From: an uncultured Sphingomonadaceae bacterium
GTDB taxonomy: Bacteria > Pseudomonadota > Alphaproteobacteria > Sphingomonadales > Sphingomonadaceae
DNA: 46,207 bases
Assembly: GCA_903871605.1 (NCBI GenBank)
Contig: CAIQHF010000047.1
Span: forward strand, 1-46,207
Reading direction: 5' to 3'
A model generated the notes under the pieces. It did not search any database. It had not been told where the DNA came from and saw only the letters and a list, made by a program, of their open reading frames with translations. Below are positions 1 through 46,207 of this stretch, piece by piece. Both the position numbers and the translations under genes were made by a program. Every line of letters starts with the position of its first letter. The stretch's first letter is position 1.

Positions 1-2
1 CG

Positions 3-242
3 CGTGCGATGGCGGATCGTGCCGCGCGAGAGGCGGTGCCGCGCGTCGTGCCCGAGCGCGCGCCCGCGCATGTCGAGGCGCCGCGCGCCATCCCCGAGCG
101 CGCACCGCCGCACGTCGAGGCGGCGCGTCCGGCGCCGCATGTCGAGGCTGCGCGACCGACGCCGCATGTCGCGCCGCCGCACGAGGCTCCCCATCCGGCG
201 CCGCCGCATGCTAGCGAACCGCGTCGCGGTGACCATCAGTGA
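3..242 (+). CDS. C-terminal tail of a His/Pro/Ala-rich protein (5' end outside window)
   Basis: The frame is open from the first bases of the window to the TGA at 240-242, so only the last 79 or so residues are visible. They are almost entirely Pro, Ala, His, Glu and Arg, with imperfect short repeats of the type P-x-H-V-E-A and E-R-A-P, ending in a cluster of P-H pairs. No domain or membrane segment is visible, and such tails are usually disordered. An Arg/Ser-rich reading of the same DNA in another frame looks like a shadow. The gene lies 35 bp upstream of corA on the same strand, so the two may be co-transcribed. The His-rich tail could bind metal, but that is only a guess. No function is assigned. 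Confidence 0.5.
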   Translation, partial: RAMADRAAREAVPRVVPERAPAHVEAPRAIPERAPPHVEAARPAPHVEAARPTPHVAPPHEAPHPAPPHASEPRRGDHQ

Positions 243-277
243 TTCTGGAGTAGCGCAGTGCGGGATGGACGAGCGGG

Positions 278-1246
278 ATGCTGAAGATACTCGACAAGGC
301 AGGCGGGGCGACCGACGACGACGACGCGCTCGACAAGGCGGTGTGGATCGATCTGTGCCGACCGACCGACGAGGAGATAGCGCGCGTCCAGAAGGCCTAT
401 GACATCGCGATCCCCGATCGTGCGCATCTCGCCGAGATCGAGGCGTCGAGCCGGCTGCGCGCCGATCGCGGACGGCTGATCATGAGCGCGCCGCTGGTCG
501 CGCGGCACGGCGAGATCGGAACGCTGTCCCCGACCGGCTTCCTGCTGCTCGAGACGGTGCTGATCACCGTGCGCTTCGGTGAAATGGCGGCCTTCGATTC
601 GGTCCACGAGTCGCTCGCCAAGGCGGCCAGGCCGACCAACGCGCGCGAAGTGTTCGTGCATCTGCTCGAAGATATCGTCGATCGCTCGGCGGATCGGCTC
701 GAGCGCGTGGCGGAGGCGCTGTCCAGCGCCTCGCACGAGATTTTCGCCGAGCCCGAGACGGACAGCCGCAAGCATCGCCTCGCGCATGAGACCAGGCGGC
801 TGCGCGGGTTGATGATCAGCATCGGGCGGTCGAGCGAGCAGATGGTCAAGGTGCGCCATGCCTTTCTCGCGATCGGGCGGATCGCCACCTTCGTCACCGA
901 TCGCTGCGAGCCCAAGATCGAGGACGATCTGCGCGAACGGCTGGCGGCGATCCGCCACGACATCGAATCGCTCGACGAATTCGAAAGTTCGCTGACCGGC
1001 CGCGTCCAGTTGCTGCTCGATGCCGCGACCGGCTTCATCTCGATCGAACAGAACGAGGTGGTCAAGGTGCTGACCGTGGTCTCGGTCGCGGGTGTGCCGC
1101 CGGTGCTCGTGGCCGGGATCTACGGGATGAACTTCCACAATATGCCCGAGCTCGCCTGGCCGTGGGGCTATCCCTTCGCGATGGCGCTGATGGTGGTGAC
1201 GACGATCCTGCCGATCCTGTGGTTCAAGTGGCGCGACTGGCTGTAG
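278..1246 (+). CDS. corA: CorA family magnesium/divalent cation channel
   Basis: The product is 322 aa, the usual CorA length. CorA forms a pentameric inner-membrane channel that admits Mg2+ (also Co2+ and Ni2+) and is gated by cytoplasmic Mg2+. The large N-terminal soluble domain covers about residues 1-255. It is followed by a first membrane helix ending in the signature Y-G-M-N (GMN at 283-285), a short periplasmic loop with M-P-E-L, a second helix and a basic cytoplasmic end (K-W-R-D-W-L), exactly the family topology. An ATG at 278 with a G-rich stretch just upstream is the likely start. It follows a His/Pro-rich protein by 35 bp. The family assignment is secure; preference among divalent ions cannot be read from the sequence. 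Confidence 0.93.
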   Translation: MLKILDKAGGATDDDDALDKAVWIDLCRPTDEEIARVQKAYDIAIPDRAHLAEIEASSRLRADRGRLIMSAPLVARHGEIGTLSPTGFLLLETVLITVRFGEMAAFDSVHESLAKAARPTNAREVFVHLLEDIVDRSADRLERVAEALSSASHEIFAEPETDSRKHRLAHETRRLRGLMISIGRSSEQMVKVRHAFLAIGRIATFVTDRCEPKIEDDLRERLAAIRHDIESLDEFESSLTGRVQLLLDAATGFISIEQNEVVKVLTVVSVAGVPPVLVAGIYGMNFHNMPELAWPWGYPFAMALMVVTTILPILWFKWRDWL

Positions 1247-1462
1247 GGATGAGCAGCGCGGTGCGCGCGCCTGCCGCGCCGCGTCGTGCGCACGCCATCG
1301 TCCTCCGTCGCCCGCGTCCGTGTCTCGCGGGAAGGCGCGGGATCTCGGCGCTGGCTGGCGAGGATCATTGAGTCGCGTCGCCCAACAGCCCGGCGCGATT
1401 TCCCCGCTTGCACATTTCCATCGCTGTCATACATGCTGCACCGCAACAACGGGAGCGACGCC

Positions 1463-2668
1463 ATGACCACCGCCGCATCCGGGCCGGCGCGCCTCGTCCA
1501 CGGCGCGGGGATCGTGATGTTCGCGCTCGCTATGGGCGGCTTTGCGATCGGCACCACCGAATTCGCCTCGATGAGCCTGCTGCCCTATTTCGCGCGCGGC
1601 CTGGGTATCGACGAGCCGACCGCGGGCCATGCGATCAGCGCCTATGCGCTCGGCGTCGTCGTCGGCGCGCCGCTGATCGCGGTGGTCGGCGCCAGGCTCG
1701 CGCGGCGTACGCAGCTGATCGCGATGATGGCGGTGTTCGCGGCGGGCAACGCGCTGTCCGCCTGTGCGCCGAGCTACCATTGGCTGCTCCTGTTCCGCTT
1801 CCTGTCGGGGCTGCCGCACGGCGCCTATTTCGGGCTCGCCGCCCTGGTCGCGACGACATTGGTGCCGCCCAATCGTCGCACCATGGCGGTTGGCCGGGTG
1901 ATGCTGGGGCTGACCGTCGCGACCGTGATCGGCGTGCCGGTGGCGAGCTGGGTGGGGCAGGCGGTGGGCTGGCGATCGGGCTTCGTGATCGTCGCGGCGC
2001 TTGCCCTGCTGACGATGGCGCTGCTGGCGATCTACGCGCCACGCGATGCCGCAGCGCATGATGCCAGCCCGCTGCGCGAGCTCGGTGCGCTCAGGCGTGG
2101 CCAGGTGTGGCTGACGCTGGCGATCGGCGCGATCGGCTTCGGCGGGCTGTTTTCGGTATATACCTATCTCGCGACGACGCTGACCGAAGTCACTCACGTC
2201 TCGCCCGCCGTGGTCCCGATCGTGCTCGCGGTGTTCGGGATCGGCATGACGCTGGGCAATATCGTCGTGCCGTGGTTCGCCGATCGCGCGCTGATGGCGA
2301 CCGCCGGGGGGCTGCTGCTGTTCTCCGCGGCGACGCTGATCATCTTTCCGTGGGCGGCGCCGCATCTCGGCTGGATGATCGTCGACGTGTTCTTCATCGG
2401 TGTCGGTGGCGCGCTGGGTACAGTGCTGCAGACGCGGCTGATGGACGTCGCCGAGGATGCGCAGGCGCTCGCCGCCGCGCTCAATCATTCGGCGTTCAAT
2501 ACCGCCAATGCGCTGGGGCCGTTTTTGGGCGGGCTCGCGATCGATGCGGGTCTGGGCTGGACCTCGACGGGGCCGGTCGGCTGCGCGCTGGCGCTGGCCG
2601 GGTTTCTGGTGTGGATCGTGGCGTGCCTCGACGCGCGGCGGCGGGTGCGGGTGGCGGCGCTCGCCTGA
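1463..2668 (+). CDS. MFS exporter, DHA1 family (AraJ/YdhP-like)
   Basis: A 401-aa major facilitator protein with about 12 hydrophobic segments, matching the AraJ/YdhP branch of drug:H+ antiporters. Typical pieces are the opening G-T-T-E-F-A motif in helix 1, the helix-4 region with R-F-L-S-G-L-P-H-G-A-Y-F-G, and the motif around V-x-G-V-P-V-A-S-W in helix 5. The frame is open further upstream from 1286, but the ATG at 1463 has GGGAG 8 bases before it and starts just ahead of helix 1, so I use it. Substrate is unknown; relatives export sugars, arabinose-like compounds or drugs. The 216 bp between corA and this gene show no other feature. Confidence 0.9.
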   Translation: MTTAASGPARLVHGAGIVMFALAMGGFAIGTTEFASMSLLPYFARGLGIDEPTAGHAISAYALGVVVGAPLIAVVGARLARRTQLIAMMAVFAAGNALSACAPSYHWLLLFRFLSGLPHGAYFGLAALVATTLVPPNRRTMAVGRVMLGLTVATVIGVPVASWVGQAVGWRSGFVIVAALALLTMALLAIYAPRDAAAHDASPLRELGALRRGQVWLTLAIGAIGFGGLFSVYTYLATTLTEVTHVSPAVVPIVLAVFGIGMTLGNIVVPWFADRALMATAGGLLLFSAATLIIFPWAAPHLGWMIVDVFFIGVGGALGTVLQTRLMDVAEDAQALAAALNHSAFNTANALGPFLGGLAIDAGLGWTSTGPVGCALALAGFLVWIVACLDARRRVRVAALA

Positions 2669-2675
2669 GCGAGCC

Positions 2676-2766
2676 GTTCCCGTGGCGCAAGCCGGGGCTC
2701 AGGCCCGTAGCGTGTCGCGGGCGCTGCGTCCGATCAGGAAGGCGGGGCCCGCCCTGCGCCGGGGAA
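2676..2766. repeat. Family-1 palindromic repeat unit (paired hairpins)
   Basis: The unit begins GTTCCC..., has a short hairpin and GGCTCAGG, then a spacer of about 40 bases, and closes with the reverse-complement module ending CCGGGGAAC. Copies of the same design occur at 29615-29711 and in the cluster at the right end of the window. It fills most of the gap between the MFS and MATE genes. This copy is read open in the frame of the downstream MATE gene, which explains why that frame extends to about 2457. The REP/REPIN-like nature is inferred from structure. Confidence 0.7.
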
Positions 2767-2819
2767 CCGAAGCGTTCTGGCCTCTTGCCAAACCTTTCCC
2801 CGTCCCGCAGGCGGCGCGG

Positions 2820-4193
2820 ATGGGAGAGGGCACCGACACCCGCTGGTGGCGCCGGGAGGCGCGCGCGACGATCGCGCTGGCCTATCCGCTCGTGCTCACC
2901 AACCTCGCCCAGGCGCTGATCCAGACCACCGACGTCGTGCTGCTCGGCTGGGCGGGGCCGCGCTTCCTCGCGGCGGGTGCGCTCGGGGTCAATCTGTTCA
3001 ACGCGTGCATGGTGTTCGGCGTCGGGCTGGTCACCGCCTCGGCGCCGATGATGGCGCGCGCGCTTGGGGCATGCGCGCACAATGTCCGCGACGTGCGGCG
3101 CACCGTGCGCCAGGCGATGTGGGCCGCGGTGGCGGTGTCCGCGCCGATGTGGGTGCTGCTGTGGCACGCCGAGGCGATCCTGCTCGCCTTCCACCAGGAT
3201 GCGGGGCTCGCGCACGACGCCGGGCGGCTGGTGCGGCCGATGATGTTCGGCGTGCTGCCGCTGATGGGCTATTTCGTGCTGCGCTCGTTCGTCTCCGCGC
3301 TCGAGCGGCCGGGCTGGGCCTTCCTCGTCGGCGCGGCCGCCGTCGGCTTCAACGCGCTGCTCAACTACAGCCTGATCTTCGGGCGGTTCGGCTTGCCGTC
3401 GCTGGGGCTGCTGGGGGCCGGGATCGGCAGCGCCTGCTCGAACCTGCTGATGTTCGTCGGCATGGCGATCGTCGTGATGCGCCATCCTCGGTTTCGCCGC
3501 TATCATCTGTTCGGCCGCTTCTGGCGCGCCGACTGGCCGCGTTTCGCGCAGGTCTGGCGGCTGGGGTTGCCGATCGCGGTGACGCTCGGGCTCGAGGTGA
3601 CGATCTTCAACGCCGCCGTATTCCTGATGGGGCTGATCGGCGCCCCCGAGCTCGCCGCGCACGCGGTCGCGATCCAGATCGCCTCGCTCTGCTTCATGGT
3701 GCCGCTCGGGCTCGCGCAGGCGGCGACGGTGCGCGTCGGCTTCGCCTTCGGGCGCGCGGATCGCCGCGGGATCGCACGCGCAGGGTGGACGGCGTTCGCG
3801 ATCACGATGGCGTTCATGGCGGTGCCGGCGGGTCTGATGCTGCTGGCACCACGCCTGCTCGTCGGGCTGTTCATGGACGTGTCGAACCCCGTCAATGCGC
3901 ATGTCGCGGCGCTGACGGTCTCGTTCCTGACGGTCGCGGCGCTGTTCCAGTGGGTCGACGGCGCGCAGGCGGTGGGTGCGGGCATGCTGCGGGGGCTGCA
4001 CGATACCGCGATGCCGATGCTGTTCGCGGGCGTCGGCTATTGGGTGATCGGGCTGGGCACGGCGCTGCTGTTCGGTTTCGGGCTTGGCTGGGGCGGCGTG
4101 GGGATCTGGATCGGGCTCGCCGCGGGGCTGGCGACCGCCGCTACGCTGATGGTGACGCGCTGGATGCGGCGCGAGGCGCTGGGGTTGGTGTAG
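2820..4193 (+). CDS. MATE family multidrug efflux protein (NorM-like)
   Basis: From the ATG at 2820 the product is 457 aa with about 12 membrane segments in two similar halves, as in MATE cation-coupled exporters. The N-terminal helix region reads A-Y-P-L-V-L-T-N-L-A-Q and is followed by T-T-D-V-V-L-L-G, typical of NorM-type members. The second half has the mirrored pattern beginning L-P-I-A-V-T-L-G-L-E and a conserved Q-x-x-D-G-A-Q-A-V-G segment. The frame is open back to 2457, but that extension runs through the MFS 3' end and a repeat, so it is unlikely to be translated. It probably exports cationic organic compounds by H+ or Na+ antiport. It lies 151 bp after the MFS exporter, so two efflux genes stand side by side. 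Confidence 0.9.
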   Translation: MGEGTDTRWWRREARATIALAYPLVLTNLAQALIQTTDVVLLGWAGPRFLAAGALGVNLFNACMVFGVGLVTASAPMMARALGACAHNVRDVRRTVRQAMWAAVAVSAPMWVLLWHAEAILLAFHQDAGLAHDAGRLVRPMMFGVLPLMGYFVLRSFVSALERPGWAFLVGAAAVGFNALLNYSLIFGRFGLPSLGLLGAGIGSACSNLLMFVGMAIVVMRHPRFRRYHLFGRFWRADWPRFAQVWRLGLPIAVTLGLEVTIFNAAVFLMGLIGAPELAAHAVAIQIASLCFMVPLGLAQAATVRVGFAFGRADRRGIARAGWTAFAITMAFMAVPAGLMLLAPRLLVGLFMDVSNPVNAHVAALTVSFLTVAALFQWVDGAQAVGAGMLRGLHDTAMPMLFAGVGYWVIGLGTALLFGFGLGWGGVGIWIGLAAGLATAATLMVTRWMRREALGLV

Positions 4194-4201
4194 CGCGCCG
4201 T

Positions 4202-4275
4202 GCTCCCGCGTATGCGGGAGCCCAGGTGAAGCGCGCGCTGCGACTGGAACCCTGGGCTCCTGCCTGCGCAGGAGC
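4202..4275. repeat. Palindromic repeat unit, GCTCC variant, between convergent genes
   Basis: A GCTCCCGC/GCGGGAGC hairpin followed by CCAGG is mirrored after about 24 bases by CCTGG and a GCTCCTG/CAGGAGC hairpin. It lies between the convergent MATE and yaiI genes, where it could stop transcription from both sides, though neither hairpin carries a T-run. A half unit of the same variant is at 44134-44153. Confidence 0.65.
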
Positions 4276-4287
4276 ACGACGTCGCCT

Positions 4288-4737
4288 CTATCCCCGCGCC
4301 AGTTTCGCCAATGCGGTATCGAGTGCCTGGAGGAAGCGCGAGCGATCGGTCTTCGAAAACGGCGCCGCGCCGCCGATCTGGTCGCCGCCGGCGCGCAGGT
4401 CCGCCATGATCGCGCGTGTCGCGATCGCGCCGCCGATCGAGCTGGTCGTGAACGGCTTGCCGGTCGGCGCGATCACCATCGCGCCCGCCTTGAGACAGCG
4501 GTCGGCGAGCAGGATGTCGGCGGTGACGACCACCGCGTCGGGCCCGGCCAGTTCGGCGATTCGGTCGTCGGCGGCGTCGAAGCCGTCGCTCACCGTCTCG
4601 CGGCGGATCAGCGGGTGTGGCGGCACGCGCAGATGCGAATTGGCGACAATCGTGACGGGCACTGCGGTCCGGTAGGCGACCTTGTAGATCTCCTCCTTGA
4701 CCGGGCAGGCGTCGCCGTCGACGAGGATGCGCGGCAT
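4288..4737 (-). CDS. yaiI: YaiI/YqxD family protein (DUF188)
   Basis: A 149-aa protein starting M-P-R-I-L-V-D-G-D-A-C-P-V-K, the hallmark opening of the YaiI/YqxD family. Further conserved acidic blocks follow: D-x-A-D-D near residue 63, V-V-T-A-D-I-L-L-A near 80, and the C-terminal G-G-A-A-P-F-S segment. The fold is thought to be PIN-domain-like with an acidic metal site, but the biochemical role is not established. The start at 4737 is preferred over upstream in-frame codons because it matches the family N-terminus. It begins only 4 bp after the stop of the DEAD-box helicase, so the two form an operon. The partner suggests an RNA-related job, but that is inference. Confidence 0.9.
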   Translation of the reverse strand: MPRILVDGDACPVKEEIYKVAYRTAVPVTIVANSHLRVPPHPLIRRETVSDGFDAADDRIAELAGPDAVVVTADILLADRCLKAGAMVIAPTGKPFTTSSIGGAIATRAIMADLRAGGDQIGGAAPFSKTDRSRFLQALDTALAKLARG

Positions 4738-4741
4738 CGGC

Positions 4742-6496
4742 TTAGCGGCGCGGACCCGTCGGGCGCACGCCGTGCGGCGCGCCGCCCGAGCGCGGGCCGT
4801 TGCCGCGCGGCGGACCACCCGGCCCGGCGCGACGCGGCGCACCCGCCTGTGGCGGACCGCGACGCGGTGCGGGCCCACGCGCGGGCGGGCCGCCGGCGGG
4901 CACGATGCTCACCTCGCCATTCTCGTCATGCCCCGCGGACTTGCGGATCGCGACCGAGAAACGCTGCGCGGCGTTGGGATCGATCTCGAACAGCGTCTCG
5001 TCCTGCGCGATGCGGATCGCGCCGATCTCCTGCTTGGTGATGTGGCCGCGGCGGCAGATCAGCGGCAGAAGCCAGCGTGGGTCGGCATTCTGCGCGCGCC
5101 CGATGTCCATGCGGAACCAGACGCCGCCGTCGCCCTCGCGCGCGCCGCCCTGGCGATCGTCGCGGCGCGGCGGCGGGCCGTCATTGCTGTGCTCGACCAT
5201 CGATTCGGGGGCGGGCAGGCGCGCGCGGTGCGCGTGGACCAGGGCCGCCGCGATATCCTCGGGCGTGCGCTCGGCGATCAGCCGCGCGGCGAGCACGCGA
5301 TCCTCCTCCTCGACCTCGACCGGCTGGAGCAAGGTTTCGAGCAGCCGCTCGCGATCCGCCTTCATCACGTCCTCGACGGTGGGCGCGTTCATCCATTTGG
5401 CGTCGATCTTGGCGCCTTTCAGCATCATGTCGACGCGCCTGCGCCGCTGGTAGGGCACGATCAGCGCGGCGATGCCCTTGCGGCCTGCGCGGCCGGTGCG
5501 GCCCGAGCGATGCTGCAGCGCCTCGGCGTCGCGCGGCAGCTCGACATGGACGACGAGGCTGAGCGACGGCAGGTCGAGCCCGCGCGCGGCGACGTCGGTG
5601 GCGACGCAGACACGCGCGCGCTTGTCGCGCAGCGCCTGCAGCGCGTTGTTGCGCTCGGACTGGCTGTGCTCGCCCGACAGCGCGACGGCGGAGAAGCCGC
5701 GATCGACGAGATTGGCGTGGAGATGGCGCACCGCGTCGCGCGTCGCGCAGAACAGGATCGCGGTGTCGGGCTCGTGGAGGCGGAGCAGGTTGACCACCGC
5801 ATTCTCGATGTCGGAGGGCGCGACGGTCACCGCCTGATAGCTGATGTCGCCATGACCGCGGTCCTCGCCGACGGTCGAGATGCGCAGCGCGTCCTTCTGG
5901 TAGCGCTTGGCGAGCGCGACGATCGGGCGCGGCATCGTCGCCGAGAACAGCATCGTGCGGCGGGCGTCGGGGCTGGCGTCGAGGATCTGCTCGAGATCGT
6001 CGCGGAAGCCCATGTCGAGCATCTCGTCGGCCTCGTCGAGAATCGCGACCTTGAGCCCCGAAAGGTCGAGCGCGCCGCGCTCGAGATGATCGCGCAGACG
6101 ACCAGGCGTGCCGACGACGATATGCGCGCCGTGCGACAGCGCGCGCCGCTCCTTGGAGGCGTCCATCCCGCCGACGCAGGTCGCGACCCAGGCGCGCGCA
6201 TCCTTGTAGAGCCAGATCAGCTCGCGGCTGACCTGCAGTGCGAGCTCCCGCGTCGGCGCGATGATCAGCGCGCCTGGCTTGCCCGACGGACCGGCGTGGC
6301 CGTCGGCGTCGAGCAGCTGCTCGGCCATCGCGATTCCGAAGGCGACGGTCTTGCCCGAGCCGGTCTGCGCGGAGACGATCAGGTCGCGTCCCTGCGCCTC
6401 GGGCTCGATCACGGCAGCCTGGACGGCGGTGGGTGCGGCGTATCCGCGCGCGACAAGGGCCTCGGCAAGCGAGGCGGGGAGTGTTGAAAAGGGCAT
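4742..6496 (-). CDS. DEAD-box ATP-dependent RNA helicase with DbpA-type C-terminal domain (DeaD/CsdA-like)
   Basis: A 584-aa helicase. The first RecA domain has a Q motif near residue 25, Walker A A-Q-T-G-S-G-K-T at 43-50, P-T-R-E-L-A at 81-86, D-E-A-D at 154-157 and S-A-T at 185-187. The second has H-R-S-G-R-T-G-R at 329-336. Residues 455-520 match the DbpA RNA-binding fold (N-A-D-P-R-W-L-L-P-L-I-C ... T-L-F-E-I), and the last 50 residues are Gly/Pro/Arg-rich, an RNA-binding tail common in cold-shock helicases. It most likely unwinds structured mRNA or rRNA in ribosome assembly or in the cold. It is the first gene of an operon with yaiI (4-bp gap). DeaD/CsdA is the nearest named relative, but other DbpA-domain helicases cannot be excluded. 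Confidence 0.93.
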   Translation of the reverse strand: MPFSTLPASLAEALVARGYAAPTAVQAAVIEPEAQGRDLIVSAQTGSGKTVAFGIAMAEQLLDADGHAGPSGKPGALIIAPTRELALQVSRELIWLYKDARAWVATCVGGMDASKERRALSHGAHIVVGTPGRLRDHLERGALDLSGLKVAILDEADEMLDMGFRDDLEQILDASPDARRTMLFSATMPRPIVALAKRYQKDALRISTVGEDRGHGDISYQAVTVAPSDIENAVVNLLRLHEPDTAILFCATRDAVRHLHANLVDRGFSAVALSGEHSQSERNNALQALRDKRARVCVATDVAARGLDLPSLSLVVHVELPRDAEALQHRSGRTGRAGRKGIAALIVPYQRRRRVDMMLKGAKIDAKWMNAPTVEDVMKADRERLLETLLQPVEVEEEDRVLAARLIAERTPEDIAAALVHAHRARLPAPESMVEHSNDGPPPRRDDRQGGAREGDGGVWFRMDIGRAQNADPRWLLPLICRRGHITKQEIGAIRIAQDETLFEIDPNAAQRFSVAIRKSAGHDENGEVSIVPAGGPPARGPAPRRGPPQAGAPRRAGPGGPPRGNGPRSGGAPHGVRPTGPRR

Positions 6497-6609
6497 CGCG
6501 GGCAGATGGCGATTTCCAGCGCAAGTGCAAGCATATTCGTCATCGCCGCCGCGCTGGAGATCGGCGTGCGGCGAGGCTAGGATGGCCGAAACCCGCGAAG
6601 GACAACGAC

Positions 6610-7257
6610 ATGCTGGTGCTGCACACCTGGACGACGCCCAATGGAAAGAAAGTGCCGATCCTGATGGAGGAGCTCGGCCTCGCCTATGAGCTCCACTTCG
6701 TCGACATCTCGAAGGACGAGCAGTTCGAGCCGAGCTTTCTTGCGATCTCGCCCAACAACAAGATCCCCGCGCTGGTCGATCATGGTGCGGCGGGCGGGCC
6801 GCTGTCGATCTTCGAGAGCGGCGCGATCCTCGAATATCTGGCCGACAAGCATCATGGCTTCCTGGCCGCCTCGGGCCATGCGCGCTGGAAGGCGATGGAG
6901 TGGCTCTACTGGCAGGTCGGCTCGCTCGGCCCGATGCTGGGGCAGCTCGGCTTCTTCGCGGTTCGCGCGAAGGAGAAGGCGCCGCTCGCGATCGATCGCT
7001 TCACCGAGGAGGCGGCGCGGCTGCTCGGCGTGCTCGACCGCCGTCTGAGCGAGGCGCGCTATCTGGCGGGCGACGACTATACGATCGCCGACATCGCCTG
7101 CTATCCGTGGATGGTGGGCGCAACGACGATGATGAAGGACGTGCTCGCCGACGCGCTCGCCGGCAAGGACTCGATCGCGCGCTGGATGGACGAACTCGGC
7201 GCGCGGCCGGCGGTGCAACGCGGCATGGCGATCAAGCCGCCGGTGGTGGCGGGGTGA
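6610..7257 (+). CDS. Glutathione S-transferase family protein (YfcG/YghU-like)
   Basis: A 215-aa soluble protein with an N-terminal thioredoxin-like domain (to about residue 85) and an all-helical C-terminal domain. The start region (T-W-T-T-P-N-G-K-K) and the I-S-P-N-N-K-I-P-A-L-V-D block resemble nu-class enzymes such as E. coli YfcG and YghU, where the T-P-N-G turn contacts glutathione and the protein acts as a disulfide-bond reductase. The F-E-S-G-A-I-L-E-Y-L motif is the usual glutathione gamma-glutamyl binding segment. The ATG at 6610 fits the family N-terminus; the open frame upstream to 6433 overlaps the helicase on the other strand and is a shadow. It is divergent from the helicase, with 113 bp between them. 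Confidence 0.92.
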   Translation: MLVLHTWTTPNGKKVPILMEELGLAYELHFVDISKDEQFEPSFLAISPNNKIPALVDHGAAGGPLSIFESGAILEYLADKHHGFLAASGHARWKAMEWLYWQVGSLGPMLGQLGFFAVRAKEKAPLAIDRFTEEAARLLGVLDRRLSEARYLAGDDYTIADIACYPWMVGATTMMKDVLADALAGKDSIARWMDELGARPAVQRGMAIKPPVVAG

Positions 7258-7263
7258 GCTACT

Positions 7264-7374
7264 CCCTCTCCCCAGCGGGGAGAGGGTTGGGGTGAGGGGG
7301 AGCGGCGGCGCAGCCGTCGCGTCTCACTTAGGAGGCTGGACACCCTCACCCAACCCTCTCCCTGAGGGAGAGGG
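7264..7374. repeat. Family-2 palindromic repeat unit (CCCTCTCC type)
   Basis: A hairpin of CCCTCTCCCC and GGGGAGAGGG is followed by GGTGAGGGGGAGC, a variable GC-rich centre, then CACCCTCACCCAACCC and a closing CCCTCTCCC/GGGAGAGGG hairpin. The near-identical layout recurs at 15657-15766. Here it separates the convergent GST and efflux lipoprotein genes and reaches to 6 bp from the latter's stop. The GAGAGGG hairpin without T-runs may still act as a transcription barrier. Confidence 0.75.
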
Positions 7375-7379
7375 CTAGA

Positions 7380-8813
7380 TCAGCCGATCCCGCCGCCGAG
7401 CGTCTGGTACAGCGTCACCAAATTGGTCTCGCGCTGGAGCCGCGTCGTCGCCAGCGCCTGCTGCGCGGTGTAGAGCGTGCGCTGCGCGATCAGCGTGGTG
7501 AGGAAGCTGTCGATCCCGCCGCGATAGCGCGCCTCGGACAGCGTCGCCGCCTTCCCCGCCGCGGTCGCACCCGCTTCGTGCGCGGCGATCTGCTCGCCGA
7601 TCGTGCCACGCTGCGCCAGCGCGTCGGAGACCTCGCGGAACGCGGTCTGGACCGATTTCTCGTAGGTCGCGACCGCCGCGTCGCGGTTCGCCTCGGCGTA
7701 GCGAAGATTGGCGCGGTTGCGGCCGAAGTCGAACAGCGTGAGCGCGCTCGCCCCGGTCGCGTTCCACGAGAAGGTGCCCCCCGAGAACAGGCTCGAGAGC
7801 GAACTCGACGCGGTGCCCGCCGCCGTGGTCAGCGAGATCGTCGGGAAGAAGGCGGCGCGCGCCGCGCCGATATTGGCGTTCTGCGCCTTCAGCTGGTCCT
7901 CCGCCTCGATCACGTCGGGGCGCTTGAGCAGCACCGTCGAATCGATCCCGGCGGGAAGCTGCGCCAGCGTATAGTCGGCGGTGCCGAGCTGAGCGGGGAG
8001 CAGGTCGGCGGTGACCGTCGTCCCGACGAGCAGGTTGAGCGCGTTCTGGTCCTGCGCGATCTGCGTGGTCAGCTGCGCGATCGCATAGCGTGCGTCCTGC
8101 AGATTGGTCTCGGCCTGCTGGACGTCGAGCTCGGAGGCGATGCCCTTGCGGAACTGCGCGCCGGTGATGTCGACCGAGCGCTGGAACGACGTGAGCGTCT
8201 CGCGCGAGATGGCGAGCTGGTCCTGGTCGGACGCCATCGTCAGCCACGCCGTCGCGATCTCGGAGATCAGGCCGATCCGTGTCGCATCCTGCGCGGCCTG
8301 GGTCGCGAAATAGGCGTCCTGCGCAGCTTTGGTGAGATTGCGGACGCGGCCGAACAGGTCCAGCTCGAACGACGATACGCCGACATCGACCGCGTAGCTC
8401 TTCACCGTCCCGCCGCCCGTCGTGCCCGTCGACGTCGTGCCCGAGCTGAGGCTCGAGCCGCTCGACGGGGTGTTGCGCGCGCTCGCGCTGGCATTGGCGG
8501 CGATCGTCGGGAACAGGTCGGCGCGCTCGGCGCGATATTGCGCGCGCGCCGCGAGGACGTTGGCGGCGGCGACGCGCAGGTCGCGATTATTGGCGAGGCC
8601 GAGCGCGATCACCCGGCGCAGGCGGTCGTCGACGAAGAAATCGCGCCAGCCGATCGCGGCGACGTCGACCGTCCCGGCGGCGGGCGCATAGGCGGGGCCC
8701 TGCGGGAATGTCGATGGCGCCGCCAGCGCCGGCCGATGGTAATGCGGTGCGAGATCGCAGCCGGCAAGCATCGTGACGGCGGCGAGAAGCGGGAGGGCGG
8801 GGCGACGGATCAA
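7380..8813 (-). CDS. NodT-family RND efflux outer-membrane lipoprotein
   Basis: A TolC-like trimeric outer-membrane channel protein. From a TTG start at 8813 it is 477 aa, normal for the NodT/OprM family. The N-terminus is a lipoprotein signal (R-R-P-A-L-P-L-L-A-A-V) ending in the lipobox L-A-G-C, followed by D-L-A-P-H-Y-x-R-P, the typical opening of these proteins. Two repeated long-helix regions (R-V-A-A-A-N-V-L-A-A-R-A-Q-Y and A-E-D-Q-L-K-A-Q-N-A-N-I-G-A-A-R-A-A-F-F-P) are diagnostic. No ATG lies close to the signal peptide in this frame; codons further upstream would put extra charged sequence before the signal. No RND pump or membrane-fusion gene lies beside it in the visible window, so it appears as an orphan that may serve a distant pump. 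Confidence 0.9.
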   Translation of the reverse strand: MIRRPALPLLAAVTMLAGCDLAPHYHRPALAAPSTFPQGPAYAPAAGTVDVAAIGWRDFFVDDRLRRVIALGLANNRDLRVAAANVLAARAQYRAERADLFPTIAANASASARNTPSSGSSLSSGTTSTGTTGGGTVKSYAVDVGVSSFELDLFGRVRNLTKAAQDAYFATQAAQDATRIGLISEIATAWLTMASDQDQLAISRETLTSFQRSVDITGAQFRKGIASELDVQQAETNLQDARYAIAQLTTQIAQDQNALNLLVGTTVTADLLPAQLGTADYTLAQLPAGIDSTVLLKRPDVIEAEDQLKAQNANIGAARAAFFPTISLTTAAGTASSSLSSLFSGGTFSWNATGASALTLFDFGRNRANLRYAEANRDAAVATYEKSVQTAFREVSDALAQRGTIGEQIAAHEAGATAAGKAATLSEARYRGGIDSFLTTLIAQRTLYTAQQALATTRLQRETNLVTLYQTLGGGIG

Positions 8814-8890
8814 GCGGATGTTCCCGTGGATGGCGCGTCCCCCTGCATGCCCCTCAACACCAGGCGGGGGCGCTTGGCAAGCGCCGGCAC

Positions 8891-10813
8891 TCAGATTTCG
8901 AGCTGGCTGCCGAGCTCGACGACGCGGTTGGGCGGCAGCTTGAAGAATTCCATCGCGCTTTCCGCGTTGCGCATCATCCATGCGAACACCTTTTCGCGCC
9001 AGATCGCCATGCCCGGGCGCTCGGACGCGATGAGCGTCTGCCGCCCGAGGAAGAAGCTCGTCTCCATCAGCTTGAACGGCGGCCCGCACCGATGCGCGGT
9101 GGCGAGCGCTGCGGGAATGTCGATGTCCTGCATGAAGCCGTAGCGCAGCACGATCCGGAAGAAATTATTGGCAAGCTCGGTGACGTCGACGCAGTCCGAC
9201 TGGTCGACCACCGGGCGGCCCATGATCTTGACCGTCAGGATCACGATGCGTTCGTGCAGCACCTTGTTGTGCTTGAGATTGTGGAGCAGCGCGGGCGGCG
9301 CGCCCTCGGGCGAGGCGGACAGGAACACCGCGGTTCCCGACACGCGCTTGACCGACTTCATCGCCGATTCGATGAACAGATCGAGCGGCATCGCATTCTC
9401 GAACAATCGCTCGCGCATCAGCCGCCGACCGGTCGACCAGGTGGTGAGCACGGTGAAGGCGCAGGCGCCGACGAGCAGCGGGAACCAGCCGCCATCGGGG
9501 ATCTTGGTGATGTTCGAGGCGAAATAGGCGCCGTCGACGATCAGGAAGGCGCCGATCATCAGACCCGCCGCCCAGCGGTTCCAGTTCCAGATCGTGAACA
9601 GCAGGATGGCGAGCATGCACGAGGTGATGAACATCGTGCCCGTCACCGCGATGCCATAGGCCGAGGCGAGATTGCCCGAGGATTTGAAGCCGAGCACGAG
9701 CAGCAGCACGAAGCCGAGCAGCAGCCAGTTGACCAGCGGCACGTAGATCTGCCCCGCCGCCTTGGCGCTGGTGTGCGTGATCTTGAGCCGCGGCAGGAAG
9801 CCGAGCTGGATCGCCTGCTGCGTCACCGAAAAGGCGCCCGAGATCACCGCTTGGCTGGCGATCACCGTCGCGACCGTCGCCAGCGCGACGAGCGGCAGCC
9901 GCGCCCAATCGGGCGCCATGCGGAAGAAGGGATTGTCGATCGCGGACGGATCGTCGAGCAGCAGCGCCGATTGGCCCAGATAGTTGAGCAGCAGGCAGGG
10001 GAAGGCGAGGTACAGCCACGCGACGCTGATCGACCTGCGCCCGAAATGGCCCATGTCGGCGTAGAGCGCCTCGGCGCCTGTCACCGCCAGCACCACGGAT
10101 CCCAGCGCGAGGAAGGCGAGCATCGGATCGAGCAGGAAGAAGTTGAGCGCCCACCACGGGTTGATCGCGCCGAGAATGCGCGGATCGCGGACGACTCCGC
10201 CAATCCCCATCACCCCGATCACGATGAAATAGAACAGCATGATCGGGCCGAAGACCAGCCCGACCTTGGCGGTGCCGCGCGACTGGATCAGGAACAGCCC
10301 GATCAGGATCAGAAGCGCGGCGGGGACGATATAGGGCTCGAAGCTGGGCGACACGACCTTGATGCCCTCGACCGCGGACAGCACCGAGATCGCCGGCGTG
10401 ATGATCGCGTCGCCGTAGAACAGTGCGGTCGCCAGCACGCCGAGCAGCACGATGCCGCGCGTCCACTTCATCCGGTCGCGGTGGCGCACGATCAGCGCGA
10501 GCAGCGCGAGGCTTCCGCCTTCGCCGTCGTTGTCGGCGCGCATCGTGACGAGCACATATTTGATCGTGACGACCAGCGTCATCGTCCAGAAGATCAGGCT
10601 GAGCACGCCGAAGATATGCGGCCGGTCGATCAGCAGCGGGTGCGGCCCCGCGAAGCTTTCCTTGAGCGAATAGAGCGGCGAGGTGCCGATGTCGCCGAAC
10701 ACCACGCCGATCGCGCCGACCGCGAGCGGCAGCAGCTTGCCGTGCGGCTCGTGGGCCGCACTATCGGCAGGCGCGCTTGCGGCGGGGCTGGGGGTGGGGC
10801 TGGCGTCCGACAT
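8891..10813 (-). CDS. kup: Kup-type low-affinity potassium transporter
   Basis: A 640-aa K+/H+ symporter of the KUP family. After a short Ala/Pro-rich cytoplasmic leader, the diagnostic helix-1 segment [14 protein letters not shown] type motif (here [17 protein letters not shown]) is present near residues 36-51. About 12 membrane segments follow to roughly residue 450, and the last 180 residues form the hydrophilic C-terminal domain seen in all family members. The ATG at 10813 has only a weak ribosome-binding site. It is on the same strand as the porin upstream, but a strong terminator lies between them, so it must have its own promoter. Family membership is certain. Confidence 0.95.
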
Positions 10814-10898
10814 CTATTCTTGCCGTTCTCATGCGCTTGCGGCGGGGCGCGGGCAAGGCGGGGCGATATGATCGCTCGCACCGGCAAAATCCAGCACC

Positions 10899-10928
10899 AA
10901 AAAAAACCCGCGCTCGAGAGAGCGCGGG
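10899..10928 (-). terminator. Rho-independent terminator of the porin gene
   Basis: On the minus strand, a perfect 9-bp stem (CCCGCGCTC/GAGCGCGGG) with the 4-base loop 10916-10919 is followed at once by eight T residues. It lies 44 bp after the porin stop codon and before kup. Confidence 0.92.
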
Positions 10929-10971
10929 CTCGAGGATGGCGTCTCGGGCGCGGTGGCCGTCGACGCGGGGG

Positions 10972-12447
10972 TTAGAAGCGAAGCTGGCCGAACAGGCCGA
11001 TCTCGTTGGTGGTCGCGTGCCCGTTGATCGGGATCGACAGCGCCGGGGCATTCTGGTTGGCATAGCCCGAGATCGCCGCGAGCGAGCCGTCGTTGAGGCT
11101 CTCGTGCTTGTAGACGAGCGCGATATCGACGATCTTCGCCGGCTCCCACTGGATGCCGCCATTATAATAATGCTGGTGGAACTGCGGGTTGAGATCCTCG
11201 CTGTATTTCACCCAGTCGTAACGGCCGAACACGCTCCACTTGGGCGCGAAATTGACGTTGCCGAACAGCGAATAGCCCTCGGACTTGTCGGTCGTCGCGG
11301 TCGTCACGTTGTTCCAGTTCTTGGCGTGGAAATATTCGCCGCCGAGCGTGAACAGCTTGTTCTTGTAGCCGATCGCCGCATCCTCGCGGGTCGCGGTATG
11401 GAGATGGCCGCCGCCGATATAGGTGACGCCGTTGACCGTCGTGGTGGCGCCGGTGACGGCACCCTGCGTGTCGTTGGCGCGCTTGCCGGTATAGCCCCCG
11501 ACCGCCGCGAAGAAGCCCTTGTAGCTGGTCGAGAGACGGCCTTCGAAATCGACCGTCTTGGTGACCTTGACGTTGCGATAGCCGCCGCCGTCGATCGCCG
11601 AGACCTGATAGCTGATCAGCCCGCCGGCGATATCGCCCAGCACATGGACGCCCCAATCGGCCGAGGTGCCGAAGTTGGTGCGATCGATCAGTGTGTTCTC
11701 GATGTGGCGATAGCCATACTGGCCTTCGATGTACGGCACCCACGGCAGATCGGCCGCGCCTGCGCGGATGATGAACGCCGGGTTGAGCTTGGCCTGCAGA
11801 TAGGCCTTCTTGACGTAGAAGCCGCGGCCGACCAGCGCGGTCGAATTGGCGGGCGAGGCGGCCGAGTTCGCGTTGAAATTATAGTTGGAGGTCGAGCCGA
11901 CGACGTTGGAGATGTCCATCGTCACATTGCCCGAAAAGATCGGGCTGAAGGTGTGATCGACGCCGATATAGAGCCGCTTGATGTTGAAGCCGGTGCCCGT
12001 GCCCGGCTGCTTCACGCCATTGACCTTCTGGCTGATGTTCGAGCCGTTGAAATACATGCGGCCGCTGATCGAGGTGCTGTCGAACCATTGCGGCTTGGGC
12101 TTGTTGGCGGCGAGCTGCGTCTTGACCTCGGTCGGCACCGCGGTCTGTGCGGCGGCGGCCTGGGTCTGCGCCGACTGCGCGGCGACCTGCGCGGCGGCTG
12201 CCTGGTTTTGCGCGGCGTTGATCTGCGCGGTCGCCTGCGCCGAATTCTGCTCCTGCGCGTCGAGTCGGGCGGTCAGCGCCTCGACCTGCGCGCGCAGCGC
12301 CTCGATCTCCGCGCTCTGGCCGGATCGCGCCGCGGCATGCTTGGCGTGATGCACCGGCTTCTTCGCCGCGAATGCCGGCGTCGCGCCGCCCGCGATCAGT
12401 GCGATGCCCATGCTCGCACCCGCGAGCAGGCTGAACTTGCTTGTCAT
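10972..12447 (-). CDS. OprO/OprP-type (phosphate-selective) porin
   Basis: A 491-aa outer-membrane protein. A signal peptide covers residues 1-27 (cut after A-F-A). Next comes a coiled-coil of about 60 residues rich in Ala and Gln with heptads such as I-E-A-L-R-A-Q-V-E-A-L, which in this family holds the trimer in the periplasm. The rest is a beta-barrel with alternating aromatic strands (W-S-V-F-G-R-Y-D-W) and a terminal Phe (L-F-G-Q-L-R-F), the outer-membrane sorting signal. The start at 12447 has AGGGG well placed upstream. Phosphate or polyphosphate is the expected substrate for the family, but many members carry other anions. A candidate Pho box at 12531-12548 supports phosphate control. 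The gene ends in a strong terminator at 10899-10928. Confidence 0.88.
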   Translation of the reverse strand: MTSKFSLLAGASMGIALIAGGATPAFAAKKPVHHAKHAAARSGQSAEIEALRAQVEALTARLDAQEQNSAQATAQINAAQNQAAAAQVAAQSAQTQAAAAQTAVPTEVKTQLAANKPKPQWFDSTSISGRMYFNGSNISQKVNGVKQPGTGTGFNIKRLYIGVDHTFSPIFSGNVTMDISNVVGSTSNYNFNANSAASPANSTALVGRGFYVKKAYLQAKLNPAFIIRAGAADLPWVPYIEGQYGYRHIENTLIDRTNFGTSADWGVHVLGDIAGGLISYQVSAIDGGGYRNVKVTKTVDFEGRLSTSYKGFFAAVGGYTGKRANDTQGAVTGATTTVNGVTYIGGGHLHTATREDAAIGYKNKLFTLGGEYFHAKNWNNVTTATTDKSEGYSLFGNVNFAPKWSVFGRYDWVKYSEDLNPQFHQHYYNGGIQWEPAKIVDIALVYKHESLNDGSLAAISGYANQNAPALSIPINGHATTNEIGLFGQLRF

Positions 12448-12510
12448 GAAGAGCCCCTTTGTCGAACCCGCCGCTCGCGGGCTTCGAGGGGCCGGGTAGC
12501 CCGGCTGCGT

Positions 12511-12529
12511 GACTCATCGGTGATGAGTC
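12511..12529. promoter_or_regulatory. Perfect palindrome in the porin/kinase divergent region
   Basis: GACTCATC-GGT-GATGAGTC is an exact 8-bp inverted repeat with a 3-base centre, 63 bp upstream of the porin start. Size and place suit a dimeric regulator operator. The regulator is unknown. Confidence 0.5.
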
Positions 12530-12530
12530 C

Positions 12531-12548
12531 GTTACGCTTCCGTGACAG
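12531..12548 (-). promoter_or_regulatory. Candidate Pho box upstream of the porin
   Basis: The minus strand reads CTGTCAC-GGAA-GCGTAAC: two 7-base half sites separated by 4 bases, the PhoB spacing. The first half matches the CTGTCAT/C consensus in all but its last position's preference; the second matches about 5 of 7. It lies 83 bp upstream of the porin start codon. The call rests on pattern and on the phosphate-porin context. Confidence 0.4.
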
Positions 12549-12656
12549 CGGGCGGGCGTTGCGAAACCGCATCAGCCGATCGATTTACGGGCGTAGGCGA
12601 CGGAATCGACGGGCAAGCCGTTGCTTTCGCGGGCGTGCCTGATATCGCCCGGCACG

Positions 12657-14159
12657 GTGTTGCGACGTTGGACCATTCCCCTGCCCCGATCGGAGCGGCA
12701 ATTCAGCCGGTTCGTGCTCGTCTTCGTCTCGATCGGCTTCCTTGCGCTGATCTGGGCTGCGGGTGCTGCGGGCTGGACGGTCGTGCGGACGCAGGATCAT
12801 GCGCGCTGGGTCGAGCATACCTATGAGGTCGAACAGCGTATCTCGTCGCTGCGCGTGCTGGTCGAGCGGCTCGAAGTCGCGCGGCGCGGCTATCTGCTGT
12901 CGCATCACCCGATCTCGAAGCAGACGTTCGTCGAGACGATCGCGCAGGAGCCGGGGCTGATCGCCGACGTCCGCCGGCTGACCGCGGACAATCCGACGCA
13001 GCAGGCACGCATCGGCCTCGTCGAGCGGCTCGTCGCGCGACAGTTTCGCCTGCAGTCGGCATCGATGGCGCTGGCCGATCGCGATCCGGCCGCGGCGATC
13101 ACCGCGTTCGACCAGGATTCGTCGCTCGGGCTGACCCGGTCGCTGCGGATGCTGACCGACGCGATGCGCGCCGACGAGAATCGATTGCTCGTGCTGCGTA
13201 TCGCCGCGCAGCGCGACACGGTGCGCAATCTGTTCGCGATCCTCACCGGCTTCGGTGCGCTCGCGATCGCGGTGGCGGTCTTCTCGATCATGGTATTGCG
13301 CCGCTATACGCGCAGCCTGGTCGAGGCGCGCGACGCCGAGCGGACGCTGGCCGCCGAACTCGAGGATCGCGTGCGTGCGCGCACCTACGAACTGTCACGC
13401 GCCAATGACGAGATCCAGCGCTTCGCCTATATCGTCAGCCACGACCTGCGCTCGCCGCTGGTCAACGTGATGGGCTTCACCGGCGAGCTCGAGGCGGCCG
13501 CGAGGCCGCTTGCCGCGCTGATCGATCGGATCGAGGCGGAGGCGCCCCACCTGATGGACGCCGACGCGGCGACGGCGGCGCGCGAGGATCTGCCCGAATC
13601 GATCGGTTTCATCCGCACCTCGACGCAGAAGATGGACCGGCTGATCAACGCGATCCTGCGCCTGTCGCGCGAGGGCAAGCGCGTGATGACGCCCGAGCCG
13701 ATCGACCTGCCCGAGCTGATCGACGGCATCGTCGCGACGCTCCAGCACCGGCTCGACGAACTCGGCGCGACGGTGACGATCGAGCGGCCGATGCCCGGCC
13801 TCGTCGCCGATCGCCTCGCGGTCGAGCAGATGCTGTCCAATCTGATCGAGAATGCGGTCAAATATCTCCAGCCCGGTCGTCCCGGCCGGATCACCCTGTC
13901 GGCGCGCGCCAACCGCGATCGCGTCACCATCGACATCGCCGACAATGGCCGTGGCATCGATCCGCGCGACCATGACCGTATCTTCGATCTGTTCCGCCGT
14001 TCCGGGCAGCAGGACCAGCCCGGCGAGGGAATCGGTCTCGCGCACGTCCGCGCGCTCGCCTATAGGCTCGGTGGACTGATCGACTGCCGTTCGGCGTTGG
14101 GCGAAGGCGCGACCTTTTCGCTCGCGCTGCCGGCCAAACCCGCTGCAAGCCAAGGATAA
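12657..14159 (+). CDS. Membrane histidine kinase with CHASE3 sensor domain
   Basis: About 500 aa from the GTG at 12657; a TTG three bases later or at 12621 is also possible, and none has a strong ribosome-binding site. A first membrane helix lies at about 18-41 and a second at 191-214. The region between (about 50-185) has the helical CHASE3 look, with V-E-x-T-Y-E-V-E and R-G-Y-L-L-S. A short coiled coil leads to the HisKA box F-A-Y-I-V-S-H-D-L-R-S-P (phosphorylated His262). The ATPase domain has the N box (N-L-I-E-N-A-V-K-Y), G1 (D-N-G-R-G-I-D) and G2 (G-E-G-I-G-L-A). It is followed after 4 bp by a receiver and then a receiver-kinase, so the three should form one signalling pathway. The signal is unknown; the layout resembles phytochrome-type HK/Rcp1 pairs but without a photosensory domain. 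Confidence 0.9.
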   Translation: MLRRWTIPLPRSERQFSRFVLVFVSIGFLALIWAAGAAGWTVVRTQDHARWVEHTYEVEQRISSLRVLVERLEVARRGYLLSHHPISKQTFVETIAQEPGLIADVRRLTADNPTQQARIGLVERLVARQFRLQSASMALADRDPAAAITAFDQDSSLGLTRSLRMLTDAMRADENRLLVLRIAAQRDTVRNLFAILTGFGALAIAVAVFSIMVLRRYTRSLVEARDAERTLAAELEDRVRARTYELSRANDEIQRFAYIVSHDLRSPLVNVMGFTGELEAAARPLAALIDRIEAEAPHLMDADAATAAREDLPESIGFIRTSTQKMDRLINAILRLSREGKRVMTPEPIDLPELIDGIVATLQHRLDELGATVTIERPMPGLVADRLAVEQMLSNLIENAVKYLQPGRPGRITLSARANRDRVTIDIADNGRGIDPRDHDRIFDLFRRSGQQDQPGEGIGLAHVRALAYRLGGLIDCRSALGEGATFSLALPAKPAASQG

Positions 14160-14163
14160 GCCC

Positions 14164-14613
14164 GTGAACACGCACCAGCCCGTCAACATCGTGATGATCG
14201 AGGACGACGAGGGCCATGCCCGCCTGATCGAGAAGAACATCCGCCGCGCCGGGATTTCGAACGACATCCGTCACTTCACCGACGGCACCTCGGCGCTGCA
14301 TTATCTCTATCATTCGCCCGACGGCCCCGCGCTCAACGGCCCCGCGCTGATCCTGCTCGATCTCAACCTGCCCGACATGAGCGGCACCGACATTCTGATC
14401 CGGATCAAGGCCGACGACAGCCCGCTGCGCCGCACGCCGGTGATCGTGCTCACCACCACCGACGACAAGGTCGAGATCCAGCGCTGCTACGATCTGGGCG
14501 CCAATGTCTATATCACCAAGCCCGTCGACTATGAGAGCTTCGCGACCGCGATCCGCCAGCTCGGGCTGTTCCTGTCGGTGATCCAGGTGCCGGTGATCGA
14601 GCCCGACGCCTGA
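14164..14613 (+). CDS. Single-domain response regulator (Rcp1-like)
   Basis: A 149-aa CheY-fold receiver with no output domain. The acidic pocket is E13-D14-D15, the phosphorylated residue is Asp66 in L-L-D-L-N-L-P, the switch Thr lies in V-L-T-T-T, and the conserved Lys is in Y-I-T-K-P-V. The inserted loop after helix 2 (S-P-D-G-P-A-L-N-G-P-A) and the C-terminal F-x-x-A-I-R-Q-L-G-L-F-L are typical of the Rcp1 subgroup, which pairs with CHASE3 or phytochrome kinases. The GTG start has AAGG placed in the end of the kinase gene. It begins 4 bp after the kinase and ends 1 bp before the next gene, so translation is probably coupled. It likely relays phosphate from the upstream kinase to a partner protein. 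Confidence 0.93.
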   Translation: MNTHQPVNIVMIEDDEGHARLIEKNIRRAGISNDIRHFTDGTSALHYLYHSPDGPALNGPALILLDLNLPDMSGTDILIRIKADDSPLRRTPVIVLTTTDDKVEIQRCYDLGANVYITKPVDYESFATAIRQLGLFLSVIQVPVIEPDA

Positions 14614-14614
14614 A

Positions 14615-15646
14615 ATGGTTGCTGCGCGCGTTCTGTACATCGACGACGACGCCGGCCTGTGCCGGTTGGCGATGCGCGCGTTGCAGCGTCTGGGGTATGA
14701 GGTCGAGACCGCGCTGAGCGGCGCGGAGGGCGTCGCCAAGGCGCGAGCCACCGCCTTCGATCTGATCGCGGTCGATCATTTCATGCCGGGGCAGGACGGG
14801 CTCGCGACGCTCGGCGAGTTGCGTGCGCTGCCCGGGGCGCCGCCGATCGTCTATGTCACCGGTTCGGAGGAGAGCCGCATCGCGGTCGCCGCACTCAAGG
14901 CGGGTGCAGTCGACTATGTCGTCAAGTCGATCGGCGAGGATTTCTTCTCGCTGCTCGACAATGCCTTCGGACAGGCGCTGACGACGCGGCGGCTGGCCGA
15001 GGAGAAGGCCGCGGTCGACGAGGATCTGCGCCAGTCCAACGCGCGGCTCGAGACGCTGCTCAAGGAGGTCAACCACCGCGTCGCCAACTCGCTGCAGCTG
15101 GTCTCGGCCTTCGTCCACATGCAGTCCGCAGCATTGCCCGATCCGGTCGCCAAGGCAGCGCTGCAGGATACGCAGCGGCGCATCCAGGCGGTCGCGCAGG
15201 TCCATCGCCGGCTCTATACGGGAGACGGCGTCGATGCGGTGGCGATGGACGATTATCTCTCCGCGCTGGTCGAGGAGCTGCAGGAGACCTGGTCGACGCC
15301 GAGCGCGCCGCGCCGGCTGACGCTGGCGAGCGAGCCGATCGAGATGAAGACCGATCGCGCGGTGTCGCTCGGCGTCATCGTCAACGAGCTCGTCTCCAAC
15401 GCCTGCAAATATGCCTATTCGCAGACGGCGGCGGGCGAGGTGCGCATCGCGCTGGTCCGCGACGGCGAGGATCGCTTCGTGCTGCGCGTCGAGGACGATG
15501 GCTGCGGAATCGAGCCGGGCGCGGTCCCCAAGGGCACCGGCCTCGGCACCAAGGTGATCCGCGCGATGGCGCAGAGCCTGCAGGCCGAGCTGAGCTACGA
15601 TCCGACGCATCGCGGCGTATGCGCGGTGCTCAGCGCGGCGTGCTGA
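14615..15646 (+). CDS. Receiver-HisKA_2 sensor kinase (response regulator fused to a type-2 histidine kinase)
   Basis: The 343-aa soluble protein begins with a receiver (acidic residues D10-D12, phosphorylated Asp54 in A-V-D-H-F, conserved Lys104). A coiled linker at about 118-148 leads to a type-2 dimerisation/phosphotransfer domain with the box L-L-K-E-V-N-H-R-V-A-N-S-L-Q-L (His154). A HATPase domain follows with N-E-L-V-S-N-A at 257-263 and D-D-G-C-G-I-E at 294-300, ending in G-L-G-T-K. This is the HisKA_2/HWE-like class common in alphaproteobacteria. It has no membrane segment, so input comes through the receiver. As the third gene of the cluster, it could be controlled by the upstream CHASE3 kinase, and its own target is not in view. 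Confidence 0.9.
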   Translation: MVAARVLYIDDDAGLCRLAMRALQRLGYEVETALSGAEGVAKARATAFDLIAVDHFMPGQDGLATLGELRALPGAPPIVYVTGSEESRIAVAALKAGAVDYVVKSIGEDFFSLLDNAFGQALTTRRLAEEKAAVDEDLRQSNARLETLLKEVNHRVANSLQLVSAFVHMQSAALPDPVAKAALQDTQRRIQAVAQVHRRLYTGDGVDAVAMDDYLSALVEELQETWSTPSAPRRLTLASEPIEMKTDRAVSLGVIVNELVSNACKYAYSQTAAGEVRIALVRDGEDRFVLRVEDDGCGIEPGAVPKGTGLGTKVIRAMAQSLQAELSYDPTHRGVCAVLSAAC

Positions 15647-15656
15647 ACAGATTCTT

Positions 15657-15766
15657 CCTCTCCCTGTCGGGGAGAGGGTCGGGGTGAGGGGGAGCGACGC
15701 GTCAGCGTCGCGTCCCGCCTCCGGAGGTGGGAGACCCTCACCCAGCCCATTCCCGAAGGGAGGGGG
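15657..15766. repeat. Family-2 palindromic repeat unit (CCTCTCC type)
   Basis: Same design as 7264-7374: an opening CCTCTCCC/GGGGAGAGG hairpin, GGTGAGGGGGAGC, a GC-rich centre (with ACGCGTCAGCGTCGCGT), then GACCCTCACCCAGCCC and a degraded closing hairpin. It sits between the convergent kinase and S10 peptidase genes. The two copies are alike at the ends and differ in the centre. Confidence 0.75.
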
Positions 15767-15787
15767 CTTTCGGGGCGTTCGACCCGA

Positions 15788-17443
15788 TCAGCTCGGCCCG
15801 CCCGCGCCGCCGCCGCTCAGCATGGGCTTGCCGTGCGGGCGCCCGGTCTCCGCGCTGCGCACCGTCTCGTCGTAGAAGGCGGCGACGTCGCGGTGGAGCA
15901 TGTGCAGCGCGTCGGGGTTGAGATAGGCCATGTGGCCCGACGGATAATAGCGGAACGCGACATTCTGCGCCTGCGCGGGATCGAGCCCCATATGCTTGAT
16001 GTCATATTCGGTGCCGAAGAACGGCGTCGCCATGTCGTAATAGCCGTTGAGCGACAGCAGGTGCAGATAGGGGTTGGTGCGCATCGCCGCGGACAGATCG
16101 ACCGCGACGTCGGGCGAGGTCTGCGCGCCGCGGCCATTGCCCGGTGCCTTGTGCTTGAAGTCCCAGTCGAAGCCGTCGAGCCCATAGGCCGAGACGCGGT
16201 ACGGCATGTCGGTCTTGTAGTGCAGCTCGCGCTGCACATAGTCCTGGAAGCTGGCGATGAAGGCGCCGCCGATCGCGGTGTCCGACGCGTCATATTCGGG
16301 GCGCTCGCCGGCTGCGTCCGCATCGACACCGGTGTAGCGGCTGTCATAGCGGCCGACGGTCAGCCGCTGGTCGCGCAGCAGCTCCTTCTCGAAGCGGCCG
16401 AGATCGATGCGCAGATTGGCGGCGAGGATATAGCTCGTCGACAGCCCGGTGAAGGCGGACATCTGCTGCGCGATCTGGTTGCGCGTCGCGGGATCGAGCG
16501 CGGAGCCCTGCGCGAGTGCGGCAGCATAGGGCCCGGCGGCGAACGCGCGCGCCTGCTCGACGAAGGTGGCGACGTCGGCGGGCGGGTTGGGCACCTTGTG
16601 GTGATACCAGGCGGTCGCCGCGAAGCTCGGCAGATAGTTGATATAGGTCTGGTCGAAGCCCGGCTGGCGGATTCCGTAGTTGAGGATCGACGACAGGATG
16701 ATCACGCCGTTGAGCGCCATGCCGCGTTCCTGCAGCATGTAGGAGAGCACGCCCGATCGCGTCGTGCCGTAGCTTTCGCCGAAGATGAATTTCGGCGACT
16801 GCCAGCGCGCGTTGCGCGTGACATAGCGCATGATCGCGCGCGAAAATCCGTCGGCATCCTGGTCGACGCCCCAGAAATCCTTGTCCTTCTTGTCGCCGAG
16901 CGCGCGCGAATAGCCGGTGCCGATCGCATCGACGAAGACGAGGTCGGACTTGTCGAGCAGCGTGTCGCGATTGGCGCCGAACGCATAGGGGGCGGGGCGG
17001 ATGGTCTCGGGATTGGCGGTCTGGACGCGTTCGGGCGCGAAGCTGCCCATGTGCAGCCACAGCGTCGAGGAGCCGGGGCCGCCATTGTAGAAGAAGGTCA
17101 CCGGGCGGTGGCTGTAATCCTTTACGCCATCGGCGGTGTAGGCGACGTAGAAGACCGAGGCGATCGGCTTGGCGTCGTCGTCGCGGATGGTGAGCGTGCC
17201 CGCGGTCGCGCTATATTTGATTGCGCCCGACTGGGTCTCGGCGACATGGTGCGTGACGACCGCCTGCTCGTCGACCGGCGCCTTGATCCAGCCGGCCTCG
17301 GCGGCATCCTCCTTGTCCTGCTGATGCGCCTTGGCGATGTCGGGCTTGTCGGATTTGGCGTCGGCGGGCTTGGCGGCGGCGAGGGCGGGGACGCTCAGCG
17401 TGACGGCGAGCGCGAGGAGAGGCAGGCGGAAGCGATGGCGCAT
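15788..17443 (-). CDS. Secreted S10-family serine carboxypeptidase-like protein
   Basis: A 551-aa exported alpha/beta hydrolase of the serine carboxypeptidase family. The signal peptide covers about residues 1-24 (A-L-A-A-A). The oxyanion loop N-G-G-P-G-S-S is at 120-126, the nucleophile Ser224 lies in F-G-E-S-Y-G, and the remaining triad members are probably Asp470 (N-G-Y-Y-D) and His504 (P-S-G-H-M). The ATG at 17443 has AGGA nine bases upstream. Family members remove C-terminal residues from peptides in acidic compartments; here it should act in the periplasm or outside the cell. It is followed upstream on the same strand by oligopeptidase B (139 bp gap) and across by aminopeptidase P, so this region is rich in peptide-degrading enzymes. 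The bacterial branch has little direct biochemistry, so exact specificity is open. Confidence 0.88.
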   Translation of the reverse strand: MRHRFRLPLLALAVTLSVPALAAAKPADAKSDKPDIAKAHQQDKEDAAEAGWIKAPVDEQAVVTHHVAETQSGAIKYSATAGTLTIRDDDAKPIASVFYVAYTADGVKDYSHRPVTFFYNGGPGSSTLWLHMGSFAPERVQTANPETIRPAPYAFGANRDTLLDKSDLVFVDAIGTGYSRALGDKKDKDFWGVDQDADGFSRAIMRYVTRNARWQSPKFIFGESYGTTRSGVLSYMLQERGMALNGVIILSSILNYGIRQPGFDQTYINYLPSFAATAWYHHKVPNPPADVATFVEQARAFAAGPYAAALAQGSALDPATRNQIAQQMSAFTGLSTSYILAANLRIDLGRFEKELLRDQRLTVGRYDSRYTGVDADAAGERPEYDASDTAIGGAFIASFQDYVQRELHYKTDMPYRVSAYGLDGFDWDFKHKAPGNGRGAQTSPDVAVDLSAAMRTNPYLHLLSLNGYYDMATPFFGTEYDIKHMGLDPAQAQNVAFRYYPSGHMAYLNPDALHMLHRDVAAFYDETVRSAETGRPHGKPMLSGGGAGGPS

Positions 17444-17582
17444 GGGGGATCCTGTCAAAATTACGCATACGCGGATCGGCCCCCCGGCCCCTGACCACGT
17501 CGCCGCAGTACAGCGGCTTCGCGGGCGCGGCGCAAGACCATAGATGCGATCGTCACCTTGTCCGTCCCCCGAGGGAGGATGG

Positions 17583-19652
17583 TCAGCCGCCGCCGAGCGC
17601 CTCGATCATGAACGCATAGGCCTCCGCCTTTTCGGTGATCGCCTCGTAACGGCCGGACTTGCCGCCATGGCCCGCGCCCATGTTGATCTTGAGCAGCAGC
17701 GGATTGGCGTCGGTCTTTTTCGCGCGCAACCGCGCCGCCCATTTGGCGGGCTCCCAATAGGTCACGCGCGGATCGTTGAGGCCCCCGGTGATCAGCATCG
17801 GCGGATAGGCCTGGGCGGTGACGTTGTCGTAGGGGCTGTAGCTCGCGATCAGGTCGAACGCCTGCGGGTCGGTGATCGGATTGCCCCATTCGGGCCACTC
17901 GCCCGGGGTGAGCGGCAGGCTCTCGTCCTGCATCGTGTTGAGCACGTCGACGAACGGCACGTCGGCGACCACCGCGCCCCACAGATCGGGATCGGTGTTG
18001 GCGACGACTCCCATCAGCTCGCCGCCCGCCGACCCGCCCTGGATCGCGATCCGGCCGGGCGCGGCGAATCCGGCGTCGATCAATCCCTTGGCGGCATCGG
18101 CGAAGTCATGAAACGTATTCCAGCGCTTCTCCGCCTTGCCGTCGAGATACCAGCCATAGCCGAGATCGTCGCCGCCGCGGATGTGCGCGATCGCGCAGGC
18201 CCAGCCGCGATCGAGCAGGCTGAGGCGGTCGGCCGAAAAGCCCGGCGGATAGGCATAGCCATAGGCGCCATAGGCATAGAGATAGAGCGGGCCGTGCCCG
18301 TTCTTCTCGAATCCCTTGCGGTACACCACCGAGACGGGGATGCGCCTGCCGTCGCGTGCGGGGAGCATCAGCCGCTCGGTGGCGTAGAGCGACGCATCAT
18401 AGCCCGACGGCACGTCGCGCACCTTGCGGATCGCCAGCGTCCGCGCATCGGGGTCGTAGTCATAGACGGTGTCGGGCGTCACCATCGAGGCATAGCCGAT
18501 GCGATAGTCGGGCGTGTCGAACTCGGGATTGGTGCCGAGCCCGGCGGTGTAGCTGGTCTCGGGAAAGGCGACGCGATGCTCCTCGCCGCGATAGGTGCGC
18601 AGCCGGATCTGGTCGAGCCCGTCGACGCGCTCCTCGATCACGAGGTGCCGCGCGAAGCTGGTCACGCCGCGCAGATAGACGCCGTCCGATCCCGCGATCA
18701 CCGTGGTCCAGTCGCCCGGGTTCGCCGGATCGGCCGAGGCGAGGCGGAAATTGACGTGATCGTCGTTGGTCAGCACCCACAATTTGCCGTGTGCGGAGTC
18801 GACGCTGTACTGGCGCCTGGCGCGGCGCGGCGAGACCAGCAGCGGCGCCGCGGCGAGATCGTCCGCGGGCAGCAGGCGAATCTCGCTGGTCTCGTGGTCG
18901 TTGGTGCCCAGGATGATCCATTGGCGGTCGTGCGTCTGGCCGAGATGGACGTTGAAGCCGATGTCGTCGGTTTCCTCGTACAGCGTCGCGTCCGCGGCGG
19001 GATCGTCGCCCAGCCGGTGGCCCCTCGCGCGGAACGTCCGCCAATTGTCGTTGACCTCGGCATAGGCGACGGCGTCCGATCCCGCGCCCCACACCACCGC
19101 GCCGTTGACGATCATGCTCACCGTCTCGATGTCCGCGCCGGTCGCCAGGTCGCGGATCCGCAGCGTGAAGCGCTCCGCCCCGCTCGCATCCGCGGACCAC
19201 GCCGCGAGCCGTCCGTCGGGGCTGACGGCGAGCGCGCCGAGCCTGAAATAGTCGTGGCCCTCGGCCTCCTTGGCCTCGTCGAGCACGACCGCGCCGCCGC
19301 CCGATCCATCGGCGCGGCGGCGCCACCAGCAGCGATATTGCGCGCCGGTCTCGAACGCCCACCAGTAGAGCCAGTCGCCGTCGCGGCGCGGCACGGAGGA
19401 ATCATCCTCCTTCATCCGCCCCTTCATCTCGGCGAAAAGCGTGTCGACCAGCGGCCGCACGGGCGCCATCGCCGCCTCGAAATAGGTGTTCTCCTCGGCG
19501 AGGTAGGAGAGCACCGCCGCGTCCTTGACCTCGGGGTAGCCGGCATCCTTGAGCCAGGCATAATCGTCGGTGACGCTTCTCCCGTGGCGTTCGTAGCGGT
19601 GCGCGATGCGCTCGGCATGGGGCGGCGCAGGGAGACGGGCGGGATCGATCAT
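17583..19652 (-). CDS. ptrB: Oligopeptidase B (S9A prolyl oligopeptidase family)
   Basis: A 689-aa cytoplasmic peptidase, close to the E. coli PtrB length. Residues up to about 400 form the beta-propeller that admits only short peptides. The C-terminal catalytic domain has G-G-S-A-G-G with nucleophile Ser541, Asp627 in G-L-N-D-P-R-V and His662 in G-A-G-H-G-G. The N-terminal signature (H-G-R-S-V-T-D-D-Y-A-W-L-K-D) is typical of this family. Oligopeptidase B cuts after Arg or Lys in peptides of up to about 30 residues. The start at 19652 gives the family N-terminus; the longer open frame upstream overlaps the receiver gene and is not used. It lies 58 bp after a lone receiver gene on the same strand and may share its transcript. 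Confidence 0.92.
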   Translation of the reverse strand: MIDPARLPAPPHAERIAHRYERHGRSVTDDYAWLKDAGYPEVKDAAVLSYLAEENTYFEAAMAPVRPLVDTLFAEMKGRMKEDDSSVPRRDGDWLYWWAFETGAQYRCWWRRRADGSGGGAVVLDEAKEAEGHDYFRLGALAVSPDGRLAAWSADASGAERFTLRIRDLATGADIETVSMIVNGAVVWGAGSDAVAYAEVNDNWRTFRARGHRLGDDPAADATLYEETDDIGFNVHLGQTHDRQWIILGTNDHETSEIRLLPADDLAAAPLLVSPRRARRQYSVDSAHGKLWVLTNDDHVNFRLASADPANPGDWTTVIAGSDGVYLRGVTSFARHLVIEERVDGLDQIRLRTYRGEEHRVAFPETSYTAGLGTNPEFDTPDYRIGYASMVTPDTVYDYDPDARTLAIRKVRDVPSGYDASLYATERLMLPARDGRRIPVSVVYRKGFEKNGHGPLYLYAYGAYGYAYPPGFSADRLSLLDRGWACAIAHIRGGDDLGYGWYLDGKAEKRWNTFHDFADAAKGLIDAGFAAPGRIAIQGGSAGGELMGVVANTDPDLWGAVVADVPFVDVLNTMQDESLPLTPGEWPEWGNPITDPQAFDLIASYSPYDNVTAQAYPPMLITGGLNDPRVTYWEPAKWAARLRAKKTDANPLLLKINMGAGHGGKSGRYEAITEKAEAYAFMIEALGGG

Positions 19653-19710
19653 GCGGCGCGTTGTGGGGAGCGCTCGCGGCTGAGGCAAGCATTGATGCCG
19701 CGCCGGTGCT

Positions 19711-20163
19711 TCAGCTGGCCGCGGGGGGCGCCGATGGATCGAGCACCACGCGTGCGCGGGGCGCGCTCGTCGGCCTCCGCGCGGTCTTGCGGAGCAGCGC
19801 GAGGAAGGCGGGTGCCGCCGAGATGATCTTGGCCTTGTCGAAACAGGCGTCGGCGCCGCGCGCCAGCGCCTCGGTCGCCGCGTCGCTGCCCTCCTTGGTG
19901 GTCGACGACACGACGACGACCGGGCAATGCGCGCGGGTGCCCAGCTCGTCGAGAAAGGCGAGGCCGCCAATGCCCGGCATCATCAGATCGAGCGTGACGA
20001 CATTGGGGCGCGTGCTCGCCATCAGCAGCCGCGCCGTAGCGACGTCGGATGCGATGCCGACCACGCTGCACCCCGGCTGGCCAGAGAGGATCTGCTCGAT
20101 CATAGCGCGGATCGTTAGCGAATCGTCGATCACGAGAACCCTGAGATCGTCTCGCCGGGCCAT
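19711..20163 (-). CDS. Stand-alone receiver protein (CheB/CheY-like)
   Basis: A 150-aa receiver-only protein. Acidic residues D13-D14 (V-I-D-D-S-L-T-I-R), phosphorylated Asp59 in T-L-D-L-M-M-P, the S-S-T switch region near 86-88 and Lys110 in C-F-D-K-A are all present, so it should be phosphorylatable. The I-D-D-S and G-A-D-x-x-x-D-K-A sequences are those of CheB receivers, but no methylesterase domain follows, only a short Pro/Ala/Arg tail. The ATG at 20163 with GAGG upstream is preferred to a GTG at 20190. No chemotaxis genes are near. It sits upstream of ptrB, 58 bp away. The partner kinase is unknown. Confidence 0.88.
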   Translation of the reverse strand: MARRDDLRVLVIDDSLTIRAMIEQILSGQPGCSVVGIASDVATARLLMASTRPNVVTLDLMMPGIGGLAFLDELGTRAHCPVVVVSSTTKEGSDAATEALARGADACFDKAKIISAAPAFLALLRKTARRPTSAPRARVVLDPSAPPAAS

Positions 20164-20335
20164 TCCATCCTCATCTAACGCGTGTCGCACGCCCGCTTGG
20201 AACGTCCGGCCTCGGCGAGGCTAGGCGAAATCGATCGGCAAACATAGCGCGGAGGGGTCGTGTCGGGCGGATGTCGTGACGCGCGCTCCGATCGCTGCTC
20301 TTTGCGCGCGGGCGCAACGCGCCTATCTAGACGGG

Positions 20336-22132
20336 ATGTCGACCTATGCAGACCGTCTCGCCGCGCTTCGCGACGAACTCGCCCGCCGCCGCCTCGACGG
20401 CTTCGTCGTCCCGCTCACCGACGAGCATATGAGCGAATATGTCGGCGCCTATGCGCAGCGGCTCGCCTGGCTAACCGGGTTCGAGGGATCGGCGGGGAGT
20501 GCCGTCGTGCTGTCCGGCGAGGCCGCGATCTTCGTCGACGGACGCTATACGCTGCAGGTGCGCGAACAGGTTTCGGCCGATCAATGGAGCTACCAGTCGC
20601 TTCCCGACACATCGATCGCCGCGTGGCTCAAGGTGCATGCGCCGCAGGGCGGGCGGATCGGCTATGATCCCTGGCTGCACACCAGGGGCTGGGTGACGGC
20701 CGCCGCCAAGGCGCTCGCCGCGCGCGGCGCCGAGCTGGTCGCGGTCGAGACCAACCCGATCGATGCGGTGTGGATCGACCAGCCGCAGCCGTCGGACGCG
20801 CGGCTGGTGGTCCAGTCCGACGCGCTGGCCGGCCGATCGGCGGCGGCGAAGCGGCAGGACATCGCCGACTGGCTGACCGGCGAGCGCGCCGATGCGGTCG
20901 TGCTGTCCGCGCTCGATTCGATCGCCTGGGCGTTCAACGTGCGCGGGCAGGATGTCAGCCGCACCCCGGTCGCGCTGGCATATGCGCTGGTCCGCGCCGA
21001 TGCGACCGCCGACCTGTTCGTCGATCCCGGCAAGATCGACGAGGCCGTCGCCGCGCATCTCGGCAATGCGGTGCGGCTGCAGCCGCGCGCGGCGTTTGCC
21101 GGCGCGCTGGAGGGGCTGGCCGGGCAGACGGTGATGGTCGATCCCGATCGCGCGGTGGCGGCGATCTTCGAGCGCCTGGCGCAGGCGGATGCCAGCATCG
21201 TCGAGGCGCGCGATCCCGTCGTGCTGCCCAAGGCGATCAAGAACGAGGCGGAGATTGCGGGCACCACCGCCGCGCACGTCCGCGACGGCGCCGCGGTCAC
21301 GCGCTTCCTGCATTGGGTCGATACCGTCGCCGCCGCGGGCGGACAGGACGAACTCACCGCCGCCGTCCAGCTCGAGGCATTCCGCGCGGAGACCGGCGCG
21401 CTCAAGGATCTGTCGTTCGACACGATCTCGGGATCGGGGCCCAACGGCGCGGTCGTCCACTACCGCGTCTCGGAGAAGACGGTGCGGCCGATCGAGCCGG
21501 GCACGCTCTATCTGGTCGATTCGGGCGGCCAATATGTCGACGGCACCACCGACATCACGCGCACCGTGGCGATCGGCGCACCCACGCCCGAGATGAAGGA
21601 CCGCTTCACGCGCGTGCTCAAGGGGCATGTAGCGCTCGCTCGCGCGGTCTTCCCGCAGGGCACGCGCGGCGGGCAACTCGATACGCTCGCGCGGCAATTC
21701 CTGTGGGAGGCCGGGCTCGATTACGCGCATGGCACGGGTCATGGCGTCGGCGCTTATCTGGGGGTCCACGAAGGGCCGCAGCGCATCGCCTCGCCCGCGG
21801 GCGGGCAGAGCGGCGGGGACGAGCCGCTGCGCCCCGGCATGATCCTGTCCAACGAGCCGGGCTATTACAAGACCGGCGCCTACGGCATCCGGATCGAAAA
21901 TCTGGTGCTGGTGGTGCCGCACGAGGTGGCGGGCGCGGAAAAACCGCTGATGTGCTTCCACACGCTGACGCTGGCGCCGATCGACCGCCGCCTGATCGAC
22001 CTTGCGCTGCTCTCGGCCGAGGAGCGACGCTGGCTCGACGCCTATCATGCGCGCGTTGCCGCCGAGATCGGGCCGCTCGTCCCCGCCGAGGTGCGCGAAT
22101 GGTTGGCGCAGACGACCGCGCCGCTCGCCTAG
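20336..22132 (+). CDS. Xaa-Pro aminopeptidase (M24B, aminopeptidase P)
   Basis: A 598-aa metallopeptidase of the long three-domain aminopeptidase P type. Two creatinase-like N-terminal domains cover about residues 1-300, with R-L-A-W-L-T-G-F-x-G-S-A-G near 43-55 and D-G-R-Y near 66. The pita-bread catalytic domain follows, with the dinuclear metal ligands Asp395, Asp406, His469, Glu507 and Glu521, all intact. It removes an N-terminal residue when the second residue is Pro, in the cytoplasm, using Mn2+ or a similar ion. The ATG at 20336 is chosen because M-S-T-Y-A-D-R-L-A-A-L-R is the usual N-terminus. It is divergent from the receiver/ptrB pair with 172 bp between. Its stop codon overlaps the stop of a small gene on the other strand. 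Confidence 0.93.
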   Translation: MSTYADRLAALRDELARRRLDGFVVPLTDEHMSEYVGAYAQRLAWLTGFEGSAGSAVVLSGEAAIFVDGRYTLQVREQVSADQWSYQSLPDTSIAAWLKVHAPQGGRIGYDPWLHTRGWVTAAAKALAARGAELVAVETNPIDAVWIDQPQPSDARLVVQSDALAGRSAAAKRQDIADWLTGERADAVVLSALDSIAWAFNVRGQDVSRTPVALAYALVRADATADLFVDPGKIDEAVAAHLGNAVRLQPRAAFAGALEGLAGQTVMVDPDRAVAAIFERLAQADASIVEARDPVVLPKAIKNEAEIAGTTAAHVRDGAAVTRFLHWVDTVAAAGGQDELTAAVQLEAFRAETGALKDLSFDTISGSGPNGAVVHYRVSEKTVRPIEPGTLYLVDSGGQYVDGTTDITRTVAIGAPTPEMKDRFTRVLKGHVALARAVFPQGTRGGQLDTLARQFLWEAGLDYAHGTGHGVGAYLGVHEGPQRIASPAGGQSGGDEPLRPGMILSNEPGYYKTGAYGIRIENLVLVVPHEVAGAEKPLMCFHTLTLAPIDRRLIDLALLSAEERRWLDAYHARVAAEIGPLVPAEVREWLAQTTAPLA

Positions 22133-22287
22133 CGCGAGTCGTCGTCGGGCGCTTCGGGCTCGGCGGGTGGGGGCGAAGGCGGGGGCGATGGCGGCGATTG
22201 GGGCGCGCGCGTCTGCGCCTTGCGCCGGTGGAGGTTCTGCCGCAGCGCCTCGGCAAGCCGCTTCTCGCGTTCGGTCCTGGCGTCCAT
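22129..22287 (-). CDS. Small conserved-looking protein, 52 aa, basic helix plus Pro/Ser-rich acidic tail
   Basis: An ATG at 22287 opens a frame of 52 codons ending TAG at 22129-22131, too short for usual ORF cut-offs. Residues 1-26 are strongly charged and helical (M-D-A-R-T-E-R-E-K-R-L-A-E-A-L-R-Q-N-L), then R-R-K-A-Q. Residues 28-45 are Pro/Ser repeats and the end is acidic (E-A-P-D-D-D). I recall similar short proteins, with the L-A-x-A-L-R-x-N-L-x-R-R-K-A-Q core, in other alphaproteobacteria, but that memory is not a search. Its 3' end overlaps the aminopeptidase P stop by 4 bp, and it lies next to tRNA-Thr. Function unknown; no Shine-Dalgarno sequence is obvious. Confidence 0.6.
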   Translation of the reverse strand: MDARTEREKRLAEALRQNLHRRKAQTRAPQSPPSPPPSPPPAEPEAPDDDSR

Positions 22288-22399
22288 CGCGATCGACTAG
22301 GCGGTCGGCCCCCGCCTCCGCAACCCGCCTTGACGGCACCGCGCGCATTCTCCATAGGCGCCACTCGCCGTCCGGCCTGCCGGGCGGGACGCGGGCCGT

Positions 22400-22474
<75 letters not shown>

Positions 22475-22520
22475 GCCCGTCGGCAACCGACAGGCTCCCC
22501 CGCGACACGCCCCCGATGAT

Positions 22521-23513
22521 CTAGAGCCAGGTGCGCGTGTCGGGCCAGTGCATCGGGTAGTGATTGACATAATGGGCGAGCCGGGGCCGGTCGTGGCGAT
22601 TGGGGCTGGCGCCGTGCGGGATCTCGTGGCGCCAGATGATCAGATCGCCGGCCCCGCCCGGCACCGTCACCGCGTCGGGTGAAAGATCGACCGTGCGGGG
22701 ATCGGCGCCGTCCAGCGCGGCGAGCCAGCCCTCCGCCAGCCGATGATGGAATCCCGCCACGACGCGCAACGCTCCCTGATCGGCGTCGGTGTCGGTCAGA
22801 TAGAGGATCGCCTGCGTCTCGAACGGGATCGGCGGCGTCAGGCTGGCGTCCCAGTGCAGATGCGGGCCGGGGAAGCGGAAGTCGGCGCGTTCCGGCGGGT
22901 TGAAGCTCAGCCGGTCGGTCGAGACGATCAGGTCGGCATGGCCGTAGAGCTCTCCGAAACCGCGCGCGACCCGCACCGCCCGGCGCGGCACGTCCATCGA
23001 TGCGTGCTGGAAATGCTGGACCATGATGCCGTTGGTCCGCGATCCGTACCAGCTGTCGGGATCGTCTGGCGACGCGCCGAGCAGATCCCAGAGATGCGCC
23101 GCGATCGCCGCGGCCTCGTCGCGCGCGATCGCCTGCCTAAGGACGACGACGCCGTCACGCTCCCAGGTCGCGCGCTCGGCCGCGGTGAACACCGGCGGAT
23201 GCGCCATCACCGCGGCCTGCCGCGCGGTCTCGGCCGGCGGCGGCGGCGCCGAATCGTGCCACGCCGCATAGCGCGCGATCCGGTCGCGATCGGGCGGGCC
23301 TGCGGTCGCGGCGATCCAGCCGAGAAACGCATCGAAATCGGGGCGCGCCGACGCCAGGTGGCGCAGGGTCTGCTCGAGCCCCAGCCCGAGCGTATCGAGC
23401 AGCACGCGCGTCGGGACGGCGACCGCGCGATCGAACGGCGCACGCAGCGTATGGCGCGCCCAGAGTTCGCGCAGTCCGGCAACACGGCCCAGATCGGCGA
23501 TCGGCGCGCGCAT
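22521..23513 (-). CDS. Phytanoyl-CoA dioxygenase (PhyH) family protein
   Basis: A 330-aa Fe(II)/2-oxoglutarate-dependent oxygenase. The iron ligands are His220 and Asp222 in H-L-H-W-D and probably His300 in I-P-H-G-A-S-P-N, followed by the 2-oxoglutarate-binding Arg in D-R-P-R-L. The oxygenase domain starts near residue 105 (F-T-A-A-E-R-A-T-W-E-R-D-G). The first 100 residues are a helical extension not typical of the core family. Members hydroxylate lipids, antibiotics or small metabolites; substrate cannot be told here. The start at 23513 is one of several possible and its ribosome-binding site is weak. It is alone between tRNA-Thr and a PAP2 phosphatase gene on the same strand. Confidence 0.85.
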   Translation of the reverse strand: MRAPIADLGRVAGLRELWARHTLRAPFDRAVAVPTRVLLDTLGLGLEQTLRHLASARPDFDAFLGWIAATAGPPDRDRIARYAAWHDSAPPPPAETARQAAVMAHPPVFTAAERATWERDGVVVLRQAIARDEAAAIAAHLWDLLGASPDDPDSWYGSRTNGIMVQHFQHASMDVPRRAVRVARGFGELYGHADLIVSTDRLSFNPPERADFRFPGPHLHWDASLTPPIPFETQAILYLTDTDADQGALRVVAGFHHRLAEGWLAALDGADPRTVDLSPDAVTVPGGAGDLIIWRHEIPHGASPNRHDRPRLAHYVNHYPMHWPDTRTWL

Positions 23514-23651
23514 CGCCCGGATAGCAGCGCAGCGTCGTGCCGCGGTCAAGATCGATCGTCGCGACGCGGCGATGGCGGCGCACGCGATCCGCGGGTCTTC
23601 CGCGTGTCGGCCGCGCGCGCCGGCGTCCGGTCGCCGGCCGCGACCGGCGGC

Positions 23652-24575
23652 TCAGGCGCGGGCCATGACGCCACTGCGCATCTCGACCGCGGCAATCTCG
23701 GTGAGCGTGGTCAGCACCAGCGCGATCGCCGCGATCAGCGCGCCGCCCAGCATGTCGGCGAGGTAGTGCGTCCCCTCGACCGGCGTCGACAGCAGCATCG
23801 CGCAGTTGAGCGCGACCAGCGGCAGCCGCAGCACGCGCGTCCGCCACGCCGCGGCGATGTAGAGCAGCGCGCTGGTGGTGTGGAAGCTCGGCGTGCAGAC
23901 GATACCGTGGAGCGCACCGATATCGACGACGCGCAACGCATGGTCGCGTAGTTGCGGCAGCAGCTGCGCCTGGAACAGCGCGCTGGTCGGCATATAGGGG
24001 ATGGCGCCGTGCCACAGGAAGGCGAGCGGGCCGACCGCGGGCACGCGCGGGAACCAGATCAGCGTCAACAGCGCGCCCAGCCAGAAGGAGAGGATCAGCC
24101 GTCGCGCGCCGGGCTTGTGATCGATCCAGGCGAAATAGCCGAGCAATATCGCCGGCGAGACGAAGATGCCCGCATAGGCGAGGCGGCCGAGCCGCTGGAG
24201 GATCGGATGCGTCGCGACGATCTCGTACCAGCTGACCCAGTCGAAATGGAAGAAATGGTCGATCCGCTCGAGCGAGGGGTCGACGAAGCCGCTGGTCACC
24301 GCCGCCACCGGATAGCTCACCACCGCGCCAAGCAGGCTGACCAGCGCGAAGGCGCCGACATATTCGGCCGCATCGCGCGTGACGCGCTGCCCGCGCGTTT
24401 CGGGGTTGCGGAGGCGGTAGCGGACCGCGACCAGCGCGATCCCGGCGAAGACCAGCGCGGATCCCGCCGCACCGAGTTCGATCGTTTCGTGAGCGTGAAA
24501 CAACATGAGGCTTGTCGCCAGAACGCTGAAACACAAGCAAGCGGCCAGCCAGCGGCCCGGAATTGTCGACACCAT
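23652..24575 (-). CDS. PAP2-family membrane phosphatase/phosphotransferase
   Basis: A 307-aa integral membrane protein with about six to seven hydrophobic helices. The C-terminal part has the PAP2 active-site motifs T-P-S-F-H-T-T-S-A (phosphatase motif 2, with its His as acid) and S-T-P-V-E-G-T-H-Y-L-A-D-M-L-G-G (motif 3, with nucleophile His and Asp). The W-F-P-R-V-P-A-V-G-P segment before them resembles the Aur1/inositolphosphotransferase branch, which acts on sphingolipid- or inositol-type lipids, a suggestive fit for a sphingomonad. Substrate remains inferred. The ATG at 24575 starts before the first helix. It is divergent from the small membrane protein gene at 24726. Confidence 0.87.
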   Translation of the reverse strand: MVSTIPGRWLAACLCFSVLATSLMLFHAHETIELGAAGSALVFAGIALVAVRYRLRNPETRGQRVTRDAAEYVGAFALVSLLGAVVSYPVAAVTSGFVDPSLERIDHFFHFDWVSWYEIVATHPILQRLGRLAYAGIFVSPAILLGYFAWIDHKPGARRLILSFWLGALLTLIWFPRVPAVGPLAFLWHGAIPYMPTSALFQAQLLPQLRDHALRVVDIGALHGIVCTPSFHTTSALLYIAAAWRTRVLRLPLVALNCAMLLSTPVEGTHYLADMLGGALIAAIALVLTTLTEIAAVEMRSGVMARA

Positions 24576-24725
24576 GAGCGCCGGTAACAGGTCAATCTCC
24601 GCGGGTCAGCAACACTAATGTCACATTCGTCGCAAACCGGGCAGGCTTGGTGGCGCCGCTTCGCTTTTGCGACCGACCGACGTAGGAGCGACACACCGAT
24701 GGCAAGCGAGCGGGGAGGGCCGACG

Positions 24726-24950
24726 ATGCGCAATCTGATCCTGATGCTGGTGGGCGCGCTGCTCGGTGCGGTCGCCTTTCACGTCTATTATCTGCGGCTC
24801 GATCCGTCGGTGCGCTGCGGCTGGGATCATCCGATCGATGCGGAGGCGAAGCGGAGCTGCCGCGAGGCGGTGACCATGGCGAGCGCGCACGGCTATGCCG
24901 CCAAGGCGCGGCGCGATCTCGATTCGCTGATCGGCCGGGTCACGCACTGA
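24726..24950 (+). CDS. Small membrane-anchored hypothetical protein (74 aa)
   Basis: From the ATG at 24726, with a very good GGGGAGGG ribosome-binding site 6 bases upstream, the product is 74 aa. An N-terminal hydrophobic segment (about residues 3-20, L-I-L-M-L-V-G-A-L-L-G-A-V-A-F) is followed by a charged tail with two Cys (C-G-W-D-H-P and R-S-C-R-E), which could form a disulfide in the periplasm. Upstream in-frame codons at 24618 and 24699 exist but are worse. It is convergent with dnaE2, 33 bp apart. I do not recognise a family. Confidence 0.7.
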   Translation: MRNLILMLVGALLGAVAFHVYYLRLDPSVRCGWDHPIDAEAKRSCREAVTMASAHGYAAKARRDLDSLIGRVTH

Positions 24951-24983
24951 CCGGCGAGGCGCGGGCGCCGATCCGCGCCGGCC

Positions 24984-27900
24984 TCAGTGGAAGTCGCGCG
25001 ACTTGGGGATGATCCGCACGTCGCGTGGATGCGCGCCGCGCGCCATCTGCGGGTGGACGAAGACGTCGGCGCGCGAGACTTGGATCGGCACCTGCCCCTC
25101 CTCGCTCAGCCGGTCGAGCAGCGCGGTGCGGTCGACGATGCGGCTGGCGATCAGGTGGATCACGCCCTCGCGGCTCCTCTGCACCTCGCCCTCGGCCTCC
25201 ATCAGCCGGGCGGCCATCAGCGGGCGGCGATAGCGTTCGAACTGCCGCGCCCACAGCAGGATGTTGACCACGCCGGTCTCGTCCTCGAGCGTCGCGAAGA
25301 TCGCATTGCCCTTGCCCGGCCGCTGGCGGACCAGCACGACCCCCGCCACTTTCGCGCGCGATCCGCTGCCGGCAAGCGCGAGCTCGGCGCTGCTCAGGAT
25401 TCGCTCGCGGCGCAGCGTCGCGCGCAGGAAGAGCAGCGGGTGCGCCTTGAGCGACAGCCGCGTGGTCTGATAATCGGCGGTGACCTGCTCGGCGAGCGGC
25501 ATCGCGGGCAGCATCGCATCGGGCTCGGCGGCGAGCTCGCGCGCCTGCGCGGCGGCAAAGAGGAGGAGTTCGTGGCCGCCCGGCATCCGCCGCGCCTCCC
25601 ACGCCGCCTCGCGCCGGCCCTGACCGATCGAGCCGCACGCATCGGCATCGGCGAGCAGGCGCAGCGCGCGCGCGGGTAGTGCGGCGCGGCGCGCGAGCGA
25701 CTCGATGCTGTCGAACGATCCGTCGGCGTCGCGCGCGGCGGCGATCTTGTGCCCCCATTCCTCGCGGAAACCGTCGATCTGGCGGAAGCCGAGGCGCAGC
25801 GCGTGATCCGCGTCGCGGCGGCAGGCGGCGACATTCCATGTCCATCGCGGGTGCGGCGCGCCGCTTGTGGCGTCGGCTTCGAGGCGATTGTCCCACTGGC
25901 TGTGGTTGACGTCGACCGAGCGCACATCGACGCCATGATCGCGCGCATCGCGGACGATCTGCGCGGGGGCGTAGAAACCCATAGGCTGCGCGTTGAGCAG
26001 GGCCGCGGCGAACACCGCGGGATAATGGCATTTGATCCACGACGAGACATAGACGAGCAGCGCGAAGGAGATGGCGTGGCTCTCCGGGAAGCCGTAGCTG
26101 CCGAACCCCTTGATCTGCGCATAGCAGCGCTGCGCGAATGCCTCCTCATAGCCGCGCGCGACCATGCCGCCGACCATCTTCTGCTCGAGTTCGCCGATCG
26201 TGCCGACGTTTCGGAAGGTCGCCATCGCGCGGCGCAGCCGGTTGGCCTCGTCGGGTGAAAAGCCCGCCGCGGTGATGGCGAGCTTCATCGCCTGTTCCTG
26301 GAACAATGGCACGCCGAAGGTATGGCCCAGCACCTCATGCAGTTCGTCGGCGGGGTAGGGCGGCTTGGGGGAAGGGAAGGGGAAGGGCTTGCCGGTCAGC
26401 CGGAACTCCTCGCGGCGGCGCAAATAGGGGTGGACCATGTCGCCCTCGATCGGGCCGGGCCGCACGATCGCGACCTGCACCGCCAGATCGTAGAAGACCC
26501 GCGGCTTGAGCCTGGGCAGCATGTTGATCTGCGCGCGGCTCTCGACCTGGAAGACGCCGACGCTGTCGCCCTCGCACAGCATGTCGTAGACCTGCGGATC
26601 GTCCTGCGGGATGGTGGCGAGCGACCAGTCGCCGAGCCCATGCTGTTCCATCAGCGCGAACGCCTTGCGGATGCAGGTCAGCATGCCGAGCGCGAGGATG
26701 TCGACCTTCATCAGCTTGAGCGCGTCGATGTCGTCCTTGTCCCATTCGATGAAGGTGCGCTCGTCCATCGCGGCGTTGTGGATCGGCACGGTCTCGTCGA
26801 GCCGGTCCTGCGTCAGCACGAAGCCGCCGACATGCTGCGAAAGATGGCGCGGCGTGTGGAGCAGCTGGTCGACGATCCATTTGAGCCGCGCGAGATCGGG
26901 CGCCGCCAGATCGAAGCCGGCATCGGTGAAGCGCCGCGTCTCCATGCGATCGGAGAAGCTGCCCCACACGGTGCTGGTCAGCCGCGAGGTCATGTCCTCG
27001 GACAGGCCGAGCACCTTGCCGACCTCGCGCACCGCGCTGCGCGGGCGGAAGTGGATCACGGTGGCGGCGATGCCGGCGCGGTGGCGGCCATAGCGGCGGT
27101 AGATTTCCTGGATCACCTCCTCGCGCCGCTCATGCTCGAAATCGACGTCGATGTCGGGCGGCTCGTTGCGCTCGGCCGAGACGAAACGCGAGAATAGCAG
27201 GTTGAACTGTGCGGGATCGACCGAGGTGATGCCGAGGCAGTAGCAGACCGCCGAATTGGCCGCCGACCCGCGCCCCTGGCACAGGATCGGCGGATCGAGC
27301 GATCGCGCGAACTTGACCGCTTCGTAGACGGTGAGGAAATAATAGGCATAGTTCCGCTCGCGGATCAGCGCGAACTCGGTGCGCAGCGTCGCCAGCACCT
27401 TGTCGGGGATGCCGCCGGGATATCTGTCCTCCTTGGCCAGCCGCAGCGTCTCGTGCTCGAGCCAGTCCTGCGCGTCCCAGCCCCCGGGGACGGGTTCGTG
27501 CGGATATTCATAGTGGAGATCGTCGAGCGTGAAGCCGATCCGATCGACTATGTCCTGCCACGCCGTCACCGTCTGCGGCGCCTGGCGGAACAGCCGTGCC
27601 ATCTCGCGCGCCGGCTTGAGGTGGCGCTCGGCATTGGCGAGCAGGCGCAGGCCCGCCTCGGCGATCGTCGTGCCCTCCCGGATGCAGGTGACGACGTCGT
27701 GGAGCGGGCGCTGCGCGGGGGCGGCATAGAGCGCGTCGCAGGTGGCGAGCAGCGGGATGCCGGTCGCCTGCGACAAACGCTGCAGCCGTGCCAGCCGGCG
27801 CTGGTCGTCGCCCCGCCGCGGCATCGTCGCGGCGATCCACAGCGGCGCCAGCTTGGCGAGCCGACGCAGCAGGAATTCGTGGGTTTCGTCGGTGATCGCG

Positions 27901-28313
27901 ATCAGCAGCAGCCCCTCCGCCTGCTCGGCCAGATCGGCGAACAGCAGCTCGCACTCGCCCTTTTTCGCGCGGCGGTTGCCCAGCGTCAGCAGCCGGGTAA
28001 GTCGGCCCCAGCCCGCGCGGTCGACGGGGTAGGCGACGATGTCGGGCGTGCCGTCGGCGAAGGCGAGCCGCGCGCCGACGATCAGGCGGAAGTCGATGGC
28101 GCCGAGCCCCTGCGCCGCTGCATCCTCGCGCGCATCCTTGAGCGCCTTGTAGGCGCGGACCACGCCCGCCACGCTGTTGCGGTCGGCGATGCCGATCGCC
28201 TTGTGGCCGAGCGCGAGCGCATGCCCCACCATGTCCGCCGGATGCGAGGCGCCGCGCAGAAAACTATAGTTGGTCGCCGCGATCATTTCCGCGAAATCGG
28301 GCGCGTCGGTCAT
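24984..28313 (-). CDS. dnaE2: Error-prone DNA polymerase DnaE2 (ImuC)
   Basis: A 1109-aa C-family polymerase. The N-terminal PHP domain (A-T-N-Y-S-F-L-R-G-A-S-H-P) opens like DnaE2 and unlike replicative DnaE1, which is longer and reads F-V-H-L-R. The catalytic palm has P-D-I-D-V-D-F near residue 390. The C-terminal OB fold covers about 960-1060, and the last residues (I-I-P-K-S-R-D-F-H) are the DnaE2 hallmark ending. It extends DNA past lesions together with ImuA and ImuB and is a main source of damage-induced mutation. Its start overlaps the imuB stop (ATGA, 28310-28313), showing translational coupling. The whole cassette should be LexA-controlled through the box at 30846-30860. Confidence 0.96.
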   Translation of the reverse strand: MTDAPDFAEMIAATNYSFLRGASHPADMVGHALALGHKAIGIADRNSVAGVVRAYKALKDAREDAAAQGLGAIDFRLIVGARLAFADGTPDIVAYPVDRAGWGRLTRLLTLGNRRAKKGECELLFADLAEQAEGLLLIAITDETHEFLLRRLAKLAPLWIAATMPRRGDDQRRLARLQRLSQATGIPLLATCDALYAAPAQRPLHDVVTCIREGTTIAEAGLRLLANAERHLKPAREMARLFRQAPQTVTAWQDIVDRIGFTLDDLHYEYPHEPVPGGWDAQDWLEHETLRLAKEDRYPGGIPDKVLATLRTEFALIRERNYAYYFLTVYEAVKFARSLDPPILCQGRGSAANSAVCYCLGITSVDPAQFNLLFSRFVSAERNEPPDIDVDFEHERREEVIQEIYRRYGRHRAGIAATVIHFRPRSAVREVGKVLGLSEDMTSRLTSTVWGSFSDRMETRRFTDAGFDLAAPDLARLKWIVDQLLHTPRHLSQHVGGFVLTQDRLDETVPIHNAAMDERTFIEWDKDDIDALKLMKVDILALGMLTCIRKAFALMEQHGLGDWSLATIPQDDPQVYDMLCEGDSVGVFQVESRAQINMLPRLKPRVFYDLAVQVAIVRPGPIEGDMVHPYLRRREEFRLTGKPFPFPSPKPPYPADELHEVLGHTFGVPLFQEQAMKLAITAAGFSPDEANRLRRAMATFRNVGTIGELEQKMVGGMVARGYEEAFAQRCYAQIKGFGSYGFPESHAISFALLVYVSSWIKCHYPAVFAAALLNAQPMGFYAPAQIVRDARDHGVDVRSVDVNHSQWDNRLEADATSGAPHPRWTWNVAACRRDADHALRLGFRQIDGFREEWGHKIAAARDADGSFDSIESLARRAALPARALRLLADADACGSIGQGRREAAWEARRMPGGHELLLFAAAQARELAAEPDAMLPAMPLAEQVTADYQTTRLSLKAHPLLFLRATLRRERILSSAELALAGSGSRAKVAGVVLVRQRPGKGNAIFATLEDETGVVNILLWARQFERYRRPLMAARLMEAEGEVQRSREGVIHLIASRIVDRTALLDRLSEEGQVPIQVSRADVFVHPQMARGAHPRDVRIIPKSRDFH

Positions 28314-30154
28314 GCGAACAGCCCGTGGAGATACCAGTCGGGGCGATCGGCCTCGTCATAGAGGCCGTGGCGGAACAGCCAGAAGCGCCGTCCGCGAACA
28401 TCCTCGACGCGGAAATAGTCGCGGGTGAGCAGCGGGTTTGCGGGTCGCCCCGGCACCGCTCCGCGCGTCTCGTCCAGCTGTTCCCCGTCGCAGTCCATCG
28501 CGTCGCGGCCCGGGACGGGTCGGACGGTCGAGGCGCCCGGATCGGGCAGGCGGTCGACGCGCACGCGCCACCATTCGCCCGCGATCCGCTCGGGCCCCTC
28601 GAAGCGCGCGACCTCGTGCAGCGTGCGCCGCCAGCGGAAACGATGCGGTGGCCCGTCGGGCACTTCGTACATCGTCACCTCGATCCGCTGCGGCGGGTCG
28701 AACAGGTGGAGCGGGCGGAGCGGGGGCTCGCCGGGGACGGGGGCTGCCCAGCGCGCCGGATCGGGCAGCGCGATCGCGGGCAGCGCGAGCGCCGCCTGCT
28801 CGGGGATGTGCGTGTCGATCTGGCGGAAGCGGCGGATGCGGCCGCCGCCGATGCGCGTGCCGAGCCGATCGACCAGCGCCGCCATCGCCTCCTCGCCGAG
28901 CTGCCCGCCTTCGAGCCCGAGCTGCGTCGCCGCCAGCGGCTCGACCAGCGGCACCGCGAGGCGGATCATGTCGAAGCCGAAGCCGGGGTCGATCGGGTCG
29001 GCGAGCGCGTCGATCCGCTCGCGCAGCAGCCGCGCGGGGACCTGCGGGTCGCGCGTCGGCAGCCCGGTCTCGACCGCGAGGTCGCGCACCGCGCCGTCGC
29101 TGCGATAGAGGCGCGCCGAGAAGCGGCGGCCGCCGCCGCGGCGTTCCTCCAGCGCCAACGCGGCCTCGTGCATCAATGCGTCGAGGACGACCAGCGCATC
29201 CTCGGTGCGCGCGATCGGTTCGGCGAAGCGGCGCTCGAACAGCAGCGCGGGCAGCGCGCGACGCGGCACGATGCGGCTGTCGGCGCGGCCGAGCAGCCGG
29301 TCGAGCGCGTCGACCATCTCGGCGCCGAAGCGCGCGGCGAGCGGCGCGGTCGGGCGCGCGGCGAGATCGCCGATCGTCTTGAGCCCGGCGCGACGCAGCG
29401 CGACGACCATATCCTCGTCGAGCCGCAGCGCCGCGACCGGCAGCCGGCGGAGCGCGCCGGCCTCGTCGGCGGCGGGCATCGTCTGGAAGCGCGCGAGCGC
29501 CTGCGCCGCCTCGGGCGATCCCGCGATCGCCAGGCGCAGGTGGATGCCGGCCAGCGCGAAGCGACGTTCGACGTCGGCCGCGAGCGCGGCTTCGTTCGCG
29601 AAAATAGGGTCGGCTTCCCCGGTGCAGGCCGGGGCCCGGGCCCCACGTCTCGTATCAGACGGTGCGTTCGCCTCCGGCTGCGGGCCTGGGCCCCGGCCTG
29701 CGCCGGGGAACGAGCCGCGCTTCCCACCGCCGCTGCGGAGCGCAAAACTCTCGAGACACCCCGTGATGTCGAGCGTGATCCCGTCGGGCGGATCCAGCGC
29801 GACCATCGGCGTCCAGCGATCGCAGCCGTCGGCGAGGCGCTCGAGCCAGAGCCGGTCGGCGAGCGAATCATGATCGATCGCGGCCAGTTCGGGAATCCGC
29901 GCGCGCGCGTCCGCCAGTGTCAGCCCGGGGGCGAGCCCCTGCGCCAGCGCATTCGCATCGAGTGCCACGATCCGCATCGCGCCGCGCTGCTTCTCGACGA
30001 AGGCGATCGGCGGCTCCAGGGCAGGGTCGCGACGCTCATCCGGCGAGGCGGAACGCCGCTGCGCCGTCCGCCGATCCGCGCTCAGCAGCGGCAGCCACAG
30101 CGCCAGATGCCGCCGTGCCGCCTGCCGCGGCCTGGCCGAAGCGGGCGGCTTCAC
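28310..30154 (-). CDS. imuB: ImuB, catalytically inactive Y-family polymerase-like protein, carrying an in-frame repeat insertion
   Basis: The ImuB adaptor of the ImuA-ImuB-DnaE2 mutasome, about 614 aa from a GTG at 30154 with GGAG 8 bases upstream. The core opens L-A-L-W-L-P-L-L-S-A-D-R-R. The normal palm element L-D-I-T-G-C is at about 130, and the catalytic acidic pair of active Y-family enzymes is not evident, as expected for ImuB. The C-terminal part binds the beta clamp and partners in known members, ending R-F-W-L-F-R-H-G-L-Y. Between D-I-T-G-C and F-A-N-E-A-A-L, where relatives have only a few residues, there is an added stretch of about 45-50 residues, and its DNA contains a family-1 palindromic repeat (29615-29711). 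The frame is kept. It overlaps imuA by about 119 bp and dnaE2 by 4 bp. Confidence 0.92.
   Translation of the reverse strand: MKPPASARPRQAARRHLALWLPLLSADRRTAQRRSASPDERRDPALEPPIAFVEKQRGAMRIVALDANALAQGLAPGLTLADARARIPELAAIDHDSLADRLWLERLADGCDRWTPMVALDPPDGITLDITGCLESFALRSGGGKRGSFPGAGRGPGPQPEANAPSDTRRGARAPACTGEADPIFANEAALAADVERRFALAGIHLRLAIAGSPEAAQALARFQTMPAADEAGALRRLPVAALRLDEDMVVALRRAGLKTIGDLAARPTAPLAARFGAEMVDALDRLLGRADSRIVPRRALPALLFERRFAEPIARTEDALVVLDALMHEAALALEERRGGGRRFSARLYRSDGAVRDLAVETGLPTRDPQVPARLLRERIDALADPIDPGFGFDMIRLAVPLVEPLAATQLGLEGGQLGEEAMAALVDRLGTRIGGGRIRRFRQIDTHIPEQAALALPAIALPDPARWAAPVPGEPPLRPLHLFDPPQRIEVTMYEVPDGPPHRFRWRRTLHEVARFEGPERIAGEWWRVRVDRLPDPGASTVRPVPGRDAMDCDGEQLDETRGAVPGRPANPLLTRDYFRVEDVRGRRFWLFRHGLYDEADRPDWYLHGLFA
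29615..29711. repeat. Family-1 palindromic repeat unit inside the imuB coding region
   Basis: TTCCCCGG...CCGGGGCCC at one end and GGGCCTGGGCCCC...GCCGGGGAAC at the other form two mirrored hairpins around a 40-base centre, the same module as 46065-46162. On the minus strand it is translated in the imuB frame as a Gly/Pro/Arg/Ala-rich insert (S-F-P-G-A-G-R-G-P-G-P ... A-R-A-P-A-C-T-G-E) at about residues 148-180. Confidence 0.85.
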
Positions 30155-30827
30155 GATCCCACTCCAGCCGCCAGCGTCCACCCGAGGGCCGGCCGCGCTG
30201 GCGCAGCAGTTCGACGTCGAGCATGGTGTTGCCCGGCGCCTGCGCCTCGAGCGCGATCGACGGCGCGGCGCGCACCGACCAGCGCGTCTGCGCGGCGCTC
30301 GGGCCCGGCTCGGCCTGCGCGCGCAGCATCAGCGCGGTCACCCCGGAGGCCTCGGCGGCGACCGCCAGCCGCCGGCTCGCGGTGAGATCGAGCGCCTGCG
30401 GTTGGCGCCACAGCTCGATCACCACCGCCCCCACCTCGGCGCAGCGCACCACGTCCGCCGCGGCGCGCAGCAGCGTCACCGCATCGGGCAGCACCGCCAG
30501 CACCAGCCGCGCCGGATCGAGCCCGATCTCGGCGAGCCCGGGCGCATGCAGCCGCCCGCCCTGTCGCTCGGCCTCCTCCTGCCTCAGCCATAGCACGGGC
30601 GCTCCGGCTGGCAGCATGAGGCAGGCGAGCATGGCGGCGAAACCCGCGGCGCCCGCCGTCTCGTCGCGCTCGGCGGCGAAGATCTCGTGGAGGCGGGCGC
30701 GCGCAAGCCCGCCGCCCAGCGCGCGATCGACGTCGCCCGCGCCGAGCGCCACCAGGGCCGGGGCATCGACCGGCCGCTGCCGCTCGATCCGGGCGATCCT
30801 TTCTCGCAAGGCGTGATGCGCATCCAC
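30036..30827 (-). CDS. imuA: ImuA, RecA-like mutasome component
   Basis: About 263 aa from a GTG at 30827. The domain is a RecA/SulA-like fold: A-L-G-G-G-L-A-R-A-R-L-H-E-I-F-A near residue 35, P-V-L-W-L-R-Q near 78, and G-L-D-P-A-R-L-V-L-A near 102, all typical of alphaproteobacterial ImuA. The last 20-25 residues are an Ala/Gly-rich tail. ImuA links DnaE2 and ImuB at damaged forks and counters RecA filaments in studied species. The start is uncertain: a TTG at 30890 would place the LexA box within the gene, so I prefer 30827. The LexA box at 30846-30860 lies 18 bp upstream. Confidence 0.88.
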   Translation of the reverse strand: MDAHHALRERIARIERQRPVDAPALVALGAGDVDRALGGGLARARLHEIFAAERDETAGAAGFAAMLACLMLPAGAPVLWLRQEEAERQGGRLHAPGLAEIGLDPARLVLAVLPDAVTLLRAAADVVRCAEVGAVVIELWRQPQALDLTASRRLAVAAEASGVTALMLRAQAEPGPSAAQTRWSVRAAPSIALEAQAPGNTMLDVELLRQRGRPSGGRWRLEWDREAARFGQAAAGGTAASGAVAAAAERGSADGAAAFRLAG

Positions 30828-30845
30828 CGACTCGATCGTCCACGT

Positions 30846-30860
30846 GTTCCTGTTATGTTC
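30846..30860 (-). promoter_or_regulatory. LexA (SOS) box of the imuA-imuB-dnaE2 operon
   Basis: GTTC-CTGTTAT-GTTC on the plus strand (GAAC-N7-GAAC on the gene strand) matches the alphaproteobacterial LexA direct-repeat motif with exact 7-base spacing. It lies in the 64-bp gap between the UVR protein gene and imuA. Confidence 0.88.
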
Positions 30861-30891
30861 TAAATCGCGCCTCGGACGGTGGAGAGTCAAG

Positions 30892-31179
30892 TCAGGATGG
30901 GCGCCCCCGTCTGCGGCTGTGGCCGCGCGTCATCGGATCGGGCTTGCGCGGCGGCTTCCAGCCCGCAGGCGGGGTGACACGCTGCTGGCTGGTGCCCAGC
31001 CCCATCGCGCCCGGCTGCTGCCGCGTCAGCCCGGCCGTATCGGCCTGCTCGGCCGCCTCTGGCGACGCGCCGCCGCGGATCAGCGCGATCCGGTCGCGCA
31101 GCCGTTTCGCCTCCTCGAAGTCCAATGCCTCGACGGCCGCCTCCATCCGCCTGCGCAATGCGTCGATCGTGTCATCCAT
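30892..31179 (-). CDS. Small UVR-motif (UvrB/UvrC interaction) protein
   Basis: A 95-aa protein. Residues 7-34 form a clear UVR motif (R-M-E-A-A-V-E-A-L-D-F-E-E-A-K-R-L-R-D-R-I), the short coiled helix by which UvrB and UvrC bind each other. The rest is a disordered Gly/Pro/Arg-rich tail ending R-G-H-S-R-R-R-G-R-P-S, which could contact nucleic acid. The ATG at 31179 directly precedes the motif. It lies 64 bp upstream of imuA on the same strand, with the LexA box between, and 40 bp after the esterase gene. UVR motifs also occur in Clp adaptors, so a link to repair is suggested by place but not shown. Confidence 0.85.
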   Translation of the reverse strand: MDDTIDALRRRMEAAVEALDFEEAKRLRDRIALIRGGASPEAAEQADTAGLTRQQPGAMGLGTSQQRVTPPAGWKPPRKPDPMTRGHSRRRGRPS

Positions 31180-31219
31180 CGCAGCAGAACGCGGCGCCCC
31201 GACGCAGGCTCCGTGCCGG

Positions 31220-32104
31220 TCAGCCGACGATCCTTCGGGCAAAGCCGATCATGTCATCGAGCACCGCGGCGCGACCGCGCAGCGGCTTGGCGATCGCGGT
31301 GACGAGCCCGACATGACCGACTTTGGGATAGCGTCGCCGCTCGACCGCGACCCCCGCCGCGCCCAGCCTCGCGGCGAGCGATTCGCTGTTGGCGGGGCGG
31401 ACCACATCGTCCTCGTCGCCGGTCGCGAGGAAGGCGGGGGCGGCGCCGGGGCGGACGAAATTGACCGGCTGCGTCGTCGCGGGATCGGCGACGCCGCCGA
31501 ACGCCGCCTCGACCACCGCGCCATCGAGCGGGAGGAAGTCATAGGGGCCGGCAAGGCCGATCAGTCCGCGCACCGCCGCGCGATCGGCGCCCAGCCAGCG
31601 CGGATCATAAGCGAGCATCGCGGCATCATAGGCGCCCGCCGAATGCCCGGCGAGCAGCAGCCGGCGCGGATCGCCGCCATAGCCTGCGGCATGCGCGATC
31701 ACCCAGCGTACCGCGCTCGCATTGTCCTCGAGGAAGCCCGGATAGCGGACCTGCGGCACCAGCCGGTAATCGGGGATCGCGACGAGGAAACCCCGCGCGG
31801 CGAGCGCCCGGCCGACGAACGCATAGCCGTCCTTGGTCCCCGAATTCCACGATCCGCCGTAGAAGAAGACGATGACCGGCAGGCGGCCGGCCGGCCGTGC
31901 GGTGGGCGCGTAGAGGTCGAGCCGCTGGCGCGGATCGCCGCCGAACATCGCCCCGCGCGCCACCACTTCCGCGCCGCTGTCCTTGGGCACCAGCGCGTCG
32001 AACGTCTTGAGCGGCGAGCAGGCGCCGACGATCAGGCACAACCATGCGCCGGCGATGCGGCCTCTTCCCAGTCTCACGGTGCGGTCCTTGTCTGTCGAAG
32101 CCAT
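31220..32104 (-). CDS. Alpha/beta hydrolase (carboxylesterase-type lipoprotein)
   Basis: A 294-aa esterase of the BD-FAE/HSL-like type. The oxyanion region is F-F-Y-G-G-S-W-N-S-G, the nucleophile Ser is in A-G-H-S-A-G-A, the acid is in G-D-E-D-D-V-V, and the His is in K-V-G-H-V-G. An N-terminal hydrophobic segment ends V-G-A-C-S, a fair lipobox, so it may be a lipoprotein. The ATG at 32104 is chosen over 32167 because the latter adds 21 unusual residues. Substrate is unknown; relatives act on acyl esters. It is upstream of the UVR protein gene and divergent from the M48 protease gene. Confidence 0.85.
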   Translation of the reverse strand: MASTDKDRTVRLGRGRIAGAWLCLIVGACSPLKTFDALVPKDSGAEVVARGAMFGGDPRQRLDLYAPTARPAGRLPVIVFFYGGSWNSGTKDGYAFVGRALAARGFLVAIPDYRLVPQVRYPGFLEDNASAVRWVIAHAAGYGGDPRRLLLAGHSAGAYDAAMLAYDPRWLGADRAAVRGLIGLAGPYDFLPLDGAVVEAAFGGVADPATTQPVNFVRPGAAPAFLATGDEDDVVRPANSESLAARLGAAGVAVERRRYPKVGHVGLVTAIAKPLRGRAAVLDDMIGFARRIVG

Positions 32105-32228
32105 GTCGCACGGCGGGTGCTGCTCCAACGCCGCCGACGCCGATATGGGCGCGCCGCCGTCTTGCAAACCGGCTTGCAGGCCGGCGGTGCGACGGCGTTC
32201 GCGATTGGGCTTTGCAGCGGCGCCGCTG

Positions 32229-32248
32229 TGTATTAGCCTGACAATACA
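32229..32248. promoter_or_regulatory. Inverted repeat upstream of the M48 protease (possible operator)
   Basis: TGTATT-AGCCTGAC-AATACA is a perfect 6-bp inverted repeat with 8-base centre, 22 bp before the protease start codon. Its AT-rich arms stand out in this GC-rich region. It could be an operator or promoter part; no regulator is known. Confidence 0.35.
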
Positions 32249-32270
32249 GATAAACGCAAAAGGATGCGCA

Positions 32271-33461
32271 ATGCTCCGGTTCGATCCCGATGCGGCGACC
32301 GCCGCCTATATGGCGACGCTCTCCCCCGCCGCGCACGCCAAGGCGATCGCCTATACGCAGGGCGGGCATTGGATTTTGCTGTGGAGCTGGCTGGTCACCG
32401 TCGCTGCCGCGTGGATCATCCTGCGCTCGGGCGTGCTGCTGCGCGTCCGTGATCGGATCGAGCGGACGCGTCCGCGGCGCAATCTCGCGGTGGTCGGCTG
32501 CGTGCTGGTCTTCCTGCTGATCGACTGGCTGATCGAGCTGCCCTGGTCGATCTATTCGGCGTGGTGGCGCGAGGGCCAATATGGGCTCACCAAGCAGGCG
32601 TTCGGGGGCTGGCTCGGCGAGGCTATCCTGTCGCTCGCGATCAGCGCGGTCGTCTCGGCGCTGCTTGGGCTGGCGGTCTATGCGCTGATCCGCCGCGCGC
32701 CGCGCTGGTGGTGGGCGTGGTCGGGCGGCGTGGTCGTCCTCATGCTCGCGGTGCTGATGATCCTCGGTCCGGTGCTGATCGAGCCGCTGTTCAACACCTA
32801 TACGCCCGCGCCGCCCGGGCCGACCCGCGACACGGTGGTGGCGCTCGCCAAGGTCAGCGGCGTGCCGTCGGACAAGATCTTCGTCTATAACGGCTCGAAG
32901 CAGTCCGAGCGCTACACCGCGAACGTGTCCGGGCTGTTCGGCAGCGCGCGCGTCGCGATGAGCGACACGATGTTCGCGCAAGGCGCCGACATCGCCGAGG
33001 TGCGCGGTGTCGTCGGCCACGAGATGGGGCATTATGCGCGGGGCCACGTTTTCTGGGCGGTCGCGGTGCTGGGCGCGCTTTCGGTGCTGTGCCTGTGGAT
33101 CGTCAGCCTCCTCTTTCCCATAGTGCTGGGCTGGAGCGGGCAGGCGGGGCGGATCGCGGGGGTCGCCGATCCCGCCGGTCTGCCGATCCTGATCGCGATC
33201 GTCGCGACGCTGAGCCTGCTCGCGACGCCGCTCACCAACACGCTGACCCGGCTGCAGGAAAGCGACGCGGATCGCTTCTCGCTCGCGCATGCGCACGAGC
33301 CCGACGGGCTCTCCAAGGCGCTGGTCAAGACGATCGCGTACCGCGCCTCGTCGCCGTCATGGCTCGAGGAGGCGATTTTCTACGACCATCCCAGCGTCGA
33401 GCGCCGCGTGCACCGCGCGATGGTGTGGAAAGCCGAGCATCCGGAATTGGTTGGGAAATAG
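32271..33461 (+). CDS. Membrane M48-family (Ste24p-like) zinc protease
   Basis: A 396-aa protein with at least six hydrophobic segments. The zinc motif H-E-M-G-H is at 250-254 and a third ligand Glu330 lies in Q-E-S-D-A-D, as in Ste24/CAAX prenyl proteases. The N-terminal ~215 residues are membrane helices, and a second helix group (about 262-325) surrounds the catalytic part. The start at 32271 has AAAGGA 6 bases upstream. It probably degrades or clips membrane proteins in stress or quality control. An inverted repeat upstream may control it. It is convergent with recN, with a repeat in the gap. Confidence 0.92.
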   Translation: MLRFDPDAATAAYMATLSPAAHAKAIAYTQGGHWILLWSWLVTVAAAWIILRSGVLLRVRDRIERTRPRRNLAVVGCVLVFLLIDWLIELPWSIYSAWWREGQYGLTKQAFGGWLGEAILSLAISAVVSALLGLAVYALIRRAPRWWWAWSGGVVVLMLAVLMILGPVLIEPLFNTYTPAPPGPTRDTVVALAKVSGVPSDKIFVYNGSKQSERYTANVSGLFGSARVAMSDTMFAQGADIAEVRGVVGHEMGHYARGHVFWAVAVLGALSVLCLWIVSLLFPIVLGWSGQAGRIAGVADPAGLPILIAIVATLSLLATPLTNTLTRLQESDADRFSLAHAHEPDGLSKALVKTIAYRASSPSWLEEAIFYDHPSVERRVHRAMVWKAEHPELVGK

Positions 33462-33472
33462 GGCCAGCGTCC

Positions 33473-33560
33473 GTCATTCCCGCGAAGGCGGCAATCCATA
33501 GACGCTGCGTTCGGTGGACAAGCGCCGCGTTTATGGATCCCGGATCAAGTCCGGGATGAC
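33473..33560. repeat. Family-3 palindromic repeat unit (GTCATTCCC type)
   Basis: It opens GTCATTCCCGCGAAGGCGG with AATCCATA, and closes TATGGATCCCGGATCAAGTCCGGGATGAC: two hairpins with mirrored ends and a short centre. It lies between the convergent M48 and recN genes. A relative with GTCATGCC/GGAATGAC ends is at 42661-42739. Confidence 0.75.
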
Positions 33561-33586
33561 GAAGAAGAAGGGCTCCCGGCCCCTAC

Positions 33587-35245
33587 CTAGGCGACGAGCA
33601 ATCGGCTCGCCTGCGCGCGCGCCTCGTCGGTCACCTCGGCGCCCGAGAGCATCCGCGCGATCTCCTCGCGGCGCTCGGCGGCGTCGAGCAGGCGGACGCC
33701 GGTGCGCGTGACGATGCCGTCATGGCGCTTGGCGATCAGGAACTGGCGGTCGGCGCGCGCCGCGACCTGCGGGCTGTGCGTGACGACGAGCAATTGCGCC
33801 TTGCCCGCCAGCCGCGCCAGCCGGTCGCCGATCGCCGAGGCGACCGCGCCGCCGACGCCGCGATCGATCTCGTCGAAGATCATCGTGCGCGCCCCCGCTG
33901 CCTCGGCCAGCGCCACCTTGAGCGCGAGGATGAAGCGCGAGAGCTCGCCGCCCGACGCGATCTTGATCAGCGGCGCGAACGGGGCGCCGGGGTTGGTGGC
34001 GATCAGGAACTCGACGCGGTCGCGCCCGTCCGGCCCCCATTGCGCCTCGGGCAGCCGCTCGATCGCGGTGCGGAAGCGGGCGGCATCGAGCTTCAGCGGC
34101 GCGAGTTCGCCGGCCACCGCGGAATCGAGCCGCGTGGCGGCCGCGCCGCGCGCGGCGGTGAGCGTGGTCGCGGCCGCCTCATAGGCAGCGCGCGACGCGG
34201 CGACCTCGCGGGTCATCGCGGCGAGGCCTTCGCCGCCCGCCTCGATCCGTTCGAGCCGGACGGAGAGATCGTCGGCGAGCGCGGCAAGTTCGTCGGGTTG
34301 GACGCGGTGCTTGCGCGCCATCCCGCGCAGGTCGAACAGCCGCGTCTCCATATGGTCGAGCCGGTCGGGATCGAAGGCGAGCGCGGCGCCGGCCCGCGCC
34401 AGCGCATCCTCCGCCTCGGACGCCTCGATCACCGCGCGATCGAGCGCGGCGAGCGCCGAGGCCAGCGCTTCATGCTCGTGCGCGATCCGATCGAGCCGCC
34501 GCGCCGCCTGCCTGAGGCCCGCCAGCGCGCCGTCCGAGCCGTCCAGATGCGCCGACACGCTGGACAGCTCCTCGGCGAGCCGCGCGCCCTTCTGCATCGT
34601 CGCGCGCTCGCCGGCGAGCATCTCCTCCTCGCCCGGCTCGGGGGCGAGCTGGCGCAGCTCGGCGACGCTGTGCGCGAGCCATTCGCGGTCGCGCTCGGCG
34701 GTCTCGAGATCGGCCTGCGCCGCGGCGAGCGCGGCCTCCGCCTGCCGCCAGCGCGCATGTGCGGCCGCGACCGCCGTCGCGTCGCAGCGCGCGAACGCGT
34801 CGAGCAGCGCGCGGTGGCCGCGCGCCGCGAGCAGCCCGCGATCGTCGTGCTGGCCGTGGATCTCGACCAGCCGGCTGGCGAGATCGCGCAGCAAGGCGGC
34901 CGAGACGGGCTGGTCGTTGATGCTGGCGCGGCTGCCGCCGTCGGCCTTGACGATGCGCCGCACGATCAGCGGCTCGCCGGGCTCGCCGTCGAGACCGTTG
35001 TCGGCGAGCAGCGTCGCGATCGCCGGGTCGTCGTCGATCTCGAAGCTCGCGGTCACCACCGCCTGCGCCGCGCCCTGGCGCACCAGCGTGGTCTCGGCGC
35101 GCTGGCCGAGCGCCAGCCCCAGCGCATCGAGCAGGATCGATTTTCCCGCGCCGGTCTCGCCCGTCAGCGCGCCGAGACCGGCGGAGAAATCGAGGTCGAG
35201 CGCCTCGATCAGCACGACGTCGCGGATGGCCAGCCGGATCAGCAT
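33587..35245 (-). CDS. recN: DNA repair protein RecN
   Basis: A 552-aa SMC-like ATPase with an N-terminal Walker A (G-E-T-G-A-G-K-S at 29-36), a long Ala-rich coiled-coil middle (about 160-380), and a C-terminal half with the signature I-A-S-G-G-E-L-S-R and Walker B M-I-F-D-E-I-D. The E-I-H-G-Q-H-D block near residue 128 is RecN-specific. It gathers and protects broken DNA ends during double-strand-break repair. The ATG at 35245 has AGGGA upstream. A LexA box at 35279-35293 lies 33 bp upstream, so it is SOS-induced. It follows bamD on the same strand but probably has its own promoter. Confidence 0.96.
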   Translation of the reverse strand: MLIRLAIRDVVLIEALDLDFSAGLGALTGETGAGKSILLDALGLALGQRAETTLVRQGAAQAVVTASFEIDDDPAIATLLADNGLDGEPGEPLIVRRIVKADGGSRASINDQPVSAALLRDLASRLVEIHGQHDDRGLLAARGHRALLDAFARCDATAVAAAHARWRQAEAALAAAQADLETAERDREWLAHSVAELRQLAPEPGEEEMLAGERATMQKGARLAEELSSVSAHLDGSDGALAGLRQAARRLDRIAHEHEALASALAALDRAVIEASEAEDALARAGAALAFDPDRLDHMETRLFDLRGMARKHRVQPDELAALADDLSVRLERIEAGGEGLAAMTREVAASRAAYEAAATTLTAARGAAATRLDSAVAGELAPLKLDAARFRTAIERLPEAQWGPDGRDRVEFLIATNPGAPFAPLIKIASGGELSRFILALKVALAEAAGARTMIFDEIDRGVGGAVASAIGDRLARLAGKAQLLVVTHSPQVAARADRQFLIAKRHDGIVTRTGVRLLDAAERREEIARMLSGAEVTDEARAQASRLLVA

Positions 35246-35278
35246 CCGCGGTCCCTTACGCGATCCGCGCGCTCATGA

Positions 35279-35293
35279 GAACAGGTGACGAAC
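35279..35293 (-). promoter_or_regulatory. LexA (SOS) box of recN
   Basis: GAAC-AGGTGAC-GAAC on the plus strand, i.e. GTTC-N7-GTTC on the recN strand, with exact spacing. It lies in the 68-bp gap between bamD and recN, 33 bp before the recN start. Confidence 0.85.
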
Positions 35294-35313
35294 GAAGGCC
35301 GTGGCCCCGCGCA

Positions 35314-36144
35314 TCACTTCGGCGACTTGCCTTTCTCGTGGCGAGCATTGTGCTCGAGCGCCTCGGGCGCCTTCTTCTCGACCAGATTATAGGCGCGCTC
35401 ATACCATTTCGAGCCGGGATAATTGGCGCCGAGCACCGCGGCTGCGTTCTTCGCCTCCGCGGGGATGCCGAGTGCCAGATAGGATTCGGTGAGCCGTTCG
35501 AGCGCCTCGGGGACGTGCGTCGTCGTCTGATATTTGTCGATCACGATGCGGAACCGGTAGATCGAGGCGAGCCACTGCGAACGGCGCTGGTAGAAGCGAC
35601 CGATCTCCATCTCCTTGCCGCTGAGATGATCGTTGACCAGATCGACCTTGAGCCGCGCATCGGCGGCATATTTGGTGTCGGGATAGCGGCGGATCAGCTC
35701 TCCCAGCGCATTGAGCGCCTGCTGCGTGATCTTCTGGTCGCGCGTGACGTCGTTGATCTGCTCATAATAGTCGATCGCGATCAGATAATAGGCATAGGGT
35801 GCGTCGCGATTGCCCGGATGGATCGACAGGAAGCGCTGCGCCGACGAGATCGACGTCGTATAGTCGCGCGCCAGATAATAGGAATAGGCGCTCATCAGCT
35901 CGGCGCGGCGTGCCCACACCGAATAGGGATGCTGCCGCTCGACCTCGTCGAACAGCTGCGCGGCGAGCTTGTACTGCTTGCGGTCGAGCCGGTCGCGCGC
36001 GAGATTGTAGAGCGTGTCGACATCGCGCGCGATGAAGCGCGTGTCCGCCTTCTTCTTGTTGCCGTTGGCGCAGCCGGCAAGCGGCGCGAGGGCAACCGCG
36101 GCAAGGGCGGCGAGGAGGAGCGGACGGGTGGCGAGGCGCTGCAT
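35314..36144 (-). CDS. bamD: BamD (ComL) outer-membrane assembly lipoprotein
   Basis: A 276-aa lipoprotein of the BAM complex, which folds beta-barrel proteins into the outer membrane. The signal peptide ends in the lipobox L-A-G-C (Cys25). TPR-type helices follow: L-Y-N-L-A-R-D-R-L-D-R-K-Q-Y-K-L-A near 45-60, P-Y-S-V-W-A-R-R-A near 73, and D-Y-Y-E-Q-I-N-D-V-x-R-D-Q near 125, all diagnostic for BamD. The start at 36144 has AAGGAG upstream. It is followed by recN, an arrangement common in alphaproteobacteria. It is essential in studied species. Confidence 0.95.
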   Translation of the reverse strand: MQRLATRPLLLAALAAVALAPLAGCANGNKKKADTRFIARDVDTLYNLARDRLDRKQYKLAAQLFDEVERQHPYSVWARRAELMSAYSYYLARDYTTSISSAQRFLSIHPGNRDAPYAYYLIAIDYYEQINDVTRDQKITQQALNALGELIRRYPDTKYAADARLKVDLVNDHLSGKEMEIGRFYQRRSQWLASIYRFRIVIDKYQTTTHVPEALERLTESYLALGIPAEAKNAAAVLGANYPGSKWYERAYNLVEKKAPEALEHNARHEKGKSPK

Positions 36145-36272
36145 GTCACGCTCCTTAGCGGCTCGATCCGGATGTGGGAAGCGGCGCGAACGGGGGGGAT
36201 AAACGGGTGTGCGCGACAGTTCCGCCGCCGGACTGAATGCGCTCTTAACGCATCTGTGCCAGAAGACGAGCC

Positions 36273-37457
36273 ATGCTGCGCGTACTGACGCTTTCCACCC
36301 TGTTTCCCGATGCGACGCGGCCGAGCTTCGGCGTCTTCGTCGAGCGCCAGACGCGTGGACTGGCGGCGCTCGGCGATGTCGAGCTTCAGCTGGTCGCGCC
36401 GATCGGCGTGCCGCCCTGGCCGCTGTCGCGCCACCCGAACTGGCGCGCGCTCGCCGCTGTCCCGGCAAGCGAGACATGGCGTGGGCTGACCGTGCATCGG
36501 CCCCGCTTTCCGATCCTGCCGGGGATGGGAGCGCTCAATCCGCGATCGATCGCCGGCACGCTGCTGCCGATGCTGCGTGCGCTGCGCAAGGATTTCCGCT
36601 TCGACGTGATCGACGCCGAATTCTTCTTCCCCGACGGACCCGCGGCGGTGCGGCTGGGGGGCGCGCTCGGCGTGCCCGTGTCGATCAAGGCGCGCGGCGC
36701 CGACATCCATCATTGGGGCCGGCAGCGCGCGACCGCGCGGCTGGTGCGCGAGGCGGGGCGCGCCGCCGGCGGCATGCTCGCGGTGAGCGCGGCGCTCAAG
36801 GCGGACATGGTGGCGCTGGGGCTGCCCGCCGAGCGCATCCGCGTCCACTATACGGGGGTCGATCTCGATCGCTTCCGTCCGTCGCCGAATCGCGCGGCGG
36901 CGAAGGCGGCGCTGGGCGTGACGGGGCCGATGCTGCTCTCGGTCGGCGCGCTGATCCCGCGCAAGGGGCACGATCTGGCGATCGCGGCGATGGCCGAGCT
37001 GCCCGATGCGACGCTGCTGATCGCCGGCCATGGCCCCGAGCGCGCCGCGCTCGAGGCGCTGATCGCGGCGCGCGGGCTCGGCGATCGCGTCCGGCTGCTC
37101 GGCAGCCAGCCGCACGATGCCTTGCCGGCGCTGGCGGCGGCCGCCGACGTCGGGGTTCTCGTCTCCTCGTCGGAAGGGCTCGCCAATGCCTGGGTCGAGG
37201 CGCTGGCATGCGGCGCACCGATCGTGATCGCCGATGTCGGCGGCGCGCGCGAACTCGTCGACCGGCCCGAGGCGGGGCGGCTGGTGGCGCGCGCGCCGGC
37301 GGCGATCGCGGCAGGCGTGCGGGCGGTGCTGGCGGCGGACTATGATCCGCAGGCGGTGCGGGCGACCGCCGAGCGCTTCACCTGGGAGGCCAACGCCACG
37401 GCCCTGCGCGCCCATCTGGCGGGGCTGGCGGCGGGGTCGGACGGACCGGCGCGCTAG
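36273..37457 (+). CDS. GT4-family glycosyltransferase
   Basis: A 394-aa cytoplasmic glycosyltransferase with the GT-B fold. The N-terminal domain opens L-T-L-S-T-L-F-P-D-A-T-R-P-S-F-G-V-F-V, a pattern seen in colanic-acid/exopolysaccharide GT4 enzymes. The C-terminal nucleotide-sugar domain has V-G-A-L-I-P-R-K-G-H-D, G-H-G-P-E-R and the E-x7-E motif around S-S-S-E-G-L-A-N-A-W-V-E-A-L-A. Donor and acceptor are unknown. No other polysaccharide genes are in sight, so it may work with a distant cluster. It is divergent from bamD and ends 10 bp from the clpS stop on the other strand. Confidence 0.9.
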   Translation: MLRVLTLSTLFPDATRPSFGVFVERQTRGLAALGDVELQLVAPIGVPPWPLSRHPNWRALAAVPASETWRGLTVHRPRFPILPGMGALNPRSIAGTLLPMLRALRKDFRFDVIDAEFFFPDGPAAVRLGGALGVPVSIKARGADIHHWGRQRATARLVREAGRAAGGMLAVSAALKADMVALGLPAERIRVHYTGVDLDRFRPSPNRAAAKAALGVTGPMLLSVGALIPRKGHDLAIAAMAELPDATLLIAGHGPERAALEALIAARGLGDRVRLLGSQPHDALPALAAAADVGVLVSSSEGLANAWVEALACGAPIVIADVGGARELVDRPEAGRLVARAPAAIAAGVRAVLAADYDPQAVRATAERFTWEANATALRAHLAGLAAGSDGPAR

Positions 37458-37467
37458 CGCCGGCGGA

Positions 37468-37842
37468 TCACGCCTTCTCGATCGTGCATTGCAGCGGATG
37501 CTGCTGCTGGCGTGCGAAGTCGACGACCTGCGTCGCCTTGCTCTCGGCGACCTCGTGGCTGAACACGCCGCACACACCGACGCCCTTCTGATGGACGTGG
37601 AGCATCACGCGCGTGGCATCCTCGATGCTCATCCGGAAGAATCGCTGCAGGCACAGCACGACGAACTCCATCGGCGTATAGTCGTCGTTGAGCATCAGCA
37701 CCTTGTAGAGCGACGGCTTCTTGGTGCGCGTGCGCGTGCGGGTGGCGACGCCGACACCGTTGCCGGGGTCCTCGCCATCCTTGTTCGCGGCGGTGACGCG
37801 GATCGCGCGCGCCGGATCGATGATGTCGTTGTGCATGTGCAT
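37468..37842 (-). CDS. clpS: ClpS, ClpAP adaptor of the N-end rule pathway
   Basis: About 124 aa from the ATG at 37842. The core has [16 protein letters not shown], with the N-end residue pocket, followed by [13 protein letters not shown] and E-V-A-E-S-K, all canonical. It delivers proteins with bulky hydrophobic N-termini to ClpA-ClpP. The N-terminal 35-40 residues are a flexible tail with an R-T-R-T-R-T-K-K basic patch. Other ATGs at 37836 and 37863 are possible starts. clpA is not adjacent in the window (gene before is a phasin). Residue-level identity of the family is clear. Confidence 0.93.
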
Positions 37843-37913
37843 GTGTGAGCGAGGATATGGCATCCGCCCGCGGCAGGGCAAGAGGAGTCGGTCAGCTTTG
37901 CGTCGCGACGCGC

Positions 37914-37955
37914 AAAAAGCGCGAACGGCCGCCCCGCATCAGGCGGGACGGCCGT
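37914..37955 (-). terminator. Terminator after the phasin gene
   Basis: On the minus strand, a 12-pair stem with one mismatch (ACGGCCGTCCCGCC ... GCGGGGCGGCCGT, loop around 37938-37942) follows the phasin stop by 24 bases, then after about 6 bases a run of five T. It separates phasin from clpS. Confidence 0.75.
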
Positions 37956-37979
37956 CGGACGCGCGCCGGGGGGCGGCGA

Positions 37980-38915
37980 TCAGATCGCGGCGCTGGCCTT
38001 GACCTTCTCGACCGCGACCGCGACGCGGTTGGAAAGCGGCTGCGCGACGTCGCCGGCGAGCTTGAGCCACGCCTCGGTCACCTTGGTGCTCTCGGCGACC
38101 GCCGAGTCGAAATAGGACTTCACATAGTCGCTCTGCAGCTTGAACAGCTCGGTCGGCGACTTGGCGGACGCGAAGGTCTTGAACGCGGCGGTGCCGGTCT
38201 CGTACGATTTGCGCGCGAAGTCGGCGGCGTTCTGGCCGAGCGTCTCGGCGGCCTTGGCGGCGAGCTTGGACGATTCGACGATCGCCTCGACATTGCCCTT
38301 CTGGAACTCGGTGAGCTCCTCGGTCAGCTTGACGCTCTTCTCATAGGCACCCTTGGCGCGGCTGCTCATGTCGCCGAACATCGCCTGGGTGCGCGCGCCG
38401 GCCTCGCCGGTGAACTTCTTGGCGCTATCCTGGATCTTGGCCATCGTGTCGGTCATCGTCTTGGGTCCTTCGCTGGGGGTGGCCACCGCGAGAGGCGCCA
38501 CGGGTTTCGTCGGAGACTGGGTCGGTTTGGCCGGCACCGGCCTGGCGATCGCGGCGGCCGGCTTGGCGGCGATAGCCTTGGCGACGGCGGCTGCGGGCTC
38601 GGCGACGGGCGGCTTGGGTTTGGTCTTGGAGCCGAGCGGCCGGCCGCGCTTGGCCTTGGGCGGATCGCCCGCCTTCGCCTCGACACCGGCGATCGCGGGC
38701 TTGCCCGCGGCCGGCTTTGCGGCCGCAGGCTTGATCGCGGCCGTCTTGACGGCTGCAGGCTTGGCGACGGCAGACCCGGACTTGGCGGCCGCGACGGGCG
38801 TCGCCTTGGGCACCGGGTCGTGGCGCGGTTCGGCCGCGATCGCCGGCGCGGCCTCCACAGCCGAAACGACCGGCTTCGCCTTGGCGGGGACCGGCTTGTT
38901 CATACTGTCGGGCAT
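37980..38915 (-). CDS. Phasin with histone-like N-terminal tail and AT-hook motif
   Basis: A 311-aa protein. Residues about 155-305 are the phasin domain (helical, with A-E-T-L-G-Q-N-A and L-F-K-L-Q-S-D-Y-V), which coats PHA granules. Residues 1-150 are Ala/Lys/Pro-rich, reading like a histone H1 tail, with K-R-G-R-P-L-G-S-K at 89-97, an AT-hook core that binds the DNA minor groove. The start at 38915 has GAAGG 12 bases upstream; an internal ATG at 38903 is possible. It follows phaC on the same strand by 131 bp and ends in a terminator. The tail suggests it ties granules to the nucleoid, as PhaM does in Ralstonia, but this is inference. Confidence 0.88.
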   Translation of the reverse strand: MPDSMNKPVPAKAKPVVSAVEAAPAIAAEPRHDPVPKATPVAAAKSGSAVAKPAAVKTAAIKPAAAKPAAGKPAIAGVEAKAGDPPKAKRGRPLGSKTKPKPPVAEPAAAVAKAIAAKPAAAIARPVPAKPTQSPTKPVAPLAVATPSEGPKTMTDTMAKIQDSAKKFTGEAGARTQAMFGDMSSRAKGAYEKSVKLTEELTEFQKGNVEAIVESSKLAAKAAETLGQNAADFARKSYETGTAAFKTFASAKSPTELFKLQSDYVKSYFDSAVAESTKVTEAWLKLAGDVAQPLSNRVAVAVEKVKASAAI

Positions 38916-39046
38916 GGACGGATCGCGACCTTCATGAAGCTTATGTTGCAGCGCACAATATACCCGTTCGGGCGAACGGGCAAGGCATTTTGTGCAGTGC
39001 AACATGCGCGTCGCGCCGAAGCGATCGGCGGCTGCGGCGAATCGCG

Positions 39047-40837
39047 TCAGCGCTGCGCGACGTAGCGGCCGGGGGCGTCCTCGATCGGCTTGCGCTTGCC
39101 CTTGCCGGGAATGCGCGCACCCTTCGCCGCCACCGTCCGGTCGTCGCGGTCGGCGAGCCAGGCGCGCCAGTCGGGCCACCAACTGCCGGGCGTCTCGCGC
39201 GCCTGCGCGATGAAATCGGCAAGCGTCGAGGCTGGTGCGTCGCTGGTCCAATATTGGTATTTATGCGCCGCGGGCGGGTTGACCACGCCCGCGATATGCC
39301 CCGATCCGGCGAGCACGAAGCGCAGCGGGCCCGCAAAATGCTCGGTGATCTTCCAGACGCTTTCGGCGGGCGCGATATGATCCTCGCGCCCGGCCTGGAC
39401 ATAGCTCGGCGTCGCGACGCTGCGCAGGTCGATCGGCACCCCCGCGACGCTGATCCCGCCCGGCCGAACGAGCAGATTGTCGCGGTAGAAATCGCGCAGA
39501 TAGCCGAGGTGCCAGGTCGCCGGCAGATTGGTGGTGTCGCCGTTCCAGTGGAGAAGATCGAAGGCGGGATGATCCTCGCCGAGCAGATAATTCTGGACGA
39601 CGGTATTCCAGATCAGGTCGCGCCCGCGCAGCAGGTTGAACGAGGCGGCGAGATAGCGGCCGTCGAGATAGCCCTTGCCGCTCGTAAGCTCGGCGAGCAG
39701 CGCGAGCTGCTGGTCGTCGATGAACAGCGCGAGGTCGCCGGCGGCGGAGAAATCGACCTGCGCGGTGAAGAAGGTCGCGCTCGCGACCTTGGCCGCCTCG
39801 CCCCGCGCGGCGAGCAGCGCGAGCGTCGCCGCCAGCGTCGTCCCGGCGACGCAATAGCCGATCGCGTGCACCGCCTCGACGCCCAGCAGGTCGCGCACGA
39901 CGTCGATCGCCTCGATCTGCGCGGCGACATAATCGTCGAGCATCGTCGCGGCCAGGCTTTCGTCGGCCGACTTCCACGACACCATGAAGACACTCAGCCC
40001 CTCGCCGACCGCCCAGCGCACGAAGCTCTTATCGGGGTTGAGATCGAGAATGTAGAAGCGGTTGATCCACGGCGGGAAGATCACCACCGGGATGGCCGCG
40101 ACGCGTGCGGTCGTCGGCGCATAATGGACCAGCTGGAACAGCGGCGTCTCGTAGATCACCTTGCCGGGTGTCGAGGCGATCGTCTCGCCCAGCACGAACG
40201 CGCGGCTGTCCGAATGGGTGAGCTGGCCGCGGCCGAGATCGGCGAGCAGGTTCTCGAGCCCGCGGAGCAGGCTCTCGCCGCGCGTCGCGACGATCTTCTC
40301 GAGCGCGATCGGATTGGTGCCGAGGAAATTGCTGGGCGCGATCGCATCCGTAAAGGCGCGCGTCGCGAACAGCAGCTGCGCGCGCTGCTTGTCGGTCAGC
40401 CCTTCGACCGCGCCGACCGAACGCACCATATGCTCGCTGAGCAGCTGATAGGACGACCGGATCAGGTCGAACAGCGGATTGTCGTGCCATTGCGGCGCGG
40501 TGAAGCGGCGATCGGGCGTCGCGGCGGCGGCGGGCGCGGCGGCGGCCGGCGCGAGGAAGCGCTTCCACAGCGTCAGGCTGCCCGTCCAGAAATCGGCCTG
40601 CGCGTCGGCGAGCTTGGCGGGATCGATGCCCAGCGTCATTGGCTGCGCGAGCGTCATCAGCCGCGAGAAATCGGTCGGCAGCGTCGCGGCGACCGGCGGC
40701 TGCGACGCCTGCGCGGCGGCGAATTCGAGCATGAGCTGCTGCGCGCGGCCGATCACCCCGGTCCAGTGCTGCAACTCGTCGAGCGTCGGCGTCAGCAGCG
40801 CCGCTGCGCCAAGCGTCTCGCCGTCGGTTTGCGCCAT
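39047..40837 (-). CDS. phaC: Class I poly(3-hydroxyalkanoate) synthase PhaC
   Basis: A 596-aa enzyme joining hydroxyacyl-CoA units into polyester. The catalytic Cys329 lies in G-Y-C-V-A-G-T, a lipase-like box with Ala in place of the usual Gly before the last Gly. Asp486 (R-E-D-H) and His514 (G-S-G-H-I-A-G) complete the triad. The P-P-W-I-N-R-F-Y-I-L-D-L block near 270 is the family hallmark. The N-terminal ~150 residues are a variable dimerisation region, usual for class I. The start at 40837 has GAGGCAGG upstream. It precedes the phasin gene and is divergent from alaC. Its beta-ketothiolase and reductase partners are not in the window. Confidence 0.95.
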   Translation of the reverse strand: MAQTDGETLGAAALLTPTLDELQHWTGVIGRAQQLMLEFAAAQASQPPVAATLPTDFSRLMTLAQPMTLGIDPAKLADAQADFWTGSLTLWKRFLAPAAAAPAAAATPDRRFTAPQWHDNPLFDLIRSSYQLLSEHMVRSVGAVEGLTDKQRAQLLFATRAFTDAIAPSNFLGTNPIALEKIVATRGESLLRGLENLLADLGRGQLTHSDSRAFVLGETIASTPGKVIYETPLFQLVHYAPTTARVAAIPVVIFPPWINRFYILDLNPDKSFVRWAVGEGLSVFMVSWKSADESLAATMLDDYVAAQIEAIDVVRDLLGVEAVHAIGYCVAGTTLAATLALLAARGEAAKVASATFFTAQVDFSAAGDLALFIDDQQLALLAELTSGKGYLDGRYLAASFNLLRGRDLIWNTVVQNYLLGEDHPAFDLLHWNGDTTNLPATWHLGYLRDFYRDNLLVRPGGISVAGVPIDLRSVATPSYVQAGREDHIAPAESVWKITEHFAGPLRFVLAGSGHIAGVVNPPAAHKYQYWTSDAPASTLADFIAQARETPGSWWPDWRAWLADRDDRTVAAKGARIPGKGKRKPIEDAPGRYVAQR

Positions 40838-40936
40838 CCTGCCTCTCCGTCGACAAGCGCCTGTGCCGGCGCGTCGTATCCCGCTATACCGCGTGCGCCG
40901 CCCGCTTGGCGAGCCATCCGAAAAAGGTCTTTGTCG

Positions 40937-42151
40937 ATGTCCGAGGAATTCTACCGCATCCGTCGCCTGCCCCCCTATGTGTTCGCTGAAGTGAACGCGA
41001 TGAAGGCAGCGGCGCGCGCGGCGGGCGAGGACATCATCGATCTCGGCATGGGCAATCCCGACGGCGCGCCCGCGCCGCACGTCATCGAGAAGCTGGTCGA
41101 GGTCGCGCGCGATCCCAATGCGCACGGCTATTCGGCGTCCAAGGGGATACCGGGTCTGCGCAAGGCGCAGGCGGGCTATTATGCGCGCCGCTTCGGCGTC
41201 GAGGTCGATCCCGACAGCGAGGTGGTGGTGACGCTGGGGTCGAAGGAGGGGCTGGCCAATCTCGCGCAGGCGATCACCGCACCCGGCGACGTCGTGCTCG
41301 CGCCCAATCCGAGCTACCCGATCCACACCTTCGGCTTCATCATCGCGGGCGCCGCGATCCGCTCGATCCCGGCCGCGCCGGGCCCGGATTTCTTCACGCG
41401 GCTCGAACATGCGATCGCCTACACCGTGCCCAAGCCCTCGGTGCTGGTGATGGGCTATCCGTCCAACCCGACCGCCTATGTGGCCGATCTCGCCTTCTAC
41501 GAGCAGGTCGTCGCCTTCGCCAAGAAGCACAAGCTGTGGGTGCTCTCCGATCTCGCCTATTCGGAAATCTATTTCGGCGACGTGCCGACGCCGTCGATCC
41601 TCCAGGTGCCCGGCGCCAAGGACGTCGCGATCGAGTTCACCAGCGTGTCCAAGACCTATTCGATGGCGGGATGGCGGATCGGCTTCGCGGTCGGCAACAA
41701 GACGCTGATCGGCGCGCTGACGCGGGTCAAATCCTATCTCGATTATGGCGCCTTCACGCCGATCCAGGCCGCCGCGGTCGCCGCGATCAACGGCCCGCAG
41801 GACATCGTCGAGCAGAACCGCCAGCTCTACAAGCGCAGGCGCGACGTGATGGTCGAGAGCTTCGGCCGCGCCGGCTGGGAGCTGCCCGTGCCGGAGGCGT
41901 CGATGTTCTGCTGGGCGCCGATTCCGCCCGCGCTCAGGCATCTCGGCGCGCTCGAATTCTCCAAGCAGCTGCTCACCCACGCGCAGGTCGCGGTCGCGCC
42001 CGGCGTCGGCTTCGGCGAGGAGGGCGAGGGCTTCGTCCGGCTCGCGCTGGTCGAGAACGAGCACCGCATCCGCCAGGCGGCGCGCAACATCAAGCGCTAC
42101 CTCCAGTCGATGGGGGTCAACGCGGCCCCGCCGACGCGCCAGGCGGGCTGA
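40937..42151 (+). CDS. alaC: AlaC-type alanine aminotransferase
   Basis: A 404-aa PLP enzyme of class I. The N-terminus R-I-R-R-L-P-P-Y-V-F and M-G-N-P-D-G-A are shared with E. coli AlaC, and the PLP Lys lies in S-V-S-K-T-Y-S-M-A-G-W-R-I-G-F. It probably makes alanine from pyruvate and glutamate, or acts on related amino acids. The ATG at 40937 has AAAGG upstream. It is divergent from phaC by 99 bp and upstream of a glycine-zipper gene and hom. The order alaC-hom-glpX looks like an amino-acid/central-carbon group. Exact substrate is by homology. Confidence 0.92.
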   Translation: MSEEFYRIRRLPPYVFAEVNAMKAAARAAGEDIIDLGMGNPDGAPAPHVIEKLVEVARDPNAHGYSASKGIPGLRKAQAGYYARRFGVEVDPDSEVVVTLGSKEGLANLAQAITAPGDVVLAPNPSYPIHTFGFIIAGAAIRSIPAAPGPDFFTRLEHAIAYTVPKPSVLVMGYPSNPTAYVADLAFYEQVVAFAKKHKLWVLSDLAYSEIYFGDVPTPSILQVPGAKDVAIEFTSVSKTYSMAGWRIGFAVGNKTLIGALTRVKSYLDYGAFTPIQAAAVAAINGPQDIVEQNRQLYKRRRDVMVESFGRAGWELPVPEASMFCWAPIPPALRHLGALEFSKQLLTHAQVAVAPGVGFGEEGEGFVRLALVENEHRIRQAARNIKRYLQSMGVNAAPPTRQAG

Positions 42152-42272
42152 ACCTGTCGCTTGGCTGACGGGTCCGTTCAGACCCGCGCCATCCGGCGTG
42201 GGGCATCGTCACCGACGGGCAACCATTCCGGCGACGGGCGGTTGTGCGGGCGTTATCTGACAGGAGTGGACG

Positions 42273-42644
42273 ATGAAGAAGAGCATTTTGGGCGCGATGA
42301 CCGCAGCGATGCTGGCGATGCCCGTCGCGATGACGCCGACCGTGGCGTCGGCGCAGCAGTGGCACGGCGACCAGCAGAATTGGGATCCGTCGCATGACTA
42401 TCGCAACGATCACCGTCACCATGACTCGCGTCGCCTCGGCCGCGACGACCAGGTCTATCATGGCAGCGACGGTCGCTATTATTGCCGGCGCAGCGACGGC
42501 ACGACCGGCACCGTGATCGGCGCGGTCGGCGGTGGCCTTGCCGGCAATCTGCTCGGCGGCGGAACGCTGGGCACGCTGCTCGGCGCGGGCGGCGGCGCGC
42601 TGCTCGGCCGCTCGATCGATCGCGGCCACGTCAAGTGCCGCTGA
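42273..42644 (+). CDS. Secreted glycine-zipper (2TM) protein
   Basis: A 123-aa protein with a signal peptide (residues 1-27, cut after A-S-A). The mature part begins with a Asp/His/Arg-rich segment (H-D-Y-R-N-D-H-R-H-H-D), then a Tyr-rich stretch and a glycine zipper with repeated G-x3-G (G-T-V-I-G-A-V-G-G-G-L-A-G-N-L-L-G), as in SlyB/17-kDa antigen proteins. No lipobox is seen. The start has AGGAG 6 bases upstream. It probably sits in or at the outer membrane, with a structural role. It stands between alaC and hom with gaps of 121 and 171 bp. Confidence 0.85.
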   Translation: MKKSILGAMTAAMLAMPVAMTPTVASAQQWHGDQQNWDPSHDYRNDHRHHDSRRLGRDDQVYHGSDGRYYCRRSDGTTGTVIGAVGGGLAGNLLGGGTLGTLLGAGGGALLGRSIDRGHVKCR

Positions 42645-42660
42645 TCTAGCCACCAGGCTC

Positions 42661-42739
42661 GTCATGCCAGCCTAGGCCGGCATCCCGGGGTGGGCGTCGC
42701 GCCCGCCCCGGCGAGATCGCCGGCTTTCGCCGGAATGAC
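42661..42739. repeat. Family-3 palindromic repeat unit (GTCATGCC type)
   Basis: It opens GTCATGCCAGCCTAGGCCGGCATCCCGG, has a GGGCGTCGCGCCC inner hairpin, and closes GCCGGCTTTCGCCGGAATGAC. Ends match 33473-33560 in design. It lies in the hom upstream region and is read open in the hom frame. Confidence 0.65.
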
Positions 42740-42764
42740 GCAGACGGCAGAAGACTTGCCCTCA

Positions 42765-42814
42765 CCCTCCCGTCGTGCCAGCGCATCCCGCGTTGGACGA
42801 CGGGAGGGTTTTTT
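42765..42814 (+). terminator. Very strong hairpin plus T6 immediately upstream of hom (terminator or attenuator)
   Basis: CCCTCCCGTCGT at 42765-42776 pairs perfectly with ACGACGGGAGGG at 42797-42808; inside, CCAGCGC pairs with GCGTTGG, giving about 19 pairs. Six T follow at 42809-42814, and the hom ATG is at 42816. The hom ribosome-binding site (GGGAGGG) is the 3' arm of the hairpin. It could end the glycine-zipper transcript or regulate hom. Confidence 0.8.
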
Positions 42815-42815
42815 G

Positions 42816-44123
42816 ATGGGCCAGGCATTGCGCGTCGCGCTGGCGGGGCTGGGCACGGTCGGCGCGGGCGTCGTCAAGCTGCTCGACGTCAATCGCGAGA
42901 TCGTCGAGCGCCGCGCCGGTCGCCGGATCGAGATCGTCGCGGTCTCGGCGCGCGACCGCTCGCGCGACCGCGGCATCGATCTGTCACGGTTCGCATGGTG
43001 CGACGATGCCGCCGAGCTCGCCTCGCGCGACGATGTCGACGTCGTCGTCGAGCTGATCGGCGGCGCCGACGGCCCCGCGCTGACGCTCGCGCGCCGCACG
43101 ATCGCGGCCGGCCGCCATTTCGTCACCGCCAACAAGGCGATGATCGCGCATCACGGCATCGGGCTTGCGGGCGACGCCGAGACGGCGGGCGTCGCGCTCA
43201 AATATGAGGCCGCAGTCGCGGGCGGCATCCCGGTGATCAAAGGGCTGCGCGAGGGGGCGGCGGCCAATGCGATCGGCCGCGTCTACGGCATCCTCAACGG
43301 CACCTGCAATTATATCCTGACGACGATGGAGGCCGAGGGCCGCGACTTCGCCGAGGTGCTCGGAGAGGCGCAGCGCCTGGGCTATGCCGAGGCCGACCCG
43401 TCGTTCGACATCGACGGCGTCGACGCGGCACACAAGCTCTCGATCCTGGCAAGCCTCGCCTTCGGCACGCGGATCGACTTCGACGCTGCCGCGGTCACCG
43501 GCATCCGCCACGTCATCGCCGCCGACATCGCGCAGGCGCAGGCGCTGGGCTACCGCGTCCGCCTCGTGGGGCTTGCCGAAGCGAGCCCCGAGGGCAGCAG
43601 CACCGCCGGGTTGTTCCAGCGCGTCCACGCCTGCCTCGTGCCCCATGCGCATCCGCTCGCGCATGTCGCGGGCTCGCTCAACGCCGTGGTGGCGGAGGGC
43701 AATTTCGTCGGCCGGCTGCTGTTCCAGGGGCGCGGCGCGGGCGAGGGGCCGACCGCCTCCGCGGTCGTCGCGGACCTGATCGACATTGCGCGCGGCGAAT
43801 ATGGTCCCGCCTTCGCGATGCCCGTCGCCAGCCTCGCGGCGATGGCGCCGGCCCATAGCGGCGACAGGCGGGGCCGCGCCTATCTGCGCTTCTCGGTCGC
43901 CGACCGGCCGGGCGTGCTCGCCGAGATCGCCGCCGCGATGCGCGACGCCGGCGTCTCGATCGAGAGCCTGATCCAGCGCGGCGCGACCCCCGAGGGCGGC
44001 GTGCTCGTCGCGATGGTGACGCACGAAGGCCCCGAGCGCGCGGTCACCGACGCGCTGGCGCGGCTCGAGGGATCGAGCAGCCTGCTCGGCACGCCGATGA
44101 TGATGCATATTCTGGACGTCTAG
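42816..44123 (+). CDS. hom: Homoserine dehydrogenase (with ACT domain)
   Basis: A 435-aa enzyme reducing aspartate semialdehyde to homoserine, feeding threonine, isoleucine and methionine. The NAD(P) fold opens G-L-G-T-V-G-A-G-V at about 10-18; the catalytic domain has N-G-T-C-N-Y-I-L and E-A-D-P-x-x-D-I-D-G-x-D-A-A-H-K. The C-terminal ~80 residues (Y-L-R-F-S-V-A-D-R-P-G-V-L) form an ACT domain for feedback by threonine. The ATG at 42816 has GGGAGGG 8 bases upstream, but that site is held in a hairpin. The frame is open upstream to 42690, and an ATG at 42736 could give an extended form. It is followed by glpX after 133 bp. Confidence 0.94.
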   Translation: MGQALRVALAGLGTVGAGVVKLLDVNREIVERRAGRRIEIVAVSARDRSRDRGIDLSRFAWCDDAAELASRDDVDVVVELIGGADGPALTLARRTIAAGRHFVTANKAMIAHHGIGLAGDAETAGVALKYEAAVAGGIPVIKGLREGAAANAIGRVYGILNGTCNYILTTMEAEGRDFAEVLGEAQRLGYAEADPSFDIDGVDAAHKLSILASLAFGTRIDFDAAAVTGIRHVIAADIAQAQALGYRVRLVGLAEASPEGSSTAGLFQRVHACLVPHAHPLAHVAGSLNAVVAEGNFVGRLLFQGRGAGEGPTASAVVADLIDIARGEYGPAFAMPVASLAAMAPAHSGDRRGRAYLRFSVADRPGVLAEIAAAMRDAGVSIESLIQRGATPEGGVLVAMVTHEGPERAVTDALARLEGSSSLLGTPMMMHILDV

Positions 44124-44133
44124 ACACCTCCGT

Positions 44134-44153
44134 GCTCCTGCGCAGGCAGGAGC
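44134..44153. repeat. Half palindromic unit (GCTCC variant) after hom
   Basis: GCTCCTG and CAGGAGC form a perfect 7-bp inverted repeat 10 bases after the hom stop. It matches one arm of the 4202-4275 unit. No partner half is found in the following 100 bases. Confidence 0.55.
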
Positions 44154-44256
44154 CGATGCTTTCCGTTCGTCGCCCCCACGTCCAGCGCTGCCATCCTCGA
44201 CATCGTAACAGAGCCGCCCTATCGCTCGCCCCGCCAGCCACGTCCGAGGAGCCCCC

Positions 44257-45237
44257 ATGTCGACCGATCCCATCGCCGCAAGCCAGCTTCTCGACCGTGT
44301 CCTCGTGCTCGAGATGGTGCGCGTCACCGAGGCGGCCGCGATCGCGGCGGCCAAGCTGATCGGGCGCGGCGACGAGAAGGCGGCCGATGCCGCCGCGGTC
44401 GAGGCGATGCGCGCCGCGTTCAACGAGCTCGATTTCGACGGCACGGTGGTGATCGGCGAGGGCGAGCGCGACGAGGCGCCGATGCTCTATATCGGCGAGA
44501 AGGTCGGCCGCGGCACCGGCCCCAAGATCGACATTGCGCTCGATCCGCTCGAGGGCACGACGATCTGCGCGACCGGCGGCCCCAACAGCCTCGCGGTGCT
44601 GGCGATCGCCGAGGAGGGGTGCCTCTTGAACGCGCCCGACGTCTATATGGACAAGCTCGCGATCGGGCCCGGCTACCCCAAAGGCCTCGTCTCGCTCGAC
44701 CAGAGCCCGACCGAGCGCGTCGAGGCGTTCGCCAAGGCGAAGGGTGTCGCGCCCTCCGAGATCACCGTGCTCGTCCTCGACCGCCCGCGTCATGAAAAAA
44801 TGATCGCCGAGCTGCGCGCGCTCGGCACCGGCATCTATCTGATCCCCGACGGCGACGTCGCGGGCGTGATCTCGGTGACCAACCCCGATACGACGATCGA
44901 CATGTATATGGGCTCGGGCGGCGCGCCCGAGGGCGTGCTCGCGGCCGCCGCGCTCGCGTGCGTCGGCGGCCAGTTCCAGGGCCGGCTGCTGTTCCGCAAC
45001 GACGACGAGCGCGTTCGCGCCGCCAAATGGGGCGTGACCGACCTCAACCGTATCTACGAGCTCGAGGATCTGGTGAAGGGCGACGCGATTTTCGCCGCGA
45101 CCGGCGTCACCGCGGGCTCGCTGCTCGACGGCGTCAAGCGCCGCCGCGACGGCGTGCTGACCACCGAGAGCGTGGTGATGCGCGCTTCTTCAGGGACGAT
45201 CCGCTGGGTCAAGGGCGAGCACCACAAGCGGGGGTGA
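44257..45237 (+). CDS. glpX: Class II fructose-1,6-bisphosphatase GlpX
   Basis: A 326-aa Mn2+/Mg2+-dependent sugar phosphatase, the gluconeogenic step from fructose-1,6-bisphosphate to fructose-6-phosphate. The metal and substrate motifs are G-E-G-E-R-D-E-A-P-M-L near 68 and D-P-L-E-G-T near 105, with G-G-x-P-E-G-V-L-A-A-A-A-L near 220. The ATG at 44257 has GAGGAG upstream. It follows hom, and a terminator lies 25 bases after its stop. Cytoplasmic. The family is certain. Confidence 0.96.
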   Translation: MSTDPIAASQLLDRVLVLEMVRVTEAAAIAAAKLIGRGDEKAADAAAVEAMRAAFNELDFDGTVVIGEGERDEAPMLYIGEKVGRGTGPKIDIALDPLEGTTICATGGPNSLAVLAIAEEGCLLNAPDVYMDKLAIGPGYPKGLVSLDQSPTERVEAFAKAKGVAPSEITVLVLDRPRHEKMIAELRALGTGIYLIPDGDVAGVISVTNPDTTIDMYMGSGGAPEGVLAAAALACVGGQFQGRLLFRNDDERVRAAKWGVTDLNRIYELEDLVKGDAIFAATGVTAGSLLDGVKRRRDGVLTTESVVMRASSGTIRWVKGEHHKRG

Positions 45238-45262
45238 TTTTTCCGCGCGGCGGGTGGACAAG

Positions 45263-45291
45263 AAGGCCGGGCAGCGATGCGCCGGCCTTTT
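45263..45291 (+). terminator. Terminator after glpX
   Basis: AAGGCCGG (45263-45270) pairs with CCGGCCTT (45282-45289), with an inner GCA/TGC extension, followed by TTTT. It starts 25 bases after the glpX stop. Confidence 0.8.
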
Positions 45292-45334
45292 CCGTGGCTG
45301 CGCGCGATCGGCCGGTCGATCGGGGAGGATGCGG

Positions 45335-45895
45335 GTGCGCGATCTGGTCCTGAAGATGACGATCTCGCTCGACGGCTTCGTCGGCGATCTCGACGGCGGC
45401 AATGGCTGGATGTTCGGCACCGACGCGGTGGCCAAGGCCTGGTCGGTCGAGACGCTGCGCGGCGCGGGGCTGCACATCATGGGGAGCCGCACCTTCGCGC
45501 GCATGGCCGCGCATTGGCCGACCGCCGACGGTCCGTTCGCGGCACCGATGAACGACATCCCCAAGGCGGTCTTCTCGCGACGCGGGCGGGCGGTGCAGCC
45601 GCCCGGTGCGGGGAGCTGGGCCGAGGCGCATGTCGCGCAGGGCGAGCTCGCCGAGGAGGTGGCGGCGCTGAAGGCGCAGCCGGGCAAGCCGATCATCGCG
45701 CACGGCGGCGCGGGCTTCGCGCGCAGCCTGGTCGCGGGCGGGATGGTCGATCGGTTCGTGCTGCTGGTGGCGCCGGTGGCGCTGGGGCGCGGCCTGCCGC
45801 TGTTCACCGACCTCGCAGCACCACTGCCGCTCGCGCTGATCGAGTCGCGCGCGTTTCCGGGCGGCGCGGTGGCGCAGACCTATCGGCCGGCGTGA
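45335..45895 (+). CDS. Dihydrofolate reductase-like (RibD C-terminal type) protein
   Basis: A 186-aa soluble protein of the DHFR/RibD_C fold. It opens L-K-M-T-I-S-L-D-G-F-V, has G-x-R-T-F near 55, and I-I-A-H-G-G-A-G-F-A near 125, as in the YwjB/YyaP-like group; these bind NADPH but their reaction is often unknown. The GTG at 45335 is chosen because GGAGG at 45324-45328 gives a 6-base spacer; the ATG at 45329 would touch the ribosome-binding site. It is 97 bp after glpX beyond a terminator, so likely independent. Not a true FolA: it lacks the full folate-binding pattern. Confidence 0.85.
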   Translation: MRDLVLKMTISLDGFVGDLDGGNGWMFGTDAVAKAWSVETLRGAGLHIMGSRTFARMAAHWPTADGPFAAPMNDIPKAVFSRRGRAVQPPGAGSWAEAHVAQGELAEEVAALKAQPGKPIIAHGGAGFARSLVAGGMVDRFVLLVAPVALGRGLPLFTDLAAPLPLALIESRAFPGGAVAQTYRPA

Positions 45896-45907
45896 GCGGA
45901 CGAAACC

Positions 45908-46207
45908 GTTCCCCGGCGTGCGCCGGGGAGCCGCTGAGGAACAGCCCCGTTCCCCCGCGCAGGCGGGGGCCCAGGCTCGCGGCCTGTGGCGGGCGTCGCG
46001 CTTCTATCCAGAGCTGGGAACTCGGCCCCGGCCCGCGCGGTGGAACCGCTTGGGGAGAGGTCCCGTTCCCCGGCGAAAGCCGGGGCCCAGGCCCGCGGCT
46101 CGTGGCGGGCGTGGCGCTCTTACAGAGAGGTGGGGCCTGGACCCCGGCGTACGCCGGGGAACGGGTTAGAGGGCCCGTTCCCCCGCGCAGGCGGGGGCCC
46201 AGGCCCG
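45908..46207. repeat. Cluster of family-1 palindromic repeat units (cut by window end)
   Basis: This 312-bp gene-free end holds no ORF I can support. It has a half unit at 45908-45929, a full but decayed unit at 45949-46046, a clean unit at 46065-46162 (GTTCCCCGG...GGGGCCCAGGCC, centre, GGCCTGGACCCC...CCGGGGAAC), and the start of another at 46177. The clean unit has 98 bp. Units are tandem with short spacers (about 14-20 bp). Confidence 0.85.

Follow-up and report, generated by a model that had tools for sequence, protein, structure and literature searches.

The imuB gene of an uncultured Sphingomonadaceae bacterium carries a 98-bp palindromic repeat, R1, that leaves the reading frame intact. 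It is very likely that this element, a REP dimer resembling the CGTC type, entered a length-variable loop of ImuB in an ancestor of the strain and was kept by virtue of a stop-free frame and the tolerance of the loop. The window analysed was the whole 46,207-nt stretch of DNA, and the genome to which it belongs is designated G000.

In the window, imuB (28310-30181, minus strand, stop codon included; start codon uncertain) adjoins and sits between imuA (30192-30890, minus strand) and dnaE2, which encodes error-prone polymerase (24984-28313, minus strand). The DnaE2 match to NF004225 reached 1337 bits (cut-off 939), and this dnaE2 copy is free of repeat inserts. ImuA matched NF033429 at E 1.1e-8, its 35 bits falling below the curated cut-off of 150. 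ImuB itself gave only weak NCBIfam matches, to Pol IV, and nothing in Pfam at the default threshold, and the name imuB rests mainly on the gene cluster and on alignments. A profile built from 35 ImuBs matched Pol IV chains (best E 3.3e-12) and aligned a DG of ImuB with the DE pair of Pol IV, a pair that is catalytic. The protein thus has the attributes of an ImuB, i.e., an apparently inactive Y-family polymerase homologue that has lost the catalytic acid and is encoded in an imuA-imuB-dnaE2 cluster. Since the DG aligns at the DE of Pol IV and LDITG (first residue 137) at LDVTD, the insert was placed in the loop linking the LDITG palm strand to the next helix, in agreement with the original prediction that it directly follows this palm strand.

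R1 occupies 29614-29711 on the minus strand, corresponding to ImuB codons 157-190. Its two palindromic arms (29615-29643 and 29682-29710; inverted repeat I21) are 93% complementary and separated by 38 nt, and the stretch folded as single-stranded DNA to -52.4 kcal/mol, compared with -30.3 (sd 2.7) in shuffles (z -8.2). A full repeat unit had been predicted in frame at 29615-29711, with neither stop nor frameshift resulting, and both points were borne out: the frame 28310-30181 has no stop across the element and is open in G000 and in the sister genome G009. The element adds ~32 Gly/Pro/Arg-rich residues to ImuB downstream of the LDITG strand. Directly preceding it are extra loop residues (ESFALRSGGGKRGS; 29712-29759, minus strand). 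After the cysteine of the loop, ESFA is common to G000, G009, and G004 (the usual sequence is CAHLFGGE), which suggests that the repeat probably entered a loop that was already extended.

R1 is abundant in its own genome. Its half-unit pattern had 70 and 68 matches at up to three mismatches, and the reversed control had none. Within 400 kb (the regions around matches plus the window; strands collapsed by hand), R1 was found at no fewer than 105 places, a lower bound since 150 of 9128 candidates were scored. With genes predicted by a purpose-made codon model, 92 of these places were intergenic, in six a gene frame ended inside the element, five lay at gene ends, and two, in imuB and hrpB, were intragenic. 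Both intragenic copies are in frame. Lengths were 93-100 nt at 63 places, 74-80 nt at 30 (a shorter class of ~77 nt), and other at 12. Among long copies, 300 of 378 frames were stop-free, against an average of 252 and a maximum of 279 in base shuffles. Most of them are 98 nt (the hrpB copy is 96 nt); therefore, a bare insertion shifts the frame, and the imuB event must have gained or lost bases. Mobilisation of R1 by a RAYT was considered and rejected, as Y1_Tnp (PF01797) had no match in the genome at E 0.001 in a search that was positive in five of 14 control genomes.

Further repeats were seen in the window and its assembly. Two intergenic R1 copies lie at 45949-46046 and 46065-46162 (plus strand; 45949-46162 overall), and another half copy runs to the contig end. 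Contigs of this assembly end inside R1 copies at window position 46207, at G000:C29:1-82, and at G000:C33:39411-39491. One copy (L129:2519-2616; G000:C11:8518-8615) stops a few bases upstream of a likely gene start and is probably leader rather than coding sequence; the protein of that gene resembles PriA. An inverted dimer starting with CGTC, at 33472-33561, looks like a textbook CGTC REP and lies between what are presumably a gene for an M48-like peptidase and recN. Two copies of a palindromic repeat, CTCTCCC...GGGAGAGGG, at 7257-7314 and 15649-15706, are 81% alike, and a repeat of the same kind occurs in frame in the ImuB and DnaE2 of L058/L232.

Comparison with relatives dated the insertion. 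The R1 insert is absent from ImuB of the same-genus genomes G001, G003, and G007, as had been anticipated for close relatives; G006, whose imuB is split across contigs with the insert site uncovered, was left out of this insert-free set. G009, a Sphingomonas metagenome bin (L041), carries R1 at the same place in imuB with 83 of 98 bases identical. Between G000 and G009 the gene shows 254 changes in 559 codons, and the divergence of the element is about that of the whole gene. Since place and junctions are the same in this separate assembly, the insertion is inherited and not a sequencing error. R1 is also abundant only in these two among ten same-genus genomes (at least 144 and at least 141 rows in G000 and G009, 0-34 in the rest, both strands counted and up to 150 candidates scored per genome), and the most likely course is therefore that both the expansion of R1 and its entry into imuB preceded the separation of the two lineages. 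In G004, the same ImuB loop holds a palindromic repeat of a different family; the G004 genome has 10 further places matching it at 87% identity or better, plus many weaker matches (64 rows in total, with the self-match and both strands counted). The loop also varies in length independently of repeats, being shorter in L052, L055, L063, and L070. A search for a clean empty site or target duplication for the imuB insertion found none.

We then considered the fate of the inserted segments. In hrpB of G009, a sequence aligning with R1 lies at the same place as in G000 with the frame kept, and 14 of its 30 outer pairs are preserved, compared with 28 of 30 in G000. This sequence is probably a decayed R1 copy of common origin. 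Among ten same-genus HrpB loci (one of which, L214, was not extracted by motif), seven of the other eight genomes have only a shorter linker at the R1 site. The hrpB segment has a pN of 0.378 vs 0.060 for the rest of the protein, i.e., it evolves about sixfold faster at the amino acid level. In ImuB, the dN/dS of the segment was 0.50, which over 32 codons is inseparable from neutral, compared with 0.30 for the rest of the protein, which is under purifying selection. Conservation of hairpin pairing in imuB was rejected, as all seven arm pairs that changed between G000 and G009 changed on one side, with no two-sided change among them. Taken together, the open frames, the one-sided pair changes in imuB, and the loss of the palindrome in hrpB indicate that the frame is maintained and the hairpin is not. 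Because the hrpB palindrome has probably decayed while its frame is still open, repeats can leave new protein segments behind. The earlier suggestion that they may seed such segments has thus gained one probable case, hrpB of G009.

To place imuB in a wider setting, coding stretches of 155 imuB, 154 imuA, and 147 dnaE2 loci were scanned for long inverted repeats. Of 168 genomes with an ImuB match, 110 were taken (30 loci, 80 regions), the others being lower-scoring or cut by contig ends; eight locus pairs represented the same genome twice, and duplicates were removed from the final counts. Eleven imuB loci with a long inverted repeat were reduced to eight genes, all eight in frame, after L187 was dropped as ordinary sequence and two pairs were each assigned to one genome; the window and G009 represent one event. 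The only inverted repeat in imuA (L278) was set aside as ordinary sequence. For dnaE2, 21 loci held 24 repeats (20 loci and 23 repeats once one duplicate genome was removed), and 22 were in frame. The exception, in L289 (G029), is a dnaE2 that does not lie in one frame, with a palindrome at about CDS nt 2476-2547; dnaE2 of L204 is likewise not in one frame, and no palindrome was found there. For imuB and dnaE2 combined, 30 of the 31 long palindromes were in frame (binomial vs one third, 1e-13, with events not all independent). Judged from their peptides, the inserted repeats are of several clearly different kinds. Dispersed repetition in the own genome was seen for all three that were tried, namely R1, the G004 repeat, and the L080/L295 repeat (49 and 44 matches, control 0). 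Insertions at least 14 residues long concentrate at about residues 44-49, 145, 233-239, and 584 of ImuB and at about 143-148, 823, and 864-872 of DnaE2, in a list that includes ordinary length differences such as those at DnaE2 77 and ImuB 540. One carrier falls outside the Sphingomonadaceae: L086, a Xanthobacteraceae bin, whose ImuB shows two repeat-like inserts, near residues 233 and 480. The supposition that in-frame palindromic elements are rare outside Rickettsia is not supported: among sphingomonads they turned up in dnaE2 of many genomes and in several copies of imuB, dnaE1, and mfd, and they have been published for ERIC and Correia/NEMIS elements (PMC2229807) as well as for REPs in replication and repair genes (PMC3733652).

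Gene controls were drawn from 20 kb around imuB in 60 genomes, with an inverted-repeat score of at least 20 required. Twelve palindromes fell in the predicted dnaE2 genes (10 of 60), and none in 655 other predicted genes (645 kb) near imuB, in 42 predicted imuA, or in 52 predicted imuB, where one repeat (L309) was missed at a predicted gene edge. The hot spot in this set is therefore dnaE2, not imuB. The 87 other genes of at least 1500 nt (192 kb) also had none, and ~12 would be expected in them at the dnaE2 rate, or 5.5 or 3.7 at the dnaE1 or mfd rates. A gene finder hiding inserts within small genes was rejected as the cause: a scan at threshold 18 gave 49 palindromes, of which 16 belonged to mutasome genes (15 to dnaE2, at 13 loci, and one to imuB), and 28 of the 33 outside them were stopped in every frame within 180 nt. 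In the remaining five the frame is open and one flank or both score as non-coding; one-sided weakness of this sort was also seen for several mutasome palindromes, so the separation is imperfect.

The excess extends beyond the mutasome. In 30 genomes chosen mostly as carriers of mutasome inserts, a choice that favours repeat-rich genomes, DnaE1 had a repeat insert at one site in six (G000 and G009 included) and Mfd had one at nearly one site in three; HrpB was matched in 26 of the 30. The DnaE1 of G000 itself (L384, about CDS nt 969-1052) contains a palindromic insert, in frame, that belongs to a different kind of repeat (PFVPSEV...STALGTNG) and is also present in G009 (L386). The inverted repeat in dnaE1 of L385 was set aside as low-complexity. 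ImuB and DnaE2 are thus not the sole targets, and the excess spans large replication and repair enzymes. Since the replicative polymerase DnaE1 carries such inserts in six of the chosen genomes, the argument that ImuB tolerates its insert because it is non-catalytic is weakened.

These observations can be accommodated as follows. R1 (~98 bp) would have inserted in the palm loop of ImuB in the common ancestor of the strain and G009, probably as a non-autonomous element moved in trans, its own genome having no detectable Y1-type transposase. The insertion probably survived because the frame entered was stop-free and the net length change preserved the reading frame. The encoded segment of ~32 residues is probably a flexible loop, disordered and at most mildly selected, if not nearly neutral. 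Loops of large replication and repair enzymes, probably tolerant of length change, repeatedly catch unrelated repeat families in this way, and copies that break the frame would mostly be purged. Loop tolerance with purging of broken frames is, in our judgment, the likeliest mechanism. Tolerance alone, however, does not obviously explain why palindromes were confined to dnaE2 in the 60-genome controls, nor why none occurred in the 87 long genes.

In two alternative explanations, insertion or retention is directed. The inserts might be advantageous if an mRNA hairpin or a flexible protein loop tuned the output of replication and translesion enzymes and hence the mutation rate, as has been speculated for REP-tagged repair proteins (PMC3733652). 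Their concentration in dnaE2, imuB, dnaE1, mfd, and hrpB against none in 655 neighbouring genes, the different repeat families at the same loops, and the survival of the imuB copy across a species split would fit. However, the one-sided pair changes in imuB and a segment dN/dS there that is inseparable from neutral, together with the fast-changing hrpB segment and its lost palindrome, speak against such a benefit, and we regard it as quite improbable. Alternatively, DNA damage might create preferred insertion targets, namely genes that are then single-stranded, undergoing heavy transcription, or occupied by repair complexes. The excess in DNA-damage and replication genes, reported also in PMC3733652, would be expected, yet imuA of the same cluster is free of repeat inserts, R1 is mostly intergenic (92 of at least 105 places), and the insert sites track protein loops. 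Inserts also occur in DnaE1 and HrpB, which are not known to be SOS genes. We consider such targeting very improbable. More broadly, that directed insertion or retention, through DNA states of the damage response or selection on mutation rate, produces recurrent in-frame capture at loops of DnaE1, DnaE2, ImuB, Mfd, and HrpB, and with it a recurrent route to new segments, seems unlikely. As for an artefact of assembly or sequencing, repeats often break assemblies and some contigs of G000 end within R1 copies, but G009 has the same junctions; a dead imuB sits poorly with the frame open in both genomes and the purifying selection on the rest of ImuB. The probability of either is negligible.

Repeat inserts of this kind account for length differences among sphingomonad polymerases, which annotation could mistake for domains. 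The remark that REPs occur in repair genes also becomes countable: which loops, at what frequency, from how many families, and with what fate of the segment after a species split. If capture were directed rather than tolerated, selfish repeats would be linked to the control of mutation rate.

Several known systems resemble R1. Like R1 in imuB and hrpB, Rickettsia palindromic elements lie in frame within conserved genes, where they are translated as part of the protein (PMC10969869, PMC2229807), but they are longer (105-146 bp as reviewed) and nearly half are described as lying in ORFs (PMC10969869), compared with two intragenic copies among at least 105 places for R1. ERIC/RU-1 and Correia/NEMIS are also small palindromic elements with open frames that are fused in frame to genes; they belong to other bacteria and have terminal inverted repeats with target duplications (PMC2229807); no target duplication was seen for R1. 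REPINs (PMC3116915) share with R1 two inverted REPs, a spacer, and a mostly extragenic location, whereas the REPIN/RAYT system differs in that the R1 genome has no Y1_Tnp and R1 no GTAG tag.

Closest are the GTAG/CGTC REPs described by Di Nocera and colleagues (2013; PMC3733652). According to that study, CGTC REPs are common in alphaproteobacteria, Sphingomonads included, and have no linked transposase; REP dimers in ORFs encode 20-30 residues; and intragenic REPs are numerous in genes for replication and global repair, with DnaE2 and Rickettsia DnaE named. R1 agrees in that its full units are inverted dimers, no Y1_Tnp was found in a search for the Y1 class, and a four-base loop is followed in most copies by CCCAGG, in line with the 4-5 bp loop and CCA-like tail of CGTC REPs. 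It departs in its tag and stem. Instead of CGTC (TGTC or CCTC in many), its termini mostly read CGTT or TGTT (in 126 termini from 63 long copies, C in 67 and T in 33 at -1, then G in 124, T in 120, and T in 120), and the 7-bp stem of each half-unit, CCCCGGC/GCCGGGG, consists of G+C only, where CGTC REPs have 8-9 bp with A-T as the first and second pairs. R1 therefore resembles CGTC REPs and was not filed as a strict member; the L080 ImuB repeat does start with CGTC. The 2013 study makes a case for neutral linkers as well as for effects on mutability, and reports that sites within a gene class mostly differ, recB excepted. Its main text does not name ImuB, Mfd, or HrpB ("RNA helicases" are named for another phylum), and our literature searches, which covered main texts and few subscription papers, found no report of REPs in imuB. 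The counts obtained here are consistent with that study. Relative to its main text, the present analysis adds ImuB, Mfd, HrpB, and sphingomonad DnaE1 as hosts. It also compares counts with those in neighbouring genes and describes different families in a single loop, as well as shared descent with probable decay after a species split. Intragenic REPs in repair genes are a known kind, and within the literature searched ImuB is a new host gene for them.
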